This document shows positions 1 to 64,000 of a stretch of 64,000 nucleotides of DNA, in pieces; position 1 is the first letter of the stretch, and each line of letters begins with the position of its first letter. The DNA is from Enterobacter hormaechei ATCC 49162. GTDB lineage: Bacteria; Pseudomonadota; Gammaproteobacteria; Enterobacterales; Enterobacteriaceae. The notes under the pieces are model-generated. The model did not search any database, was not told the DNA's origin, and saw nothing but the letters and a program-made list of their open reading frames with translations. The position numbers were made by a program, and so were the translations under genes. The stretch spans positions 434,001 through 498,000 of the forward strand of contig NZ_MKEQ01000001.1 in assembly GCF_001875655.1 (NCBI RefSeq). The letters run 5' to 3'.

Positions 1-1506
1 GATGCGGCGCAGAAAGAGAACGACTGGGGCTTTGAGTGGTTGCCGAAATGGGACCAGGCTTACGATGTCATCAAGTATTTCAACATGATGGATAAGGGCG
101 CCGTCACGGGGTATATCTGCCAGGGCTTTAACCCGGTGGCGTCATTCCCGGATAAAAACAAAGTTGTTCGTAGCCTGAGCAAGCTGAAGTACATGGTGGT
201 TATCGATCCGCTAGTTACCGAAACGTCTACCTTCTGGCAAAACCACGGTGAATCAAACGATGTCGATCCGACAGCGATCCAGACCGAGGTGTTCCGCCTG
301 CCATCGACCTGCTTTGCGGAAGAGGACGGTTCTATTGCCAACTCTGGCCGCTGGCTACAGTGGCACTGGAAAGGTCAGGATGCGCCGGGCGAAGCGCGTA
401 ATGACGGCGAAATTCTGGCGGGCATTTACCATCGCCTGCGCGAGATGTACCGCACCGAAGGTGGCAAAGGCGCTGAGCCGCTGCTGAAGATGAGCTGGAA
501 CTACAAGCAGCCGGATCATCCCGAGTCCGAAGAGGTGGCAAAAGAGAACAACGGCGTGGCGCTGGCCGACCTGTACGATGCCAACGGCAATCTGGTGGCG
601 AAGAAAGGCCAGCTGCTGAACAGCTTTGCGCTGTTGCGTGACGACGGCACCACGGCCTCTTCCTGCTGGATCTACACCGGCAGCTGGACGGAGCAGGGTA
701 ACCAGATGGCCAACCGTGATAACGCCGATCCGTCAGGCCTCGGTAACACCCTGGGCTGGGCATGGGCGTGGCCGTTGAACCGCCGCGTACTGTACAACCG
801 TGCCTCCGCCGACGTGAACGGTAAGCCGTGGGATCCGAAACGCATGCTGATTGAGTGGAACGGCTCGAAGTGGACGGGGAACGATATCCCGGACTTCAAC
901 ACCGCCCCGCCGGGCAGCAACACCGGGCCGTTTATCATGCAGCCGGAAGGGCTGGGACGTCTGTTTGCCATCGACAAACTGGCGGAAGGGCCGTTCCCGG
1001 AACACTACGAGCCGATGGAAACGCCGCTGGGTACTAACCCGCTGCACCCGAACGTGGTGTCCAGCCCGGTGGTGCGCATCTATGAAGAGGACGTGCTGCG
1101 TTTAGGTAAAAAAGACAAATTCCCGTATGTGGGAACGACCTACCGCCTGACCGAGCATTTCCATACCTGGACCAAGCACGCGCGGCTTAACGCCATCGCG
1201 CAGCCGGAACAGTTTGTGGAGATAAGCGAAACGCTGGCGAAGGCGAAGGGCATTGCCAATGGCGATCGCGTGAAGGTCAGCAGCAAGCGCGGCTTTATTC
1301 GCGCGGTGGCGGTGGTCACCCGTCGTCTGCAAACGCTGAACGTGCACGGCCAGCAGGTGGAAACGGTGGGTATTCCGCTGCACTGGGGCTTTGAAGGGGT
1401 GGCGCAGAAAGGCTACATCGCTAATACCCTGACGCCAAACGTCGGCGATTCCAACTCGCAAACGCCGGAGTACAAAGCGTTTCTGGTCAACATCGAGAAA
1501 GCGTAA
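1..1506 (+). CDS. fdnG: Formate dehydrogenase-N alpha subunit, C-terminal half (cut by window start)
   Basis: The frame is open from base 1, so the gene begins upstream and only the last 501 residues are present (the E. coli protein has about 1015). FdnG is the periplasmic selenocysteine and molybdenum catalytic subunit that oxidises formate for nitrate respiration. The selenocysteine, the [4Fe-4S] site and the Tat signal lie outside the window. The visible part includes the end of the molybdopterin oxidoreductase core and the C-terminal molybdopterin-dinucleotide-binding domain (roughly the last 120 residues, with FVEIS, GDRVKVSS and HWGF blocks). Eleven bases separate it from fdnH, and fdnI follows, which fixes the fdnGHI operon. 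FdoG is the alternative paralogue, but the downstream neighbours (adhP, maeA, sra, bdm, osmC) are those of fdnGHI in E. coli. Confidence 0.95.
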   Translation, partial: DAAQKENDWGFEWLPKWDQAYDVIKYFNMMDKGAVTGYICQGFNPVASFPDKNKVVRSLSKLKYMVVIDPLVTETSTFWQNHGESNDVDPTAIQTEVFRLPSTCFAEEDGSIANSGRWLQWHWKGQDAPGEARNDGEILAGIYHRLREMYRTEGGKGAEPLLKMSWNYKQPDHPESEEVAKENNGVALADLYDANGNLVAKKGQLLNSFALLRDDGTTASSCWIYTGSWTEQGNQMANRDNADPSGLGNTLGWAWAWPLNRRVLYNRASADVNGKPWDPKRMLIEWNGSKWTGNDIPDFNTAPPGSNTGPFIMQPEGLGRLFAIDKLAEGPFPEHYEPMETPLGTNPLHPNVVSSPVVRIYEEDVLRLGKKDKFPYVGTTYRLTEHFHTWTKHARLNAIAQPEQFVEISETLAKAKGIANGDRVKVSSKRGFIRAVAVVTRRLQTLNVHGQQVETVGIPLHWGFEGVAQKGYIANTLTPNVGDSNSQTPEYKAFLVNIEKA

Positions 1507-1517
1507 GGAGCGATTAA

Positions 1518-2402
1518 ATGGCGATGGAAACACAAGACATTATTAAACGCTCCGCGACTAACCCGATCACTCCCGCGCCTCGCGCGCGGGATTACAAGGC
1601 AGAAGTCGCCAAGCTGATCGATGTCTCCTCCTGCGTGGGCTGTAAAGCCTGCCAGGTGGCCTGTTCGGAGTGGAACGATATCCGCGACGAGGTGGGGCAC
1701 TGCGTTGGCGTTTACGATAATCCGGCTGATCTGAGCGCTAAAACCTGGACGGTGATGCGCTTTAGCGAAACCGACCAGAACGGCAAACTGGAGTGGCTGA
1801 TCCGCAAAGACGGCTGTATGCACTGTGAAGATCCGGGCTGCCTGAAGGCGTGCCCGTCTGCTGGCGCAATCATTCAGTACGCCAACGGGATTGTCGACTT
1901 CCAGCAGGATAACTGTATCGGTTGCGGGTACTGCATCGCAGGCTGTCCGTTTAATATCCCGCGTCTCAATAAAGAGGATAATCGGGTCTATAAATGCACG
2001 CTGTGTGTCGATCGCGTCAGCGTCGGCCAGGAGCCTGCCTGCGTAAAAACCTGTCCGACCGGGGCGATCCACTTCGGCAGCAAAAAAGAGATGCTGGAAG
2101 TGGCGCAGCAGCGGGTGGATAAGCTCAAAGCGCGCGGCTATGACAAGGCAGGGATTTATAACCCGCAGGGCGTGGGCGGTACGCACGTCATGTATGTTCT
2201 GCACCACAATGACCAGCCGGAGCTGTATCACAATCTGCCGAAAGATCCGGCGATCGATACCTCCATCAATCTCTGGAAAGGGGCGCTCAAACCGCTTTCA
2301 GCAGCGGGCTTTATCGCCACCTTTGCCGGGCTGATTTATCACTACATCGGTATCGGGCCGAATAAAGAGGTGGATGACGACGAGGAGGAGCATCATGAGT
2401 AA
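1518..2402 (+). CDS. fdnH: Formate dehydrogenase-N beta subunit, iron-sulfur protein
   Basis: A 294-residue protein, the same length as E. coli FdnH. It passes electrons from FdnG to the membrane cytochrome FdnI through four [4Fe-4S] clusters on the periplasmic face. Four cysteine groups are readable: [11 protein letters not shown] near residue 40, [13 protein letters not shown] near 100, [13 protein letters not shown] near 135 and CTLCVDR...CVKTCP near 155-180. A single membrane anchor lies near residues 255-275, ahead of an acidic, His-containing tail. The start ATG follows a clear AAGGAG. The stop overlaps the fdnI start by 8 bases, so translation of the two is probably coupled. Confidence 0.96.
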
Positions 2403-3051
2403 GTCGAAAATGATAGTGCGCACAAAATTTGTCGATCGCGCCTGTCACTGGACGGTGGTCATCTGCTTCTTCCTGGTGGCGGTATCCGGCATTTCGTTCT
2501 TCTTCCCGACGCTACAGTGGCTGACGGAAACCTTCGGGACACCGCAGATGGGGCGCATTTTGCATCCGTTCTTCGGCGTGCTGATTTTCGTGGTGCTGAT
2601 GTTTATGTTTGTGCGTTTCGTTCATCACAACATTCCTGACAAGCAGGATATTCCATGGCTGAAGGGAATTGTTGAGGTTCTGAAAGGCAACGAGCATAAA
2701 GTTGCGAAGGTGGGCAAATACAACGCCGGACAGAAGATGATGTTCTGGACCATCATGAGCATGATTTTTGTGCTGCTGGTGACCGGAGTGATCATCTGGC
2801 GTCCGTATTTTGCCCAATACTTCCCGATTCAGGTGGTGCGCTACGCGCTGCTGATCCACGCGACCTCGGCCATTATTCTGATCCACGCCATCCTGATCCA
2901 TATGTATATGGCATTCTGGGTGAAGGGGTCGATTAAAGGCATGATTGAAGGGAAGGTGAGCCGCCGCTGGGCGCAAAAACACCATCCGCGCTGGTACCGG
3001 GACGTTGAGCGTCTTGAAGCGCAAAAAGAGAGTTCGGAAGGGTTGAAGTAA
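2395..3051 (+). CDS. fdnI: Formate dehydrogenase-N gamma subunit, cytochrome b556
   Basis: A 218-residue membrane cytochrome (217 in E. coli) that accepts electrons from FdnH and reduces menaquinone. Four hydrophobic segments are visible at about residues 20-40, 55-75, 112-135 and 150-172. Candidate haem-ligand histidines lie near residue 19 (ACHW), 57 (LHPF) and in the fourth helix ([11 protein letters not shown]). I start it at the ATG at 2395, which overlaps the end of fdnH by 8 bases. An in-frame ATG seven codons upstream would deepen the overlap and would not match the MSKSKMI beginning of the family. A REP-like hairpin lies just after the stop. Confidence 0.95.
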
Positions 3052-3054
3052 ACC

Positions 3055-3084
3055 TGGCGCCGTCGGCATTGTCCGGCGGCGCTG
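3055..3084. repeat. REP-like GC-rich hairpin after fdnI
   Basis: GCCGTCGG at 3059-3066 pairs with CCGGCGGC at 3073-3080 across a 6-base loop, and the stem can be extended to 3055/3084 with two G-T pairs. There is no T-run after it, so it resembles an extragenic palindrome that stabilises the fdn mRNA 3' end more than an intrinsic terminator. It also marks the junction between fdnI and the truncated ccdB. Confidence 0.5.
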
Positions 3085-3109
3085 CGCTATTTACCAGTGG
3101 CGTTGCAGC

Positions 3110-3265
3110 GTTTAAATAACCTCTTAAATGATTGTGATAGCTTAACGGTACAATAAATCTCGTTGATAAGTCCTCATAATAATCTTGTTGAATAATCATA
3201 AAGTAGGGCTGATATTCACGCGTTCTGTCTGATGGATTGCGATAAACGTCAAACTGAAAACACAT
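3110..3265 (-). pseudogene. Truncated ccdB-like gyrase-toxin gene
   Basis: Starting at 3265 and read leftward, the frame gives a CcdB-like N-terminus: FQFDVYRN, then a YFMIIQQD stretch, then TRFIVPLS near residue 40. CcdB toxins (about 100 residues) begin with this QFxVYRN...TRxVIPL pattern and poison DNA gyrase. After about residue 45-50 nothing resembles the rest of the family. The C-terminal helix that contacts gyrase is missing, and the frame runs on antisense through the REP-like hairpin into fdnI until a stop at 2933. The ATG overlaps the stop of the antitoxin-like gene by one base (TGATG), the usual ccdA-ccdB arrangement. I infer a toxin inactivated by a 3' deletion. The right boundary of the homology is approximate. 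Confidence 0.6.
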
Positions 3266-3453
3266 CAAAGCCCTCCGAAGCAAGGGTCATCCGACAATAG
3301 CCCGGCTTTGGCCGTTAACTCATTCATAGCTTTGATGAAATTTTGATCCTGTTGACGCTGGCGCGCTCGCTCTGCTGCCGTTGTGTCTGGGCGAGGTCTT
3401 TTTGCCATGCGGTGCTCTGTTCTGCCGCACGTTTCTGAACGATTAGGTTTCAT
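3265..3453 (-). CDS. Small CcdA-like antitoxin (orphaned)
   Basis: A 62-residue basic protein. The ATG at 3453 follows GGAGA at good spacing; a longer frame to 3558 lacks such a site. The C-terminal half reads ERARQRQQDQNF...MNEL...GLLSDD, which resembles the disordered toxin-neutralising tail of CcdA antitoxins (Arg-rich helix, Asn, then G-x-x-SD). The N-terminal part does not show a convincing ribbon-helix-helix DNA-binding domain, so the gene may be shortened or divergent. It lies directly before the ccdB stump with overlapping stop and start. What is seen is the layout and the tail pattern; the CcdA label is inference. If right, it is an antitoxin left without its toxin. Confidence 0.55.
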   Translation of the reverse strand: MKPNRSETCGRTEHRMAKRPRPDTTAAERARQRQQDQNFIKAMNELTAKAGLLSDDPCFGGL

Positions 3454-3554
3454 GTTTTCTCCTTTGTTGGTGCGGCCATTATCAACCGCAGCCAACAAAA
3501 AACAATACTGTTTCCCCTGGTTATCTACATTATGCGAGCCGTATTCCAGTAATA

Positions 3555-4370
3555 TCAAAACCGCTCCGCAACATACCGGAAGGGATATTTTGTAGGCTTC
3601 ACTTTACCGATCTTGCGTTTCGGTAAATCCACCTTGTCTACGTGAATTTCTTTATAGGGGATTTGGGAAAGCAGATGCGAAATAATATTCAGCCGCACCC
3701 GTTTTTTATCTTCTGAACGCGCCACAAACCACGGCGCCCAGGCGGTATCGGTCGCTTTAAACATCGCGTCGCGGGCGAGGGTATATTCATCCCACAGATT
3801 GAAAGATTTAATGTCCATTGGAGACAGTTTCCAGATCTTGCGACCATCATTAATGCGATCGCGCAGGCGGCGCTCCTGCTCTTTCGGCGTTACCTCAAGC
3901 CAGTACTTCAACAGGATGATCCCGGCATCGACCATCGCTTTTTCCATCACTGGCGTTCCATCAAGAAATTTTTCGACCTGCTCTTCGGTACAGAACCCCA
4001 TGACTTTTTCCACCCCAGCGCGGTTGTACCAGCTGCGGTCGAAAATGACGATTTCACCGGCAGAGGGCAGATGGGAAACGTAACGCTGAAAATAGAGCTG
4101 ACTTTTCTCTTTATCGGTCGGGGCCGGTAGCGCAACCACGCGGAACACCCGAGGGCTGACGCGCTCGGTGATCGCTTTGATAGTACCGCCCTTACCGGCG
4201 CCGTCTCGCCCTTCAAAAACAATACAGACCTTTAACCCTTTGGCGACCACCCATTGCTGGAGCTTAACCAGTTCAACATGGAGGCGGCGAAGCTCTTCTT
4301 CGTACGCTTTGGTTTTGAGTGGCGCATTTTTTGCGACATCATCAACACGGGTTTTCTTCTTACTGACCAT
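3555..4370 (-). CDS. ppk2: Polyphosphate kinase 2 family protein (PPK2, single domain)
   Basis: A 271-residue cytoplasmic enzyme of the PPK2 family, which moves phosphate between inorganic polyphosphate and nucleotides. The P-loop is GRDGAGKGG at residues 54-62, the Walker B/lid motif is DRSWYNRAGVE from residue 111, and a conserved basic stretch RRLRDRINDGRKIWKLSPMD follows near residues 165-185. Its length and single P-loop domain fit the short PPK2 group acting mainly on nucleoside diphosphates, but preference for GDP, ADP or AMP cannot be read from sequence by eye. The N-terminus is lysine-rich. The ATG follows GGGAG seven bases upstream. It is divergent from araJ and stands apart from the ppk1-ppx locus. 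Confidence 0.9.
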   Translation of the reverse strand: MVSKKKTRVDDVAKNAPLKTKAYEEELRRLHVELVKLQQWVVAKGLKVCIVFEGRDGAGKGGTIKAITERVSPRVFRVVALPAPTDKEKSQLYFQRYVSHLPSAGEIVIFDRSWYNRAGVEKVMGFCTEEQVEKFLDGTPVMEKAMVDAGIILLKYWLEVTPKEQERRLRDRINDGRKIWKLSPMDIKSFNLWDEYTLARDAMFKATDTAWAPWFVARSEDKKRVRLNIISHLLSQIPYKEIHVDKVDLPKRKIGKVKPTKYPFRYVAERF

Positions 4371-4531
4371 GGTGGGTCTCCCTTTGTGTCCGGTCGCGGG
4401 ATCGAGGCCGTATTAAGAGTGTAATCGACCTGAATGAATGGATTAATGTGTCAGAAAGTTGATTTGAACTGGCTCACCATACAAGTTTAATCAATAATGC
4501 ACGCTGCATATTTTTCAACAGTGGTCGCGGT

Positions 4532-5707
4532 ATGAAAAAGACAATTTTTTCGTTAGCACTGGGTACCTTTGGCCTGGGGATGGCTGAATTTGGCATCATG
4601 GGTGTGCTGACAGAGCTGGCTCACGATACGGGAATTTCGATTCCCTCCGCCGGAAATATGATTTCGTTTTACGCTTTTGGCGTGGTGATCGGCGCGCCGA
4701 TTGTGGCGCTGTTCTCCAGCAAATTCTCGCTGAAAACAACCCTGCTTTTTCTGGTGGCGATGTGCGTTGTCGGAAACGCGCTCTTTACCTTCTCTGACTC
4801 CTACGTGGGGCTGGCGGCGGGGCGCTTAATCTCTGGTTTCCCGCATGGCGCGATTTTCGGTGTGGGGGCGATAATCCTGTCAAAAATCGCACCGCCGGGT
4901 AAAGTGACGGTCGCTGTGGCCGGGATGATTGCCGGGATGACCGTTGCCAACCTGCTTGGCGTTCCGCTCGGAACATGGCTCGGACACGAATTTAACTGGC
5001 GTTATACCTTTTTCTTAATTGCGGTCTTTGATGCGCTGGTGATCCTCTCTGTTCTGCTGTGGGTGCCAGACATTCGCGACACGACAACCACCCGGCTGGC
5101 CGAACAATTCCACTTCCTGAAGAAACCGGAACCGTGGCTGATTTTTGCCGCTACGATGTTTGGCAATGCCGGGGTGTTTGCCTGGTTTAGCTTCGTGAAG
5201 CCGTTTATGGTCAACGTGTCAGGCTTCTCCGAGGGCGTCATGACCGCGATCATGATGCTGATGGGGCTGGGCATGGTGCTGGGTAATGTGTTCAGCGGCA
5301 AGCTGTCGTCGCGCTTTAGTCCACTGCGCATTGCTGCCACCACCGACCTGGTGATTGTGGCTTCCCTGCTGGCGTTGTTCGCATTTGGCGAGCTTAAAAC
5401 AGCTTCACTGGTGATGGGATTCGTCTGCTGCGCCGGGCTGTTTGCGCTCTCTGCGCCGCTGCAAATTCTGCTGCTGCAAAATGCGAAAGGCGGCGAGATG
5501 CTGGGGGCCGCAGGCGGGCAAATGGCGTTTAACCTCGGCAGCGCAATTGGCGCTTATTTCGGTGGATTGATGATTACGCTCGGCTTTAGCTGGAGCTATG
5601 TCACGCTGCCGGCCGCGATTTTATCCTTCTCTGCGATGACCTCTCTGCTGATGTATGGTTATTTATGTGCCAAAAAGCGTCAGGCCAACGCGCGCGCGTT
5701 GGCCTGA
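4532..5707 (+). CDS. araJ: MFS transporter AraJ
   Basis: A 391-residue, 12-helix major facilitator protein. It begins with the family pattern LALGTFGLGMAEFGIMGVL, has PHGAIFGVGAI near residue 105 and a late block LFALSAPLQILLLQNAKGGE near 305. These match my recollection of E. coli AraJ closely. AraJ belongs to the DHA1 efflux group; in E. coli it is arabinose-induced but not needed for arabinose use, and its substrate is unknown. There is no araC or ara gene nearby, so the ara regulation may not apply. It is divergent from ppk2 and convergent with adhP. Its last codons form half of a perfect 28-base palindrome. Confidence 0.85.
   Translation: MKKTIFSLALGTFGLGMAEFGIMGVLTELAHDTGISIPSAGNMISFYAFGVVIGAPIVALFSSKFSLKTTLLFLVAMCVVGNALFTFSDSYVGLAAGRLISGFPHGAIFGVGAIILSKIAPPGKVTVAVAGMIAGMTVANLLGVPLGTWLGHEFNWRYTFFLIAVFDALVILSVLLWVPDIRDTTTTRLAEQFHFLKKPEPWLIFAATMFGNAGVFAWFSFVKPFMVNVSGFSEGVMTAIMMLMGLGMVLGNVFSGKLSSRFSPLRIAATTDLVIVASLLALFAFGELKTASLVMGFVCCAGLFALSAPLQILLLQNAKGGEMLGAAGGQMAFNLGSAIGAYFGGLMITLGFSWSYVTLPAAILSFSAMTSLLMYGYLCAKKRQANARALA
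5680..5707. terminator. 28-base perfect palindrome over the araJ stop codon
   Basis: TCAGGCCAACGCGC at 5680-5693 is followed directly by its reverse complement, ending at the stop TGA of araJ. The transcript would fold into a very stable stem of about 12 pairs. Only a short T-rich stretch (CCTTTTGG, 5712-5719) follows, so I call it a probable 3'-end structure, with termination less certain. Confidence 0.5.
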
Positions 5708-5718
5708 TGTCGCCTTTT

Positions 5719-5748
5719 GGGTCTCCACACCCTTCACCGGGGAGACCC
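5719..5748. terminator. Second hairpin between convergent araJ and adhP
   Basis: GGGTCTCC (5719-5726) pairs with GGAGACCC (5741-5748) over a 14-base loop in the 47-base convergent gap. No T-run follows on either strand, so its action as a terminator is uncertain. Confidence 0.35.
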
Positions 5749-5754
5749 TCGCGG

Positions 5755-6765
5755 TTAAGAACGTAAATCAATCACCATACGGCCACGGATCTGGCCCTGT
5801 TCCATCTCTTTGAAGATAGCGTTGATATCTTCCAGTGGGCGCATTGTAACTTTCGGTTTCACCTTACCTTCAGCCGCAAACTGGAAGGCTTCGAGCAGAT
5901 CCTGACGGGTACCCACCAGGGAACCCACTACCTGAATCCCATCCAGAACCAGACGTGGAATATCCAGGCTCATCGCTTCCGGCGGCAGGCCTACAGCCAC
6001 CACGCGGCCACCGGCTCGCACCGCGTCAACGGCAGAGTTGAAGGCCGCTTTCGCCACCGCCGTCACCACTGCCGCATGCGCGCCGCCGGTTTTCTCCTGA
6101 ATCACTTTTGCCGCATCTTCACTGCGGGAGTTCACGGTTAAGTCTGCGCCCATGCTGGCAGCGAGCTTCAGCTGCTCGTCATTCACGTCAATGGCTATAA
6201 CTTTCGCATTGAAGACATTTTTGGCGTATTGCAGCGCGAGGTTGCCCAGACCGCCCAGGCCATAGATCGCAATCCACTGGCCGGGTTTGATGTCAGAGAC
6301 TTTTACCGCTTTGTAGGTAGTGACCCCGGCGCAGGTGATGCTGCTGGCCGCCGCAGAGTCCAGTCCGTCCGGGACTTTAACCGCGTAATCCGCGGTTACG
6401 ATGCACTCTTCCGCCATGCCGCCGTCAACGGAGTAACCCGCGTTTTTCACGTCACGGCACAGCGTTTCGTTGCCTGTATTACAATATTCACAGTGGCCAC
6501 AGCCTTCGAAGAACCACGCCACGCTTGCACGATCGCCTACTTTTAGCGACGTGACGCCAGGACCAATCTCTTTGACGATACCAATCCCTTCGTGGCCGAG
6601 GATCACCCCGGTCTTGTCGCCAAAATCGCCGTTTTTAACATGGAGATCGGTATGGCAAACGCCACAGCACTCCATCTTCAGCAGCGCTTCACCATGCTTG
6701 AGCGCGCGTAAGGTTTTTTCTGTGACGTTAACCTGATGATCCTGAGTGACAACAGCAGCCTTCAT
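5755..6765 (-). CDS. adhP: Alcohol dehydrogenase, propanol-preferring (AdhP)
   Basis: A 336-residue zinc-dependent medium-chain alcohol dehydrogenase, the same length as E. coli AdhP. It interconverts ethanol or propanol and the aldehydes with NAD. The catalytic zinc ligands are visible as CGVCHTDLH (residues 34-42), GHEG (near 58) and the later Cys in SSITCAG (near 145). The structural zinc loop is [15 protein letters not shown] (near 90-104). The NAD fold has [11 protein letters not shown] near residue 170. An AGGAG sits seven bases before the ATG. It is a single gene convergent with araJ and in the E. coli chromosomal position, although an ABC-F gene separates it from maeA here. Confidence 0.95.
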
Positions 6766-6932
6766 ATGTTTCTCCTTTCATGATGAGTATCTGCATAGCA
6801 GGTCTAATTACCCATTAAGGATTAATACTTTGGCGCTGTAATGCAAGGAAACGGCAACATAATGTCATTAATTAATGCATTTTCGGATTAAGAAAAGGGT
6901 GTATCACCCATAAACAGGGGTGAAAAACACTG

Positions 6933-6955
6933 GCCCGGCGATATCACCGCCGGGC
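6933..6955 (-). terminator. Intrinsic terminator of the ABC-F gene
   Basis: On the minus strand GCCCGGCG and CGCCGGGC (plus 6933-6940 and 6948-6955) form an 8-pair GC stem with a 7-base loop, followed within five bases by TTTTT. It lies seven bases after the ABC-F stop. Confidence 0.8.
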
Positions 6956-6961
6956 TCAGAT

Positions 6962-8671
6962 TTACAGCTGCGCTTCTATCACCTCGATCTCTTTTCGCCA
7001 TTGTGCCTGCAACTGCGGTTTTTGGTGTTTTGGCTTGCGCGCCAAATCCTCTTCCAGCAGCGTTTCGAGGGCAACCAGGCGTTCAAGCAGATCGTCAGAC
7101 GCCGCAGATGGTGGCGTTGATGCGGCCTTCGACGCCTCAGGTACAACCGGACCGGTGCCCTCACGCAGGCGTTCAAACATCGCCTCCGCATCGTGCCATT
7201 CGCTCAGCCTGCCGTCCTCAATCAGCCAGAAACGGTTGCAACTCTGACGAATTAACTGACGATCGTGGCTCACCAGCAGCACGCCGCCTTCAAACTGTTG
7301 CAGTGTTTCTGCCAGCGCCTCTTTGCCTTCCATGTCGAGGTGGTTGGTCGGTTCATCGAGCATCAGCAGACTATAGCGGGCAAGCGTCAGGCCGACAAAC
7401 AGCAGGCGCGAACGTTCCCCGCCGCTCAACGTACTGACTTTTTGCCCGTGACGCGCCCATGGGAACCCGGCACTGATGAGCGCCATTTTGCGGGTCTGCG
7501 GATCTGGCGCGAAAGGCTCCAGCGCATCAAGTAGCGCCGCATCGTCCGGCAACTGGTGCAGGGTCTGATCGTAGTAGCCGGGCGAGACGCGCGGGTGACG
7601 CTTAAGCCGGTCGTCCGCGATCTCGTCGCGAAAATGACGCCAGATAAGCCTCAGCAGCGACGATTTACCACAGCCGTTACGTCCCACAATCGCCACGCGA
7701 TCGCCGCTTTTCAGCCGGGCGCTGTCGAGCGTAAACAGGTCTGGCAAACCCGGCGCAGGGGGTACGCCGAGGTGGGTCATTTCCAGCAGGCGGTCAGCCC
7801 GAAGCGCGTCCCCGCGCAGGGTTAAGGTCCACTGGCTTCCCGCCGTCAGTTCCGTCTGGCTCTCTTTCAGCCGTTCGACCTGTTTTTCCATCTGCTTAGC
7901 CTTCCGGGAGAGATCTTCGTTGTCGTAGACCTTGCCCCAGGTCGCGAGACGTCTGGCGCTGGCCGTTACGCGGTCGATCTCTTTTTGCTCTGCCTTATGG
8001 CGTAGCGCATCGCTTTCGTCTTTCGCGTCGAGCGCCTGACGGGCGGCAGTGCAGGGAAGGGCGAAGGCGTGCAGCGTCTTATCGCGCAGGAACCAGCTGC
8101 CGTTGGTTACCGCGTCCAGCAACTGCCTGTCGTGTGAGACCAGCACAAAGCTGCCGGACCAGTTTTGTAAAAACTGCTCCAGCCACAGCAGGGTCGGCAA
8201 ATCGAGGTGGTTGCTCGGTTCGTCCAGCAGCAGCAGATCCGGATCGTTTATCAACGCTCGTGCCAGCAGCAAACGCGTATGCTGACCGCCGCTCAGCGTG
8301 GCGGACTGCAACAGGGTTTCCTGCACCGTAAAGCCCATCCCGGCCAGCAGCGTCTCGGCTTTCCAGCGCAGACTGTCGCGCTCAGCTAAAGGCAGCTGCG
8401 CCAGCACTGCATCCAGCATAGTCAGGGGATAAAGGGTTTCCGGCAGATGTTGTTCCACGCGCGCCAGCAGGCAATGTCCCGCCAGCGAAACGGTTCCGGC
8501 GGCAGGGGACTGCGTCCCGTCGAGGATTTTCAGCAGCGTACTTTTTCCGCAGCCGTTATCACCCAACAGGCCAATGCGATCGCCTTTTTTTAACGTAAAG
8601 GAGAGAGAGTCGAAGAGCGTGCCGAACGCCGTATCAACGCGTAAAGAATGTGCAGTGAGTAGAGTGCTCAT
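6962..8671 (-). CDS. ABC-F family ATPase (ribosome-associated type)
   Basis: A 569-residue soluble protein with two ABC cassettes and no membrane helices, the ABC-F layout (EttA, Uup, YheS, YbiT and the antibiotic-protection proteins). Cassette 1 has GDNGCGKST near residue 37, a LSGGQHTR signature near 128 and LLLLDEPSNHLDL near 148. Cassette 2 has GRNGCGKSS near 330, LSGGERSR near 418 and LMLDEPTNHLDM near 438. A basic linker near residues 210-290 would reach the ribosomal tRNA site, and the Pro/Lys-rich tail (500-569) may form a coiled coil. ABC-F proteins act on stalled ribosomes. I cannot assign a named subfamily. The start ATG has only a weak GGGT ribosome site, and an elaborate leader lies upstream. 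It is not at this place in E. coli. Confidence 0.85.
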   Translation of the reverse strand: MSTLLTAHSLRVDTAFGTLFDSLSFTLKKGDRIGLLGDNGCGKSTLLKILDGTQSPAAGTVSLAGHCLLARVEQHLPETLYPLTMLDAVLAQLPLAERDSLRWKAETLLAGMGFTVQETLLQSATLSGGQHTRLLLARALINDPDLLLLDEPSNHLDLPTLLWLEQFLQNWSGSFVLVSHDRQLLDAVTNGSWFLRDKTLHAFALPCTAARQALDAKDESDALRHKAEQKEIDRVTASARRLATWGKVYDNEDLSRKAKQMEKQVERLKESQTELTAGSQWTLTLRGDALRADRLLEMTHLGVPPAPGLPDLFTLDSARLKSGDRVAIVGRNGCGKSSLLRLIWRHFRDEIADDRLKRHPRVSPGYYDQTLHQLPDDAALLDALEPFAPDPQTRKMALISAGFPWARHGQKVSTLSGGERSRLLFVGLTLARYSLLMLDEPTNHLDMEGKEALAETLQQFEGGVLLVSHDRQLIRQSCNRFWLIEDGRLSEWHDAEAMFERLREGTGPVVPEASKAASTPPSAASDDLLERLVALETLLEEDLARKPKHQKPQLQAQWRKEIEVIEAQL

Positions 8672-8677
8672 TGTTGC

Positions 8678-8698
8678 TTACCCAGGAGTTACAGGCAT
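8678..8698 (-). other. Seven-codon mini-ORF just before the ABC-F start
   Basis: ATG at 8698 encodes MPVTPG and stops at 8678, six bases before the ABC-F ATG. GAGG lies eight bases upstream of it, a better ribosome site than that of the ABC-F gene itself, so ABC-F translation may depend on re-initiation. A still shorter frame (MFDEA) lies just upstream and overlaps the GAGG. Confidence 0.4.
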
Positions 8699-8724
8699 GT
8701 TTATGCCTCGTCAAACATCGCTGA

Positions 8725-8817
8725 CGATAACTCAGTAAGCCCGAGAGAAGGGATTTCAGGGGTTGGTGTCTTCGCTCAAGCGGAAGTTATCGCAGCACGA
8801 TACCGATAACGCTTGAG
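8725..8817 (-). promoter_or_regulatory. Leader with alternative stems upstream of the ABC-F gene
   Basis: Read on the minus strand, CTCAAGC-GTTATCG (8817-8804) pairs with CGATAAC...GCTTGAG (8792-8775), giving a strong hairpin that covers the last third of the leader ORF. A third segment, AGTTATCG (8732-8725), is an exact copy of the first arm plus one base and can pair with the same middle segment CGATAACT (8792-8785). The two pairings exclude each other, the hallmark of attenuator leaders. No convincing T-run follows, so control of translation is more likely than of transcription. Confidence 0.55.
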
Positions 8818-8870
8818 CTGGTGCGATCACCAAATGTATGTGAAACATTGAAAATTTCACAGTACAGCAT
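8787..8870 (-). CDS. 27-residue leader peptide of the ABC-F gene
   Basis: A short frame with a strong ribosome site (AAGGAGG, seven bases before the ATG at 8870). The peptide reads MLYCEIFNVSHTFGD then RTSSSVIGIVLR. Codons 18-22 and 27 plus the stop form the two arms of the first hairpin, so ribosome progress would decide whether that hairpin forms. Leader peptides of this kind precede many inducible ribosome-protection and methylase genes. I do not recognise this peptide, and its expression is inferred only from the ribosome site and its fit with the stems. Confidence 0.5.
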   Translation of the reverse strand: MLYCEIFNVSHTFGDRTSSSVIGIVLR

Positions 8871-8960
8871 AATTGGCCTCCTTATATATTCAGTAGGTTA
8901 ATGGATGAAGGGAGTGTAGCGGGGGAAAATGGGTTTGGCTAGTGGGTAGTGCCGTATATT

Positions 8961-9052
8961 CCCCTCACCCTAACCCTCTCCCCAAAGGGGCGAGGGGACT
9001 GTCCGGTGCGGTTTTCACCCTCTCCCCTTTGGGGAGAGGGCTGGGTGAGGGG
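8961..9052. repeat. Large extragenic inverted repeat (CCCTCACCCTAACCCTCTCCCC type)
   Basis: The left arm begins CCCCTCACCC at 8961 and runs to 8990; the right arm 9024-9052 is its reverse complement except for two or three bases near the middle. Each arm also contains its own small palindrome CCCCAAAGGGG. Repeats of this wording are scattered between genes in many Gammaproteobacteria. Here it lies six bases beyond the maeA stop and probably protects or ends the maeA transcript. The rest of the 8672-9058 gap is the ABC-F leader and its promoter region. Confidence 0.75.
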
Positions 9053-9058
9053 CAATAT

Positions 9059-10756
9059 TTAAATCGAAGTACGACGATAGCTACGGTATTCCGGCATCCA
9101 GAAGTTATCGTCAATCGCCTGCTGCAACGCGTCGGCAGAGGTTTTCACCGCGACGCCTTGCTGCTGCGCCATTTTGCCAACGGCAAAGGCAATAGCGCGG
9201 GACACTTTGTGAATGTCCTTCAGCTCCGGCAGTACCAGCCCTTCACCGTTATTCACCAGCGGTGAGTGACCCGCCAGCGTTTCGCTCGCGGACATCAGCA
9301 TTTCGTCGGTGATCCGTGACGCGCCGGAGGCGATGACCCCCAGGCCAATTCCCGGGAAGATATAAGAGTTGTTGCACTGCGCGATGGGGTAGAGTTTGTC
9401 CTTCCACAGCACCGGATCAAACGGACTGCCGGTCGCGACCAGCGCCTTACCTTCGGTCCAGGCGATAATATCCTGCGGCGTCGCCTCAACGCGTGAAGTC
9501 GGGTTAGACAGCGGCATCACGATTGGACGTTCGCAGTGTTTATGCATCTCGCGAATAATCTCCTCCGTGAAGAGACCGGTCTGCCCGGACACGCCGATCA
9601 GAATGTCCGGCTTCACGTTGCGCACCACGTCAAGAAGCGAGAGCACTTCGTTGTCGGTATCCCAGTTTTTCAGATTCTCGCGCTTCTGCACCAGTTTGGT
9701 CTGGAACGGGAGCAGGTTCGGCATACCGTCGGTCAGCAGGCCAAAACGATCCACCATAAAGACGCGGGAGCGGGCCAGCTCTTCGCTTAAGCCTTCGCGC
9801 TGGGTCTGGGCAATAATTTGCTCGGCGATGCCGCAGCCCGCGGAGCCTGCACCCAGGAAGACAATTTTCTGATAGCTGAGCTGGCTGCCTGCCGCACGGC
9901 TCGCAGCAATCAGCGTTCCCACGGTGACCGCCGCGGTGCCCTGAATGTCATCGTTGAACGAGCAGATCTCATCGCGGTAGCGGTTCAGTAGTGGCATGGC
10001 GTTTTTCTGCGCGAAGTCTTCGAACTGCAACAGCACGTCCGGCCAGCGGTGCTTCACGGCCTGGATGAAATCATCAACAAACTGATAGTACTCGTCGTCG
10101 GTAATGCGCGGGTGACGCCAGCCCATGTACAGCGGATCGTTCAACAGCTGTTGGTTGTTGGTCCCTACGTCCAGCACCACCGGCAGGGTGTAGGCCGGAC
10201 TGATTCCGCCGCAGGCGGTATACAGCGAAAGCTTACCGATGGGGATCCCCATCCCGCCAATGCCCTGGTCGCCGAGACCCAGAATACGTTCGCCATCGGT
10301 TACCACGATCACTTTGATGTTGTGGTTAGGCACGTTTTGCAGAATATCGTCCATGTTGTGACGGTTCTGGTAGGAGATGAACACACCGCGGGAACGGCGG
10401 TAGATCTCTGAGAAACGTTCACACGCCGCGCCGACGGTTGGGGTGTAAATGACGGGCATCATCTCTTCGAGATGGTTCTGCACCAGGCGGTAGAAGAGGG
10501 TTTCGTTGGTGTCCTGGATATTACGCAGGTAGATGTGTTTATCGATTTCGGTTTTAAAGCCCTGATACTGGATCCAGGCACGTTCTGCCTGTTCTTCAAT
10601 GGTTTCAACCACTTCTGGCAGGAGTCCCAGCAGGTTAAAGCTGCTGCGCTCTTCCATGCTGAAGGCGCTGCCTTTGTTCAGAAGGGGGAATTCCAGTAAA
10701 ACCGGACCGGCGTAAGGAATATAAAGGGAACGATGTTTTTTCAGTTTGTTGTCCAT
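9059..10756 (-). CDS. maeA: NAD-dependent malic enzyme
   Basis: A 565-residue enzyme, equal in length to E. coli MaeA (SfcA). It decarboxylates malate to pyruvate with NAD. Readable blocks are the malic-enzyme domain with PVIYTPTVG near residue 103 and RGVFISY near 121, the divalent-metal and malate site FEDFAQKNA and the [12 protein letters not shown] motif near 260-270, the NAD fold [13 protein letters not shown] near 300 and the C-terminal FIFPG-like block. I start at the ATG at 10756, giving [14 protein letters not shown] in register with the family. A GTG three codons upstream is possible but less likely. It sits between adhP and sra as in E. coli, with the ABC-F gene inserted. Confidence 0.96.
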
Positions 10757-10881
10757 GTCACTCACTCTTTTTAAGAAGATCCGTCCCTGACACTGCTGTT
10801 TGTCATCTTTCTGGCCTGTGCTATGGGGTGCGGTCGGGCGGTATTATAAAGGAGCTGAATATTAATTACCGCAACACATAA

Positions 10882-10911
10882 ACAAAAACACCACCGGGGA
10901 AACCGATGGTG
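10882..10911 (-). terminator. Intrinsic terminator of sra
   Basis: On the minus strand CACCATCGG and CCGGTGGTG pair over TTTCC and are followed by TTTTTGTTT. It begins 22 bases after the sra stop. Confidence 0.85.
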
Positions 10912-10932
10912 TTGTGGATTTCGTACTGGAAC

Positions 10933-11070
10933 TTACTTGTCTGCCTGACGTTTCCTGCCGGTGGCGTGGGTCACTTGCTTTTCGCTCCCCTCTTCAATAA
11001 CCACTTTACGCTGGTTAGAGAGCTTGTAGTTCAGTCCCAGAATGTGGCGTGCCTGACGGTTCGATTTCAT
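10933..11070 (-). CDS. sra: Stationary-phase ribosome-associated protein Sra (30S subunit protein S22)
   Basis: A 45-residue very basic protein, the length of E. coli Sra (RpsV). It binds the small ribosomal subunit in stationary phase. The sequence opens [13 protein letters not shown] and ends TGRKRQADK, matching the family at both ends. A GGAG lies upstream of the ATG (TTGAGGAGTTAATATG). It follows bdm in the same direction, with 95 bases between them, and has its own terminator, the E. coli arrangement. Confidence 0.95.
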
Positions 11071-11165
11071 ATTAACTCCTCAATCCTGTTGATAGTTTTA
11101 AGGACAAGTTTGCTTACGCAAACGAAATGTAACCCCTTAGGTTGCAGATCCAGCTTAGCAGGTTT

Positions 11166-11381
11166 TTACAAAGGTGCATTTTGCCCGCTGACCACATAGT
11201 TGATGGTTTGCTGGTAGATGTCACTGAGGATGTCATTATCCGTGGATTCCACCCATTTGGTCAGTTCCATCAAAATGTCATCTTCAGTAACAACACCGTG
11301 CTCCGCCTGAAGACCCTGTGCAATCGCGTTAACGAGTTCGGGTTGTGCTGCTGTGGTATGTGCCGGGTAATAAGTAAACAT
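11166..11381 (-). CDS. bdm: Biofilm-dependent modulation protein Bdm
   Basis: A 71-residue acidic cytoplasmic protein, the same length as E. coli Bdm. The block EHGVVTEDDILMELTKWVE followed by NDILSDIYQQTINYVVSGQ is nearly unchanged from that protein. Bdm is an osmotically and Rcs-controlled small protein linked in E. coli to flagellar gene expression and degraded by RNase III at the mRNA level. I chose the ATG at 11381 because GGAGG lies four bases upstream and the MFTYY beginning fits; a 14-codon longer frame has no such support. Its neighbours sra and osmC are conserved. Confidence 0.95.
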   Translation of the reverse strand: MFTYYPAHTTAAQPELVNAIAQGLQAEHGVVTEDDILMELTKWVESTDNDILSDIYQQTINYVVSGQNAPL

Positions 11382-11522
11382 GCTGCCTCCGTGTCGTTGT
11401 CTGTTTAATGTTACGGCGTGCAAAATCGTAATTCGTATTCAGATTGGCAAATATTTTTGTCGTTGTGGCTCAGATTCGTCCTGGAAATAAAAATATCATA
11501 TCCCGTAGCACAGAAATAAAAT

Positions 11523-12044
11523 TTAGGGTTTCCAGCGACGTAAATTTGTCGTTTTTTCATAAGGCATGGGCGTCGGCCAGGAGATCAATTCCACAATGCT
11601 ACCCCAGGGGGTTTGTCCGTAGCAGAAAGCATTACCTTCACCTTGCTCATCCGGAAACGCGAGCGGCTTTGGCTCGGTAAACATCTCCCCGCCGGCTGCG
11701 GTGAACGCAGCTATCGCCTTGTCAAAATCATCAACATAAACAGCAAAATGCTGAAGGCCAAAGTCGCTTGCGCGGGCAGGCATACCCTGTTCAGGGCCAT
11801 GCATTTCGAAAAGTTCTATGCCGGGTCCGTGAGGCATGGCGAGCATGCGGATGGCGTGAATTTTAGTGCCGGGCAATAATTTTAAGGTGTGCTGTTGGGC
11901 GGTCTGGTCAATATTATCGCTTTCCGCATCGACAGAATGATATAAAACCTGTGCGCCGAAAGCGCGTTCAAAAAATAGGGTGGCTTTTTCAATGTCGGGC
12001 ACCGTAATACCGATATGGTCGATGCCCCTTACTGACGATTGCAT
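11523..12044 (-). CDS. VOC (glyoxalase/dioxygenase fold) family protein
   Basis: A 173-residue protein of the vicinal-oxygen-chelate superfamily. It starts GIDHIGITVPDIEKATLFFERAFGA, the first beta-alpha-beta module with a metal-ligand His at residue 10, and has a second module near residues 95-160 (LQHFAVYVDDFDKAIAAFTAAGG, then GSIVELISWP with the terminal Glu). Members isomerise, cleave or bind small molecules with a metal; the substrate is unknown. It is downstream of the MBL-fold gene in the same direction. Its ribosome site GGAG is enclosed in a 13-pair hairpin, so translation may be conditional. Confidence 0.8.
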   Translation of the reverse strand: MQSSVRGIDHIGITVPDIEKATLFFERAFGAQVLYHSVDAESDNIDQTAQQHTLKLLPGTKIHAIRMLAMPHGPGIELFEMHGPEQGMPARASDFGLQHFAVYVDDFDKAIAAFTAAGGEMFTEPKPLAFPDEQGEGNAFCYGQTPWGSIVELISWPTPMPYEKTTNLRRWKP

Positions 12045-12048
12045 ATTA

Positions 12049-12085
12049 ATCTCCTGCTATAAAAAATGTAAATATAGCAGGAGAT
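12049..12085 (-). promoter_or_regulatory. 13-pair hairpin enclosing the VOC-gene ribosome binding site
   Basis: ATCTCCTGCTATA (plus 12049-12061) and TATAGCAGGAGAT (12073-12085) are perfect reverse complements across an 11-base A/T loop. In the minus-strand RNA the 3' arm carries AGGAG four to eight bases before the VOC start codon. No T-run follows, so masking of translation or a DNA operator fits better than termination. Confidence 0.6.
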
Positions 12086-12095
12086 AATCAGGCGA

Positions 12096-12947
12096 TTACC
12101 ACTTCATTTCGCCGGTATTCACTTTCGCACTCAGTTCCAGCGAGCTGACTTCCGCCAGGTTCGGCCACTGTTTTTTCATCGTGTTGATAACGTCGGTTGA
12201 CGCTTTATGCGACGTGAGGGCCAGTTCAAACTGCTGAAGATAGCGACGGGTAAAGTCGATAGCGCCGGTCCCCGCTGGCGGTGTCCCCAGGTAGTGGCCA
12301 GGAATAACGCGCTCGGGCTTAAGGGCTGCCATGCTATCCAGCGTCTGCTGCCACTGTTTGCGGCTTTTCGGCGTTTGGGTATCCGCCGTCCAGACGTGAA
12401 TGCCCCACGAGACGCCCGTGCCGCCGAGGATGGTTTTTGCGGAGGGGATCCAGACATACGCCGCATAGCTCTCAGGCTCTTCAATATTCACTCTCTCACC
12501 GTCAATCATAAAGGTGGTTGAGGCAAGCACTTGCGGCACGTAGAGCTGTGTCGGCGCGCCGTCTTTCATCTGCGGCCCCCAGAAGGCGAGCTTCGCGTCT
12601 TTTGTGGCCCTGATATGGTCCACCACCTGTTGCGTGGCGACAACTTTGGCGTTGGGGAAGGCTTTCACCAGCGGTTGCAGGCCGAAATAGAAATCCGGAT
12701 CGCCGGAGGTGATCACAATTTTGTTCAGCGTTTTACCGCTGTGGCGGATTTTTTCTACCAGCGCTTCGCCATCTTTCACGCTGAACTGCGCGTCAAACAG
12801 CACCGCCTCTTTCGGGCCAGACACCAGGGTGGAAGAAACGGCAAAAATGCCTTTTTCCTGCGGGTTGTACGTATCAATGGTTAACGGCGCGGCAAAGACG
12901 GCCGGAGTGAAAAGGGTGGTCAGCAAAGCAAGGCGGGCGATTGTCAT
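12096..12947 (-). CDS. Exported metallo-beta-lactamase-fold protein with a degenerate metal site
   Basis: A 283-residue protein with a Sec signal peptide (MTIARLALLTTLFTPAVFAA, cleavage about residue 20). The fold is recognisable from VLFDAQFS, the strand KIVITSGDPDFYFGL near residues 77-90, GGTGVSWGIHVW and PGHYLG near 215. The usual zinc motif HxHxDH is replaced by S-G-D-P-D-F (residues 81-86), so the three histidines are lost while the later GH of PGHYLG remains. It may bind no metal, one metal, or have lost hydrolase activity. It is divergent from the LysR gene at 13059, which probably regulates it, and is followed by the VOC gene. Confidence 0.7.
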   Translation of the reverse strand: MTIARLALLTTLFTPAVFAAPLTIDTYNPQEKGIFAVSSTLVSGPKEAVLFDAQFSVKDGEALVEKIRHSGKTLNKIVITSGDPDFYFGLQPLVKAFPNAKVVATQQVVDHIRATKDAKLAFWGPQMKDGAPTQLYVPQVLASTTFMIDGERVNIEEPESYAAYVWIPSAKTILGGTGVSWGIHVWTADTQTPKSRKQWQQTLDSMAALKPERVIPGHYLGTPPAGTGAIDFTRRYLQQFELALTSHKASTDVINTMKKQWPNLAEVSSLELSAKVNTGEMKW

Positions 12948-13058
12948 GGTTATGTCTCTGTTCTTCAGGAAAGTCTCTATTGTACGGATCTCTGCATTTG
13001 CCAGAATTCCTGAAACAGGAGATGCTTAGTTTCATAAATCGAGCAAATGGAGGTCAGA

Positions 13059-13946
13059 ATGGATCGCGTTATTGCCGCCCAGGTGTACAACCGCATCTGT
13101 GAGCTGGGGAGTTTAAGCGCGGCGGCGCGGGCGCTGGGGATCTCCCGCCCGATGGTGAGCCGTTATCTGGAGCAGATGGAGAAGTGGGCCGGTGCGCGGC
13201 TGGTAAACCGTTCCACCCGCAAGCTGACGCTGACGGCGGCGGGGGAGAAGGTGCTGCAAAAGACACGCACGCTCTCGCAAATTTCTCAGGAAATCGAAGA
13301 TCAGTCCGTGAAGGAATCCCCCTCAGGCACCCTGCGTGTCGCCTGCGCGCATTTTACCGCGATGCAGATTATCGCTCCGGTGCTGCCGGATCTGTTGCAG
13401 AGTTACCCGCAGCTGCGCATTGAGCTGGATGTGAATAACCATCCGGTGAGCCTGGTTGGGGAGCGAATTGACGTGGCGATCCGTATCACCGATAACCCCG
13501 AGCCGGGCATGATCGCCCGCCGACTGGGAGAGTGTCGGTCCGTGCTTTGCGCTTCGCCGCTCTACCTCGCCAGCCGGGGTGTTCCAGAGCAGCTGGAGGA
13601 TTTAGCCCGGCACAACTGCCTGCATTACAGCTTTTTTGCCGGTCAGTCGTGGCGTTTTTTATCGCCCGAAGGGGAGCCGGTTACGACGGCGGTCAGCGGC
13701 AATCTCAGCGCCAGCATTTCGTCTCTGCTGATGGAGGCGGCGATAAACCACTGTGGTATTGCCATGCTGCCCGAGCGCGAGGCCGACGCGGCACTAAGGC
13801 AGGGTAGCCTGGTGCCGGTGCTCAGCGCCTTTACACCAAAACCGATTGGTATTTTTGGCATTTATCAGTCGCGTGACTACCAACCTGCGGCGCAGCGTGT
13901 GTTCCTCGACGCGCTGGCAAACCACCTTGCCACGCGCTCGGACTAA
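13059..13946 (+). CDS. LysR-type transcriptional regulator
   Basis: A 295-residue regulator. The N-terminal winged helix is clear (GSLSAAARALGISRPMVSRYLEQMEKWAGARLVNRSTRKLTLT, residues 15-57), followed by a linker helix and a substrate-binding domain from about residue 87. It resembles the large group of LysR proteins that control neighbouring oxidoreductases or hydrolases. I start at the second ATG (13059) because GGAGG lies six bases before it; the ATG at 13047 itself overlaps that site. It is divergent from the MBL-fold gene, so those are its likely targets. The inducer is unknown. Confidence 0.85.
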   Translation: MDRVIAAQVYNRICELGSLSAAARALGISRPMVSRYLEQMEKWAGARLVNRSTRKLTLTAAGEKVLQKTRTLSQISQEIEDQSVKESPSGTLRVACAHFTAMQIIAPVLPDLLQSYPQLRIELDVNNHPVSLVGERIDVAIRITDNPEPGMIARRLGECRSVLCASPLYLASRGVPEQLEDLARHNCLHYSFFAGQSWRFLSPEGEPVTTAVSGNLSASISSLLMEAAINHCGIAMLPEREADAALRQGSLVPVLSAFTPKPIGIFGIYQSRDYQPAAQRVFLDALANHLATRSD

Positions 13947-13977
13947 TCTGTCTTCCACGCAAAATGGATTATGCGTC

Positions 13978-13984
13978 CTATACT
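13978..13984 (+). promoter_or_regulatory. Probable sigma-S type -10 element of osmC
   Basis: CTATACT, the preferred -10 sequence of stationary-phase sigma-S promoters, lies 31 bases before the osmC start. E. coli osmC is known to be osmotically and sigma-S induced. A clear -35 is not visible, which is usual for this class. Confidence 0.55.
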
Positions 13985-14015
13985 TATCCCTTTGTAAGCC
14001 AAAAGGAGAGCAAGA

Positions 14016-14444
14016 ATGACGATTCATAAGCACGGTTCAGCACACTGGTCTGGCGACATCAAACGCGGGAAAGGGACGGTTTCAACAGAGAGTGGCGTCC
14101 TTAACCAGCAACCTTACGGCTTTAACACCCGCTTCGAGGGCGAAAAAGGGACCAACCCGGAAGAGCTGATTGGTGCAGCGCATGCGGCCTGTTTCTCTAT
14201 GGCCCTGTCGCTGATGCTGGGTGAAGCGGGTTACACCGCTGATTCCATCGATACCACGGCGGATGTCTCGCTGGATAAAACCGACAGCGGTTTTGCCATC
14301 AGTAAAGTGGCGCTGCAAAGCAAGGTGACGGTCCCGGGTATTGATCCACAGCAGTTCGACGGCATTATTCAGAAAGCGAAGGCGGGTTGCCCGGTTTCGC
14401 AGCTGTTGAAAGCGGAAATTACGCTGGATTACAAACTGAACTGA
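14016..14444 (+). CDS. osmC: Organic hydroperoxide peroxidase OsmC
   Basis: A 142-residue cytoplasmic thiol peroxidase that reduces organic hydroperoxides (143 residues in E. coli). The two redox cysteines are at residue 59 (HAACFSMAL) and residue 125 (AGCPVSQLL), exactly where the family has them. A strong AGGAG precedes the ATG. The gene keeps its E. coli location near bdm, although three genes (VOC, MBL-fold, LysR) have been placed between them here. A GC hairpin follows the stop. Confidence 0.96.
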   Translation: MTIHKHGSAHWSGDIKRGKGTVSTESGVLNQQPYGFNTRFEGEKGTNPEELIGAAHAACFSMALSLMLGEAGYTADSIDTTADVSLDKTDSGFAISKVALQSKVTVPGIDPQQFDGIIQKAKAGCPVSQLLKAEITLDYKLN

Positions 14445-14450
14445 TATCAG

Positions 14451-14468
14451 GCCGGGCAAATGCCCGGC
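14451..14468. terminator. Bidirectional hairpin between osmC and the convergent LysR gene
   Basis: GCCGGGCA (14451-14458) and TGCCCGGC (14461-14468) form an 8-base palindrome seven bases after the osmC stop, followed by TAACCTTTTA. It touches the stop of the convergent LysR gene. Confidence 0.6.
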
Positions 14469-15373
14469 TAACCTTTTACCGCCGCAGGGAAGACCTCGGC
14501 AAGCCACGCAATAAACACTCTCAGGCGATGCGTTAAATGCCGACTCTGTGGATAGACCACGTGAAAAGGATACGCCTTAGGACGCCAGTCGCTCAGGATC
14601 TCTACCAGCGCACCCGTTTTCAGATGCGCTCTCGCAGCATAGCCAAACGTCTGAATAATCCCTAAACCCGCCAGCGCTGCGGCCAGGTGTGCGTTGCTTT
14701 CATTGACTCCAAGATGGTGCGGAACGCTGATCTCCAGCGGTTCACCTCGCTCGAGGAACCGAAACGGGAATGCGCGTCCGGTAACGGGGGAAAGGTAGCT
14801 TATCAGCTTATGGCCGTTGCGCAGCTCCTGCGGGTAGGCAGGGATGCCGTGAGTCTTAAGATAGCCCGGCGTCGCGCAGGCGATCATCCGGGCGTCACCG
14901 ATATGCCGGGCGATAAGCGAAGAGTCATCCAGCGGGCCGCCGCGAATCACGCAGTCTACGTTTCCACTGATTAAATCTACCGGACGATCGGCTACCCCCA
15001 GGCTGATGCGCAGGTCCGGGTAGCGCTGAAAAAAATCCGGCAGCAGGGGTATCAACACGTCCCGGGCGGTTGAGCCTCCCACGTCGATACGCAAATGGCC
15101 TTTTGGCGTGCAGCACGATGCGCGAAAGGCGGTATCAATGTCCTCTATATCAATTAATACCCGCAGCACTTTCTCGTAGTATTCCATGCCTTCTGCCGTC
15201 GTGACCACCCGGCGCGTAGTGCGATGCAGCAGCCGTGTTTCCAGGTGCGCTTCAAGTGATTTTACCAGCTTGCTCAGCGTGGCTATCGGCATGTTCAGGG
15301 AGTCTGCCGCTCGGGTAAAGCTTCCGGATTCAACCACCCGCGTAAAGGCGCGCATTGCCATTAGCTGATCCAC
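14468..15373 (-). CDS. LysR-type transcriptional regulator
   Basis: A 301-residue LysR regulator. The helix-turn-helix is at residues 18-45 (GSFTRAADSLNMPIATLSKLVKSLEAHLETRLLHRTTRRV), and the effector domain has LRIDVGGSTARDVLIPLLPDFFQRYPD near 93-118. It resembles the DsdC/YafC-like group that often sits divergently from a short-chain dehydrogenase. The start is GTG at 15373, with GGAG six bases upstream. The dehydrogenase gene at 15505 is divergent across 131 bases and is the probable target. The stop overlaps the osmC hairpin. Confidence 0.85.
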   Translation of the reverse strand: MDQLMAMRAFTRVVESGSFTRAADSLNMPIATLSKLVKSLEAHLETRLLHRTTRRVVTTAEGMEYYEKVLRVLIDIEDIDTAFRASCCTPKGHLRIDVGGSTARDVLIPLLPDFFQRYPDLRISLGVADRPVDLISGNVDCVIRGGPLDDSSLIARHIGDARMIACATPGYLKTHGIPAYPQELRNGHKLISYLSPVTGRAFPFRFLERGEPLEISVPHHLGVNESNAHLAAALAGLGIIQTFGYAARAHLKTGALVEILSDWRPKAYPFHVVYPQSRHLTHRLRVFIAWLAEVFPAAVKG

Positions 15374-15504
15374 ACAGATCTCCTCTGATTATTTCCTGCT
15401 GTGAAAATTCATTTTCATTTTTGCCCGTTTATCGCTAATCCCGCAAGGACTAAAGTCTGCCTGACGCGGGCAAACGCTCCTCTTTTACATCACAACAGAA
15501 GGTT

Positions 15505-16260
15505 ATGAGTATGAATACAACGCTTGCAGGAAAAATCGCTCTGGTGACCGGCGGCAGCACCGGTATTGGTCTCGCAACGGCACAGGAGCTGGCGGCGCAG
15601 GGAGCGAAGGTCTATATCACCGGACGTCGTCAGGCCGAACTGGATTCCGCGCGGGCAGACATTGGCGCCGCGGCGGTAGCTATCCGCGCTGACGTCTCCA
15701 GAATGGCCGATCTGGATGCGGTTTACGCGCAGATTGCTAAAGAAGAAGGACGACTCGATATTCTGTTCGCCAACGCCGGAGGCGGCGACATGCTGCCGCT
15801 GGGCGCCATCACCGAAGAGCAGTTTGACCGGATTTTTGCCACCAACGTGCGCGGCGTGCTGTTCACCGTCCAGAAAGCGCTGCCGCTGCTCTCCTCTAGT
15901 TCATCCATTATCCTCACCGGATCGACGGTTTCGATTAAGGGGACGGCGAATTTCAGCGTCTACAGCGCCAGTAAAGCCGCCGTGCGTAACTTTGCCCGCT
16001 CCTGGGCGCTGGACTTACAGGGCCGCGGGATACGCGTCAACGTCGTCAGCCCTGGCCCCGTGAAAACGCCCGGTCTTGGCGATCTGGTTCCCGAAGAACA
16101 GCGTCAGGGATTATACGACGCGCTGGCGGCCCAGGTGCCGCTGGGTCGCCTGGGCGCGCCGGGTGAAGTCGGGAAAGCCGTGGCGTTTCTGGCATCCGAT
16201 GCCGCCAGCTTTATAAACGCCACGGAGCTGTTTGTCGATGGCGGGATGGCGCAAATCTAG
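15505..16260 (+). CDS. Short-chain dehydrogenase/reductase
   Basis: A 251-residue classical SDR. The cofactor motif TGGSTGIG lies near residues 13-20, NAGG near 89, the catalytic Ser in ILTGSTVS near 140 and YSASK near 153-157, with PGPVKTP after it. The Arg pair in TGRRQAEL suggests NADP rather than NAD. Substrate is unknown; related proteins act on small aldehydes, ketones or sugars. Two ATGs (15505 and 15511) share one AGAAGG site; the second has the better spacing. The stop shares CTAG with the ddpF stop on the opposite strand. Probably controlled by the divergent LysR gene. Confidence 0.85.
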   Translation: MSMNTTLAGKIALVTGGSTGIGLATAQELAAQGAKVYITGRRQAELDSARADIGAAAVAIRADVSRMADLDAVYAQIAKEEGRLDILFANAGGGDMLPLGAITEEQFDRIFATNVRGVLFTVQKALPLLSSSSSIILTGSTVSIKGTANFSVYSASKAAVRNFARSWALDLQGRGIRVNVVSPGPVKTPGLGDLVPEEQRQGLYDALAAQVPLGRLGAPGEVGKAVAFLASDAASFINATELFVDGGMAQI

Positions 16261-17183
16261 CGGTTACGCCAGCAGCGTACGCTTCGGCCTCCCTCTGCGG
16301 GCTGAAGCGGCTGCGGCCGTTCGCACCCCTCTGTTGCCAGCGGGCAGCGGTCGCGAAAATAGCACCCATCGGGCAGGTGGCGATTACCGGGGAGATCGGT
16401 TTTGCGTAATGCCAGCTCTTCGTCCAGCGGTTCTCCGGTACGGGGAACGGAGTCAAGCAGCAGCTGCGTATACGGATGCCGCGGCTGTCCCAGCACCTGG
16501 TCCGCCGGACCCAGCTCCACAATCTGCCCCAGATACATCACCGCCACCCGGTCACTCATGTGCCGGACCACCGAGACGTTGTGCGAGATCAGCACGTAGG
16601 TCAGATTGCGCTGCTGTTGCAGGGCAACCAGCAAATTGAGGATCTGCGCCTGGACGGAAATATCCAGCGCGCTGGTGGGTTCATCCAGCACGATGATGTC
16701 CGGATCCGAAGAGAGCGCCCGGGCGATAGCGATGCGCTGACGCTGTCCGCCGGAAAACGCATGCGGCAGACGGTCAAGATATTCCGCTCGAATGCCCACC
16801 TGCTGCGCCAGCGTCCCAGCCAGCTGGCGACGCTCCCGTTCGCTGCGGCGTTGCTGGATCCACACCGGCTCGGTGATGATGCGCCAGACGGGTAAACGCG
16901 GATCGAGGGACGAGAGCGGGTCCTGAAATACCATCTGCATACCGCCTGCCGCATTCGCGCGCTGACACGCACCGGTACTCGGTTTGAGCATGCCCATCAA
17001 CAGCTGCGCCAGCGTGCTTTTCCCACAGCCTGATTCCCCCACCACGCCCAGCGTTTCGCCGCGATGGATCCGGAGATCCATGCCGTTCAGAGCGTGCACC
17101 TGCTCCGTCACGCGCCCCAGCCAGTTTTTGCGTGCAGGAAAATTCACATGCACGCTGTCCAGTTCCAGCAGTACCTCAGACAT
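16257..17183 (-). CDS. ddpF: D-ala-D-ala dipeptide ABC transporter, ATP-binding subunit DdpF
   Basis: A 308-residue ATPase of the oligopeptide (OppF/DppF) class, the length of E. coli DdpF. It has GESGCGKST near residue 50, FSGGQRQRIAIARAL near 142, VLDEPTSALD near 163 and the oligopeptide-type C-terminal Cys block (GCYFRDRCPLATEGC) near 270-285. With DdpD it powers uptake through DdpBC. It is the last gene of the operon, overlapping ddpD by 8 bases, and its TAG stop overlaps that of the convergent SDR gene. Confidence 0.9.
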   Translation of the reverse strand: MSEVLLELDSVHVNFPARKNWLGRVTEQVHALNGMDLRIHRGETLGVVGESGCGKSTLAQLLMGMLKPSTGACQRANAAGGMQMVFQDPLSSLDPRLPVWRIITEPVWIQQRRSERERRQLAGTLAQQVGIRAEYLDRLPHAFSGGQRQRIAIARALSSDPDIIVLDEPTSALDISVQAQILNLLVALQQQRNLTYVLISHNVSVVRHMSDRVAVMYLGQIVELGPADQVLGQPRHPYTQLLLDSVPRTGEPLDEELALRKTDLPGNRHLPDGCYFRDRCPLATEGCERPQPLQPAEGGRSVRCWRNR

Positions 17184-18162
17184 GGCGTTTCTCCTGTTGT
17201 GGGTACCAGCAGGCAGCCTGCTGGCCTTCTGCGCCCGTGGAAATTAAGCGCGGCGTTTCGCTGCATTTCGCACCGGCAGCAAAACAGCGTTCGCGAAAGG
17301 CACATCCGCGCGGGAGGTGGCTGAGGTTAGGCACCGTGCCGGGAATAGCCGGGAGGATCTCGCGCGGTTCACCATTTTCCGGGGCACACCGCAGCAGGCC
17401 GATCGAATAGGGGTGTACAGGATGGTGAATCAAGGTCTGCGTGCTGCCGCTTTCGATCACGCTGCCTGCGTACATGACGTACATCCGGTCACAAAGCTGC
17501 GAGACGACCGCCATATCGTGACTGATAAACAGCACCGACGTCCCGCTGGCGCGCGCTTTATGTTTCAACAGCCGTAGCACCTGGCGCTGAACGGTCACAT
17601 CCAGCGCGGTGGTGGGTTCATCGGCGATGATCAGCTCCGGCTCGCAGGAGAAGGCAAGGGCGATCATCACCCGCTGGCGCATACCGCCGGAAAGCTCAAA
17701 CGGATAGCGATCCATCACCTGCGCCGCGTCCGGGATTTGCATCTCGCCCAGCAGGGCGATCGCCTTCTGCTGCGCGTCGCGGCGGGAAAGCGACTGATGC
17801 TGGCGGATCACCTCCACCATCTGCCTGCCAATCCGGCGCGTGGGGTTGAGCGCCGTCATTGGCTCCTGAAAAATCATCGCCACCCTGGCGCCGCGCCACT
17901 GGCGAAGCTGTTTTTCCGATGCGTTCAGCACATCTTCCCCGAGCAGCGTCACCCGGCCATGGTGAACATGGTAACTGCCTTCCGGCAGCAGGCGCATCGC
18001 CAGCATCGCGGTGACCGATTTTCCCGAACCCGATTCGCCCACTACGCCGACAATTTCACCCCGGCCAATCTCCAGCGAAACGTGGTTGAGCGCATGTACA
18101 TCGCCGCGAAAAATGGGGAAGCTCAGGTGCAAATCTTCAATCGATAATACGGAATCACTCAT
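17176..18162 (-). CDS. ddpD: D-ala-D-ala dipeptide ABC transporter, ATP-binding subunit DdpD
   Basis: A 328-residue OppD-class ATPase, the length of E. coli DdpD. It shows [12 protein letters not shown] near residue 42, [13 protein letters not shown] near 160, [14 protein letters not shown] near 180 and a C-terminal Cys block ([15 protein letters not shown]) near 285-300. It pairs with DdpF to energise dipeptide import. It overlaps ddpC by 4 bases and ddpF by 8, so the ABC genes are translationally coupled. Confidence 0.9.
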
Positions 18163-19055
18163 GACTGCTTCCCTCCTGATTTGGGATCCAGCAGGTCGCG
18201 AAGACCATCGCCAAACAGATTAAACCCGACCGCCGTGATCAAAATGGCCGCCCCCGGGAACGCGCAATACCACCACTGGTCAAGCACGTAGTTACGCCCG
18301 ACGGCTACCATCGCGCCCCATTCGGCGGTGGGCTGCTGCGCGCCTAACCCAATAAAGCCCAGCGTGGCGGCCATCAGAATGGCGCTGCCGATATCCAGCG
18401 ACGCCTGCACGATCAGCGGCGGCAGGGCGTTACGCAGGATATGCCAGCTGATCAGGTGCCAGCGCGATGCGCCAAAGGTGCGGGCGGCCTGCACGTAGGT
18501 GAACTGGCGCACCACCAGCGTCTGGCCACGTGCCAGCCGCACGTAAAACGGAATACGCACGATCGCAATCGCCAGCATCGCGTTAAACAGGCTTGGGCCA
18601 AGCGCGGCGGCCAGCGCCATGGTCAGCACCAGCGAGGGGATGGAGAGCATAATGTCCATGATGCGCATGATGATGGCGTCGCCGCGTCCGCCGAGTACGC
18701 CGGACAAACAGCCAAGCAGCGAACCGATGCCGCCCGCAATCACCACCACCGCCAGCCCCGCCGTGATGGACTGCTGGCTGCCCACCAGCACGCGGCTGAA
18801 CAGATCCCGTCCAACCTCATCGGTACCAAACCAGTGCTGGGCCGAAGGCGCCTGCAAGCGGGCGGTCAGATCCAGCGCGTTCGGATCGTGCGGGACGATC
18901 CACGGCGAGACCACCATCATCAGCAGCATCACGATCATAATGACTCCGCCGATCAGCGTGAGCGGGCTTTTGCGCAACATCCAGAACAGCTTTGCCCAGT
19001 TGATGCGCTGTTTAGCGGTGCTGACGGGGACGGGCGTTTCCTGAGTTAACATCAT
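18159..19055 (-). CDS. ddpC: D-ala-D-ala dipeptide ABC transporter, permease DdpC
   Basis: A 298-residue inner-membrane permease of the DppC class, the same length as E. coli DdpC. About six hydrophobic segments are visible, the first near residues 33-55. The EAA loop that contacts the ATPase is in the segment around SRWHLISWHILRNALPPLIVQ near residues 200-220. It forms the channel with DdpB. The coding region overlaps ddpB and ddpD by 4 bases each. Confidence 0.9.
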   Translation of the reverse strand: MMLTQETPVPVSTAKQRINWAKLFWMLRKSPLTLIGGVIMIVMLLMMVVSPWIVPHDPNALDLTARLQAPSAQHWFGTDEVGRDLFSRVLVGSQQSITAGLAVVVIAGGIGSLLGCLSGVLGGRGDAIIMRIMDIMLSIPSLVLTMALAAALGPSLFNAMLAIAIVRIPFYVRLARGQTLVVRQFTYVQAARTFGASRWHLISWHILRNALPPLIVQASLDIGSAILMAATLGFIGLGAQQPTAEWGAMVAVGRNYVLDQWWYCAFPGAAILITAVGFNLFGDGLRDLLDPKSGGKQS

Positions 19056-20074
19056 TCGGCACCTCCGCGCCCGATTCGTGGGTCAATCCACAGATACAGC
19101 AGATCGACCACCAGATTAACGAAGACATAGGCCAGCGACACCACGACCGCAAAGCCCATGACGGCAGGGAAGTCCAGCGCCTGAATGGAGGTCACCACCC
19201 AGGCGCCCATCCCCGGCCAGGCAAACACGGTTTCGGTGAGGACTGCCCCGTACAGCAGATCGCCCAGCGCCAGCCCGAGCACGGTAATGGAGGGGATCAT
19301 GGCGTTGGGTAAGGCATAGCGCAGCACGATGTACCAGCCCGGCAACCCGCTTGCGCGGGCGGTACGAATGTAATCCTCGCTCAGCTGCTCCAGCATCGCG
19401 GAACGTACCTGACGCGCTACGATCCCCAGATGGACAAAAGCCAGCGTCAGGGAGGGTAAAATCAGGTGCTGTAGGGCGTTAAAAAACACCTCGCCGTTGC
19501 CTTCCAGCAGGGCGTCCAGCAGATAAAACCCGGTAACGTGGGCGGGGGGATCGAGCCAGTCGTCCAGCCTGCCGCCGCCGGGCAGAATTTGCAGCTGCCC
19601 GTAGAACAGAACGATGACCCCCAGTCCCAGCCAGAAGGCAGGCGTCGAAATGCCCGTCATCGCCATCAGCCGCACCAGGTGATCCAGCCAGCGGTTACGG
19701 TACACCGCCGATAAAATGCCCAGCGGTACGCCAATCACCAGCGCCAGCAGCAAAGAGCAGAAGGCCAGCTCCAGCGTGGCGGGGAAAAAGGCTTTCAAAT
19801 CTTCCGCAACGGGGCGACCGGTGCGAATGGACGTGCCCAAATCGCCGTGCGCCAGCGCCTCAACATAGCGGCCAAACTGAATGTAGAGCGGTTGATCCAG
19901 CCCCAGCTGCTGGCGGATGCCTTGCACGATGTCATCGCTGGCGCGGTCACCGGCCAGCAGGCGGGCCGGATCGCCGGGGATCAGGTGTGAAATAATAAAA
20001 GTAATAATACAGACACCGGCCACCACCAGGATTAACCCCCAGCAGCGCTGGCGCACAATGCTCCAGAACGTCAT
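19052..20074 (-). CDS. ddpB: D-ala-D-ala dipeptide ABC transporter, permease DdpB
   Basis: A 340-residue inner-membrane permease of the DppB class, the same length as in E. coli. It has an N-terminal helix (residues 9-30) with the family pattern FIISHLIPGDPA, then five more membrane segments. The EAA-type loop is YIRTARASGLPGWYIVLRYALPNA near residues 235-258. Twenty-three bases separate it from ddpA. It works with DdpC, DdpA and the two ATPases. Confidence 0.9.
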   Translation of the reverse strand: MTFWSIVRQRCWGLILVVAGVCIITFIISHLIPGDPARLLAGDRASDDIVQGIRQQLGLDQPLYIQFGRYVEALAHGDLGTSIRTGRPVAEDLKAFFPATLELAFCSLLLALVIGVPLGILSAVYRNRWLDHLVRLMAMTGISTPAFWLGLGVIVLFYGQLQILPGGGRLDDWLDPPAHVTGFYLLDALLEGNGEVFFNALQHLILPSLTLAFVHLGIVARQVRSAMLEQLSEDYIRTARASGLPGWYIVLRYALPNAMIPSITVLGLALGDLLYGAVLTETVFAWPGMGAWVVTSIQALDFPAVMGFAVVVSLAYVFVNLVVDLLYLWIDPRIGRGGAE

Positions 20075-20097
20075 ACACTTCCCCCCGGCGTGGGCCG

Positions 20098-21630
20098 TTA
20101 CTTACTCATGGTGGCGATGTTAAAGACCTGCTCAAGCATCGGATTAAAGGTGAAGCCTTTGACCTCTTTGTTCATCGCCAGCTGGTAGTTCTTCTGGAAC
20201 AGATAAATGTAAGCCGCTTCGTCAATCACCACTTTCTGCGCCTGCTGGTAATCTTTGGTGCGTTCCGCCTGATCGGTAGTTTTCAGTGCCGCCTGCAACA
20301 AGGCATCGACCTCTTTGTTCTCATAGAATGAGCGGTTGCCCGGCAGCCCTTTTTTGTCCGATTCGAACCAGTAGTTCATGAACATATACGGGTCAGCGAA
20401 GTCCGGACTCCAGTTACCAATCGCAATGTCATAATCACCTTTGCCGACGCGGTCGCGCATGGTGGCGTTCGCCAGTTTCTCCAGCTTGACGTTGATTCCG
20501 AGCTTGCTCAGACTCGCCTGCGTGGAGAGGGCGATAGGCTCCCAGTTCGGGTCGTTATCGGAGTAGAGGAACGTCAGGCTGGCGGGTTTATCGTTGACCT
20601 TCTCCAGCGCTGCTTTGGCTTTCGCCTCGTCAAAGCTGTACTGCATGGCGTTCGCATCAAAGCCCCACATGCCTTCCGGGATCGGGCCGCGCATCTGCTT
20701 GCCGTTCCCGCTTAGAATGCCTTTCACCATTCCCTGATAATCGGTGGCCCAGGAGACCGCGCGGCGCAAATCCACCTGATTCATCGGAGGCTTACTGTTG
20801 TTCAGATAGAGGTAGGTCACCCGCAGGGACGGGTATTCCGCCACGGCCACTTTGCCTTCCTGCTTCAGGGCGGCGAGCTGATCCACCGGCAGGGCGTCGG
20901 CGATATCCAGATCGCCACGGGAAAGTTGCAGGCGACGCGAGGCGCTTTCACCGATAATCTTCACCGAGACGCGCTTAAAGTGCGGTTTTTCGCCCGGCCA
21001 GTGTGGGTTGGGCACCATCACCAGCTGTTGACCTTTCCGCCAGCTTTTCAGCATAAACGGGCCGGAACCCGCGGTGTTTTGCGCCAGGAAACCGCGCGCA
21101 TCGTCGGCGGCATTGGCTTTCAGCACCGCCGGGTTGACGATCGACGCGCCGTCATTGGCCAGCGTGTAGAGGAACGGGGCAAACGGCTGGCTGAGGGTGA
21201 ATTTCACCGTATGCGCATCCACCGCGTCCACTTTCAAATCTTTCGGAAACGCTTCAGACGGCCCCTGGTTGATTTTCAGCAGACGTTCAAACGACAGCTT
21301 GACCGCTTCGGCGGTCACCGGCGTGCCGTCGGAAAATTTTGCATTATCCGCGAGGGTGAACATCCACTCCTTCTGGTCGTCTGACGCCTTCCAGCCCGTC
21401 GACAAATCGCCTTCCACCTCCGTGGTGCCAGGCTTGTATTTCACCAGACGCTGGTACGAAGGGTAGGTCACCGTCCAGTCGTTGTTATCAATAGTGACCG
21501 CCGGATCCAGCGTTTGCGGATCGGCAGCTTTGCCAATCACCAGCATATCTTTTGGCACCGCCGCCAGCGCGAGTGGGGCGCTCAGGGCGAGCGTAGCGGC
21601 AATCAGGGTAGTAAGCAGCGTTGTTTTCAT
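20098..21630 (-). CDS. ddpA: D-ala-D-ala dipeptide ABC transporter, periplasmic binding protein DdpA
   Basis: A 510-residue periplasmic solute-binding protein of family 5 (E. coli DdpA has 516). It has a Sec signal peptide of about 23 residues ending ALAAVP. The family blocks are WTFTLADNAKFSDGTPVTAEAVKLSFER-like text near residues 88-115 and WATDYQGMV near 290. It captures the dipeptide, or other peptides, for DdpBCDF. It follows ddpX by 15 bases. The binding pocket has not been assessed; close relatives of the group also bind glutathione or other peptides. Confidence 0.88.
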   Translation of the reverse strand: MKTTLLTTLIAATLALSAPLALAAVPKDMLVIGKAADPQTLDPAVTIDNNDWTVTYPSYQRLVKYKPGTTEVEGDLSTGWKASDDQKEWMFTLADNAKFSDGTPVTAEAVKLSFERLLKINQGPSEAFPKDLKVDAVDAHTVKFTLSQPFAPFLYTLANDGASIVNPAVLKANAADDARGFLAQNTAGSGPFMLKSWRKGQQLVMVPNPHWPGEKPHFKRVSVKIIGESASRRLQLSRGDLDIADALPVDQLAALKQEGKVAVAEYPSLRVTYLYLNNSKPPMNQVDLRRAVSWATDYQGMVKGILSGNGKQMRGPIPEGMWGFDANAMQYSFDEAKAKAALEKVNDKPASLTFLYSDNDPNWEPIALSTQASLSKLGINVKLEKLANATMRDRVGKGDYDIAIGNWSPDFADPYMFMNYWFESDKKGLPGNRSFYENKEVDALLQAALKTTDQAERTKDYQQAQKVVIDEAAYIYLFQKNYQLAMNKEVKGFTFNPMLEQVFNIATMSK

Positions 21631-21645
21631 GGCCGGGCTCCAGAA

Positions 21646-22218
21646 TTACAGTGAGTGTGTGGTCGGATAACAGGCGAACTGGTCATCTAACAGCGGATAG
21701 CTGGCGGCGTTCGGCAGTTCGAAATGCCACCACTCACTGCTGATGCCCACAAAACCGCCGCCGGACATCACGGCGTTCAGGAGCAGACGATTACGCTGCG
21801 CCTCAGGCGGAACGGAAGGGTGCCAGGCATGAGACCGGTCGTGCATTTCGTCAAACCCGGCGCCCATATCCAGCACGTTGTCGTGTTCATCCATCAGCGT
21901 GACGTCAATGGCGGTGCCCCGGCTGTGGTTAGAGCCAATGGCGACATCCACCACGTATTCCGGATTGGGGCAGGCATCCCAGAGTTGCGCCTGCGCCTGC
22001 TGGGGGCGGTAGGCGTCGTAAACCACCAGTTTCAGACCCGCCAGCGCGGCGATGCTGATCGATTTCGCCAGCGCGGTGGCGGCATCCGTATGCAGCAGGC
22101 ACGCGGCGTGCTGGTAGATCGGGCGGCCGGTAATGTTATCGGCGGTCGCGTATTTCAGATCGATATGCAGCGTGGGAAAGGTTTTCGCCACATCAATCAA
22201 TTGACTCTCTTCAGGCAT
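21646..22218 (-). CDS. ddpX: D-alanyl-D-alanine dipeptidase (VanX type)
   Basis: A 190-residue zinc peptidase that splits D-ala-D-ala so the alanine can be used (193 residues in E. coli). Zinc ligands and catalytic residues are visible: Arg71 in AYRPQQAQ, His98 and Asp105 in SNHSRGTAIDV, Glu162 and His165 in SEWWHFE. There is no signal peptide, so it acts in the cytoplasm after import by DdpABCDF. It lies twelve bases after the RpiR-type gene. In E. coli ddpX is the first gene of the operon. Confidence 0.93.
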   Translation of the reverse strand: MPEESQLIDVAKTFPTLHIDLKYATADNITGRPIYQHAACLLHTDAATALAKSISIAALAGLKLVVYDAYRPQQAQAQLWDACPNPEYVVDVAIGSNHSRGTAIDVTLMDEHDNVLDMGAGFDEMHDRSHAWHPSVPPEAQRNRLLLNAVMSGGGFVGISSEWWHFELPNAASYPLLDDQFACYPTTHSL

Positions 22219-22230
22219 AGCTCCGCTCCT

Positions 22231-23085
22231 TTAGCGTTCAAATTGACCAAACTCTTGTTGTAGTTGTCGGTTGATTGCCAGACGCTCCGGCAGCGCATCC
22301 CCCAGCGCCTCCACAACGCCCGACAGCAGCAGGTTGAACAGACAGCTCACCGGCGCCAGCGAATCCCAGAAATGGCCGGTATCGGTCTTCACCTGGAGTA
22401 AATCAATCGGGTAATCCCGCGCCCACGGGCACCAGATATCGGTGATCAGCGCCATCGACAGGCCTTTTTCACTCGCCACGCGGCAGTACTGACGGGCAAT
22501 GGCGGAGTAGGCGCGGGTATCCGTCAGCACGATATACGGGTTTGCAAAGCCGGAGTTAAGCGACTCCACCCAGCTGCCGGAGAGCCCCTCGGAATAACTC
22601 ACCCGCGGGCGCAGATATTCCAGATGGCTGAAGAATGCATTGGCGATCCCGCGCGTGGACTGGATCCCCAGCACGAAGACGGCGTCGGCATGGGTAAGGT
22701 GCTGGACCACCTGCCTGAAGGTTTCGCTTTGCGCCAGCTGGTATACATGGGCAATGGCGTCCACCTCCAGCGACAGGGAGTGCTGAAGGCGATCTGACAG
22801 CGGCTGTTGCTGTTTCCAGGAGTCAAGACGCTCGTTAATGCCCCAGGGCTGGTGGGGATCGCGCAGGCTTTTTTTGGCATCGTCCAGGTTGCGATAGCCC
22901 AGCTTGCGCAGAAAGCGTCCGACGGTGATCCCGCTGGTGGACGTGGCCAGCGCCACGCTCTCTGCCGTTTCAAAGGGGATCTGCCCGACGTGCGCCAGCA
23001 TCCAGCTTGCCACCCGCTTTTCGCTCGGGGTGAGCTGGCTGAAGGTTGCTTCGATACGGCTCAACACCTCAGGTTTGGTCGTCAT
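22231..23085 (-). CDS. RpiR-family transcriptional regulator, first gene of the ddp operon
   Basis: A 284-residue regulator. The N-terminal RpiR helix-turn-helix covers about residues 5-75 (LTPSEKRVASWMLAHVGQIPFETAESVALATSTSGITVGRFLRKLGY). A SIS domain follows (about 125-255), with FVLGIQSTRGIANAF as its first strand-loop. SIS domains bind phosphosugars; here the ligand might be a cell-wall amino sugar or a peptide-linked compound. It lies between the predicted sigma-54 promoter and ddpX. I know of no equivalent gene in the E. coli ddp operon, so this is an added layer of control, or an operon regulating its own expression. Confidence 0.85.
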   Translation of the reverse strand: MTTKPEVLSRIEATFSQLTPSEKRVASWMLAHVGQIPFETAESVALATSTSGITVGRFLRKLGYRNLDDAKKSLRDPHQPWGINERLDSWKQQQPLSDRLQHSLSLEVDAIAHVYQLAQSETFRQVVQHLTHADAVFVLGIQSTRGIANAFFSHLEYLRPRVSYSEGLSGSWVESLNSGFANPYIVLTDTRAYSAIARQYCRVASEKGLSMALITDIWCPWARDYPIDLLQVKTDTGHFWDSLAPVSCLFNLLLSGVVEALGDALPERLAINRQLQQEFGQFER

Positions 23086-23141
23086 ACCGCCTCGCTGTTA
23101 ACTGGCTGTCAAAGGCCGGGTTTCTGTTACCGGATTAACAA

Positions 23142-23157
23142 TGCAGGACGCGTGCCA
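23142..23157 (-). promoter_or_regulatory. Probable sigma-54 promoter of the rpiR-ddpXABCDF operon
   Basis: On the minus strand TGGCACG-CGTC-CTGCA matches the sigma-54 consensus TGGCACG-N4-TTGCA with one mismatch and the exact GG-to-GC spacing. The start of transcription would be near 23131, about 45 bases before the regulator gene. E. coli ddp is known as an NtrC-activated nitrogen-scavenging operon, which agrees. Confidence 0.75.
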
Positions 23158-23218
23158 TGTTCACATTGCGGCGAAAACGCGCTGTGCAGCAAAGTTAATG
23201 CAATATTTGTTTAACAGA

Positions 23219-23235
23219 TGCTCAACATTTGTGCA
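23219..23235. promoter_or_regulatory. NtrC-like site, proximal
   Basis: TGCTCAACATTTGTGCA matches the NtrC palindrome TGCACCAWWWTGGTGCA at about 13 of 17 positions, keeping both outer TGC and GCA parts. It is centred about 96 bases upstream of the expected sigma-54 start, within normal enhancer range. Confidence 0.5.
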
Positions 23236-23239
23236 GCGT

Positions 23240-23256
23240 AGTTCACTTTTGGTGCA
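23240..23256. promoter_or_regulatory. NtrC-like site, distal
   Basis: The right half TTTTGGTGCA is a strong match to an NtrC half-site; the left half (AGTTCAC) is poor. The centre is 21 bases from the proximal site, two helical turns, which would place both on one face of the DNA. Confidence 0.45.
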
Positions 23257-23352
23257 GTGTCCGGCTTGAGGGGTATCTATTTGGTGAATACGTCAGTCTC
23301 TTCACAATTTTTGGTAAGATGCATGCTCTGGGAATAAGAGAGGGAGCCTCAC

Positions 23353-24828
23353 ATGGCGAATTTGCCCTGGCGGGTCAGCGTGCGCCTGATGGCTCTCGCA
23401 AAAAAAATAGCGATGGTCATCGGGATCATTGTGCTCGTTCTGCTGGCGGTGCGGGTTTATCTTTCGCAGCAGGGGCCAGCCCTGCATCACTGGCACACCT
23501 GGCGGGCGGACGAAATGTCCGTGCAGGAGATAGATAACGCGAGCTTCGCGGCTTACGTCGCGCGGGAAAACGCCATCTTCACCGCTCTTGACGCGGAGGT
23601 GACGGCGAAAGTCACCCCCGCAGAGCGTACGCCGCTGAACCGCTATTACCGTCAAAGCCTGGTCTGGCCAGGACACTTTTCCCCGGATGCGAACCGGTCG
23701 TTTGTGCTGATGCCTGCCGGAAAGCCGCGCGGAGCGGTTGTGTTGCTGCACGGTCTGACGGATTCCCCCTACAGCGTCAGGCATCTGGCCCTGAATTATC
23801 AAAAGCACGGCTTTGTGGCCGTTGTGCCGCGGTTACCCGGACACGGCACGGCACCGGGTGCGCTGACAAACGTTGAGTGGGAGGCGTGGCTGGCGGCAAC
23901 GCGCCTTGCGGTTCGTGAAGCGACGCGCCTGACGGGGAACGATCTCCCCCTGCATCTGGTGGGCTACTCCAACGGCGGGGCGCTGGCGATGAAATACGCC
24001 CTCGATGCCCTTGATGCGCCTGAACTGCGTAAACCTCAGCAGATTGTTTTGCTGTCACCGATGATTGGCGTCACGGCATTTGCGCGCTTTGCCGGTTTCG
24101 CCGGTCTACCGGCCCTGTTACCGGCGTTTGCGAAAGCTGCATGGCTCAACATTTCCCCGGAATACAATCCCTATAAATACAATTCTTTCCCGGTGAATGC
24201 GGCACGTCAGTCGTGGCTGCTTACCCGGGCGCTGCATGAGCAGATAAATCGCGATGTTCATGACCACAAACTGACGCAGCTCCCGCCGGTACTGGCCTTT
24301 CAGTCGGTGATGGATTCAACGGTCAGTACCCGCGCCGTGGTGACCGGGCTGTTTGACCAGCTTCCGGCAAACGGCAGCGAACTGGTGGTATTTGATATCA
24401 ACCAGGCCGGGAGTTTCCGCCCCTTGTTTAAGTCCGCATCCTGGACGGCGGTGGCTGACCTGCTGCCCGAGGCAAAAAGACGTTACAGTGTCACGATTGT
24501 CACCAATGCCAGCCCCGACAGGTTTAATATGGTGGCAAAAACAACGCCAGCGGGCAGCACCCAGGAATCGGTGGCGCCGCTGTCGGTCTCGTATCCGCAG
24601 GAGGTATATTCCCTGTCACATGTTGCCATTCCGTTCCCGCCTGATGACGATCTGTACGGCCGCCATCCTGAGGTGAAAAACCGCTATGGAATTAGCCTCG
24701 GGACGATTGCCCTGTGGGGAGAAACATCGGTGCTGAGCGTCGGCAAAGATGCGCTGATGCGCATGACGTCGAATCCGTTCTATGACTATATGCAGACGCG
24801 GATCGACAGCCGTATCAGGGAGCATTAA
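23353..24828 (+). CDS. Membrane-anchored alpha/beta hydrolase
   Basis: A 491-residue protein with one N-terminal membrane helix (about residues 18-36) and an alpha/beta-hydrolase domain facing, most likely, the periplasm. The oxyanion segment is VVLLHGLTDSPYSVR near residue 130, and the nucleophile elbow is GYSNGGALA near 208 with Ser as nucleophile. A later Asp (near 313, VMDSTVS) and a His in the C-terminal third (SLSHVAIPF) complete a plausible triad. It resembles the serine aminopeptidase S33/monoglyceride-lipase-like group, but the roughly 180-residue C-terminal extension is unfamiliar. GGGAG precedes the ATG. Substrate unknown. Confidence 0.7.
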   Translation: MANLPWRVSVRLMALAKKIAMVIGIIVLVLLAVRVYLSQQGPALHHWHTWRADEMSVQEIDNASFAAYVARENAIFTALDAEVTAKVTPAERTPLNRYYRQSLVWPGHFSPDANRSFVLMPAGKPRGAVVLLHGLTDSPYSVRHLALNYQKHGFVAVVPRLPGHGTAPGALTNVEWEAWLAATRLAVREATRLTGNDLPLHLVGYSNGGALAMKYALDALDAPELRKPQQIVLLSPMIGVTAFARFAGFAGLPALLPAFAKAAWLNISPEYNPYKYNSFPVNAARQSWLLTRALHEQINRDVHDHKLTQLPPVLAFQSVMDSTVSTRAVVTGLFDQLPANGSELVVFDINQAGSFRPLFKSASWTAVADLLPEAKRRYSVTIVTNASPDRFNMVAKTTPAGSTQESVAPLSVSYPQEVYSLSHVAIPFPPDDDLYGRHPEVKNRYGISLGTIALWGETSVLSVGKDALMRMTSNPFYDYMQTRIDSRIREH

Positions 24829-24914
24829 GCCCGGCGTGGAATAGATTAGGTCACACCGGGGAACTGTGTTAAACAGTACCGTTCAGGCGTATACCCCATA
24901 TCGGACCCGTTTTT

Positions 24915-26126
24915 GTGCTGACAACTCTTATTTATCGAAGCCAGTTGAGCTTAACCTGTACCTCCGCAGCGTTAAGCGCGCTGGTTGAACAGGCCAGGAT
25001 CCGAAACACGGAGCAGGGCATTTCCGGCATTCTTCTCTCACGCGGTCATGACGTTCTGCAAATTCTTGAAGGCACGGAACAGAGCGTGGTCGCGCTTTTT
25101 AACACCATCCGTGCGGATGACCGGCATACCGGCGTGGTGGAGCTGATGCGCGATTACGGTCCGCGCAGACGTTTTGATAACGTGGGAATGCTGCTGTTTG
25201 ACCTGGACGTTGAGACCCCGAAAGCGGTTCTGGCGTCGGTTCTGCATTACAGCAAGCTGGAAAGCTATCTGACTTCTGAGGATCGGGTCTTCAAATTCAT
25301 TCAGACCTTTATTACCGGCAAAGCCGCGGTTCCACCCGCATCGGATTATGAGCCTGATAAATGGACGCTTTCGCCTGAGCGCGCCCCGTTTGGCGAAGGG
25401 TTAGGCCTGCTGGCGGGTCAGCCCTGTCAGTTTGCGCTGCAACCGATTATCGAGCCGTCCGAAGGCAAAATTAGCTCCCTTGAAGCGCTCATACGCGGAA
25501 ACGACGGCGGCAGCCCGGAGCATTTCTTCCGTAGTCTCGATCGCGAACAGATTTACCAGGTCGACCTGGAAACCAAAGCCTGGACCTTTGCGCTGGCACA
25601 AAAGCTGGGCATTGGCAGCCACAAACTGGCGGTGAACCTGCTGCCAATGTCGCTGGTCAACGTGCCGGGTGCGGTAGAGTTCCTGGTCACGCAGATCAAA
25701 AAGCACGGACTCCAGCCAGAGCAGGTGATCATTGAAGTCACTGAGAACGAGATGATCTCTGGTTTCAATCAGTTTAACAGCGCCATTAAACAGCTGCGTG
25801 CGGAAGGGGTTGGGCTGGCGATAGATGATTTTGGTTCCGGCTATGCCGGGCTGTCGCTGCTTACCCGGTTCCAGCCGGATAAGCTCAAAATCGACAGGGA
25901 GATCGTCAGCGATATCCACCTGAGCGGACCGAAGCAGGCGATTGTGAAGTCGATAATCAGCTGCTGCACCGATCTGGAAATTACGCTGGTCGCAGAAGGC
26001 ATAGAGAAGACAGAAGAGTGGTGCTGGCTTGAATCCGCCGGTATTCGCCGCTTCCAGGGCTTTTTGTTCGCCCGCCCGCTGCTCAACGGTGTGGGTGATA
26101 TCCACTGGCCCCATCGGCTGCGTTAA
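24915..26126 (+). CDS. blrP1: Blue-light-regulated c-di-GMP phosphodiesterase (BLUF-EAL, BlrP1 type)
   Basis: A 403-residue cytoplasmic protein. The BLUF photoreceptor domain (residues 1-95) has the flavin-contacting Tyr7, Asn31 and Gln49. The EAL domain starts near 165 and keeps the whole catalytic set: Glu190-Ala-Leu, Asn241, Glu274, Asp304-Asp305, Lys325, Glu361 and Gln381. It therefore looks active, like Klebsiella BlrP1, whose PGQPCQFALQ...EALIR stretch it shares. E. coli BluF has a degenerate EAL. The start is GTG, giving MLTTLIYRS as in both relatives, but no good ribosome site precedes it. No bluR-type regulator is adjacent. Confidence 0.88.
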   Translation: MLTTLIYRSQLSLTCTSAALSALVEQARIRNTEQGISGILLSRGHDVLQILEGTEQSVVALFNTIRADDRHTGVVELMRDYGPRRRFDNVGMLLFDLDVETPKAVLASVLHYSKLESYLTSEDRVFKFIQTFITGKAAVPPASDYEPDKWTLSPERAPFGEGLGLLAGQPCQFALQPIIEPSEGKISSLEALIRGNDGGSPEHFFRSLDREQIYQVDLETKAWTFALAQKLGIGSHKLAVNLLPMSLVNVPGAVEFLVTQIKKHGLQPEQVIIEVTENEMISGFNQFNSAIKQLRAEGVGLAIDDFGSGYAGLSLLTRFQPDKLKIDREIVSDIHLSGPKQAIVKSIISCCTDLEITLVAEGIEKTEEWCWLESAGIRRFQGFLFARPLLNGVGDIHWPHRLR

Positions 26127-26178
26127 GCAAATTTTCCCTCGCCATATTTCCCCGACACAATGCCTGTGCTTAAATGGC

Positions 26179-26190
26179 TAAACCGGTTTA
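26179..26190. promoter_or_regulatory. ScrR-type operator before scrK
   Basis: TAAACCGGTTTA is a perfect 12-base palindrome of the LacI-family type, 25 bases before the scrK start. The same sequence occurs twice upstream of scrY. Confidence 0.75.
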
Positions 26191-26214
26191 ACACGATTTA
26201 GCTAAGAAGGTGAT

Positions 26215-27111
26215 ATGGAGACGATCTGGGTACTTGGCGATGCAGTGGTGGATCTTCTGCCCGACGGAGAGGGCAAACTGCTGCGATGTCCGGGCGGCGC
26301 ACCGGCCAACGTTGCAGTGGGGATTGCGCGTCTGGGCGGCAAAAGTGCATTTATCGGTCGGGTGGGCGACGATCCCTTCGGCCGCTTTATGCAAAAAACG
26401 CTTGAGAATGAGAAAGTGAATACAGAACGGTTGCGACTGGATCCGCAGCATCGCACCTCTACGGTGGTGGTGGATCTTGATGATGACGGCGAACGGACCT
26501 TTACTTTTATGGTGCGCCCGAGCGCTGATCTGTTCCTCGATATTGCCGACCTCCCGCCATTTCGCGCGGGGGAGTGGCTGCACGTCTGCTCTATCGCGCT
26601 CAGCGCCGAACCCAGCCGTTCCGCGACGTTTCATGCGATGTCCGCGATCAGACAGGCGGGGGGATTCGTCAGCTTTGACCCGAATATTCGCGCCGATCTC
26701 TGGCACGATGAAGTGGAGTTGCGCCACTGTCTCGAGCGGGCATTAGCCTGTGCCGACGTGGTGAAAATCTCGGTGGAAGAGCTGGGGTTCTTAACCGGGA
26801 ATGCGCAGGTCCATGAGGGGCTGGCGGCGCTGATGCGCACCTGTCCGGCCAGGCTGGTGCTGGTGACGCAGGGAAAAGAGGGCGTAACCGCCTGGCAGGA
26901 AGGTACGTTGACGCACTATCCTGCATCGCCCGTGGAATGCGTTGATACCACCGGCGCGGGGGATGCTTTCGTCGCCGGACTGCTGTTCGGTCTTGCACAT
27001 GATGGCGAAGCCCGTCTCTCAGAGGTCATCACGCTGGCGCAGCGCTGCGGGGCGCTGGCCACAACCGCAAAAGGGGCAATGACCGCGCTGCCTTACCATC
27101 ACGAACTGTAA
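26215..27111 (+). CDS. scrK: Fructokinase ScrK
   Basis: A 298-residue PfkB-family sugar kinase. It has GGAPANVAVGIARLGG near residues 25-40 and the C-terminal anion-hole motif DTTGAGDAFVAGL near 243 with the catalytic Asp. It phosphorylates the free fructose released when ScrB splits sucrose-6-phosphate. AAGG lies before the ATG. It is the first gene of the scr locus, has its own operator, and is followed by a hairpin, so it forms a separate transcription unit from scrYAB. Confidence 0.93.
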   Translation: METIWVLGDAVVDLLPDGEGKLLRCPGGAPANVAVGIARLGGKSAFIGRVGDDPFGRFMQKTLENEKVNTERLRLDPQHRTSTVVVDLDDDGERTFTFMVRPSADLFLDIADLPPFRAGEWLHVCSIALSAEPSRSATFHAMSAIRQAGGFVSFDPNIRADLWHDEVELRHCLERALACADVVKISVEELGFLTGNAQVHEGLAALMRTCPARLVLVTQGKEGVTAWQEGTLTHYPASPVECVDTTGAGDAFVAGLLFGLAHDGEARLSEVITLAQRCGALATTAKGAMTALPYHHEL

Positions 27112-27118
27112 TTCATCC

Positions 27119-27144
27119 TTCAGGCCGTCGTCCGACGGCCTGAA
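27119..27144 (+). terminator. Hairpin after scrK
   Basis: TTCAGGCCGTC and GACGGCCTGAA pair over a 4-base loop, eight bases after the scrK stop. Only TTGTCG follows, so it is a weak intrinsic terminator or a read-through attenuator between scrK and scrY. Confidence 0.6.
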
Positions 27145-27164
27145 TTGTCGCCTCGATCACACTT

Positions 27165-27180
27165 ACTAAAACGGTTTAGC
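27165..27180. promoter_or_regulatory. ScrR-type operator, distal, before scrY
   Basis: ACTAAAACGGTTTAGC, an imperfect version of the AAACCGGTTT palindrome, lies 100 bases before scrY. A half-site (CGGTTTAG) occurs at 27208-27215 as well. Confidence 0.65.
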
Positions 27181-27224
27181 AAAAAACGTTGCCGATCCAA
27201 AATTCGGCGGTTTAGTATCAACAA

Positions 27225-27240
27225 CCTAAACCGGTTTAGC
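27225..27240. promoter_or_regulatory. ScrR-type operator, proximal, before scrY
   Basis: CCTAAACCGGTTTAGC holds a perfect 12-base palindrome with flanking matches. Its centre is 60 bases from the distal operator, so a looped repressor complex is possible. Confidence 0.75.
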
Positions 27241-27268
27241 AATTTAGCACTTTCACTGTAATTTTTAG

Positions 27269-28798
<1,530 letters not shown>

Positions 28799-28805
28799 CC
28801 CTTCA

Positions 28806-28826
28806 CGCTCCCGCACCGCGGGGGCG
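28806..28826 (+). other. Hairpin between scrY and scrA
   Basis: CGCTCCCGC (28806-28814) and GCGGGGGCG (28818-28826) pair over a 3-base loop with one G-T pair, then TTTC. In the 66-base gap it may protect the scrY part of the message or reduce read-through, giving more porin than permease. Confidence 0.5.
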
Positions 28827-28864
28827 TTTCGAACATCATAAAAAGAGGTCAGGAAGAGGTATCT

Positions 28865-30235
28865 ATGGATTTTAATCATATTGCGCGCGAGCTTATTCCG
28901 CTGCTCGGTGGCAAAGAGAACATTGCCAGCGCAGCACACTGCGCCACGCGCCTTCGTCTGGTGCTGGTCGACGATGCGCTTGCCGACCAGCAGGCCATCG
29001 GTCAGGTTGAAGGCGTGAAAGGCTGTTTCCGAAACGCCGGGCAGATGCAGGTGATCTTCGGCACCGGGGTGGTGAATAAGGTTTACGCGGCGTTTATTCA
29101 GGCGGCAGGGATTAGCGAGTCCAGTAAATCGGAAGCGGCGGATATTGCAGCCCGCAAGCTGAACCCGTTCCAGCGTATCGCGCGTTTGCTCTCCAACATC
29201 TTCGTGCCGATTATCCCGGCGATCGTGGCCTCGGGTCTGCTGATGGGGCTGCTCGGGATGGTAAAAACCTACGGCTGGGTTAATCCGGATAACGCACTCT
29301 ATATCATGCTGGATATGTGCAGCTCGGCGGCGTTTATCATTCTGCCGATCCTGATTGGCTTCACCGCCGCGCGGGAGTTTGGCGGCAACCCCTATCTGGG
29401 GGCAACGCTCGGCGGCATTCTGACGCACCCGGCGCTGACCAACGCCTGGGGCGTGGCGTCCGGCTTCCACACCATGAACTTCTTCGGTCTTGAAATCGCC
29501 ATGATTGGCTATCAGGGAACCGTCTTCCCGGTGCTGCTGGCGGTGTGGTTTATGAGCATTGTGGAAAAACAGCTGCGCCGGGCGATACCGGATGCGTTAG
29601 ATCTTATCCTGACGCCGTTCCTGACCGTCGTTATCTCCGGCTTCATCGCGTTGTTGATTATTGGCCCCGCGGGGCGCGCGCTGGGCGACGGGATCTCCTT
29701 CATTCTCAGTACCCTGATTGCCCACGCAGGCTGGCTGGCCGGGCTGTTGTTTGGCGGGCTGTACTCGGTGATTGTCATTACCGGTATTCACCATAGCTTT
29801 CACGCCATCGAAGCCGGGCTGCTGGGTAACCCGTCGATTGGCGTTAACTTCCTGCTGCCGATCTGGGCGATGGCGAACGTAGCGCAGGGCGGGGCGTGTC
29901 TGGCGGTGTGGTTCAAAACCCGTGATGCGAAAATCAAAGCCATTACCTTACCGTCGGCGTTTTCCGCGATGCTGGGCATCACCGAAGCGGCGATTTTTGG
30001 TATCAACCTGCGTTTCGTGAAGCCGTTTATCGCGGCGCTGATTGGTGGTGCCGCGGGCGGTGCCTGGGTGGTGTCGGTGCATGTCTACATGACCGCCGTT
30101 GGGCTGACGGCGCTTCCCGGCATGGCGATCGTCCAGGCCAGCTCGCTGCTCAACTATATTATCGGCATGGTGATTGCCTTTGGCGTGGCGTTCACCGTCT
30201 CTCTGCTGCTGAAATATAAGACGGACTCTGAATAA
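28865..30235 (+). CDS. scrA: Sucrose PTS enzyme IIBC (ScrA)
   Basis: A 456-residue permease that imports and phosphorylates sucrose to sucrose-6-phosphate. The N-terminal IIB domain carries the phosphorylated Cys26 in AAHCATRLRLVL. The IIC domain (from about residue 105) has roughly ten membrane segments and the conserved GITEAAIFGINLR motif near 375. There is no IIA domain, so it relies on the glucose-type IIA (Crr) encoded elsewhere. The TAA stop overlaps the scrB start by one base (TAATG), so the two are coupled. Confidence 0.95.
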   Translation: MDFNHIARELIPLLGGKENIASAAHCATRLRLVLVDDALADQQAIGQVEGVKGCFRNAGQMQVIFGTGVVNKVYAAFIQAAGISESSKSEAADIAARKLNPFQRIARLLSNIFVPIIPAIVASGLLMGLLGMVKTYGWVNPDNALYIMLDMCSSAAFIILPILIGFTAAREFGGNPYLGATLGGILTHPALTNAWGVASGFHTMNFFGLEIAMIGYQGTVFPVLLAVWFMSIVEKQLRRAIPDALDLILTPFLTVVISGFIALLIIGPAGRALGDGISFILSTLIAHAGWLAGLLFGGLYSVIVITGIHHSFHAIEAGLLGNPSIGVNFLLPIWAMANVAQGGACLAVWFKTRDAKIKAITLPSAFSAMLGITEAAIFGINLRFVKPFIAALIGGAAGGAWVVSVHVYMTAVGLTALPGMAIVQASSLLNYIIGMVIAFGVAFTVSLLLKYKTDSE

Positions 30236-31641
30236 TGACGTTAACTTCCCGCTGGCCTGCCGTGTTGCAGGCCGTTATGCAAGGCCAGCCCCGTGCGCTG
30301 GCGGACAGCCATTATCCGCAGTGGCATCCCGCGCCGGTGACGGGGTTGATGAACGATCCGAACGGATTTATCTGGTTCGCCGGACGCTACCATCTGTTTT
30401 ATCAGTGGAACCCGCTGGGCTGCGACCATCGCTATAAGTGCTGGGGACACTGGAGCTCAGCAGATCTGGTGCACTGGCAGCACGAACCAATGGCGCTGAT
30501 GCCCGACGAAGAGTACGACCGCAACGGCTGTTACTCCGGCAGCGCCGTGGATAACAACGGCGTGCTGACCCTGTGCTACACCGGTAACGTTAAGTTTGAC
30601 GATGGTGGCCGCACCGCCTGGCAGTGTCTGGCGGTGCAAAATGACGATGGCACGTTTGCCAAACTGGGGCCGGTATTGCCCCTGCCGGACGGGTACACCG
30701 GGCACGTTCGGGATCCGAAAGTGTGGCGCCATGACGGGCGGTGGCACATGGTGCTTGGCGCGCAGGACCGGCAAAAGCGCGGCAAAGTGCTGCTGTTTAC
30801 GTCAGCCGATTTGCACACCTGGGCGTCCTGCGGCGAAATCGCCGGTCACGGCGTCAACGGACTCACGGACGCGGGCTATATGTGGGAGTGCCCGGATCTG
30901 TTTGCGCTGGATGGCACACACGTCTTGATCTGCTGCCCACAAGGGCTGGCGCGCGAACCGCATCGCTATCTCAATACCTTTCCGGCAGTCTGGATGAGTG
31001 GGGCATTTGATTATCAAACGTCTGCATTTGCGCACGGCGAACTGCATGAGCTTGACGCCGGTTTCGAATTTTACGCGCCGCAAACCACGGTGGCAGAAGA
31101 TGGCCGCCGCATCCTCATTGGCTGGATGGGCGTGCCGGACGGCGAGGAGATGCTCCAGCCTACGCGGGCGCACGGCTGGATCCACCAGATGACCTGTCCA
31201 CGGGAGCTGCGCTACCGCGACGGTAAGCTCTGGCAAACGCCGGTACGTGAGCTGGAAACGCTGCGCGAGAGTGAACATCACTGGCAGGGCCGCGCCGACG
31301 CTGCGCCGGAACTGGATGGGGCACGCCTTGAGTTTGAACTGAGCACTTCACGCGTGAATGTGGATTTTGCCGGTGCGTTGCGTCTGGTTGTGGATGACGA
31401 GGGGCTACGTCTGGAACGCGCCAGCCTGAAAACCGGAGAGACGTTGACCCGCTACTGGCGGGGCCATGTTCATCATTTACGCGTCTTGTGTGACCGTTCC
31501 AGCGTCGAAATTTTCATCAATCACGGTGAAGGCGTCATGAGCAGCCGCTATTTTCCTGACCATCCGGCTCAGGTGCGCTTCGAAGGTGCGTCCGACATCA
31601 CATTACGCTACTGGTCGCTGCGCAGCTGCATGATAGAATAG
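30235..31641 (+). CDS. scrB: Sucrose-6-phosphate hydrolase (ScrB)
   Basis: A 468-residue glycoside hydrolase of family 32 that cleaves sucrose-6-phosphate to glucose-6-phosphate and fructose. The catalytic nucleophile is Asp41 in MNDPNGF, the transition-state stabiliser is in RDP (159-161) and the acid/base is Glu218 in WECPDLF. A C-terminal beta-sandwich begins near residue 330. It is cytoplasmic, coupled to scrA, and followed by scrR after 28 bases. Confidence 0.95.
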   Translation: MTLTSRWPAVLQAVMQGQPRALADSHYPQWHPAPVTGLMNDPNGFIWFAGRYHLFYQWNPLGCDHRYKCWGHWSSADLVHWQHEPMALMPDEEYDRNGCYSGSAVDNNGVLTLCYTGNVKFDDGGRTAWQCLAVQNDDGTFAKLGPVLPLPDGYTGHVRDPKVWRHDGRWHMVLGAQDRQKRGKVLLFTSADLHTWASCGEIAGHGVNGLTDAGYMWECPDLFALDGTHVLICCPQGLAREPHRYLNTFPAVWMSGAFDYQTSAFAHGELHELDAGFEFYAPQTTVAEDGRRILIGWMGVPDGEEMLQPTRAHGWIHQMTCPRELRYRDGKLWQTPVRELETLRESEHHWQGRADAAPELDGARLEFELSTSRVNVDFAGALRLVVDDEGLRLERASLKTGETLTRYWRGHVHHLRVLCDRSSVEIFINHGEGVMSSRYFPDHPAQVRFEGASDITLRYWSLRSCMIE

Positions 31642-31669
31642 TGGTTTTGGCAGCCGGAACTAAGTCGTT

Positions 31670-32686
31670 GTGAGAAAAACAAAACGCGTCACCATTAAAG
31701 ATATCGCGGCGCTGGCGGGGGTATCAAAAGCCACCGCCAGTCTGGTTCTGAACGGCCGCAGCAAAGAGCTTCGGGTGGCGGAGGAGACGCGCGAGCGCGT
31801 GCTGGCGATTGCCAAAGAACATCATTATCAGCCCAGTATTCACGCCCGTTCGCTGCGGGATAACCGCAGCCACACCATTGGTCTGGTGGTGCCGGAAATC
31901 ACCAACTACGGGTTTGCCGTTTTTTCCCATGAGCTGGAGACTCTCTGCCGCGAGGCGGGTGTTCAGCTGCTGATCTCCTGTAGCGATGAAAATCCGGGCC
32001 AGGAGACGGTGGTGGTCAATAACATGGTGGCCCGTCAGGTGGACGGGCTGATTGTCGCCTCCAGCATGCTCAACGACGCGGACTATCAAAAGCTGAGCGA
32101 ACAGTTGCCCGTGGTGCTCTTTGACCGTCATATGAACGACAGCTCTCTGCCGCTGGTCCTCACCGATTCGATTACCCCAACCGCCACTCTGGTGGCCGAC
32201 ATCGCCCGCCAGCATCCGGATGAGTTCTACTTCCTCGGCGGGCAGCCGCGGCTTTCCCCGACGCGTGACCGTCTGGAAGGGTTTAAGCAGGGGCTGCGCG
32301 ATGCCAACGTCGAGTTACGTCCGGAGTGGATCATTCATGGTAATTACCATCCCAGCTCCGGCTATGAAATGTTTGCCGAGCTTTGCGCGCGTCTGGGCCG
32401 TCCGCCAAAAGCTCTCTTTACCGCCGCCTGCGGTCTGCTGGAAGGGGTGTTGCGCTATATGGGGCAACATAACCTGTTGCAAAGCGATATACGTCTGGCC
32501 AGCTTCGACGATCACTATCTCTATGATTCTCTGACCATTCCTGTCGATACCGTTCGTCAGGATAACCGACAGCTCGCCTGGCACTGCTTTGATCTGATTG
32601 GCAAACTGATTGAAGGGGAAACGCCGGAGCCGATCCAGCGTAAGCTGGATGCCACTCTGCAACGGCGATATAAGGCTGCCAAGTGA
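31670..32686 (+). CDS. scrR: LacI-family sucrose operon repressor ScrR
   Basis: A 338-residue LacI/GalR-family repressor. The DNA-binding head reads [23 protein letters not shown] (residues 8-30), with hinge helix near 50-60, and a FruR-like sugar-binding core follows ([15 protein letters not shown]). In the known systems ScrR is released by fructose or fructose-1-phosphate. The start is GTG at 31670 with a weak ribosome site. It is probably transcribed with scrB, and its targets are the operators at 26179, 27165 and 27225. No operator is seen at scrR itself. Confidence 0.93.
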
Positions 32687-32723
32687 CAGTGTAACGTTTC
32701 CTGGATACATCAATAACTTTAAT

Positions 32724-32750
32724 TAATTAAAGATCTGATTCAGCCGATAA
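32724..32750 (+). promoter_or_regulatory. Sigma-28 (FliA) promoter of the chemoreceptor gene
   Basis: The -10 element GCCGATAA at 32743-32750 is a perfect FliA match. The -35 is TAAT (consensus TAAA) at the correct 15-base spacing. It lies 31 bases before the chemoreceptor start, making that gene a late flagellar-class gene. Confidence 0.8.
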
Positions 32751-32781
32751 CCAAAGGGAAATTATATCCCTGAGGTGTGTT

Positions 32782-34332
32782 ATGTCGTTGAAAAAATCAT
32801 CCCTGATTATCCTGTTTTCCCTGCTTTTCTTCTTTGTGGCCAGCATCCTTACCAGCGTTGGGCTCATCATTAAAAGTAATAATTCGCTGGATAATGTGAA
32901 CAAAGAAATTCAGGTAGTTCTGTCCATTATTGACCCCATTAACCACAGCCGTACCCTGCGCGTCAGGGTCATGGAGTATGTGAAGATGGTGGAAGCGGGG
33001 GACGCCACCGACTCGTCTGCAAAACTGGCTTCGGTTAAAGAGGCGCTGACCAAAGCCGATAGTGCATTTTCGGCGTTTATGGCCTCGCCGCGTTTGCCGG
33101 ATGAAGCCCCGCTGGTCGCTGCCTACCAGGAGGCGTGGCAAAACTACCGTAATCAGGGACTCGCGCCCCTGATTGCCGCTGCCGCCGCCCATGATGTGTC
33201 GCGTTTCAACGCCCTTATTCCCGTGGTGTCTCAACTCGATCGCCAATATGAAATTGTGCTCGACCAGGTTCTCTCCGTTCACCAGAAATATGCCAAAACG
33301 CTGAACGAGGATGCGAGTCGGAATTTCGTTTCGGGTCTGGTCATCATCGCCTGCATTGCGGTGCTGTTTGTGGTGGTGATCTTTGCCGTCAGCCTGCTGA
33401 TGAAACGCGTGGTGTTTGCGCCGGTGAACCTGGCGCGCGAGCACTGTCGCCAGATTGCGGACGGGAAGCTGGACGTACCGGTACCGGTCAAGCGTGATTC
33501 CGGGAATGAAATCGATCACCTGATGTCCTCGATGGAGCAGATGCGCCAGGCGCTGCTCTCCACCATTTCTCAGGTGCGCGATGCCAGCCACACCGTGACG
33601 CATGCGGCGCAGGAAATTGCCTCCGGCAATATCGACCTGGCTTCCCGTACCGAGCAACAGGCTTCGGCCCTGACCCAGACGGCCGCCAGCATGGAAGAGC
33701 TGAGCGCGACGGTGGCGAATAACACCGACAACGTTTTCCAGGCCGGTAAGCTGGTGCAGGATGCTGTAAAAAATGCCCATACCGGCGAAGCGGTAACCCG
33801 CGAAGTTATCGAAACGATGAATACTATCGCGTCCAATTCGAAGCGCATTGAGGACATCACCAGCGTTATCAACAGCATTGCTTTCCAGACCAACATTCTG
33901 GCACTGAACGCGGCCGTTGAAGCGGCGCGTGCCGGTACCCAGGGGCGAGGATTTGCCGTGGTGGCGAGTGAAGTTCGCACTCTGGCACAGAAAAGCGCAG
34001 TGGCGGCGAAGGATATTGAAAGCCTTATTGCCCAGTCTGTTTCCAGCGTGAAAAAGGGTGCGGAACTGGTGAATCGTTCGGGAGAGGTGATTGATTCTAT
34101 TATCAGCTCTGTGAATAAAGTGAACACGCTGATGGAACAGATTTCCGTTGCCTCTGAAGAGCAGAGCCGCGGGATTGGTCAGGTTGGGCAGGCCGTAACG
34201 GAGATGGACGGCGTAACCCAGCAGAACGCGGCGCTGGTGCAGCAGTCCGCCGCTGCGGCCGCCTCGCTGGAGGAACAGGCGCAGCAGCTGTCGCAGAGTA
34301 TTTCGAGTTTCAGTTTGCCTGCGACGGCGTGA
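32782..34332 (+). CDS. Methyl-accepting chemotaxis protein
   Basis: A 516-residue chemoreceptor of the Tar/Tsr type. It has two membrane helices (residues 8-30 and 187-210) around a roughly 155-residue periplasmic four-helix ligand domain, then HAMP (about 210-265) and a signalling domain with the conserved tip [34 protein letters not shown] near 360-395. It ends SFSLPATA and so lacks the C-terminal NWETF-type tether for CheR/CheB, which means its adaptation depends on other receptors. The ligand is unknown; the position next to scr does not by itself imply sucrose. A sigma-28 promoter precedes it and a terminator follows. Confidence 0.92.
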
Positions 34333-34342
34333 TGTTCAGAGA

Positions 34343-34363
34343 GGCTCCTGATGGAGCCTTTTT
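34343..34363 (+). terminator. Intrinsic terminator of the chemoreceptor gene
   Basis: GGCTCC-TGAT-GGAGCC followed by TTTTT, ten bases after the stop. Confidence 0.88.
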
Positions 34364-34521
34364 AATATCTGCATGTAGCCGCTGCACAATCTCCTTCAGC
34401 CAATACGGTTAACCATACAAACCCGTCATTACATAAATTTTATCTTTCCCCGGCAATATTTCTATTCCTCATTCGTCTACCTCATCAGAGATCATACTCA
34501 TTCAACGTAAACGAGGTACAC

Positions 34522-34935
34522 ATGAGAAATTTTGATATGCATGGAAAAGGTCACGGGCGTGGTTTGGGCCGCCATCGTACGGGCAAGGGCATCGTGATTG
34601 GCGCAGTCCTGTTTGTGGTGCTTGGCCTGCTGGTCATGTCCCTGTGGAACGCGTTACTCCCGGCCATCCTGGGGGTTAAAGCCATTGGCTTCTGGCAGGC
34701 TCTGGGGATCCTGCTGCTGAGCCGCATTCTTTTCGGTGGGCTGGGTTTTCGTCCGGGCATGTTCGGTGCACACCGCCGTATGCACGAACAATGGATGAAT
34801 ATGAGCCCCGAACAACGTGAGGCCTTCATTCAGCAGCGTCGGGCAGGATTTGGGCGCCACGGCCATTGCCGGTGGCACGACGGCCGGGATGAGAAGCGAG
34901 ATGATAACGCTGCGAAAGCGCCGGAAGCCGAGTGA
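34522..34935 (+). CDS. Small His/Arg-rich membrane protein coupled to a sigma factor
   Basis: A 137-residue protein I do not recognise by name. The N-terminus (1-22) is rich in Gly, His and Arg. Two membrane segments lie near 23-46 and 50-74. The C-terminal part (about 85-137) reads MHEQWMNMSPEQREAFIQQRR then HGHCRWHDGRDEK, and resembles the MSPEQR segment found in CpxP/Spy-like proteins and in some anti-sigma or metal-sensing proteins. Its stop overlaps the GTG start of the sigma-factor gene (GTGA), so both are translated together. A role as partner or anti-sigma factor is inferred from this coupling only. His/Cys content suggests metal or redox sensing. Confidence 0.6.
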   Translation: MRNFDMHGKGHGRGLGRHRTGKGIVIGAVLFVVLGLLVMSLWNALLPAILGVKAIGFWQALGILLLSRILFGGLGFRPGMFGAHRRMHEQWMNMSPEQREAFIQQRRAGFGRHGHCRWHDGRDEKRDDNAAKAPEAE

Positions 34936-35498
34936 GCAATATGAAAGCCGGTGAGGCGGGGGAATCATTACTGATCTCGGCACTCAATGCCTGCCGCGCG
35001 CGGCTAAAAGCCTTCATTCGCGGACGGACTGCGGTTCGTGATGATGTCGATGATATTCTTCAGGAAGTGACCTGGCAGTTGATGAAAGTGGAACAGCCGG
35101 TCGAGAACGTCGCCGCCTGGCTGTTTCGCGCTGCACGAAATGAGATGATCGACCGGGCGCGAAAAAAGCACGAGGTTTCACTGCCGGGGTACCTGACAGC
35201 AGATGAGGAGGACTTTCCGGAACAGGAGATTGCAGAGACGTTATTCGGCGTACCGCAAACGCCGGAGGAGGAGTATCTCAACATGCTGCTATGGGAAGAG
35301 TTGGGGCAAGCCCTGTCGGAACTGCCGCCACCTCAGCGCGAGGTGTTTGAAAAAACGGAATTTGAGGGCTACAGCATGAAGGTGCTGGCAGAGGAAACAG
35401 GCGACAGTGTGCAGGCGTTATTATCCCGCAAACACAAAGCCGTGCGATTTTTGCGTAGTCGCCTCAAGGATATTTATGAAGCGTTGACAGGGCAATAA
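34932..35498 (+). CDS. ECF-type RNA polymerase sigma factor
   Basis: A 188-residue sigma-70-family protein with only regions 2 and 4, the ECF layout. Region 2 is at about residues 30-80 (DDVDDILQEVTWQLMK, then VAAWLFRAARNEMIDRARKK). Region 4 is at about 130-180 (LPPPQREVFEKTEFEGYSMKVLAEETGDSVQALLSRKHKAVRFLR). It would direct polymerase to a small regulon. It is coupled to the upstream membrane protein gene and followed by dsbG after 41 bases, so envelope stress or redox is a plausible signal. GTG at 34932 is the likely start; an ATG three codons later is an alternative. No ECF group is assigned. Confidence 0.82.
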   Translation: MSNMKAGEAGESLLISALNACRARLKAFIRGRTAVRDDVDDILQEVTWQLMKVEQPVENVAAWLFRAARNEMIDRARKKHEVSLPGYLTADEEDFPEQEIAETLFGVPQTPEEEYLNMLLWEELGQALSELPPPQREVFEKTEFEGYSMKVLAEETGDSVQALLSRKHKAVRFLRSRLKDIYEALTGQ

Positions 35499-35539
35499 AC
35501 TTCGACCACTCTGAAAAACAATATTTTAAAGGGGTCGTT

Positions 35540-36316
35540 ATGCTTCAACGGTTAGCAAAGAAAAAGGTGCTGTTACTCTCTGCTCTGATGGTTACAGGGC
35601 TGGTCAGGGCAGAGGAGTCGCTTCCGGATGTGGTGAAGCACTTCAGTGAACAGCAGGACATCAAAATCATCAAGAAAATTGACGCCCCCGGCGGCGCGCC
35701 AGCGTGGCTGGGGAAATATCAGGACATGGGCGTGACGCTCTTTCTGACGCCTGACGGAAAGCATGTGGTGTCTGGTTATCTTTATGATGAGAAGGGAACC
35801 AACCTCAGTGAGGCCTTTTTCCAGAAAGAGATCTACGCCCCGATGGGCCGCGAGATGTGGAAAAAGCTGAATGCGGCGCATCCGCTGAAAGAGGGTGCGG
35901 AGACTGCCCCGCGCAAAGTCTTTGTCTTTGCCGACCCGTTCTGCCCGTACTGCAAGCAGTTCTGGGCTGAAGCGCAGCCGTGGGTGACGGCCGGGAAGGT
36001 CCAGCTTAATACGCTGCTGGTCGCGTTTCTCAACCCGAACAGCGGGCGTAACGCCTCCGCGATCCTGAATGCGAAAGATCCGGTGTCGGCCTGGAAAGCG
36101 TATGAGCTGTCCGGCGGCAAAAAGCTGCCTAAGCCTGAAGGCGCGGCATCCCGGGAAACCGTTGCGATCCTGCAAAATCACCAGACGCTTATGGACAGTC
36201 TTGGCGCGAATGCCACACCGGCTATTTATTACCTGAATGAGCAAAACGAACTGCAACAGGTCGTGGGTATGCCAGACGCAAAACAGCTTGAGGCGATGTT
36301 CGGGCCGAAGCCATAA
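35540..36316 (+). CDS. dsbG: Thiol:disulfide interchange protein DsbG
   Basis: A 258-residue periplasmic protein (248 in E. coli) that keeps single cysteines reduced and rescues sulfenylated proteins, recharged by DsbD. A Sec signal covers about residues 1-24. A dimerisation domain follows (GKYQDMGVTLFLTPDGKHVVSGYLY), then a thioredoxin domain with the active site CPYC at residues 125-128 and the cis-proline loop NATPAIYY near 225. The motif VFADPFCPYCKQFW is the family signature and separates it from DsbC. It lies downstream of a sigma-factor gene, which may control it, and not next to ahpC as in E. coli. Confidence 0.9.
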   Translation: MLQRLAKKKVLLLSALMVTGLVRAEESLPDVVKHFSEQQDIKIIKKIDAPGGAPAWLGKYQDMGVTLFLTPDGKHVVSGYLYDEKGTNLSEAFFQKEIYAPMGREMWKKLNAAHPLKEGAETAPRKVFVFADPFCPYCKQFWAEAQPWVTAGKVQLNTLLVAFLNPNSGRNASAILNAKDPVSAWKAYELSGGKKLPKPEGAASRETVAILQNHQTLMDSLGANATPAIYYLNEQNELQQVVGMPDAKQLEAMFGPKP

Positions 36317-36320
36317 GAGA

Positions 36321-36347
36321 AAGGCAGAAACAGCGTGTTTCTGCCTT
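36321..36347. terminator. Bidirectional terminator between dsbG and digH
   Basis: AAGGCAGAAAC and GTTTCTGCCTT form a perfect 11-pair stem with a 5-base loop. T-rich sequence follows on both strands (TTCTT on plus, TCTCTT on minus), serving both convergent genes. Confidence 0.88.
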
Positions 36348-36354
36348 TTCTTCA

Positions 36355-37644
36355 TCAGCTCCCCCAGCGTCCACGCAGATAATTTACGGCCTCCTGCGTC
36401 TGGGGCTGATTAAGATAATCTTCGCGGAACAGGATGGTGCCTTTTACGTCTGGCAGTGAGTCGTTGAGATCGAGCTGTTTTTTCAGCTCCGGTACGCCGC
36501 CGTTTACCGTCCAGTCCGGCTCATTTCTGGAAGGCGCGCCCACTTTGTAGAGCGCGATCCCGATATACAGGCGGGTATGGGTCGGTTTCACCACGTCAGC
36601 CCACCATTTTGTCAGCACATCGTAGCGCGCTGCGTCGCGGGCGAAGGGCCAGTAGATCTGCGGCGCAATATAATCCAGTAAACCCTGCTGTACCCACTTA
36701 CGCGTATCAGCGTAGGACTCATCGTAGGCTGCGGCACCGCGCGTGTCCGAGCCTGCCGGATCGAAGGATCGGTTGCGCCAGACCCCCGCCGGGCTGACGC
36801 CAAATTCAACCTCAGGCTTTGCCTGCTTGATCGCCCTGGAGACCTGCACAATCAACTGCTGCGTATTGTGTCGACGCCAGTCCGCTTTTGACGCAAATCC
36901 CTCGCCATAGCGCCTGAAGGTCCAGGCATCATTCAGGGGGGACCCCGGCGTTTCGGTGTAAAAATAGTCGTCGAACTGAACGCCGTCGACAGGGTAGCGA
37001 TCCACCACTTCCATCACCACCTGGGTTATCCAGTCCCGCACCTCGGGAATGCCCGGGTCGAGAACAAAACGATCCCCCGAGGTGCGGATCCATTCCGGAT
37101 GCTGGACGTATACGCTGGAAGGATGAAGCGACGAGGTGCGGTTAAGCGCGGCGATGGTCGACGGCTTTGTGTTGGTGGAAACGCGGTACGGGTTAAACCA
37201 GGCATGCACCTTCATCCCTCGCTTATGCGCTTCATCCAGCATAAACTGGAGCGGATCGTAACCGGGATCTTCCCCGATAGTCCCCGTCAGGGTATCTGAC
37301 CACGGCAGTATTTTAGAGGCCCACAGCGCCGTACTGTCCGGTTTGACCTGGAAAAAGACGGTGTTGATCCCAAGGTTTTTCAGCTTATCGAGTTTGTCAG
37401 TCAGCGCCTTCTGCTGCTGGGCGATACGCTGCTCCGCGCTGCGGCCATTCACCGATGACACGGGAGGCCAGTCGAGACGCGAGACGGTCGCCAGCCAGAT
37501 CCCGCGCATGGGTTCGTTTGTCTGCTGTACAGGTTTCGCCTGCGGCAGCGGGGTAACGAGTGATTTAGGTGGTCTGGAGGTGCAACTTACCAGTAAAAGC
37601 GCGCAGCCAAGCAGCGCGCCAGTCCGTTTTACATGTCGCATCAT
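36355..37644 (-). CDS. digH: DigH-like glycoside-hydrolase lipoprotein (YddW family)
   Basis: A 429-residue protein of the GHL10 family, matching E. coli DigH (YddW, 439 residues), a divisome-associated hydrolase of denuded peptidoglycan strands. It has a lipoprotein signal (LLLVSC, Cys at about residue 18 from the chosen start). The catalytic barrel contains MRGIWLATVSRLDWPP near 45, KVHAWFNPYR near 145, VDGVQFDDYFY near 208 and VEFGVSPAGVWR near 267. I use the ATG at 37644, 7 bases after the VF530 stop and with GGAG upstream, rather than a 36-codon longer frame that would add a non-signal leader. Confidence 0.83.
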   Translation of the reverse strand: MMRHVKRTGALLGCALLLVSCTSRPPKSLVTPLPQAKPVQQTNEPMRGIWLATVSRLDWPPVSSVNGRSAEQRIAQQQKALTDKLDKLKNLGINTVFFQVKPDSTALWASKILPWSDTLTGTIGEDPGYDPLQFMLDEAHKRGMKVHAWFNPYRVSTNTKPSTIAALNRTSSLHPSSVYVQHPEWIRTSGDRFVLDPGIPEVRDWITQVVMEVVDRYPVDGVQFDDYFYTETPGSPLNDAWTFRRYGEGFASKADWRRHNTQQLIVQVSRAIKQAKPEVEFGVSPAGVWRNRSFDPAGSDTRGAAAYDESYADTRKWVQQGLLDYIAPQIYWPFARDAARYDVLTKWWADVVKPTHTRLYIGIALYKVGAPSRNEPDWTVNGGVPELKKQLDLNDSLPDVKGTILFREDYLNQPQTQEAVNYLRGRWGS

Positions 37645-37651
37645 TTGCGTG

Positions 37652-37939
37652 TTAGCTCCTGGGTGTCCGGCTATCCGTCCAGGGATTAAAGGCCGGTTCG
37701 TCCTGTTCCCCGTTACCGTCATCGTGAAGGGAGTCGAGGTAGAGGGCTTCAACTTCCGCCCGCGCCCATGGGGTACGGCGCAGGAACTTCAGACTCGATT
37801 TAACGCTCGGGTCCTTGCGAAAACAGTTGATTTTGATTCGGTTGCCCAGTTCATTCCAGCCATATCGCGCAACCAGCGCGTTAACCTGCATTTCGAGCGT
37901 TACGCCATGCAAAGGATCGTTGGAAATATGTGCTGTCAT
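37652..37939 (-). CDS. VF530 (DUF2132) family small protein
   Basis: A 95-residue basic protein. The opening [33 protein letters not shown]...[17 protein letters not shown] is the VF530 family signature, a small helical DNA-binding-like fold of unknown role. The last 25 residues are acidic and variable. It precedes digH by 7 bases and is probably co-transcribed with it. Confidence 0.85.
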
Positions 37940-38030
37940 AGGCGTCCGGTAGTCTCATTTTTTATGGGGATGTGATAAACGCTCAAAGGTTACAAGAAAG
38001 CAGGGGACGCGGCAATTTCAGCGTGAGGTT

Positions 38031-38051
38031 CTTCACCCGTGAAGGGTGAAG
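38031..38051. terminator. Hairpin between the decarboxylase gene and VF530
   Basis: CTTCACCC and GGGTGAAG form an 8-pair stem over GTGAA, 19 bases past the decarboxylase stop. No T-run follows on the minus strand, so termination is uncertain. Confidence 0.4.
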
Positions 38052-38069
38052 AGGATTTTCCGGTTAACG

Positions 38070-39551
38070 CTATTTTTTAAACAGTTCAGGCGCCCACGGC
38101 GTCGGGTCTACCTCCATAAATGGCGCACGCTCAAAGCGGGACTTCAGTGCCCAGGGCACCGTACAGTCGAAAATCGTTTTGCAGGTGATGCCGTTTCCAC
38201 GAATGGAGGGGCTGTAGTCCGGCGCCTGAGACGGATCGAGCTGGTGACCGCGGATCCCCGGCAGATGGGTGATGCTGACATCGCCCTGCATACGGGTGGT
38301 CATGGCCCACAAGATGTCGTCGCTGTCGAAAATATCCACGTCTTCGTCGACGAGAATAATGTTTTTAAGCTCGGAATAGGTGGCTAACGCGATGAGTGCC
38401 GCCTGACCCTGACGCCCTTCGTCAGAAGGCTGACGTTTTTTCACCTGCAATACGCCAAGGAATTTGCCGCCGCCAGCGGTGTGCGCATAGACGTTTTGCA
38501 GAAAACCGGGGATGGCTTCTTCCACCGCATTGCGGATGCTCGCCTCCGTTGGCAAACCGGCCAGCGTGGTGTGCTCTTCGCCCGGACCCACCAGGGTTTG
38601 CAGGATCGCCTGATGGCGCATCGTCACGGCCTTCACCTTGATCACCGGCAGCGAGGGGTTAGCCTCCCCGCAGTAGCCGGGAAATTCCGGCATGGCGTGC
38701 CCGGTGTGGGTATGCTGATCTTCTTCAACGCGCACGCCCGGCAGCAGTTCGCCTTCGATGATAATTTCCGCACGCGCTATCGCTTTTTCATTTACGGCTA
38801 CGCCCTGCACCAGCTCGACGGGGGCCTGACGTAACGCACCGGCGACACCCAGCTCGTTATAGCCGAAGGGCGTGGTCGGGGCTTCGAAACAGGCGCCAAT
38901 GTAGATAGCGGGATCGAGTCCCATATTGATCGTGACCGGCAACGGTTTTCCCGCCTCCTCGGCTTTCTTACGGAACACTTCAATATGGCGGCCCGCGGCA
39001 AGGAACATGGAAAGCTCATCGCGTTCCTGAACGCAGAGGCGGTGAATAGTGACATCGGTCAGTGACGCGTCTTCCGGATCGCTTGCCAGCACCAGCCCCA
39101 GACAGAAGAACGGACCGGCATCTATCGGCGTGTTGGTCGGTGCCGGAAGCAATTTACGCAGATCAAAGTCCGGATCTTCGGCATAAAACACCTGTTCCTG
39201 ACACGGCGCCTGGGTCGCCGGGACGACAACGGGAGCAATCGGGTTTTTCACGGCCTGGCCGACATGTTTTGCCAGTTCAGAGGGTTCGCAGCCCAGCAGG
39301 AGCGCCGCCCGCTCGCGGCTGGCGTGCATTCCGACCAGAATACGGGAGTCGGGATACCCCTTAATCGCGTTGAACATCATCGCCGGGCCGATGCGCGTTG
39401 GACGTTTTACCGTTCCGCCAGCACCAATGTGCCGGTACACACCCGCCAGTTCCGCGTCAGGATCGACCGGATGGCTGGTCTCAAGGTATTGACCTTCATG
39501 GCGTTTGAGCAGTTCGATAGCACTTCTGAGATCGTTGATGTGGTTTTCCAT
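38070..39551 (-). CDS. aroY: UbiD-family decarboxylase, protocatechuate/gallate type (AroY)
   Basis: A 493-residue prFMN-dependent decarboxylase. Recognisable blocks are GGTVKRPTRIGPAMMF (46-60), VGMHASRERAALLLG (73-87), PAPTNTPIDAGPFF (136-149), THRLCVQERDE-like text (169-179), TPFGYNELGVAGALRQ (227-242) with a metal-ligand Glu near 233, and TLAGLPTEASIRNAVEEAIPG near 325. These match what I recall of the Enterobacter/Klebsiella AroY and LpdC proteins, which turn protocatechuate into catechol and gallate into pyrogallol. The prenylated flavin must be supplied by a UbiX-type protein, and no such gene is near. The divergent LysR gene is the probable regulator. Exact substrate is inferred. Confidence 0.85.
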   Translation of the reverse strand: MENHINDLRSAIELLKRHEGQYLETSHPVDPDAELAGVYRHIGAGGTVKRPTRIGPAMMFNAIKGYPDSRILVGMHASRERAALLLGCEPSELAKHVGQAVKNPIAPVVVPATQAPCQEQVFYAEDPDFDLRKLLPAPTNTPIDAGPFFCLGLVLASDPEDASLTDVTIHRLCVQERDELSMFLAAGRHIEVFRKKAEEAGKPLPVTINMGLDPAIYIGACFEAPTTPFGYNELGVAGALRQAPVELVQGVAVNEKAIARAEIIIEGELLPGVRVEEDQHTHTGHAMPEFPGYCGEANPSLPVIKVKAVTMRHQAILQTLVGPGEEHTTLAGLPTEASIRNAVEEAIPGFLQNVYAHTAGGGKFLGVLQVKKRQPSDEGRQGQAALIALATYSELKNIILVDEDVDIFDSDDILWAMTTRMQGDVSITHLPGIRGHQLDPSQAPDYSPSIRGNGITCKTIFDCTVPWALKSRFERAPFMEVDPTPWAPELFKK

Positions 39552-39662
39552 ATTTTCCCCCTCGGATGAATGCTTCCATTCTTAACCGGACGAAGAGGGC
39601 TATCAATTGCATCATTTATGCTATTTTAATAAGAATTTTATTATCAATAATGAAGGCAGGGT

Positions 39663-40547
39663 ATGCAGTTTCGACTGATGCGCAATTTTATTGTGGTGGC
39701 TGAAGAGCTTCACATGCACCGGGCGGCGGAGCGTCTCAACATGGCGCAACCGGCGCTAAGCCAGCAGATAAAAACGCTTGAAGATCGTCTGGGAGTGATG
39801 CTCTTTAGCCGGGCGAATCGTCGCCTGACGCTGACGCCAGCCGGTGAAGCGTTTCTCAGTAAAGCCAGAGTTGCGATTCTTATGACCGATCAGGCGATTC
39901 TGGATGCCAGACAGACGGCCAGAGGGGAACAGGGCGTGCTGAATCTCGGCTGTGTTTCAAGTGCGATATTCGACAGTAAGCTGCCCGCCGCGCTGCGGCT
40001 TCTGCATGAGAAATGGCCCGCCATCACCTTGTCTATGATGACGGGGAACGTGCAAACCCTTTATAGCGCCGTGCAAAGCAATCAGCTGGATGTGGCCATT
40101 ATTCGTGCCCCGTTACCGCTGCTGCCTGACGATCTGCAAAGCCGTCCTTTCACAACGGAAAAAGCGGTGCTGGCCTTACCCCGTCAACACAGTCTGGCTG
40201 GCTCCGCCGCGCTGACGCTTGCGTCGGTTAAAGAGGAGAAGTGGATCGCCCTGCGCGACCCGGAGGGAATGGGGCTGGAGCAATATTTCTATGATGCCTG
40301 CCACAGCGCGGGCATACAGCCTGACGTGGTGCAAAATGCCACCGATGTCCCCACGGTGATAAGCCTTGTCTCGGCAGGGTTTGGCATCGCCATGCTACCG
40401 GCCTCAGCGAAGGCGATATGCGTAGAAAACGTCGTCTATGTGGATATTCTTGACCGACTCCGGGAGAGCGAGCTGACGCTGGTTTGCCACCGGATTATTC
40501 GCTCTGAGGTGCTGAAAAAATTGATGAGCATCCTCGATCATACCTGA
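39663..40547 (+). CDS. LysR-type regulator divergent from the AroY-like decarboxylase gene
   Basis: A 294-residue LysR protein of the CatM/BenM-like group, whose members often respond to aromatic acids. The helix-turn-helix is in LHMHRAAERLNMAQPALSQQIKTLEDRLGVMLFSRANRRLTLT (residues 16-58). The effector domain contains LNLGCVSSAIFDSKLPAALR near 95 and the late motif VSAGFGIAMLPAS near 240-252. It is divergent from the decarboxylase gene across a 111-base AT-rich region, the normal arrangement for activation of that gene by its substrate. Confidence 0.87.
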   Translation: MQFRLMRNFIVVAEELHMHRAAERLNMAQPALSQQIKTLEDRLGVMLFSRANRRLTLTPAGEAFLSKARVAILMTDQAILDARQTARGEQGVLNLGCVSSAIFDSKLPAALRLLHEKWPAITLSMMTGNVQTLYSAVQSNQLDVAIIRAPLPLLPDDLQSRPFTTEKAVLALPRQHSLAGSAALTLASVKEEKWIALRDPEGMGLEQYFYDACHSAGIQPDVVQNATDVPTVISLVSAGFGIAMLPASAKAICVENVVYVDILDRLRESELTLVCHRIIRSEVLKKLMSILDHT

Positions 40548-40565
40548 CGTCCGGCGGGGGACATC

Positions 40566-41543
40566 TTATTTTGCGTCACGGTTGGTATAGGTCACCGGAA
40601 CCCACGCATAGCCGTCCCGCTCACCTTTCGCCACATAGCCGATCCCGGGGAAAGGCAGATGTGGCGCCGCAATCAGATCTTTGTTTTTCACAAACTGAGC
40701 GAAAGCTGCGTTGCGTACCCGGGCGGCGCCGTCCTGATCCTCATCGTAAGCAATCGTCACGTTGGGCTGGGGGAACTGAACCGCGGCAACATGAATTATG
40801 TCGCCGACAAAAGTCATTTTTTCACCTTTGCTCTCCAGCGAGTAGAACGCGGAACCTGGAGTGTGTCCCGGGTGAACCGTACCGCTGATGCCCGGCAGAA
40901 GCTGTTCCGTGCCGGAGAAAGTCTTCACTTTTCCGGCATCCAGATAGGGCTTTAAGGTCTTGTGCGCAACGTCGAAGTAGTTCTGATCATAGCCAGACTT
41001 TTTCTGGTTCTCGTCGTTAAAGAAGAAATCGATATCCGGTTTGCCGACATACACCTGCGCGTGGGTAAACACGCGCTGACCGTCTTTGACCAGGCCGCCA
41101 GCGTGATCGGAGTGCGCATGGGTGATCAGGATATCGGTAATATCCTGCGGCCTGATGCCCTGCGTCGCCAGACTCTCAATCAGCCGCCCGCCTTTGCCGG
41201 GGCCGAAGAGCTGACCGGAACCGGTATCCACCAGAATTTTGTGGCCGGGGATGGCGATATAGAACGCGTTAATCGATGCTTCCACCGGATTGGCCTGGAA
41301 GTTTTTAGCCAGTAACGCATCGATATTTTCCGCCGTCGTCCGGCGCAGTAAGGCGTGCAGATCCTGCGGCACGCTGCCGTCCGTAAAGGCGGTGACAATC
41401 GTATCGCCAACCTGAACGTTGTAGCCGCCAGCCTGCTGTTTCACCACATGCTGCGGAACGCTGGCCACCGCGTGGATCGCTGGAAAGAATACAACTGAAC
41501 CGGTCAACAGGGTTGATATCGCAAGTTTTTTCACAGTAAACAT
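40566..41543 (-). CDS. Exported metallo-beta-lactamase-fold hydrolase
   Basis: A 325-residue protein with a Sec signal of about 24 residues. The zinc site is complete: HAHSDHAGG near 133-141, the His in GTVHPGHTPGS near 220, the Asp in FVGDIIH near 246 and a final His in AAPHLPFPG near 293. It resembles the quorum-quenching lactonase/MBL hydrolase group that carries a leader peptide, but the substrate is unknown. I use the ATG at 41543, which has GGAG seven bases upstream and opens directly into the signal peptide; a 27-codon longer frame lacks both. It follows the SDR gene in the same direction after 107 bases. Confidence 0.82.
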   Translation of the reverse strand: MFTVKKLAISTLLTGSVVFFPAIHAVASVPQHVVKQQAGGYNVQVGDTIVTAFTDGSVPQDLHALLRRTTAENIDALLAKNFQANPVEASINAFYIAIPGHKILVDTGSGQLFGPGKGGRLIESLATQGIRPQDITDILITHAHSDHAGGLVKDGQRVFTHAQVYVGKPDIDFFFNDENQKKSGYDQNYFDVAHKTLKPYLDAGKVKTFSGTEQLLPGISGTVHPGHTPGSAFYSLESKGEKMTFVGDIIHVAAVQFPQPNVTIAYDEDQDGAARVRNAAFAQFVKNKDLIAAPHLPFPGIGYVAKGERDGYAWVPVTYTNRDAK

Positions 41544-41613
41544 GATGGGCTCCTCAATAGTAAGTTCATCATAGTTCAATTGCGATTTTTGAGAACAGCC
41601 GGGGAGTGAATGT

Positions 41614-41638
41614 GACCTATCCATGAAATGGATAGGTC
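41614..41638. other. Perfect 25-base inverted repeat between the SDR and MBL genes
   Basis: GACCTATCCAT and ATGGATAGGTC are 11-base perfect complements around GAA. It lies 12 bases past the SDR stop and 70 bases before the MBL start. There is no T-run, so it may be an operator, or a stabilising hairpin on the SDR mRNA. Confidence 0.5.
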
Positions 41639-41650
41639 TGAGAGGATGCG

Positions 41651-42535
41651 TTACAGCACGCCGGTACCGCCGTCAGAGCACCACACTTGCCCGGAGGCGT
41701 ATGAGCAGGCATCGGAGGCAAACAGCACATACAGCGGTGCGATTTCAACCGGCTGGCCCGGTCGGCCCAGGGGAGTGTCTTCCCCGAACTTCTGAACTTT
41801 GGACTGAGGCTGACCGCCGCTGGACTGAAGCGGTGTCCAGTACGGACCCGGCGCGACGGCATTCACCCGGATGCCACGCGGCCCCAACTGCTGGGCCAGA
41901 GACTTGGTGAAGGCCACATTACAGGCTTTGGTTTGCGCATAGTCCACCAGGATCGCGCTCGGTTTAAACGCCTGCACGGACGTGGTGTTGATGATCACGG
42001 CGCCTTCCTGCAAATGGCGCAGCGCGGCTTTCGTGATCCAGAAGGGCGCATAGACGTTGGTCTTAAACGTCGCGTCGAAATCTGCCGTGGTGAGATCGTC
42101 GATTGATTCGCAGTACTGCTGGCGTCCGGCGTTATTCACAAGGATATCCAGACCACCCAGTTCGGCGACGGCTTTTTCCACCAGCGTATCGCAGAACGAC
42201 TCCACGCGAATGTCGCCGGGAATGGCGACCGCTTTACGGCCTTCGGCCTGAATCAGCGCAATGACCGATGCCGCATCGGACTCTTCTTCCGGCAGATAAC
42301 CAATAGCGACATCTGCACCTTCACGGGCATAGGCGATGGCGACCGCGCGACCAATACCGGAATCACCGCCAGTAATCAGCGCTTTTTTTCCTGCCAGCTT
42401 TCCCGACCCGATATAACTTGTTTCACCATGATCCGGTATTGGCTTCATTTCCGATGCCAGCCCGGGGGCCATTTGCGGTTGTTCAGCAAACGGTGGACGA
42501 GGGTAATGCAGCGTGTGATTATTTCCTGTAGACAT
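41651..42535 (-). CDS. Short-chain dehydrogenase/reductase (YghA/general-stress type)
   Basis: A 294-residue SDR with the long Pro-rich N-terminal extension (about 45 residues) typical of the YghA and Bacillus YdaD/YhdF group. The cofactor motif is TGGDSGIGRAVAIAYAREGADVAI near 55-78, then NNAGRQQY near 138 and DYAQTKA (catalytic Tyr and Lys) near 202-208, with VAPGPYWTPLQ after it. Members use NADP and act on aldehydes or sugars and are often stress-induced. It is a homologue of E. coli YghA (also about 294 residues), but orthology is uncertain. Confidence 0.85.
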   Translation of the reverse strand: MSTGNNHTLHYPRPPFAEQPQMAPGLASEMKPIPDHGETSYIGSGKLAGKKALITGGDSGIGRAVAIAYAREGADVAIGYLPEEESDAASVIALIQAEGRKAVAIPGDIRVESFCDTLVEKAVAELGGLDILVNNAGRQQYCESIDDLTTADFDATFKTNVYAPFWITKAALRHLQEGAVIINTTSVQAFKPSAILVDYAQTKACNVAFTKSLAQQLGPRGIRVNAVAPGPYWTPLQSSGGQPQSKVQKFGEDTPLGRPGQPVEIAPLYVLFASDACSYASGQVWCSDGGTGVL

Positions 42536-42646
42536 ACCGGCCTCCTTATATAGTGAATTCCAAGATTAGTCGTTAATTAAACGCAAGCGGGCAAAATTGA
42601 CAAATTCAGACAAATCTATATTCCATTCGCGGCGGTAAAATATTTC

Positions 42647-43174
42647 TTAAGCCAGCATGTAATACCAGAAAAGGGCGACTTCATCTTTTTCCGGCAGGGC
42701 GTTGTAAAGATAGCGATCGTACCCACCCAGAATAAACCCATAGTGACGATAGAACAGACAGGCTGAAACATTGACGTTCTGCGTCTCCAGCCGCAACCCG
42801 GGTGCATTGAGGCTTCGTGCCCAGACGTGGGTGGCGGACATCAGCCTGTGCGCCGCACCCGTTCGGCGTTTTGACCGCTCCACCGCAATGTAATCCACCG
42901 AGATAAATTTATTCCAGTTGCAGGACGCGGTAATAAAACCGGCGATTTCACCGTCATCCGTTTCAGCGATAAGAAATATTGAATTTGGATTAACACAATG
43001 ATTTTCCAGCGTCTGGAGATCAAGCTCATAGGTTTTAAGATAAGGCTCGGTCAGCGCCTCGATATGCAAGTCGCCATTAATAAACGGCTCTCTGGCAATC
43101 TCATCAACCATGAAAGAAAAATCACAACATTCAAGACGGGCGAGGTCGGTGCTTAATCCTTTTCGAATATGCAT
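42647..43174 (-). CDS. GNAT acetyltransferase, streptothricin-acetyltransferase-like
   Basis: A 175-residue GNAT enzyme. The acetyl-CoA binding loop is VERSKRRTGAAHRLM near 112-126. The C-terminal part reads LRLETQNVNVSACLFYRHYGFILGGYDRYLYN then DEVALFWYYML, and this LETQNxNxxACxFYxxxGFxLGG...EVALYWY pattern is that of the SatA/Sat-4 streptothricin acetyltransferases. Substrate identity is inference and needs testing, since chromosomal relatives may have another role. I start at the ATG at 43174 with GGAAT upstream; the 22-codon longer frame has no ribosome site. Confidence 0.65.
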   Translation of the reverse strand: MHIRKGLSTDLARLECCDFSFMVDEIAREPFINGDLHIEALTEPYLKTYELDLQTLENHCVNPNSIFLIAETDDGEIAGFITASCNWNKFISVDYIAVERSKRRTGAAHRLMSATHVWARSLNAPGLRLETQNVNVSACLFYRHYGFILGGYDRYLYNALPEKDEVALFWYYMLA

Positions 43175-43305
43175 AGTATTCCTTAAGTGGGAGTTATAAA
43201 TAGATGATAGACGAAGCGGTATACCCTGCTGGCATAACACTCTGTTGATCCTGGTCTAAGCTTGTATTTCGTTCCGCGTAAAATGTGGTCATTCGAGGAC
43301 AATGA

Positions 43306-45093
43306 ATGGAATTCAGAACATGTCGCTGGCACTGGGGTGCTGAGTTTATTTCCGATGACGTGGTACGTTTTCGCGTCTGGGCTGAAGGGCAGAAAGATCT
43401 CACGTTGCGTTTAACCGACACCGACATCCCGATGGCGGCGATGGGCGACGGCTGGTTTCAGATTGACGTGCCCGGCATCCGGCACGGTACGACGTATCAG
43501 TTTGTTTTACAGGATGGAATGGCGGTGCCGGACCCGGCCTCGCGCGCGCAGCAGGCTGACGTCAATGGCCCGTCGGTAGTGATCGACCCGCGTCGCAGCC
43601 TGCCCACGCGACGGGAATGGCAAGGACGACCGTGGGAAGAGACGGTGATCTACGAGCTGCATATCGGCACCTTCACACCGGAAGGCACCTTCAGGGCGGC
43701 CATCGACAAACTGCCTTATCTCGCCGATCTGGGTATTACGCAGCTGGAAGTGATGCCCGTGTCCCAGTTCGGGGGCGCGCGCGGTTGGGGGTATGACGGC
43801 GTACTGCTGTATGCCCCGCACTCGGCGTATGGCACACCGGATGATTTTCATGCCTTCATCGATGCCGCTCACGCGCTCGGGCTTTCCGTGGTGCTGGATA
43901 TCGTACTCAACCACTTTGGACCGGAAGGCAACTACCTGCCGTTACTCTCACCGGCGTTTTTCCATCAGGATCGTATGACGCCGTGGGGCAACGGTATTGC
44001 CTATGACGTTGACGCCGTCCGGCAATATATTGCCGAGGCGCCATTATTCTGGCTGTCGGAGTATCATCTCGACGGTTTGCGCTTCGATGCCATCGACCAG
44101 ATCCATGACGACGCAGAGACCCATATTCTTCCCGAGATAGCGCAACGGATCCGCGACGCATTTCCGGATCGGCATATCCATCTCACCACCGAAGACAGTC
44201 GCAACGTCATTTTCCTGCATCCGCGCGATGAGCATGGTCAGACGCCGCTTTTTACCGCCGAATGGAATGATGACTTTCACAACGTCGCGCACGTCTTCGC
44301 GACCGGGGAATCACACGGCTATTACCAGGATTTTGCCTTTGAGCCGGAGAAAAAACTGGCGCGGGCGCTGGCAGAAGGGTTTGTCTACCAGGGGGAGATC
44401 TCGCTTCAGACCGGGAAATCGCGCGGGGTAGAGTGCCGCGAGCAACCGCCGCAGTTTTTTGTCGATTTTATTCAGAACCACGACCAGGTCGGCAACCGTG
44501 CCCAGGGGGAGAGGCTTATCTCTCTGGCAGGCGCAGAGAAAACGCGCGTGCTGTTCGCGGCACTGCTCCTGTCGCCCCATATTCCGCTCCTGTTTATGGG
44601 GGAGGAGTATGGCGAGACGCATCCGTTCCTCTTCTTCACCGACTTCCACGGCGACCTGGCGAAAGCGGTGCGGGAAGGGCGCGCGAAAGAGTTTTCCGGC
44701 CATGCCGGGCACGATGAAACCGTACCGGATCCTAACGACCTGAATACCTTTATGCGGTCGAAGCTTGACTGGAACAAGGCAGAAACGGAGGAAGGCAGGG
44801 CGTGGCTGCACGTTACGCGTGAACTGATTGCGCTGCGTCAGCGTAATATCGTCCCGTTACTGAAACAACGGGGCGCCGTTGAGGGTCACGTCCTGCAAAC
44901 GGCGCTCGGCATGGTTGCCGTGAGCTGGCGTTTTCCGTCCGGTACGCTGTCGCTGGCGCTGAATATCGGCAAAAAGCCGCTCACTTTACCGGACCTGTCC
45001 GGAAAAACGATCTTTAGCTGGCCGGAGGCCGTCGAAAACCTGCCGCCGAACAGCATTGTTGTTCGCTTTGCTGACGGAGACGCAGCGCTATGA
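43306..45093 (+). CDS. treZ: Malto-oligosyltrehalose trehalohydrolase
   Basis: A 595-residue GH13 enzyme that releases trehalose from maltooligosyl-trehalose made by TreY. An N-terminal carbohydrate-binding domain (1-100) precedes the barrel, which has GARGWGYDGVLLYAPHSAYGTPDD near 158-180, LDIVLNHFGPEGNY near 197-210, the nucleophile Asp261 in DGLRFDAIDQ, the acid Glu296 in LTTEDSR and NHDQ at 391-394. The GYDG and HFGPEGNY pattern separates it from the branching enzyme. The stop overlaps the treY start by 4 bases (ATGA). Confidence 0.92.
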   Translation: MEFRTCRWHWGAEFISDDVVRFRVWAEGQKDLTLRLTDTDIPMAAMGDGWFQIDVPGIRHGTTYQFVLQDGMAVPDPASRAQQADVNGPSVVIDPRRSLPTRREWQGRPWEETVIYELHIGTFTPEGTFRAAIDKLPYLADLGITQLEVMPVSQFGGARGWGYDGVLLYAPHSAYGTPDDFHAFIDAAHALGLSVVLDIVLNHFGPEGNYLPLLSPAFFHQDRMTPWGNGIAYDVDAVRQYIAEAPLFWLSEYHLDGLRFDAIDQIHDDAETHILPEIAQRIRDAFPDRHIHLTTEDSRNVIFLHPRDEHGQTPLFTAEWNDDFHNVAHVFATGESHGYYQDFAFEPEKKLARALAEGFVYQGEISLQTGKSRGVECREQPPQFFVDFIQNHDQVGNRAQGERLISLAGAEKTRVLFAALLLSPHIPLLFMGEEYGETHPFLFFTDFHGDLAKAVREGRAKEFSGHAGHDETVPDPNDLNTFMRSKLDWNKAETEEGRAWLHVTRELIALRQRNIVPLLKQRGAVEGHVLQTALGMVAVSWRFPSGTLSLALNIGKKPLTLPDLSGKTIFSWPEAVENLPPNSIVVRFADGDAAL

Positions 45094-47558
45094 TCCCTTC
45101 ATCTACTTATCGAATTCAGTTTCGCAACGGCATGACCTTCGATCGCGTGGTGGACCTGATTCCGTATATGAAAGACCTCGGTATTAGCCATCTCTACGCG
45201 TCGCCTGTTTTCACCGCCACCACAGATTCGACCCACGGCTATGACGTGACGGATCCCAACGAAATCGACCCGGCGATTGGCGGACGAGAAGGGTTTGACC
45301 GCATGGCGGCGGCGCTTAAACAGGCGGGGATGGGGCTGATTCTGGATATCGTTCCTAACCATATGTCGACCTCGCTGGAAAACCGCTGGTGGCGCGATGT
45401 TATCGAGCACGGCAAGAAGAGCCGCTACGCAGCGTATTTTGATATCGACGGGTCCCGACCACTGACGTTGCCGTTTCTTGGCGACACCTTTGAAGCCGAG
45501 CTGGAGCGGGGAGCTATTACCTTAAAACGTGACAGTGTCACGAACAGCGCGGCGCTGGTTTACTATGATACCGCTTATCCGCTTAATCCCGGCACGTATG
45601 ACGAAAGCAAGAGCATCGCTGAGATCCACGCGGCGCAAAGCTGGCGGCTGATGTCCTGGCGGGAAGCGCCGAAACAGCTTTCATGGCGGCGCTTTTTTGA
45701 AATTACCGGGCTGGTGGGCGTGCGTGTAGAGGATGAGGCGGTATTCGCAGACACGCACCGCCTGATCCTTGAGCTTGTCCACGCCGGAACTGTCGACGGC
45801 CTGCGCATTGACCATGTGGACGGGCTTGCCGATCCGCTGGGCTATTTGCAACGCCTGCGGGCGGCGACCGGGCCGGACTGCTACATCACGGTGGAGAAGA
45901 TCCTCGCCAAAGGGGAACAGCTTCCCCCGGAATGGCCCGTCTCGGGCACCACGGGGTATGAGTTTATCGCCTCGCTGGCGGAAGTGCTGGTGGATGATAC
46001 CAACCTCTCGCGGCTGGAGACGCTTCACGACGAGACGCTGGGTACGATCGTGGACAGACAGGCGGAACTTCGCAAAGCCAAAGGGCTGATGACCGATCGT
46101 AATTTTGAAGGCGAATTTACCACGCTACTCAAAATAGCCAGCGAGCTGGCCGGGCATAACGGCGCCGACGTGGAGCACGAGGACATTCGCCATGCCTTAC
46201 GCGAGCTGCTCATCGCTTTTCCGGTGTATCGCACCTACGGCACCGCGGAGGGGCTGACGCCATCGGATGTGGCGCTGCTCAGCCGGGTGGTCGCCAGCGT
46301 CAACACCTCTGAACCCGCTCTGAGCCTGATCGTGCGTATTCTCACCGGCGATGTGCCAGAGCATGACCAGGCGCTGGCCTCGCTTTTCCGCACCCGTTTT
46401 CAGCAGCTGACCGGGCCGCTGATGGCGAAGTCGGTAGAGGATACGCTGTTCTTCCGCCATAACCTGGAGCTGGCCCTGAACGAAGTCGGCGCCGACCCGA
46501 CGCCGCGCGCGTTTTCACTTTCCCGTTTTCACCAGGAGATGCGCATTCGTCTTGCCCGGCAACCCGATGCGCTACTGGGCACCTCCACCCACGACACCAA
46601 ACGCGGCGAGGACGCGCGGGCGCGGCTTTACACCCTGACGGAAGCGCCAGATCTGTGGAGCGAAAACCTGGCGCGCTGGCGGCAGATGAACCAGACGCAT
46701 GTCCGATTTCTTAATGACGGCACCGCGCCGAACGCCGCCGACACCTGGATGATTTTCCAGGCGCTGGCGGGCGTCTGGCCAGCCACGCTGTCGCCTGACG
46801 ATCGTGACGGCCTTAAGTCACTTGAAGCGCGTTTCCTTGGTTTTATTGAGAAGGCCCTGCGCGAAGCCAAACAGCGTACCGACTGGATCGACAGCAACGA
46901 AGGGTACGAGAGCGTGGTGCTGGACTATGTGCGCCATCTGCTCTCCCCGGATAACACCCTGTTCCTGCATGATTTCAGTGCCGCACTCCAGCCGTTTATT
47001 CGGGCGGGGTTAATGAACAGCATGAGTCAGACGGTCATCAAGCTGACGGCGCCCGGCGTACCGGACATCTACCAGGGCAGTGAAGGGCTTAACTTTAGCC
47101 TGGTCGACCCGGATAACCGACGCGAACCGGATTTCACCGCACTGGCGGAAAACCTCAGCACGGCGGATGCAACCCTCTTTAACGATGCGCAACGCTGGCG
47201 AGACGGCAGCGTGAAACAGTACGTCACCGCCACGCTGTTACGGCTTAGGCCGCATTATCCCGCGCTTTTCCGCTACGGCGACTGGCTGCCGCTGAAGGTG
47301 AGCGGCGAGCGGGAGGAGAAACTGATCGTTTATGCCCGCATAAACAATGACGAGGCGCTTATCGTCGCCGTGCCGCGCCTGGTGTTTGACGTCACCGACA
47401 ATGCGACGCTGTGGGCCAATACTACCGTGGCTATACCCCAGGAGCTGGCCGGAAAGCGCTACCGGGATCTGTTTACCGGTGAGCGTCGCCGTCTGCCAGA
47501 GACGCTGGATTTAACGTCTGAAAAGGGATGTTTATTGGTTCTGCTTACCTGCGATTAA
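45090..47558 (+). CDS. treY: Malto-oligosyltrehalose synthase
   Basis: An 822-residue GH13 enzyme that turns the reducing-end alpha-1,4 bond of a maltodextrin into the alpha-1,1 bond of trehalose. It begins with STYRIQFRNGMTFDRVVDLIPYMKDLGISHLYASPVF, the family opening. LDIVPNHMS is at 85-93, the nucleophile Asp241 in DGLRIDHVDGL, the acid Glu269 in TVEKILAKGE and STHDTKRGED near 500. The typical long inserts account for its size. It lies between treZ and treX. Confidence 0.93.
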   Translation: MIPSSTYRIQFRNGMTFDRVVDLIPYMKDLGISHLYASPVFTATTDSTHGYDVTDPNEIDPAIGGREGFDRMAAALKQAGMGLILDIVPNHMSTSLENRWWRDVIEHGKKSRYAAYFDIDGSRPLTLPFLGDTFEAELERGAITLKRDSVTNSAALVYYDTAYPLNPGTYDESKSIAEIHAAQSWRLMSWREAPKQLSWRRFFEITGLVGVRVEDEAVFADTHRLILELVHAGTVDGLRIDHVDGLADPLGYLQRLRAATGPDCYITVEKILAKGEQLPPEWPVSGTTGYEFIASLAEVLVDDTNLSRLETLHDETLGTIVDRQAELRKAKGLMTDRNFEGEFTTLLKIASELAGHNGADVEHEDIRHALRELLIAFPVYRTYGTAEGLTPSDVALLSRVVASVNTSEPALSLIVRILTGDVPEHDQALASLFRTRFQQLTGPLMAKSVEDTLFFRHNLELALNEVGADPTPRAFSLSRFHQEMRIRLARQPDALLGTSTHDTKRGEDARARLYTLTEAPDLWSENLARWRQMNQTHVRFLNDGTAPNAADTWMIFQALAGVWPATLSPDDRDGLKSLEARFLGFIEKALREAKQRTDWIDSNEGYESVVLDYVRHLLSPDNTLFLHDFSAALQPFIRAGLMNSMSQTVIKLTAPGVPDIYQGSEGLNFSLVDPDNRREPDFTALAENLSTADATLFNDAQRWRDGSVKQYVTATLLRLRPHYPALFRYGDWLPLKVSGEREEKLIVYARINNDEALIVAVPRLVFDVTDNATLWANTTVAIPQELAGKRYRDLFTGERRRLPETLDLTSEKGCLLVLLTCD

Positions 47559-47572
47559 TCGAGAGAACAAAA

Positions 47573-49648
47573 ATGCCAAAGGATACAACGTTTGAAATTC
47601 GGGCCGGTCATGGCCAGCAGTTGGGCGCAAATTATGACGGGAAAGGGGTGAACTTCGCCCTGTTTTCCGCCCACGCGGAGCGGGTGGAGCTTTGTCTGTT
47701 CGACCCCTCCGGGAAAACCGAAATCGCCCGCCTGGAGCTGCCGGAATATACCCATGAGGTCTGGCATGGCTATGTGCCGGATCTGAAACCGGGGGCGCTG
47801 TATGGCTACCGTGTTTATGGTCCGTACGATCCGGAGAACGGCCACCGGTTCAACCCCAATAAGTTGCTCATTGATCCCTATGCCCGTGAACTGGTGGGTG
47901 ACATTGAGTGGAACGATGCCCACTTCGGCTATGAGCTGGGCCACGATGAGCTGGATCTCAGTTTTGATACCCGAGACAGCGCGCCGTTTACGCCCAAATG
48001 CAAGGTTATCGATCCCAATGCCGTTGACTGGCAAGATTCCCGCCGTCCCGATATCCCCTGGCCGCATACCGTGGTCTATGAGAGCCACGTAAAAGGCTTT
48101 ACCCAGCTTAACCCGGCGATTCCGCCTGAACTGCGCGGTACGTTTGAGGGGATGGGGCATAAAGCGTCGGTGGAGTACATTAAAAGCCTCGGCATTACCT
48201 CGGTCGAACTGCTGCCGGTTCACTGGTTCCCTGACGATCAGCACCTGCTCGATCGCGGCCTGAAAAATTTCTGGGGCTATAACTCGCTCGCTTTCTTTGC
48301 GCCAGCGTCCCGCTATTACGGCCCGGCGGGGATCCAGGGGTTCCGCGACATGGTGCGTGCCTATCATGACGCGGGTATCGAGGTGATCCTCGACGTGGTC
48401 TATAACCACACGGCAGAGGGCAACGAACTGGGGCCAACCCTGTCGTTCAAAGGGATTGATAACTTCTGCTATTACCGCACCATGCCGGATCAGCACCGGT
48501 ATTACATCAACGACACCGGCACCGGGAACACCGTTAACACGTCGCACCCGCGCGTGTTGCAGATGGTCATGGACTCCCTGCGTTACTGGGCGGAATCGAT
48601 GCAGATTGATGGTTTCCGCTTTGACCTCGGGACCATTCTCGGACGTGAGCCGGAGGGATTCGATCCGCGCGGCGGCTTCTTCGATGCCGTGACCCAGGAT
48701 CCGGTGCTGTCGAAGCTGAAGCTCATCGGTGAGCCGTGGGATATCGGCCCCGGCGGGTATCAGGTGGGGGGCTTCCCGCCAGGCTGGGGTGAGTGGAACG
48801 ACAAGTACCGCGACACGGTGCGCGAATACTGGAAGGGGGATAACGTCTCTAACGATTTTGCCGCCCGTCTGTTAGGGTCCGGTGATTTGTACGATCTGCG
48901 CGGGCGTCGTCCGTGGGCCAGCGTCAATTTTATCACCGCGCATGACGGCTTCACGCTCAACGACCTGGTGTCGTACAACGAGAAGCATAACGCCGATAAC
49001 GGGGAAGATAATAACGACGGACACAACGATAACCGGTCATATAACTACGGCGAAGAGGGGCCGACGGAAAACCCGGATATCATCGCCACCCGCGAGCGAC
49101 AAAAGCGCAACTTCCTTACCACGCTCTTCTTCTCTCACGGCACGCCGATGCTGCTGGCAGGTGATGAGTTTGGCCGGACGCAAAAGGGCAATAACAACGG
49201 CTATTGTCAGGACAGCGAAATCTCCTGGGTAAACTGGGAAGGACTCACTGAAAACGACGAGAAGCTGCGCGAGTTTACCCGTCGGTTGATTGCCCTTCGC
49301 GCTGAGCAGCCGCTGCTGCGACGTGAAAACTGGCGCGACGGGCTGGAGATCCGCTGGTTTAACGCCGGTGGCGGCCCGCAGCAGTCGGAACAGTGGGATG
49401 AGGGATCCACCCTTGGTCTCGCCATCAGCCGTCCTGATCTTGTGCAGGAAGAGAGCGTCTGGCACGACGTGCTGATGCTGTTTAACCCGTTTGAAGGCAC
49501 GGTGCCATTCCAGATCCCGCAGTTTGGCGAAGGGGGCTGGGTGCTGGAACTCTCGACGGCGGATGATGCCCCCACAGGGGAGATCATCACGGACTCCGTC
49601 GATTATGAACTGGCCGGACGGAGTATGACGCTTTTCCGCCGTCCTTAA
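47573..49648 (+). CDS. treX: Glycogen/maltodextrin debranching enzyme (GlgX/TreX type)
   Basis: A 691-residue GH13 isoamylase-type debranching enzyme. An N-terminal CBM48 domain (about 10-120) precedes the barrel with LDVVYNHTAEGNELGPTLSFKG near 273-294, nucleophile Asp351 in IDGFRFDLGTILG, acid Glu387 in LIGEPWD and FITAHDGFTLNDLVSYN near 460. It would supply linear chains to TreY. I use the ATG at 47573, 12 bases after the treY stop with AGAGAA upstream; a 15-codon longer frame overlaps treY and is less likely. A glgX elsewhere in the genome is expected, so this is probably a second debranching enzyme tied to trehalose. Confidence 0.9.
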   Translation: MPKDTTFEIRAGHGQQLGANYDGKGVNFALFSAHAERVELCLFDPSGKTEIARLELPEYTHEVWHGYVPDLKPGALYGYRVYGPYDPENGHRFNPNKLLIDPYARELVGDIEWNDAHFGYELGHDELDLSFDTRDSAPFTPKCKVIDPNAVDWQDSRRPDIPWPHTVVYESHVKGFTQLNPAIPPELRGTFEGMGHKASVEYIKSLGITSVELLPVHWFPDDQHLLDRGLKNFWGYNSLAFFAPASRYYGPAGIQGFRDMVRAYHDAGIEVILDVVYNHTAEGNELGPTLSFKGIDNFCYYRTMPDQHRYYINDTGTGNTVNTSHPRVLQMVMDSLRYWAESMQIDGFRFDLGTILGREPEGFDPRGGFFDAVTQDPVLSKLKLIGEPWDIGPGGYQVGGFPPGWGEWNDKYRDTVREYWKGDNVSNDFAARLLGSGDLYDLRGRRPWASVNFITAHDGFTLNDLVSYNEKHNADNGEDNNDGHNDNRSYNYGEEGPTENPDIIATRERQKRNFLTTLFFSHGTPMLLAGDEFGRTQKGNNNGYCQDSEISWVNWEGLTENDEKLREFTRRLIALRAEQPLLRRENWRDGLEIRWFNAGGGPQQSEQWDEGSTLGLAISRPDLVQEESVWHDVLMLFNPFEGTVPFQIPQFGEGGWVLELSTADDAPTGEIITDSVDYELAGRSMTLFRRP

Positions 49649-50193
49649 AGAGAAGCCGCCGCGCGTGCGGCGGTATCGTACAGGGAGGAGATCGCGCGGA
49701 GTAACTGCGCGGTCTCACCAATCGACGCACCCGGAATGCCGCTTTCCGCATGAATGTTGATCAGGCAGGCTTCCCGCACCTCCCGGTACTTCATGCACAG
49801 CGCTTTTCCCTCCTCCGTGGTGGAGAAAAAAAGCTCTTTTCCGGCTTTCTCGCTGGTGACATATCCCGCCTTGACCAGCTTTTTCAGCGCATACGTGACC
49901 ACATGCGTATCTTCCACGTTCAGCACAAAGCAGATATCAGCCAGCTTTTTCTTACGGTTGCGGTGGTTCACGTGGTGCAGAAGCGAAACGTCAAAGGCCC
50001 CCATATCCGGTTCACCCGCTGCGGTCATACAGCGCACCATCCATTTGTTAAACGCATTGCTGGTCATGATCAGCGCATATTCCAGCTCTGATAATTCCGC
50101 ACACCGCTCTGAGACGAGATGACGGGATGAGACGATACGCCCGTCCGTTATATCGTCGTGGTTTAACGCTGTCGTCTTTTTCTTTGTCGTCAT
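49645..50193 (-). CDS. Winged-helix (MarR-like) transcriptional regulator
   Basis: A 182-residue regulator with a winged-helix domain at about residues 65-135: FDVSLLHHVNHRNRKKKLADICFVLNVEDTHVVTYALKKLVKAGYV, then the wing KAGKELFFSTTEEGKALC. The pattern matches the HTH_27 winged-helix group (predicted MarR-like). It is convergent with treX, with stops overlapping in TTAA, and divergent from the DUF969 operon. A nested inverted repeat just upstream of it is a candidate operator, so the DUF969-DUF979-DUF2891 genes are its likely targets. Confidence 0.75.
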   Translation of the reverse strand: MTTKKKTTALNHDDITDGRIVSSRHLVSERCAELSELEYALIMTSNAFNKWMVRCMTAAGEPDMGAFDVSLLHHVNHRNRKKKLADICFVLNVEDTHVVTYALKKLVKAGYVTSEKAGKELFFSTTEEGKALCMKYREVREACLINIHAESGIPGASIGETAQLLRAISSLYDTAARAAASL

Positions 50194-50211
50194 AACGATC
50201 CTTCCCCCGAA

Positions 50212-50262
50212 ATGTAAACCCGTCGATAAAATAAGAACATTTTATTGATAAATTGTTTACAT
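50212..50262. promoter_or_regulatory. Nested inverted repeats in the divergent promoter region
   Basis: An outer pair ATGTAAAC (50212-50219) and GTTTACAT (50255-50262) encloses an inner pair ATAAAAT (50226-50232) and ATTTTAT (50239-50245). The element starts 19 bases before the regulator gene and is a candidate binding site for it. Confidence 0.45.
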
Positions 50263-50417
50263 GTTTTTGACGTTCAGATATAGCTTTTTAGTGCAGGTTC
50301 TGTGGAGCCTGACGCAAAACACAACATCGCGCGCCGTAATGCACCGGCTTCGCTCTGCTGCGAAGTATAAAAAATAGCCGTCGGCGCGCAACGCTCACTT
50401 TGGATAGGGTAACGTTT

Positions 50418-51140
50418 ATGGACAGTTCTACACTGTTGCCACTTATCGGGATTCCGGTGGTGGTTATAGGTTTTGCACTGCGTTTCAACCCGCTGCTGGT
50501 GGTCGTGGTGGCGGGGCTGGCGACGGGCCTGCTGGTTGGCATGGATTTCGGGATGCTGCTGGAAACCTTTGGCGAAAAGTTTGTGAATAGCCGATCGCTG
50601 GCCACCTTCATTCTGATTCTGCCGGTCATTGGTCTGCTGGAGTATTACGGACTGAAAGAGCGCGCGCAGGCCTGGGTCGCGAAGATCGCCAGCGCCACCT
50701 CGGCGCGTATCCTGATGCTCTACTTTGTCGCCCGCGAAGGGACGGCTGCGCTGGGGCTGATGTCACTCGGCGGCCACGCGCAAACGGTGCGTCCGCTGCT
50801 GGCGCCGATGGCGGAAGGGGCGGCCCTGAATGAATACGGCGAACTGCCGCAGACTATTCGCGACAAAATCAAAGCCCATGCCGCCGCGTGTGACAATATC
50901 GCGGTTTTCTTTGGGGAAGATATCTTTATCGCCTTTGGCGCGGTACTGCTGATTGACGCGTTCCTGAAAGAGAACGGGATCGAGGGGATCGAGCCGCTGC
51001 ATATCGGCCTGTGGGCTATTCCGACCGCTATTGCGGCACTGATCATTCATATGACGCGCCTGCTGCGCCTCGACGCCAGCATTCGTCGCGACGTGATGGC
51101 CTGGAAAGCAGAGCAGGGTACGCAGGAGATCGCACCATGA
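50418..51140 (+). CDS. DUF969 family membrane protein
   Basis: A 240-residue protein with about six hydrophobic segments and a hydrophilic middle part. It opens LLPLIGIPVVVIGFALRFNPLLVVVVAGLATGLL, the DUF969 pattern, and has LPVIGLLEYYGLKERAQAWVAK near 72-94. With DUF979 it is believed to form a two-part transporter of unknown substrate. I start at the ATG at 50418; a TTG six codons upstream could extend it. It overlaps the DUF979 gene by 4 bases (ATGA). Confidence 0.82.
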   Translation: MDSSTLLPLIGIPVVVIGFALRFNPLLVVVVAGLATGLLVGMDFGMLLETFGEKFVNSRSLATFILILPVIGLLEYYGLKERAQAWVAKIASATSARILMLYFVAREGTAALGLMSLGGHAQTVRPLLAPMAEGAALNEYGELPQTIRDKIKAHAAACDNIAVFFGEDIFIAFGAVLLIDAFLKENGIEGIEPLHIGLWAIPTAIAALIIHMTRLLRLDASIRRDVMAWKAEQGTQEIAP

Positions 51141-52123
51141 TGACCCTCATCACCATTAACCGCGTGTACTACCTGATCGGCTTTGTCGTGATGCTGCTGG
51201 TTGTGATGACCCTTCGCGATCGCGCTAACCCGAAACGCTTTACCACCGCGCTGTTCTGGTTCTTGTTCGGCGGGATTTTCCTGTTTGGCGATCTGATGGT
51301 GCAGGAGCTGGGCAAGTCGCTGGCGTATCGCATTATTGGCGGCGCCGTTATCGTGATTGCGCTGCTGGCCGGTTTCGGGCTGGTCGGGAAGGGGCACTAT
51401 AAAATGGCTACCGAGGAGGAGCGCGTTGCCTCGTCGAACCGGCTAAAAAACTGGCTGTTTTTACCCGCGTTGATGATCCCGGTGGTGACGGTGATCGGGA
51501 CGCTGTTCCTGAAGGGCGTCTCGATCGGCGGCGTTTACCTGCTCGACCAGAAACAGCTCACCCTGGCGGCGCTGTGCGTGGCCTGCGTGGCGGCGATCCT
51601 CACGGGCTGGTGGCTGACAAAAGGCACGCCGTTGCATGCGGTGCGTCAGTCTCGTCGGTTGGTCGATACCATTGGCTGGGCGGTGATCCTCCCGCAGATG
51701 CTCGCCATGCTCGGCGGGGTGTTTGTGGTGGCAAATACCGGCGAATCGGTACAAAAGGTGGTCAGCCTGTTTGTGAACCCGGACAGCCGCTTCATGCTGG
51801 TGGTCATTTACTGCGTGGGGATGGCGCTGTTTACCATGATCATGGGTAACGCCTTCGCTGCCTTCCCGGTGTTAAGCGCCGGTATCGCTCTGCCGTTCCT
51901 GATTAACGTCCATCATGGTAATCCGGCGCCGCTGCTGGCTATCGGGATGTACGCGGGCTACTGCGGCACGCTGATGACGCCGATGGCCGCTAACTTCAAC
52001 ATCGTGCCCGCCGCGCTGCTGGAGCTAAAAGACAAATATCAGGTCATCAAGATCCAGATCCCGACCGCGTTAACCCTGCTGGTGGTGAACGTGTTCTTAA
52101 TGTATTTCCTCGTGTTTCGCTAA
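51137..52123 (+). CDS. DUF979 family membrane protein
   Basis: A 328-residue protein with nine or ten membrane segments. The conserved late blocks are MIMGNAFAAFPVLSAGIALPFLI near 235-257 and GMYAGYCGTLMTPMAANFNIVPAALLELKDKYQVIKIQ near 275-312; the latter looks like a substrate-path motif of ion-transporter-type permeases. It starts at the ATG at 51137, overlapping the DUF969 stop. DUF969-DUF979 pairs are widespread, sometimes beside pyrrolidone-carboxylate peptidase genes, which hints at a small acid or amino-acid-like substrate. Confidence 0.82.
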   Translation: MMTLITINRVYYLIGFVVMLLVVMTLRDRANPKRFTTALFWFLFGGIFLFGDLMVQELGKSLAYRIIGGAVIVIALLAGFGLVGKGHYKMATEEERVASSNRLKNWLFLPALMIPVVTVIGTLFLKGVSIGGVYLLDQKQLTLAALCVACVAAILTGWWLTKGTPLHAVRQSRRLVDTIGWAVILPQMLAMLGGVFVVANTGESVQKVVSLFVNPDSRFMLVVIYCVGMALFTMIMGNAFAAFPVLSAGIALPFLINVHHGNPAPLLAIGMYAGYCGTLMTPMAANFNIVPAALLELKDKYQVIKIQIPTALTLLVVNVFLMYFLVFR

Positions 52124-52132
52124 GGAGCTGCA

Positions 52133-53128
52133 ATGGAATTAACGCAACATCAGGCTGACGCCTTCGCCAGAATGCCGTTGACCTATTTACGTCAGGAATA
52201 CCCGAACCACATTATGCATCTGCTCAACGACGACGGCGACGTGTTGCCGCCTCGCGAGCTGCATCCGATTTTTTACGGCTGTTTTGACTGGCACTCGGCG
52301 GTGCACGGCTACTGGCTGCTGCTGCGCTGCCTGCGCCTCTGGCCCGAACTGCCGTGCCGGGAAGAGATCATCACTCTGTTCGAAGAACACCTGACCGACG
52401 AGAAGGTGGCAAAGGAGCTGGCCTATTTTACCGCGCCGTTCCGCGCATCGTTTGAGCGGCCTTATGGTTACGGCTGGCTGCTGGCGCTGGCCCAGGAGCT
52501 GAAACAGTCGTCGCTGCCGCAGGCGGAGCGCTGGTACCAGACGCTGCAACCGTTAACGCGGGATATTCGCCAGCGGCTGGTGGATTACCTCAGCAAGCTC
52601 ACCTATCCCATCCGCGTCGGCACGCACTACAACACCGCATTTGCGCTCGCACTGGGGCTGGATTATGCCCGGGCGGTGACGGATGACGGGCTTGAACAGG
52701 CGATCCTGGACGCGGCGACGCGCTTTTATCATAAGGACACGCAATATCCGGCGCATTATGAGCCGGGCGGCGACGAGTATATTTCCGGGGCGCTGACCGA
52801 GGCGTTACTGATGAGTAAGGTGGTGGCGAATTTCCCGGCCTGGTTCGATGCGTTTCTGCCGGAGGTGGCTTGCGTTTCAGCGCTGATGAACCCGGCAGAG
52901 GTGAGCGACCGCACCGACCCGAAAATCGCACATCTGGACGGGCTTAACCTCAGCCGCGCCTGGTGTATGAAGCACATAGCCCGTGCTCTGCCGGAAAACC
53001 ACCCGGCGCAGCAGGCGTTACGCGATGCCGTTGCGCGTCATCTCTCGGCAAGCGTGGAGCATGTTGTCGGCAGTCACTACAGCGGCGGACACTGGCTGGC
53101 GAGTTTTGCGCTGCTGGCGCTGGAGTAG
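52133..53128 (+). CDS. DUF2891 family protein
   Basis: A 331-residue soluble protein. It opens FARMPLTYLRQEYPNHIMHLLNDDGDVLPPRELHPIFYGCFDWHSAVHGYWLLLRCLR, the DUF2891 signature, with HPxFYGCxDWHSxVHxHW type residues. Later blocks are THYNTAFALALGLDYAR near 163-180, HYEPGGDEYISGALTEALLMS near 203-224 and a final SHYSGGHWLASFALLALE. The many His, Trp and Asp in helical repeats suggest an (alpha/alpha)6 barrel like sugar hydrolases or epimerases, with an unknown reaction. Nine bases separate it from DUF979, in one operon. Confidence 0.82.
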   Translation: MELTQHQADAFARMPLTYLRQEYPNHIMHLLNDDGDVLPPRELHPIFYGCFDWHSAVHGYWLLLRCLRLWPELPCREEIITLFEEHLTDEKVAKELAYFTAPFRASFERPYGYGWLLALAQELKQSSLPQAERWYQTLQPLTRDIRQRLVDYLSKLTYPIRVGTHYNTAFALALGLDYARAVTDDGLEQAILDAATRFYHKDTQYPAHYEPGGDEYISGALTEALLMSKVVANFPAWFDAFLPEVACVSALMNPAEVSDRTDPKIAHLDGLNLSRAWCMKHIARALPENHPAQQALRDAVARHLSASVEHVVGSHYSGGHWLASFALLALE

Positions 53129-53147
53129 GGCTAGTTATATTTTCGCG

Positions 53148-53171
53148 CTCATCCTGTTTCCGCAGGATGAG
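53148..53171. terminator. Hairpin between convergent DUF2891 and MFS genes
   Basis: CTCATCCTG and CAGGATGAG form a 9-pair stem over TTTCCG. It includes the last bases of the MFS gene. TGATTTTA follows on plus and GCGCGAAAATAT on minus, so termination is plausible for the plus strand. Confidence 0.55.
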
Positions 53172-54540
53172 TGATTTTACGCAACCGGCTCGCGCTGACG
53201 ACGACCGATACCGCAGAAGCTGCGGCGGCGATCCACAGCGCAACATGAATTGACCTGTCATCTGTTGCCAGCAAAACGCCCACGGCGGCGGCGCCCAGAC
53301 ACTGCCCGAATGTGCGCATAATGGATAAAACACCGGATGCATAGCTCGCATGCTCACGACTAACGTTTGAGAGCATTTCACGGTTATTGGGACTCTGGAA
53401 GCAGCCAAACCCCATTCCGCACACCAGACTCCGCAGACAGATATCCCACATTGAAGGGCGGTCGGGTAACATCGCCAGCAGGATCAAACCGACGACAAAA
53501 ATCATCAGCCCCAGGGTGGATATCACCGGGGCTGAAATTGTGTCCGCCCACCGGCCTGCATGCGGCGCAATCAGCACGATGCCTAACGGCCACGGCGTAA
53601 ACAGCAGGGCAGAGACCACCGGACTGTAGCCGTATTCGCTCTGAAACAGGAAGGGCAGCGCAATAAAAGTGATCCCCTGGCTGACAAAAGCGATCATCGA
53701 CGTGAAGGCCGCGAGGGTAAAACGTTCATTTTTAAACATGGTCGGCGGCAGTAAGGGGTTATCCGTGCGGCGGATCTGCCAGATAAACGCCGTGCCGCTT
53801 AGCGCGGCGACAACCGTCCAGCAAAGGCTAGCGAGGTGATAGGTCGCGTCCTGGAGGCTGTTTGCCGCCATGATCGTCGACCCCAACAGCAGCGCTGACA
53901 ATATGGCGCCCGGGGTGTCGAAGGGCATTTGCTTGCGAACCGCCTCCCGCGGCAGCGCGCTGACCGCCAGCAGTAAGGCGAAGGCGCCTGGGATAATGTT
54001 TATCGCAAACAGCCATTGCCAGCTCAGGGTGTGAAGGATCGTTCCGCCCAATACCGGCCCGATAGCGGAACTGGAGGCGATGAGCAGGGCGTGCAAACCC
54101 AGAATGCGGCCAAGCACTCGTCCGGGAAATACGGACCGCAGTATTGCGGGGGCAATACTGAGCGTCGCCGCGCCGCCGATCCCCTGAAGCACACGCATGC
54201 CGATGAGCACTTCAGGAGATTTCGCCAGCGCGCAACCCAGTGATGTCAGAGTAAATGTCGCCAGACCTGCCAGAAATACGGGTCGGTAACCCAGGCGGGC
54301 CGCAAGCGCCGCGAATATCGCCAGCGTCATTGCGGCCGCGAGCAGATAACCGTTGGCGAACCAGACGGCAAGACTGGCAGGTACATGCATCTCCTGGGCC
54401 ATGGAAGGCAGGGCAATGTTGATCATGGTGCCATCAAACACGCCCATTAAGGTGGTGGTCATTATTGCGGCCATCACCCGTGCGCGCGCTGGGCCAGGCA
54501 GTCCTTCGTCGCCGGGTTGAGTGGAAAAGAGCGTCATCAT
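53149..54540 (-). CDS. MFS multidrug-efflux-type transporter (DHA2, 14 helices)
   Basis: A 463-residue membrane protein of the 14-helix drug:proton antiporter group. It has MGVFDGTMINIALPSMAQEM (motif D1-like) near 33-52, LAARLGYRPVFLAG (motif A) near 80-93, RVLQGIGGAATLSIAPAILRSVFPG (motif B) near 115-138 and SSAIGPVLGGTI (motif C) near 157-168. Motif C with GPxxGG is the exporter hallmark. The substrate is unknown. GAGG lies four bases before the ATG. It is divergent from a LysR gene, probably its regulator. Confidence 0.85.
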   Translation of the reverse strand: MMTLFSTQPGDEGLPGPARARVMAAIMTTTLMGVFDGTMINIALPSMAQEMHVPASLAVWFANGYLLAAAMTLAIFAALAARLGYRPVFLAGLATFTLTSLGCALAKSPEVLIGMRVLQGIGGAATLSIAPAILRSVFPGRVLGRILGLHALLIASSSAIGPVLGGTILHTLSWQWLFAINIIPGAFALLLAVSALPREAVRKQMPFDTPGAILSALLLGSTIMAANSLQDATYHLASLCWTVVAALSGTAFIWQIRRTDNPLLPPTMFKNERFTLAAFTSMIAFVSQGITFIALPFLFQSEYGYSPVVSALLFTPWPLGIVLIAPHAGRWADTISAPVISTLGLMIFVVGLILLAMLPDRPSMWDICLRSLVCGMGFGCFQSPNNREMLSNVSREHASYASGVLSIMRTFGQCLGAAAVGVLLATDDRSIHVALWIAAAASAVSVVVSASRLRKITHPAETG

Positions 54541-54665
54541 GTGTCCTCTGAGAACCGTGTATGGATGACAAAACTATAAAGCTGGCTTTTACAGGGCGGA
54601 AGGCGCACCATCTGCACTTTATCGTTGCATGAAACGCCTTATCTGAATGTGCAGGAATGAGCGCT

Positions 54666-55571
54666 ATGACCGATCCCGATTTTAATTTACTGGTTGCACT
54701 CGACATGTTGCTGAGCGAAGCGAGTGTCGCAGGTGCGGCACGTCGCCTGAACCTCAGCACCTCGGCCATGAGCCGGACATTAAGCAGATTACGCGACGTC
54801 ACAGGCGACCCGATCCTGGTGCGCGCCGGACGTAACATGGTACTGACCCCGTGGGCCGAAGCGACCCGGGATCGCGCCAGGCGTGCAGTGCACGAGGCCA
54901 GGGCGGTATTGCAGCCCTCAACCGAAACGTTCAACGCGCAAAGTCTGGCGCGCCTTTTCACTATCAGGGCAAACGATGGTTTTGTGGTGGCCTTTGGGCC
55001 TGCGCTTATAGCGGCTGTGGCCGACGCCGCGCCGGACGTCTGTATACGCTTCGCGCCTAAGCCGGAAAAAACGTCGCGCTATCTTCGGGAAGGGCTGGTT
55101 GACCTGGAGATTGGCGTCCAGAGCAATATGGGGCCTGAAATACGGCTGCAACGGTTGTTTGAGGATCGGTTTGTGGGCGTCGTGCGTAAGGGGCACCCGC
55201 TGGCTACGCAGGCAGACATACACGTGGACGATTATGTCGCCTGGGGCCATGTGGTCGCGTCACCCGAGGGCGCATTGCACGGATCCGTTGACGATGCGCT
55301 GGCCGAACTGGGGACAAAACGTAAAATCGCGAGCGTCGTACCGGGATTTCCGACGGCGCTGTCCGTGGCGCTGGAATCGGATCTTATCGCCATGATACCC
55401 GCGCTCTATTTACTCAATCAGCAGGTAATGGACCAGGTACACGTTTTCGAGCTGCCGTTCAAAAGCCGACGTATCACGGTGTCGCAGATGTGGCACCCAA
55501 GAATGGAACGCGACCCAGGTCACCGCTGGCTGAGAGAGCAAATTCTTGCGGTATGCGGAGTGGGAAGGTGA
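54666..55571 (+). CDS. LysR-type regulator (NodD/LeuO-like) divergent from the MFS gene
   Basis: A 301-residue LysR regulator of the NodD/LeuO/PnbR group, recognised by DFNLLVALDMLLSEASVAGAARRLNLSTSAMSRTLSRLRDVTGDPILVRAGRNMVLTPWA (residues 4-62). The effector domain runs from about residue 90. I begin at the ATG at 54666, since AGGA abuts the ATG at 54657 and would overlap it. It is divergent from the efflux-type MFS gene across about 125 bases and is the likely regulator of that gene. Confidence 0.85.
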   Translation: MTDPDFNLLVALDMLLSEASVAGAARRLNLSTSAMSRTLSRLRDVTGDPILVRAGRNMVLTPWAEATRDRARRAVHEARAVLQPSTETFNAQSLARLFTIRANDGFVVAFGPALIAAVADAAPDVCIRFAPKPEKTSRYLREGLVDLEIGVQSNMGPEIRLQRLFEDRFVGVVRKGHPLATQADIHVDDYVAWGHVVASPEGALHGSVDDALAELGTKRKIASVVPGFPTALSVALESDLIAMIPALYLLNQQVMDQVHVFELPFKSRRITVSQMWHPRMERDPGHRWLREQILAVCGVGR

Positions 55572-55588
55572 GACATGATTAAGGGGGT

Positions 55589-55610
55589 GTGTATAGCGAT
55601 TGCTATACAC
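55589..55610. promoter_or_regulatory. Operator 1 of the toxin-antitoxin module
   Basis: GTGTATAGC-GATT-GCTATACAC is a perfect 22-base palindrome 50 bases before the antitoxin start, in the right place for binding by the ribbon-helix-helix antitoxin. Confidence 0.75.
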
Positions 55611-55625
55611 ACCGCTTATGCTATG

Positions 55626-55649
55626 CTTGTAAAGCAATTGCTATACAAG
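55626..55649. promoter_or_regulatory. Operator 2 of the toxin-antitoxin module
   Basis: CTTGTAAAGC-AATT-GCTATACAAG is the same palindrome with one mismatch. Its centre is 38 bases from that of operator 1, and its right end merges with the antitoxin ribosome site. Confidence 0.7.
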
Positions 55650-55659
55650 AGGTATGCCC

Positions 55660-56403
<744 letters not shown>

Positions 56404-56405
<2 letters not shown>

Positions 56406-56430
56406 AAGGGCAATAAGTTGCCCTTTTGTT
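56404..56430. terminator. Terminator after the toxin gene, likely bidirectional
   Basis: AAAAGGGCAA and TTGCCCTTTT pair over TAAG, giving a stem with a built-in T-run on both strands. It serves tacT on plus and may also serve the HAD phosphatase gene at the end of the bat-like operon on minus. Confidence 0.85.
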
Positions 56431-56443
56431 TGTCACTCATCCG

Positions 56444-57442
56444 CTACCGTGTTGTTACCGGACAGAGCGCCGGATCAAACACCGTTTTCCAGTCCTTTTG
56501 CATATCCACTACCGTCCAGCCTTTTGCTTTTGCAACCTGTAATCCCTCTATCAGTTTTCCACTGGCCGGGGGATGGCTGTCATAGGCATATTCACGTTCG
56601 GCATCGGTATGATGGACGATAAGACCGAATGTTTTCGCATCCGGATTGGCCGCAGTGTATTGCATCATGGCAAGATCGCCATCGCTATTGCCAAAGGCTG
56701 CGACGGGACGGTGCCCCATAAACAGATGAATGGCGACCGGTTTATTGGCCGCATCATCGTTAAACGCGCCCTGCATGGTTTTTTTGATTTCAGCCCCGTC
56801 GGGGGTGAGTGCAAATTCCCCCAGCGCAAAGGATCCGACAACCTGTTCAGGCGGAATGCCATACATTTTTTGCGAAAGCACGCGCATAAAGTCGATACCG
56901 CCACCGGAGATAATCCAGGTTTTGAAGCCATTCTCACGCAAATAATCCAGCAGCTGTCGCATCGGTTGATACCCTAACCGATCGTAACCGCAGTCGAAAC
57001 GCGGATCTTTTTTGCTGGACACCCAGTTCGCCACGCGCTGGTCGAACTCGGTGGTGGTGATATCGCTGTGGGTTAATGCCAGCAGCTTAAGCAAGCCTGC
57101 TTCACCTGCGGCTGCGACGGCGTTGATATCGTTATTAAGCACGGACTGTACCAGCGGCTCTTTCGCCCATTCAGGATGCTGTGGCGCCAGACGTTTCACT
57201 TCATCCAGAGCAAACTGGATCTGAAAGGTAAGAGGCGCCTCAGGCCATAAGGTCCCGTCGTTATCAAACACGACATACCTTTTTTCCGGTGGAATATAGG
57301 TTGAACGATCGGCGTTGGTTGTATTTTTCACCCACTCCATAATCGCTTTTTTCGCAGCGGTATCATTCCAGGCCGAAAGGGGGTCGGCCATTGCAGAGCC
57401 GCACAGGCTGGCTAACACAACGCCAAGGATCACACGCTTCAT
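56444..57442 (-). CDS. Periplasmic HAD-family phosphatase
   Basis: A 332-residue exported protein (Sec signal, residues 1-19, ending AMA-D). It has the HAD motifs: VFDNDGTLWP at 59-67 with nucleophile Asp60 and acid Asp62, ISGGG near 177, and FGNSDGDLAMM near 250 with the metal Asps. The family is annotated as HAD or phosphoserine-phosphatase-like. A periplasmic location would suit scavenging of phosphate or removal of it from an envelope molecule. The substrate is unknown. It is the last gene of the MoxR/VWA operon, overlapping the BatD-like gene by 4 bases. Confidence 0.82.
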   Translation of the reverse strand: MKRVILGVVLASLCGSAMADPLSAWNDTAAKKAIMEWVKNTTNADRSTYIPPEKRYVVFDNDGTLWPEAPLTFQIQFALDEVKRLAPQHPEWAKEPLVQSVLNNDINAVAAAGEAGLLKLLALTHSDITTTEFDQRVANWVSSKKDPRFDCGYDRLGYQPMRQLLDYLRENGFKTWIISGGGIDFMRVLSQKMYGIPPEQVVGSFALGEFALTPDGAEIKKTMQGAFNDDAANKPVAIHLFMGHRPVAAFGNSDGDLAMMQYTAANPDAKTFGLIVHHTDAEREYAYDSHPPASGKLIEGLQVAKAKGWTVVDMQKDWKTVFDPALCPVTTR

Positions 57443-58452
57443 AAATGACTCCTGTTTTTGGGGACCAGGCCCGGAAGTGCAGTGGGTTTCCAGAATCGAC
57501 GGTACTGGTTAGTGAGAAATTGACCGCTGCGGCGCAGCGCATGACGTAAAAACCAAAGCGCCATACAGCCCGCAATAGTCAACGCAATAAACAGCGCAAT
57601 GAGACTGACAGGGAGATCCGTTTTCCCTTTCAGCACCGATTCGGCACCGGCATTTAATGCCGCGCCGACCGTATAGCGACTGCCAGGCAGTTCAGCCAGC
57701 TGCCACTGCTGGTGGGTGGTGTCCCACCAGCGTAATTTAATCGGCGGCAGAACAATTTCCCCGGCCTCGATCGGAAGATAGCGCAGGGTTTCAATACGCT
57801 GCGCGCCGTCAATGTCGCCTCTGCCGGACGTAATAAGGCTATTTTTTGCCGTTAATCGCTGGGAATGCGAACCAGGTATCGCAAAAAGGAGTTGAGGGAT
57901 CTGCACCGGAGAAATATCTCCCGCGCGCACCGTCACCACGCGTTCAATAACGTCACCCGCCCGCAGCCCCTTGTCGCCATGAGTGGTGTGTATGTTCACC
58001 TGTTGGGTGAGCGTCAGTCGGGAGGCAGGAAGAAAACGATCGGGCTGCTGTACATCCCTGGGCCAGGTTACGTTCTTCTCCAGCGGCGGCAGCTGAACGG
58101 TAGTCGGCGCTTCTCCGGCTGCCGCGAAAGTGATTTCCTGCGCGGGTAAGCGAAGCGTTCCCTGATCCCATGCGGCGACCTGCCGCTCCATGCGTACGCC
58201 GCTCCAGGTGATGCCACCTTCACGGCGGGTGACAAGCTGATTAGGGATCGCCGTAGTAAGCAGGTCACCATTTTCGACCGGAAAATCGGGCCACGTCGGC
58301 GGGGGATTAAACCAGCCATCGGTCCAGAAGGTGACGGCGACGCGCACCGGTTGGCCCGGTGCCACGTGTTCAGGGGCGATCAACTCGCGGGTAATGTTCA
58401 TTGCAGCGTGACAGGGTAACGTCAAAAATACGATCAGCCAGAGCAGTCTCAT
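57439..58452 (-). CDS. BatD-like membrane protein
   Basis: A 337-residue protein with a Sec signal (about residues 1-17, ending CHA), a periplasmic beta-rich region with the BatD-type motif PVRVAVTFWTDGW and later PRDVQQPDRFLPASRLTLTQQV, and one C-terminal membrane helix near 283-303. Full-length BatD proteins are longer (450-600 residues), so this is a compact version. BatD is thought to support VWA partners in the periplasm. It overlaps both neighbours by 4 bases. Confidence 0.7.
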   Translation of the reverse strand: MRLLWLIVFLTLPCHAAMNITRELIAPEHVAPGQPVRVAVTFWTDGWFNPPPTWPDFPVENGDLLTTAIPNQLVTRREGGITWSGVRMERQVAAWDQGTLRLPAQEITFAAAGEAPTTVQLPPLEKNVTWPRDVQQPDRFLPASRLTLTQQVNIHTTHGDKGLRAGDVIERVVTVRAGDISPVQIPQLLFAIPGSHSQRLTAKNSLITSGRGDIDGAQRIETLRYLPIEAGEIVLPPIKLRWWDTTHQQWQLAELPGSRYTVGAALNAGAESVLKGKTDLPVSLIALFIALTIAGCMALWFLRHALRRSGQFLTNQYRRFWKPTALPGLVPKNRSHL

Positions 58453-59963
58453 TCAGCGCCTCCCGGTTGCGTACGATAAAGATTCTCCAGCAGACCGGAG
58501 GGGGACACGGTAAGGTTCTCATACCACTGGCTGACCTGAGGTGTATTACCGGCAACGGGTTGAATATCTTTTTGATTAACACCCTGATCTGGCTTCAGGT
58601 CGCGCTTGATCTCATCCGGCTTGTAATCCTGCTCCTCACCCTGTGCAGCCTGACGGTCTCGCTCTTTTTGCCGCAGCTGCATGATGATCGCGGCGATCTT
58701 CGCCCGGTTCCCTTGCGCCAGCGTCCAGTCGGGCCGCAGGCTCAACGCTCGGTCATAGCTGTTCAACGCCAGTTGCCACTGTTTTTGCTGGGCCAGCGCA
58801 TTGCCCGTCCACACCAGCACGTCGGGTGTTTGCTGCGCCTGACGGAAAGCGGCAGTCGCCGCCGGAAAATTTCCGGCCCGATACCAGGCGATACCCTGTC
58901 GAAGCGGGTCAGTGTAATGGTGAGCGGCCTTGCTGTAATCACCGCGCGAAAAGGCATATTGCCCCTGCATGTCCGGGCTAATCCACGCATCCAGCCAGGC
59001 GGCATGTCCGGCAGGCTGCCAGAGCAGCAGCGGGGCGATAATCACCCAGCAAAAAAGCTGTCGTCGCCAGAAGAAAAGCATTCCCAGCAGGGGGATAACC
59101 AGCATCCAGCCGTCGTTTCGCCAGTGCAGATCGCCACGGGCATTGTTTTGCGCCGTTACGCCCTGTTCAATATGGCTAACAATAACCGGGAGGTCGTCGT
59201 CGTTGGCCGTCACCAGCGTAACGGGTATGCCCGCATTGCGAATGGCCTCGAAACGGGAGACGTTCAGTCGCGTGTCGATACCAAGCCCCGCGAGCTTTTC
59301 AGGTAACGCGCCCCCCTGGGCTGTCCCCGGGACCCATACCTGAAGCGGCAGTCTTTGCTTGCCCAGCCAGGCGGCATCTTCCGCGCTGAGAGTATCGGCC
59401 ACTAAAATGATGCTGCGAGGTGAAGCGGGCATGTTTTTCATCGCCAGCGACACTGCGTTCTGTAAACCGGAACCTTCACCCGACGGCAGTAAACCCGGTT
59501 TTTGCGCATGCAGAAAGAGGGAATAAAACGTGGGATCGACAGTCAGCGGCGTGGTCAGCCAGGCCCCGGCATGATAAACCACCAGGCCAAATCGCGTGCC
59601 TGGCTGACGTTCCATTAATGTCATAATTTTTGTCTGCATCCGTTCGTGTCGGCTGGGGGCGAGATCGCCCGCGAGCATGGCACCGTCCTGCTGCAAAATG
59701 ACCATGACGTTGCTTTGTGGCGTCAACGCTGCGGGCAGCTGTCGTTGCCAGGTTGGGCCAGAAAGCGCAATAACGCCCAGCATGGCTATCCACGGCAAGG
59801 CCTGCCCAACTTTACGATGCCGCCCGATGATTAACGCCTTCGCCAGCGGCTTATCCATTATCCGTGACCAGGCGCTGCGGCCTGCTGCCGGGAGCCACCA
59901 GAGCGCAACGCAGAGCACCAGTAGCAGTAGCCTCCAGGTATAAATAAAATGGAAGTCGCTCAT
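58449..59963 (-). CDS. VWA-TPR membrane protein with a lost metal site (BatB/BatC-like)
   Basis: A 504-residue protein with membrane helices near 8-26 and 55-70 and another pair near 300-325. The VWA domain (about 80-270) has the strand NVMVIL but then QQDGAM at 91-96, so the MIDAS DxSxS triad is missing, while the following region (DLAPSRHERMQTKIMTLMERQPGTRFGLVVYH) is normal for BatB. TPR helices follow (about 330-430, ending LSLRPDWTLAQGNRAKIAAI), then a charged tail. It looks like BatB and BatC fused. It overlaps neighbours by 4 bases on each side. Confidence 0.78.
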   Translation of the reverse strand: MSDFHFIYTWRLLLLVLCVALWWLPAAGRSAWSRIMDKPLAKALIIGRHRKVGQALPWIAMLGVIALSGPTWQRQLPAALTPQSNVMVILQQDGAMLAGDLAPSRHERMQTKIMTLMERQPGTRFGLVVYHAGAWLTTPLTVDPTFYSLFLHAQKPGLLPSGEGSGLQNAVSLAMKNMPASPRSIILVADTLSAEDAAWLGKQRLPLQVWVPGTAQGGALPEKLAGLGIDTRLNVSRFEAIRNAGIPVTLVTANDDDLPVIVSHIEQGVTAQNNARGDLHWRNDGWMLVIPLLGMLFFWRRQLFCWVIIAPLLLWQPAGHAAWLDAWISPDMQGQYAFSRGDYSKAAHHYTDPLRQGIAWYRAGNFPAATAAFRQAQQTPDVLVWTGNALAQQKQWQLALNSYDRALSLRPDWTLAQGNRAKIAAIIMQLRQKERDRQAAQGEEQDYKPDEIKRDLKPDQGVNQKDIQPVAGNTPQVSQWYENLTVSPSGLLENLYRTQPGGAE

Positions 59964-60937
59964 ACTTTGTTCTCCCGGACGATACGGTAGAGCTGGAAAG
60001 CCAGCAACAGGAGGAGCGCGGCGGCGAGAGGCCAGGCAAAGAGCGGCACGCGCCAGGACCAGCCGATGCTCTTGACCTGGACCGGCGTGATGGCATCAAT
60101 TTCTTTCCAGACCGCGTCCAGTGACGCGCCGCTGTTTTCCGCCGTCCAGGAACGTCCTCCTGTCATTCGGGCAAGGTCCTGCAACAGGTTCAGGTCAACT
60201 TTGTCATCCCCGCTGCTATTCACATCACCAAACGCGATGGTGTGCAGCTGAACATGGTGGCTGACAGCCAGCTGCGCGGCGAGGCGAGGGGTCAATTGTG
60301 ATGCGGTGTCATTTCCATCCGTCAGCAGAATCGCCAGCTTGCTGGCCTCCTTATCACCGGTTGAATCCAGCAATTTTACCGTGACGCCCAGCGCATCGCC
60401 GATAGCCGTCTGCTGGCCAGCCATGCCGGGGACAAGCTGACTGATGCGTGTTTCGAGCGCCTGCTTGTCCTCGCTCACCGGGGCAAACGGCCAGGCGCTG
60501 TTCGCAAATATCACTAGTCCAATACGGTCAGATTTGCGGGCCGCCACGAATTTTTTTACCGACTGTTGCACGGCCTGAAGGCGCGTAAGCCCGCCTGCAA
60601 CATCGTTTTTTTCCATCGATCCGGACACATCCAGAATCAACATAATATTACGCATGGGCTTCTCAATGTGCTGAGGGGGCGTGAGGTACTCAGGACGGGC
60701 AAGAGCACAGACCATCAAAGCCCATACCAGCCAGAACATACAGGTGGCCATCTTGCCGCTGCGCTCAGGCTGCTGGTTAAGCTGTAAAGATTCGATTAAC
60801 CCAGGCAGGAAGGGGACGCGAACATACTCTTTTACGGTGCGCTCACGGGTGAACAAGAAACGCCCGAGTAGCGGTACGAAAAGCACCAGCCAGGCCCAGG
60901 GCCAGGCGAAATCGATTTGGGACAGGTATTCAGACAT
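59960..60937 (-). CDS. VWA-domain membrane protein (BatA-like)
   Basis: A 325-residue protein. It has membrane helices near 12-28 and 62-80, a VWA domain with a complete MIDAS (Asp103, Ser105, Ser107 in ILDVSGSME, and LTDGND near 210) and a C-terminal helix near 300-318. The architecture is that of BatA in the aerotolerance operons. The VWA domain faces the periplasm and binds a divalent metal and a partner protein. The upstream DUF4381 gene overlaps its start by 8 bases. Confidence 0.85.
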   Translation of the reverse strand: MSEYLSQIDFAWPWAWLVLFVPLLGRFLFTRERTVKEYVRVPFLPGLIESLQLNQQPERSGKMATCMFWLVWALMVCALARPEYLTPPQHIEKPMRNIMLILDVSGSMEKNDVAGGLTRLQAVQQSVKKFVAARKSDRIGLVIFANSAWPFAPVSEDKQALETRISQLVPGMAGQQTAIGDALGVTVKLLDSTGDKEASKLAILLTDGNDTASQLTPRLAAQLAVSHHVQLHTIAFGDVNSSGDDKVDLNLLQDLARMTGGRSWTAENSGASLDAVWKEIDAITPVQVKSIGWSWRVPLFAWPLAAALLLLLAFQLYRIVRENKV

Positions 60938-61370
60938 AAGGAAGCCCCTCTATCCATGAGCGTAGCTGCTGACGCAGCCGAAACGTCTCTTCCTCACTGA
61001 GGTGGTTTTCAGGCTGGCAATAGCGCTGACAAAGCTGGTCGCGAATGTCCGCATCAAGCGGCAAATCTGACAGCCAGAGCGCCGGGTCCAGATACGCGCT
61101 AATCGTCTGGCGCGCGTGGTGAACCAGTAAAATCCGTTTAATCAAAACAAGCCAGCTGTCCACGGAGTGGGATTGCGTGATTGCCTCCAGTGCCTGACGC
61201 CGCCACAAATTCCGTCGCCAGCGGGCCAGACGGATAAGGGCAAAAACGAGCAGGGCGATCAGCAAGACGCCGCCCATGACCAGCCATCCGGCAGGCAGCG
61301 GCAGCCAGGAGGGAGGCTCAGGCAGGATCGGCTCCGCCAGCTCTGGTATGGAAAATCCCTTCTCTAACAT
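60930..61370 (-). CDS. DUF4381 membrane protein
   Basis: A 146-residue protein with one membrane helix near 27-47 and a cytoplasmic basic C-terminal part. The pattern LPEPPSWLPLPAGWLVMGGVLLIALLVFALIRLARWRRNLWRRQAL is the DUF4381 signature. This family is found almost only between DUF58 and VWA genes in MoxR operons. Its start directly follows the DUF58 stop without a gap. Confidence 0.82.
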   Translation of the reverse strand: MLEKGFSIPELAEPILPEPPSWLPLPAGWLVMGGVLLIALLVFALIRLARWRRNLWRRQALEAITQSHSVDSWLVLIKRILLVHHARQTISAYLDPALWLSDLPLDADIRDQLCQRYCQPENHLSEEETFRLRQQLRSWIEGLPYV

Positions 61371-62276
61371 TCAGACTCCTTTTTGCAACTGCCAGAGCAG
61401 ATCGTCGGCAACGACTATCTGATTAACGCGAACCCCAAGCCGGGTAAGGCGCTTTTCCTGATCGGAGAGCCGTGCCGTGATGTTCTGTTTAATGCCGTCC
61501 TGAAGATAGGGTGAAAGCGAGAAGTCAGCTTCGCGTCCTTCATAGCGGGCGGACAGTTTGCCCTGGGAGGGTAAGCGTAAATGCAAGTCATCCAGCGTGA
61601 CGAACGCGCTCACTTCACCTCGGCGGCGCAGTGCCGCCAGCAGGGCGTCACACTCGTTATCCAGATCGTGGAAATCACCGATGAGCGCCACCCAGCTTCC
61701 GGCTGGAATCAGCGTGATGGCGTGACGCAGCATACTGGCAAGCGTGAGTGGGTGAGGCGATTCTTCAGGATAGTTATCGGCGACCTGGTGATTAAAGCGC
61801 ACGATATCATCCAGCAGCGCCGGTAAGGTGCCAGCCGGGCTGCGGCATTTATGCAGTGAATACGCGTCATCGCCAAAGATGAGGCCACCTAACCGGTCTC
61901 CGTCGTGATAGCTCCGCCAGGCCAGCAGGGCGGCTATTTTGGCGGCGGCAACCGATTTGGTTTGTACGCGGGTAGAAAAAAACATGTCGCGGCGCTGATC
62001 GACCAGTATAAAAATAGGCCGCTCTTTCTCTTCGTTATAAAGGCGTATCCACGGGGTTCGCATGCGCGCCGTGGCTTGCCAGTCGATCAGGCGGACGTCA
62101 TCACCGGGCTGATAGCGACGCAGGCTGTCAAAGTTCATCCCTCGGCCTTGCTGGCGTGAAACACGTTCGCCCGCCAATGCACCCGGCGGGATCTGCCCCG
62201 GTGGATTGAAAATGGCTCGCGCATCGGCAGCAAGCCCGATCAACGTTTCACGTTCAATGCGTACCGCACTGCTCAT
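61371..62276 (-). CDS. DUF58 domain protein
   Basis: A 301-residue soluble protein. The DUF58 core is plain: LRRYQPGDDVRLIDWQATARMRTPWIRLYNEEKERPIFILVDQRRDMFF near 52-100, with the D-x-R-x-I-x-W motif. These proteins have a VWA-like fold and are partners of MoxR ATPases. Its start overlaps the moxR stop by one base (TAATG). Confidence 0.88.
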   Translation of the reverse strand: MSSAVRIERETLIGLAADARAIFNPPGQIPPGALAGERVSRQQGRGMNFDSLRRYQPGDDVRLIDWQATARMRTPWIRLYNEEKERPIFILVDQRRDMFFSTRVQTKSVAAAKIAALLAWRSYHDGDRLGGLIFGDDAYSLHKCRSPAGTLPALLDDIVRFNHQVADNYPEESPHPLTLASMLRHAITLIPAGSWVALIGDFHDLDNECDALLAALRRRGEVSAFVTLDDLHLRLPSQGKLSARYEGREADFSLSPYLQDGIKQNITARLSDQEKRLTRLGVRVNQIVVADDLLWQLQKGV

Positions 62277-63280
62277 TACGCCACCACTGCGTCTAATAAC
62301 ATTTGTACGGCGTCATCCGGGGTGCAATTGTCGGCGCTGGCCTGCCAGGTCAGCATCAGACGGTGACGCAACACCGCCGGGGCCACTTTTTTGATGTCCT
62401 CTGGCAGCACGGCATCGCGTCCTTCCAGCCAGGCCTGCGCACGACCGCAGCGTTCAAGGGCAAGGGTGCCGCGAGGGCTGATGCCAAAGCTCAGATAGCC
62501 TGCCAGCGTATCGCTCACCTGTTGCGGGTGACGGCTTAAATCCACAATATTGACGATGTACTCTTCGACCGTCGGGTCCACATGGATGGCAGAAATACCC
62601 TGCCAGCAGGCGGCTATCTCCTGCTGGCTCAGCATTAAGGTCTCGGGAAGGGGGGCGCTCGTCCCGGCGGAGGCGGCCAGCTGCTGATATTTTTGCTGTT
62701 GCTCCCCGCGGACCAGCTGCATGACTTTCAATTCATTTTGCTTTGTCGGGTAGTCCACCAGGACCTTCATCAGAAAACGGTCCAGCTGTGCTTCGGGCAG
62801 GGGCCAGGTGCCCTCCTGATCGACCGGGTTTTGCGTGGCAAGCACCATAAAGACCCCCGGCAGCGGCCAGGTTTTTCCCGCTACGGTGACGTGGCGCTCT
62901 TCCATCGCTTCCAGTAGCGCAGACTGGACGCGCGCGGAGGCGCGGTTGATCTCATCCGCGAGGATGATGTTGCCGAATACCGGGCCAGGCCGAAAGCGGA
63001 ACTGATCTTCTTCACGCGTGGCGTTTTGCTGATAAATCTCGCTTCCGGTGATATCTGAAGGCAGCAGGTCGGGTGTGAACTGGATCCGTCGATAATCCCC
63101 CTCAACATGACGCGCCAGCTCGCGTACGGCACGCGTTTTTGCCAGTCCCGGCAGGCCTTCCAGCAGTACGTGACCGTCACAGAGCAGGGCAATGATCAGC
63201 ATTCGCACCAGCTCTTGCTGACCGATAACCTGTTCATTCATTCGTTGTTCAAGTTGCAGCACTTTCTCGCGTTCGATCAT
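62276..63280 (-). CDS. MoxR family AAA+ ATPase
   Basis: A 334-residue ATPase. It has Walker A GLPGLAKT at 42-49, Walker B NIILADEINRA near 104-114, sensor 1 LATQNPVDQEGTWPLPEAQLDRF near 146-168 and the C-terminal lid. MoxR proteins act with VWA proteins as chaperones that mature or insert metal into enzymes. In this operon a sulfatase maturase overlaps its start by 4 bases, which suggests its client is a sulfatase or other exported enzyme. Confidence 0.92.
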   Translation of the reverse strand: MIEREKVLQLEQRMNEQVIGQQELVRMLIIALLCDGHVLLEGLPGLAKTRAVRELARHVEGDYRRIQFTPDLLPSDITGSEIYQQNATREEDQFRFRPGPVFGNIILADEINRASARVQSALLEAMEERHVTVAGKTWPLPGVFMVLATQNPVDQEGTWPLPEAQLDRFLMKVLVDYPTKQNELKVMQLVRGEQQQKYQQLAASAGTSAPLPETLMLSQQEIAACWQGISAIHVDPTVEEYIVNIVDLSRHPQQVSDTLAGYLSFGISPRGTLALERCGRAQAWLEGRDAVLPEDIKKVAPAVLRHRLMLTWQASADNCTPDDAVQMLLDAVVA

Positions 63281-64000
63281 CGTTTTAATCCTGCAAAGTC
63301 ACGTTTAACCAGCGTGGCGATCCCCACCAGGATGGGCTCGGCGTAATTAAAGAAGGCTTTGATACCGGGGCAGAGATAGTTAAGACCCGCCTCGCCGTCC
63401 GGGGCGCGCACAATACGGTTTTTGGGGCACTCGCCCCAGCACATGTTCAGATAAGGGCAGGCCTTGCAGTATTTTGGCAGCGTATCGCGCTTACCCATCC
63501 CGAATGCTTTTTGACGTTCTGAGAACGCCAAATGCGCAAGCTGGGTATTCTCTATATTGCCAATCTGGTATTCCGGGTAAACGTAATGGTCGCAGGAGAA
63601 GATGTCGCCGTTCTTTTCAATCGCTAACCCTTTACCGCAGAACTCGGAGTGGGTACAGATTTGTGCTGGCAACCCCAGAGTCTGGGCGACGGCCGTTTCA
63701 AACAGATTGACCTGTACGCGGCCCAAATCGTTATTGACCCACTCTTCAAAGACGGCAATTAAAAATTTGCCCCAGTCGTCCGGATCAACCGACCAGTCGG
63801 TGACGATGGAGTCGAGATCCCCGGGGTGCGCGCGTCGGCTACCGGTCACGGGGATGGTATCGTCACGCCAGAACTGCGGCGCGGTCTGTTTGAAATCGAC
63901 AGGCTCCACGCACGGGTTGAACTGCACATAGGTGGCGCCCAGTTCGCGGGTGACAAAGCGGTAGACCTCAAGCGGGAAGAGGGCATTCGTGCGGTTAACC
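63277..64000 (-). CDS. Anaerobic sulfatase-maturating enzyme, C-terminal part (cut by window end)
   Basis: The frame is open to the end of the window, so 240 complete codons and a stop are seen and the radical SAM CxxxCxxC motif lies outside. The visible part holds GATYVQFNPCVEPVD and then the SPASM region with the auxiliary-cluster cysteines: CTHSEFCGKG, CDHYVYPEY and CKACPYLNMCWGECPKNRI, and a final Cys in YLCPG. This is the anSME pattern (AslB/YdeM/ChuR), which converts Cys or Ser in sulfatases to formylglycine. The stop overlaps moxR by 4 bases, so it belongs to the operon. A sulfatase gene would be expected just beyond the window. Confidence 0.9.
   Translation of the reverse strand, partial: VNRTNALFPLEVYRFVTRELGATYVQFNPCVEPVDFKQTAPQFWRDDTIPVTGSRRAHPGDLDSIVTDWSVDPDDWGKFLIAVFEEWVNNDLGRVQVNLFETAVAQTLGLPAQICTHSEFCGKGLAIEKNGDIFSCDHYVYPEYQIGNIENTQLAHLAFSERQKAFGMGKRDTLPKYCKACPYLNMCWGECPKNRIVRAPDGEAGLNYLCPGIKAFFNYAEPILVGIATLVKRDFAGLKR

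Follow-up and report, generated by a model that had tools for sequence, protein, structure and literature searches.

A conserved leader with two mutually exclusive folds precedes a chromosomal ABC-F gene in Enterobacter and related bacteria

The 64,000-nucleotide stretch of Enterobacter hormaechei ATCC 49162 DNA analyzed here (the window) contains a minus-strand leader of about 210 bases, flanked by a malic enzyme gene (9059-10765) on its 5' side and an ABC-F ATPase gene (6962-8671) on its 3' side. The leader is probably a translation attenuator of the ermC/vmlR type, in which a ribosome stalled on a short upstream frame would expose the ribosome site of the ABC-F gene in response to an inducer. 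Confidence that the leader is real and deeply conserved is strong, given its layout and covariation, and confidence in the computed mechanism is fair. An earlier note on this DNA had proposed that the ABC-F is induced by ribosome stalling on leader mini-frames. The leader frame and the exclusive folds in that proposal are borne out by the analysis, and a role for its second mini-frame is not; with a hidden ABC-F ribosome site added, the arrangement is that of attenuators driven by ribosome stalling.

Layout of the leader

All elements described below are on the minus strand. ORF1 (8787-8870) is a frame of 27 codons that encodes the leader peptide MLYCEIFNVSHTFGDRTSSSVIGIVLR and ends with a TAA within segment 2. 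It is served by the ribosome binding site AAGGAGG (8877-8883) that the earlier note had recognized, which appears as AGGAGG in two registers in the rows of A1, a MAFFT alignment of 75 leaders from which L097 was omitted for its insertion. The hexamer TACACT (8913-8918), a conserved block 5' of ORF1 in an alignment of 91 leaders, is a candidate -10 element for the leader's own promoter, with no clear -35 element; the promoter scan listed none. A small hairpin within ORF1, P0 (8839-8861), is formed by TGTGAA and TTCACA, with 90.3% of cells paired and two-sided changes in 4 of 6 pairs.

Three segments contribute to two alternative stems. Segment 1 (8804-8818; GCTCAAGC-GTTATCG) is located in the last third of ORF1 and pairs with segment 2. 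Segment 2 (8770-8792; CGATAAC-TTCC-GCTTGAGCGAAG) comprises the end of ORF1 and the bases beyond, and pairs with either segment 1 or segment 3; its TGAGCGAAG is invariant in all 75 rows of A1. Segment 3 (8725-8750) includes CTTCTCTCGGGC (8739-8750) and AGTTATCG (8725-8732), and doubles as the 5' half of P1, the repressor stem. The 3' part of the leader is a three-way junction (8676-8740) composed of P1 (8731-8740 with 8676-8686), P3 (8722-8726 with 8709-8713), and P4 (8703-8708 with 8693-8698), which have two-sided changes in 8 of 10, 4 of 5, and 5 of 6 pairs, respectively. P1, with 94.6% of its cells paired, covers the weak ribosome site of the ABC-F gene, GGGTAAG.

The region 8660-8900 has a folding energy of -73.5 kcal/mol, compared with -55.5 kcal/mol for shuffled sequences (z -4.06), and none of 200 shuffles reaches the native value. 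A terminator scan of 8500-9100 listed no transcription terminator. Aside from the stems above, GGAGG of the ORF1 ribosome site is complementary to CTTCY, a conserved stretch of segment 3 (A1 columns 2-6 with 139-143); such a pairing could shut ORF1 off in one state, and its changes are one-sided only. A GC-rich inverted-repeat element (8951-9056) separates the leader from the malic enzyme gene and resembles the boxC-type intergenic repeats. Pieces of this element are the top matches in E. coli genomes, being 86-92.5% identical among the matches listed.

Conservation among ABC-F orthologues

The leader is present at all 173 ABC-F orthologues that are at least 51% identical, which represent five GTDB families, and ORF1 is intact in 172 of them. 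The 173 leaders are from 110 genus and family loci, 37 of 40 family loci, 12 order-level loci (group C), and 14 of 16 fetched loci (group D). Loci L001-L030 and L031-L110 overlap in species, and 148 distinct leader sequences are found among the 172. Two sets of loci were left out, namely ABC-Fs of 39-44% identity without this leader (L141-L143, L189, and L190) and further Enterobacteriaceae loci, several of which had been counted already (L151-L164). Within the family, ORF1 has 27 codons in 143, 28 in two, and 26 in one of 146 leaders. Its length ranges from 25 to 28 codons in groups C and D and is nearly uniform per lineage. In the leader of Phytobacter massiliensis (L072), the loss of a single base towards the 3' end of ORF1 breaks the frame, with the RNA segments kept; this is either a sequencing error or a leader that has lost its peptide.

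The leader covariance model R1 has a match in 46 of 198 genomes. The leader adjoins an ABC-F from the family-level search in 45 of them, and a frame-broken ABC-F copy in the 46th (G088). One genome (G154, locus L194) has, in addition to its true leader, a decayed copy of the leader start some 1.3 kb further upstream, which R1 matches weakly, with an E-value of 1.9e-6.

Downstream of ORF1, the second frame that the earlier note had described, MPVTPG, does exist as ORF2 (8678-8698). It has seven codons and shares bases with P1 and the P4 arm, and six bases separate its end from the ATG of the ABC-F gene (8671). Its sequence is not conserved as such. MPVT[LP][EG] frames occur in at least 66 of 172 leaders, none of which belongs to group C or D among the 20 most frequent kinds listed. 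In 114 of the 172 leaders, some ATG frame of 3-12 codons starts within the final 45 bases, with other sequences and at other places, and such a short frame is found in all 14 leaders of group D. The ORF2 ATG in the window belongs to hairpin P4, and the stem of this hairpin has GC...GC in place of AT...AT elsewhere. The regulatory role that had been proposed for MPVTPG and its Pro-Gly-stop is unsupported, as the frame sequence is not conserved, and we judged ORF2 to be incidental and rejected it as a regulator.

The ABC-F protein and its distribution

The ABC-F gene encodes 569 amino acids, in which the ABC_tran domain is matched in two stretches. The protein has two ABC domains and a helical linker (helices 207-248 and 252-270) and no membrane domain. 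Its AlphaFold2 model, with a pLDDT of 89.5, matches solved ABC-F proteins among the families listed (VIA-align). Among the best 25 of 197 NCBIfam families, the protein does not reach the curated cut-offs of the models of known resistance ABC-Fs, the scores being 315.1 bits for ribo_prot_ABC_F (cut-off 380), 262.7 for Sal (cut-off 725), and 217.2 for Vga (cut-off 725). Matches of the ABC-F in an anti-phage library were read as shared ATPase parts.

Searches for the ABC-F gave a match in 59 of the 61 genomes from its genus (E ≤ 1e-120), in 115 of 392 genomes of its GTDB family (E ≤ 1e-110; three have 41-44% identity, and there are some fragments or broken copies), and in 47 of 394 genomes of its order (E ≤ 1e-90; three are 39-42% identical). 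The class-level search of 368 other genomes found none at E ≤ 1e-105. Among the carriers with a name are Enterobacter, Leclercia, Kosakonia, Citrobacter, Klebsiella, Raoultella, Serratia, Rahnella, and Dickeya, and no place in 5,426 E. coli genomes covers 80% of the gene plus leader. Five single genomes (G011, G258, G308, G395, and G088) have broken copies with in-frame stops, in two pieces, or in several frames.

The earlier note could not name the kind of this ABC-F in Enterobacterales. Matched by distribution alone, it probably belongs to the PAF1 subfamily, a predicted resistance factor that occurs in Enterobacter, Klebsiella, Serratia, and Citrobacter, and not in Escherichia (Murina et al., 2019, PMC6723617). 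The carrier genera are alike, and the part of that paper available to us names no leader for PAF1.

The closed fold

P0, stem 1:2 and the P1/P3/P4 junction constitute the closed fold. We inspected it in alignment A4, which was fitted to R1 and so favors the closed fold. A4 was built from 70 leaders out of the 173, of which 69 are distinct; group D is absent from it, as are L167, L173, and L175. There, 92.9% of the cells of the closed fold are paired, compared with 23-39% (at most 38.7%) for slid versions. Of the 42 pairs, 27 have two-sided changes, which amount to 99 cells; the means for shuffles are 10.7 pairs and 21.6 cells, and none of 500 reaches the native values. Stem 1:2, which the earlier note had drawn from the window sequence, is among the elements with compensatory changes. 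Its outer 8 bp have 98.5% of cells paired, and its inner 7 bp (GTTATCG/CGATAAC) are weaker, with 84.3%. RNAalifold, applied to A1, likewise predicts the greater part of P0, of the outer stem 1:2 and of the junction, and 5 of its 43 pairs have two-sided changes.

A strongly conserved three-way junction over a ribosome site could also be the ligand-binding part of a metabolite or ion riboswitch, with ORF1 being incidental. We consider this very unlikely. The junction stems vary widely in sequence between lineages, unlike a ligand pocket, and ORF1 would hardly be expected to stay intact in 172 of 173 leaders. Moreover, the window has no match to any of 4227 Rfam families at the gathering score, and no match lies within 8672-8900 at E ≤ 10.

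The open fold

The open fold contains stem 2:3, in which segment 2 pairs with segment 3 in two blocks. The first one is between GCTTGAGCGAAG and CTTCYCTCGGGC, with one constant mismatch, and the second one is between CGATAACT and AGTTATCG. A third segment able to pair with the middle one had been proposed in the earlier note; the pairing is real and covarying. Its extent was understated, as CTTCTCTCGGGC at 8739-8750 belongs to segment 3 as well, and the stem joins segment 2 (CGATAAC...GCTTGAGCGAAG) to segment 3 (CTTCYCTCGGGC...GTTATCG).

R1 does not contain stem 2:3. Of its cells in A4, 89.4% are paired, compared with 31-47% (at most 46.8%) for slid versions. Six of the 20 pairs, with 22 cells, show two-sided changes, and no shuffle out of 500 reaches either number; the covariation score is reached by 4 and the number of pair types by 10 of the 500. 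The gain of pairing over shuffles is small (89.4% versus 88.6%) because most bases seldom vary. The close relatives in A1 alone have 93.6% of cells paired with no two-sided change, hence the support for stem 2:3 comes from the divergent lineages. Examples of compensation are CGATAAC/GTTATCG changing to CGATAAT/ATTATTG, and CTTGAG/CTCGGG changing to CTTGAG/CTCAAG. A T-T mismatch persists in the stem of seven leaders that have CGTTAA. The first block is matched only imperfectly in group D, according to a per-leader matching that covers 154 of the 173 leaders and has some visible mispicks.

Both of the mutually exclusive stems claimed in the earlier note are kept with compensatory changes. The observation that the note had said would refute its proposal, a lack of conservation of the leader codons or of the pairing segments in orthologues, is contradicted by these results. 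This retention of two exclusive stems makes it scarcely credible that the leader is a conserved 5' region without regulation that merely fixes a low expression, even though regulation is predicted here from sequence and computation.

Computed opening of the ABC-F ribosome site

The two folds suggest how the attenuator may work. At rest, ORF1 would be translated and ended quickly, and its last third would fold onto segment 2. With stem 1:2 formed, segment 3 would stay in the three-way junction, where P1 would hide the ABC-F ribosome site and keep the gene off. A ribosome stalled at about codons 14-23 of ORF1 would cover segment 1 and free segment 2. The latter would then take segment 3 to form stem 2:3, leaving P1 without its 5' strand and allowing the ABC-F to be translated. 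Ribosomes held at either the start or the stop codon of ORF1 should, by this scheme, leave the ABC-F off. A ribosome-targeting antibiotic or a similar translation block would be the cause of the stall, and the ABC-F would relieve such blocks.

We computed the free energy of opening the ABC-F site, defined as the start codon and the 14 bases before it, while a ribosome footprint of 30 blocked bases was placed at one ORF1 codon after another. The ribosome-free median of 119 distinct leaders is 7.05 kcal/mol, and the medians with the P site at codons 1-9 are 6.8-8.1 kcal/mol. The median falls to 5.28 kcal/mol at codon 14 and 3.45-3.8 kcal/mol at codons 18-21, and is 4.47 kcal/mol at codon 23 and 8.85 kcal/mol with the ribosome at the stop codon. 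Groups C (12 leaders) and D (14 leaders) have medians of 7.26 and 8.57 kcal/mol when free, and 8.69 and 9.04 kcal/mol at the stop codon, respectively. Despite their widely differing sequences, their best medians, 3.35 and 3.92 kcal/mol, are found within 8-14 codons before the stop, and the range of lowered cost is uneven in group D, with 7.2 kcal/mol at 12 codons before the stop. In both the 27-codon set and group D, the opening cost starts to fall at the codon of a conserved Gly; in group C the fall is complete one codon after it.

Controls indicate that the dip is specific only in part. We shuffled segment 2 in 25 of the 119 leaders, drawn from outside groups C and D. With the ribosome at codons 18-21, the cost of the shuffled leaders still drops by 1.9 kcal/mol, compared with 3.3 kcal/mol for the native ones; the native drop is above all ten shuffles in 12 of the 25 leaders and above the shuffle median in 17. 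When the shuffle is narrowed to those bases of segment 2 that follow the ORF1 stop, the native and shuffled drops are 3.45 and 2.92 kcal/mol, and the native one is above all 8 shuffles in 10 of the 25. For the sequence of the window itself the drop is just 1.5 kcal/mol, so the model is not decisive there.

Peptide and RNA constraints on ORF1

We then examined whether ORF1 is constrained as a peptide or as RNA. For 69 distinct 27-codon frames from the first 110 loci, which are close relatives, dN/dS is 0.69 at codons 2-17 and 2.9 at codons 18-27, with 0.85/0.99 and 0.61/0.38 in the other two frames. This indicates little purifying selection on the peptide among close relatives, and much of the conservation there is at the RNA level; several fixed codons of ORF1 fall in stems. 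A purely peptide-driven conservation is unsupported among these relatives, yet the deep set shows a fixed F/L/Y-G. Counted from the peptide end, F, L, or Y is at -15 in 170 of 172 leaders, and G at -14 in 146 (GGT in 83, GGC in 63). Positions -9 and -1 are S and R, respectively, in 171 leaders each, and position -2 is L in 163. Peptides as different as MLYCEIFNVSHTFGDRTSSSVIGIVLR, MLLCDLIEYSHFFGNRQSSGFHSVTLR, MSLWCLINPRFYGMKARSRVIDIALR, and MVIQACPMFSARLFGTFACSCLHTIALR exemplify the set. The third base of the Gly codon is free, which argues for a peptide role at that Gly. The final residues are also within segment 2 and can be explained by RNA. We infer that the F/L/Y-G motif, 13 residues before the peptide end, helps to stall the ribosome.

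Such a motif could also act without any drug. The peptide would pause ribosomes at F-G and the ABC-F would relieve the pause, so that the leader would gauge the capacity of ABC-F or of translation rescue. This form of autoregulation is conceivable, and we hold it to be rather improbable. It would fit the fixed distance of F/L/Y-G from the peptide end in very different leaders, the position of the motif near codon 14, where a stalled ribosome starts to open the site, and the standing of the gene as part of the genus (59 of 61 genomes). However, no known arrest motif is recognized in the peptide, selection on the peptide is weak among close relatives, and the scheme is compatible with drugs as an added trigger.

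Sensing of amino acid shortage or of generally slow elongation, rather than of antibiotics, is unlikely. Stalls anywhere between about codons 14 and 23 would lower the opening cost, and the Ser at -9 is nearly fixed (171 of 172), both of which speak for such sensing. But there is no run of a single amino acid beyond a Ser pair or triplet, and the -9 Ser codon is fixed also by stem 1:2, in which TCA pairs with TGA; no peptide reason is needed for it.

Comparison with known leaders

Attenuation by a ribosome stalled on ORF1 remains the preferred reading, and it has precedents. The ermC-type attenuators have a leader frame and stems 1:2 and 3:4 that alternate with 2:3, and they keep the ribosome site of their resistance gene hidden. 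The leader described here likewise has a leader frame, mutually exclusive stems and a hidden ribosome site. It differs in that the frame has 25-28 codons, the predicted stall is at about codons 14-23, a three-way junction takes the place of 3:4, and the system is chromosomal.

Three other systems were compared. The vmlR, vga(A), and cplR leaders of Gram-positive bacteria have an upstream frame that controls an ABC-F and sense several drug classes, which likely stall ribosomes at start codons (PMC12121999). The upstream frame before an ABC-F is shared with these leaders as described there, whereas a start-codon stall is predicted to be ineffective in ours. In msrDL-msrD, the leader peptide MYLIFM precedes a resistance ABC-F, and the ribosome stalls at the stop codon in a system that works through a Rho-independent terminator (PMC10314930). 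A leader peptide before an ABC-F is common to both, as far as that source describes it; here, in contrast, no terminator is listed in 8500-9100, and a ribosome at the stop codon leaves the site closed in the model. The E. coli toiL-topAI leader has an upstream frame and a hidden ribosome site that is opened by stalled ribosomes; toiL controls a toxin-antitoxin operon, and the frame itself pairs with the ribosome site (PMC12121999). The frame and hidden site are alike, and the available portion of the source describes no 2:3 exchange for toiL. The toiL leader indicates that such sensors do exist in an enterobacterium (PMC12121999). None of the papers listed by our literature search describes the present leader; most subscription papers and preprints were outside its scope, and a prior description is possible.

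Discussion

The attenuator may reach further back than a response to clinical drugs. We tentatively propose that the leader peptides are an ancient family of arrest peptides ([FLY]-G-x12-R-stop), unrelated to known arrest motifs, that has been inherited together with its RNA switch and a chromosomal ABC-F in at least five families of one gammaproteobacterial order. The leader would then be a standing feedback sensor of blocked ribosomes, whose output relieves the block, and it would answer natural, non-clinical ribosome inhibitors. We regard this proposal as possible rather than probable.

If the leader works as proposed, Enterobacter, Klebsiella, Citrobacter, Serratia and their relatives would have a hidden, inducible expression of a possible ribosome-protection factor, and tests of resting expression would miss such an inducible ABC-F. 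The leader could in turn be used to report the compounds that this orphan ABC-F, probably PAF1, evolved to answer.
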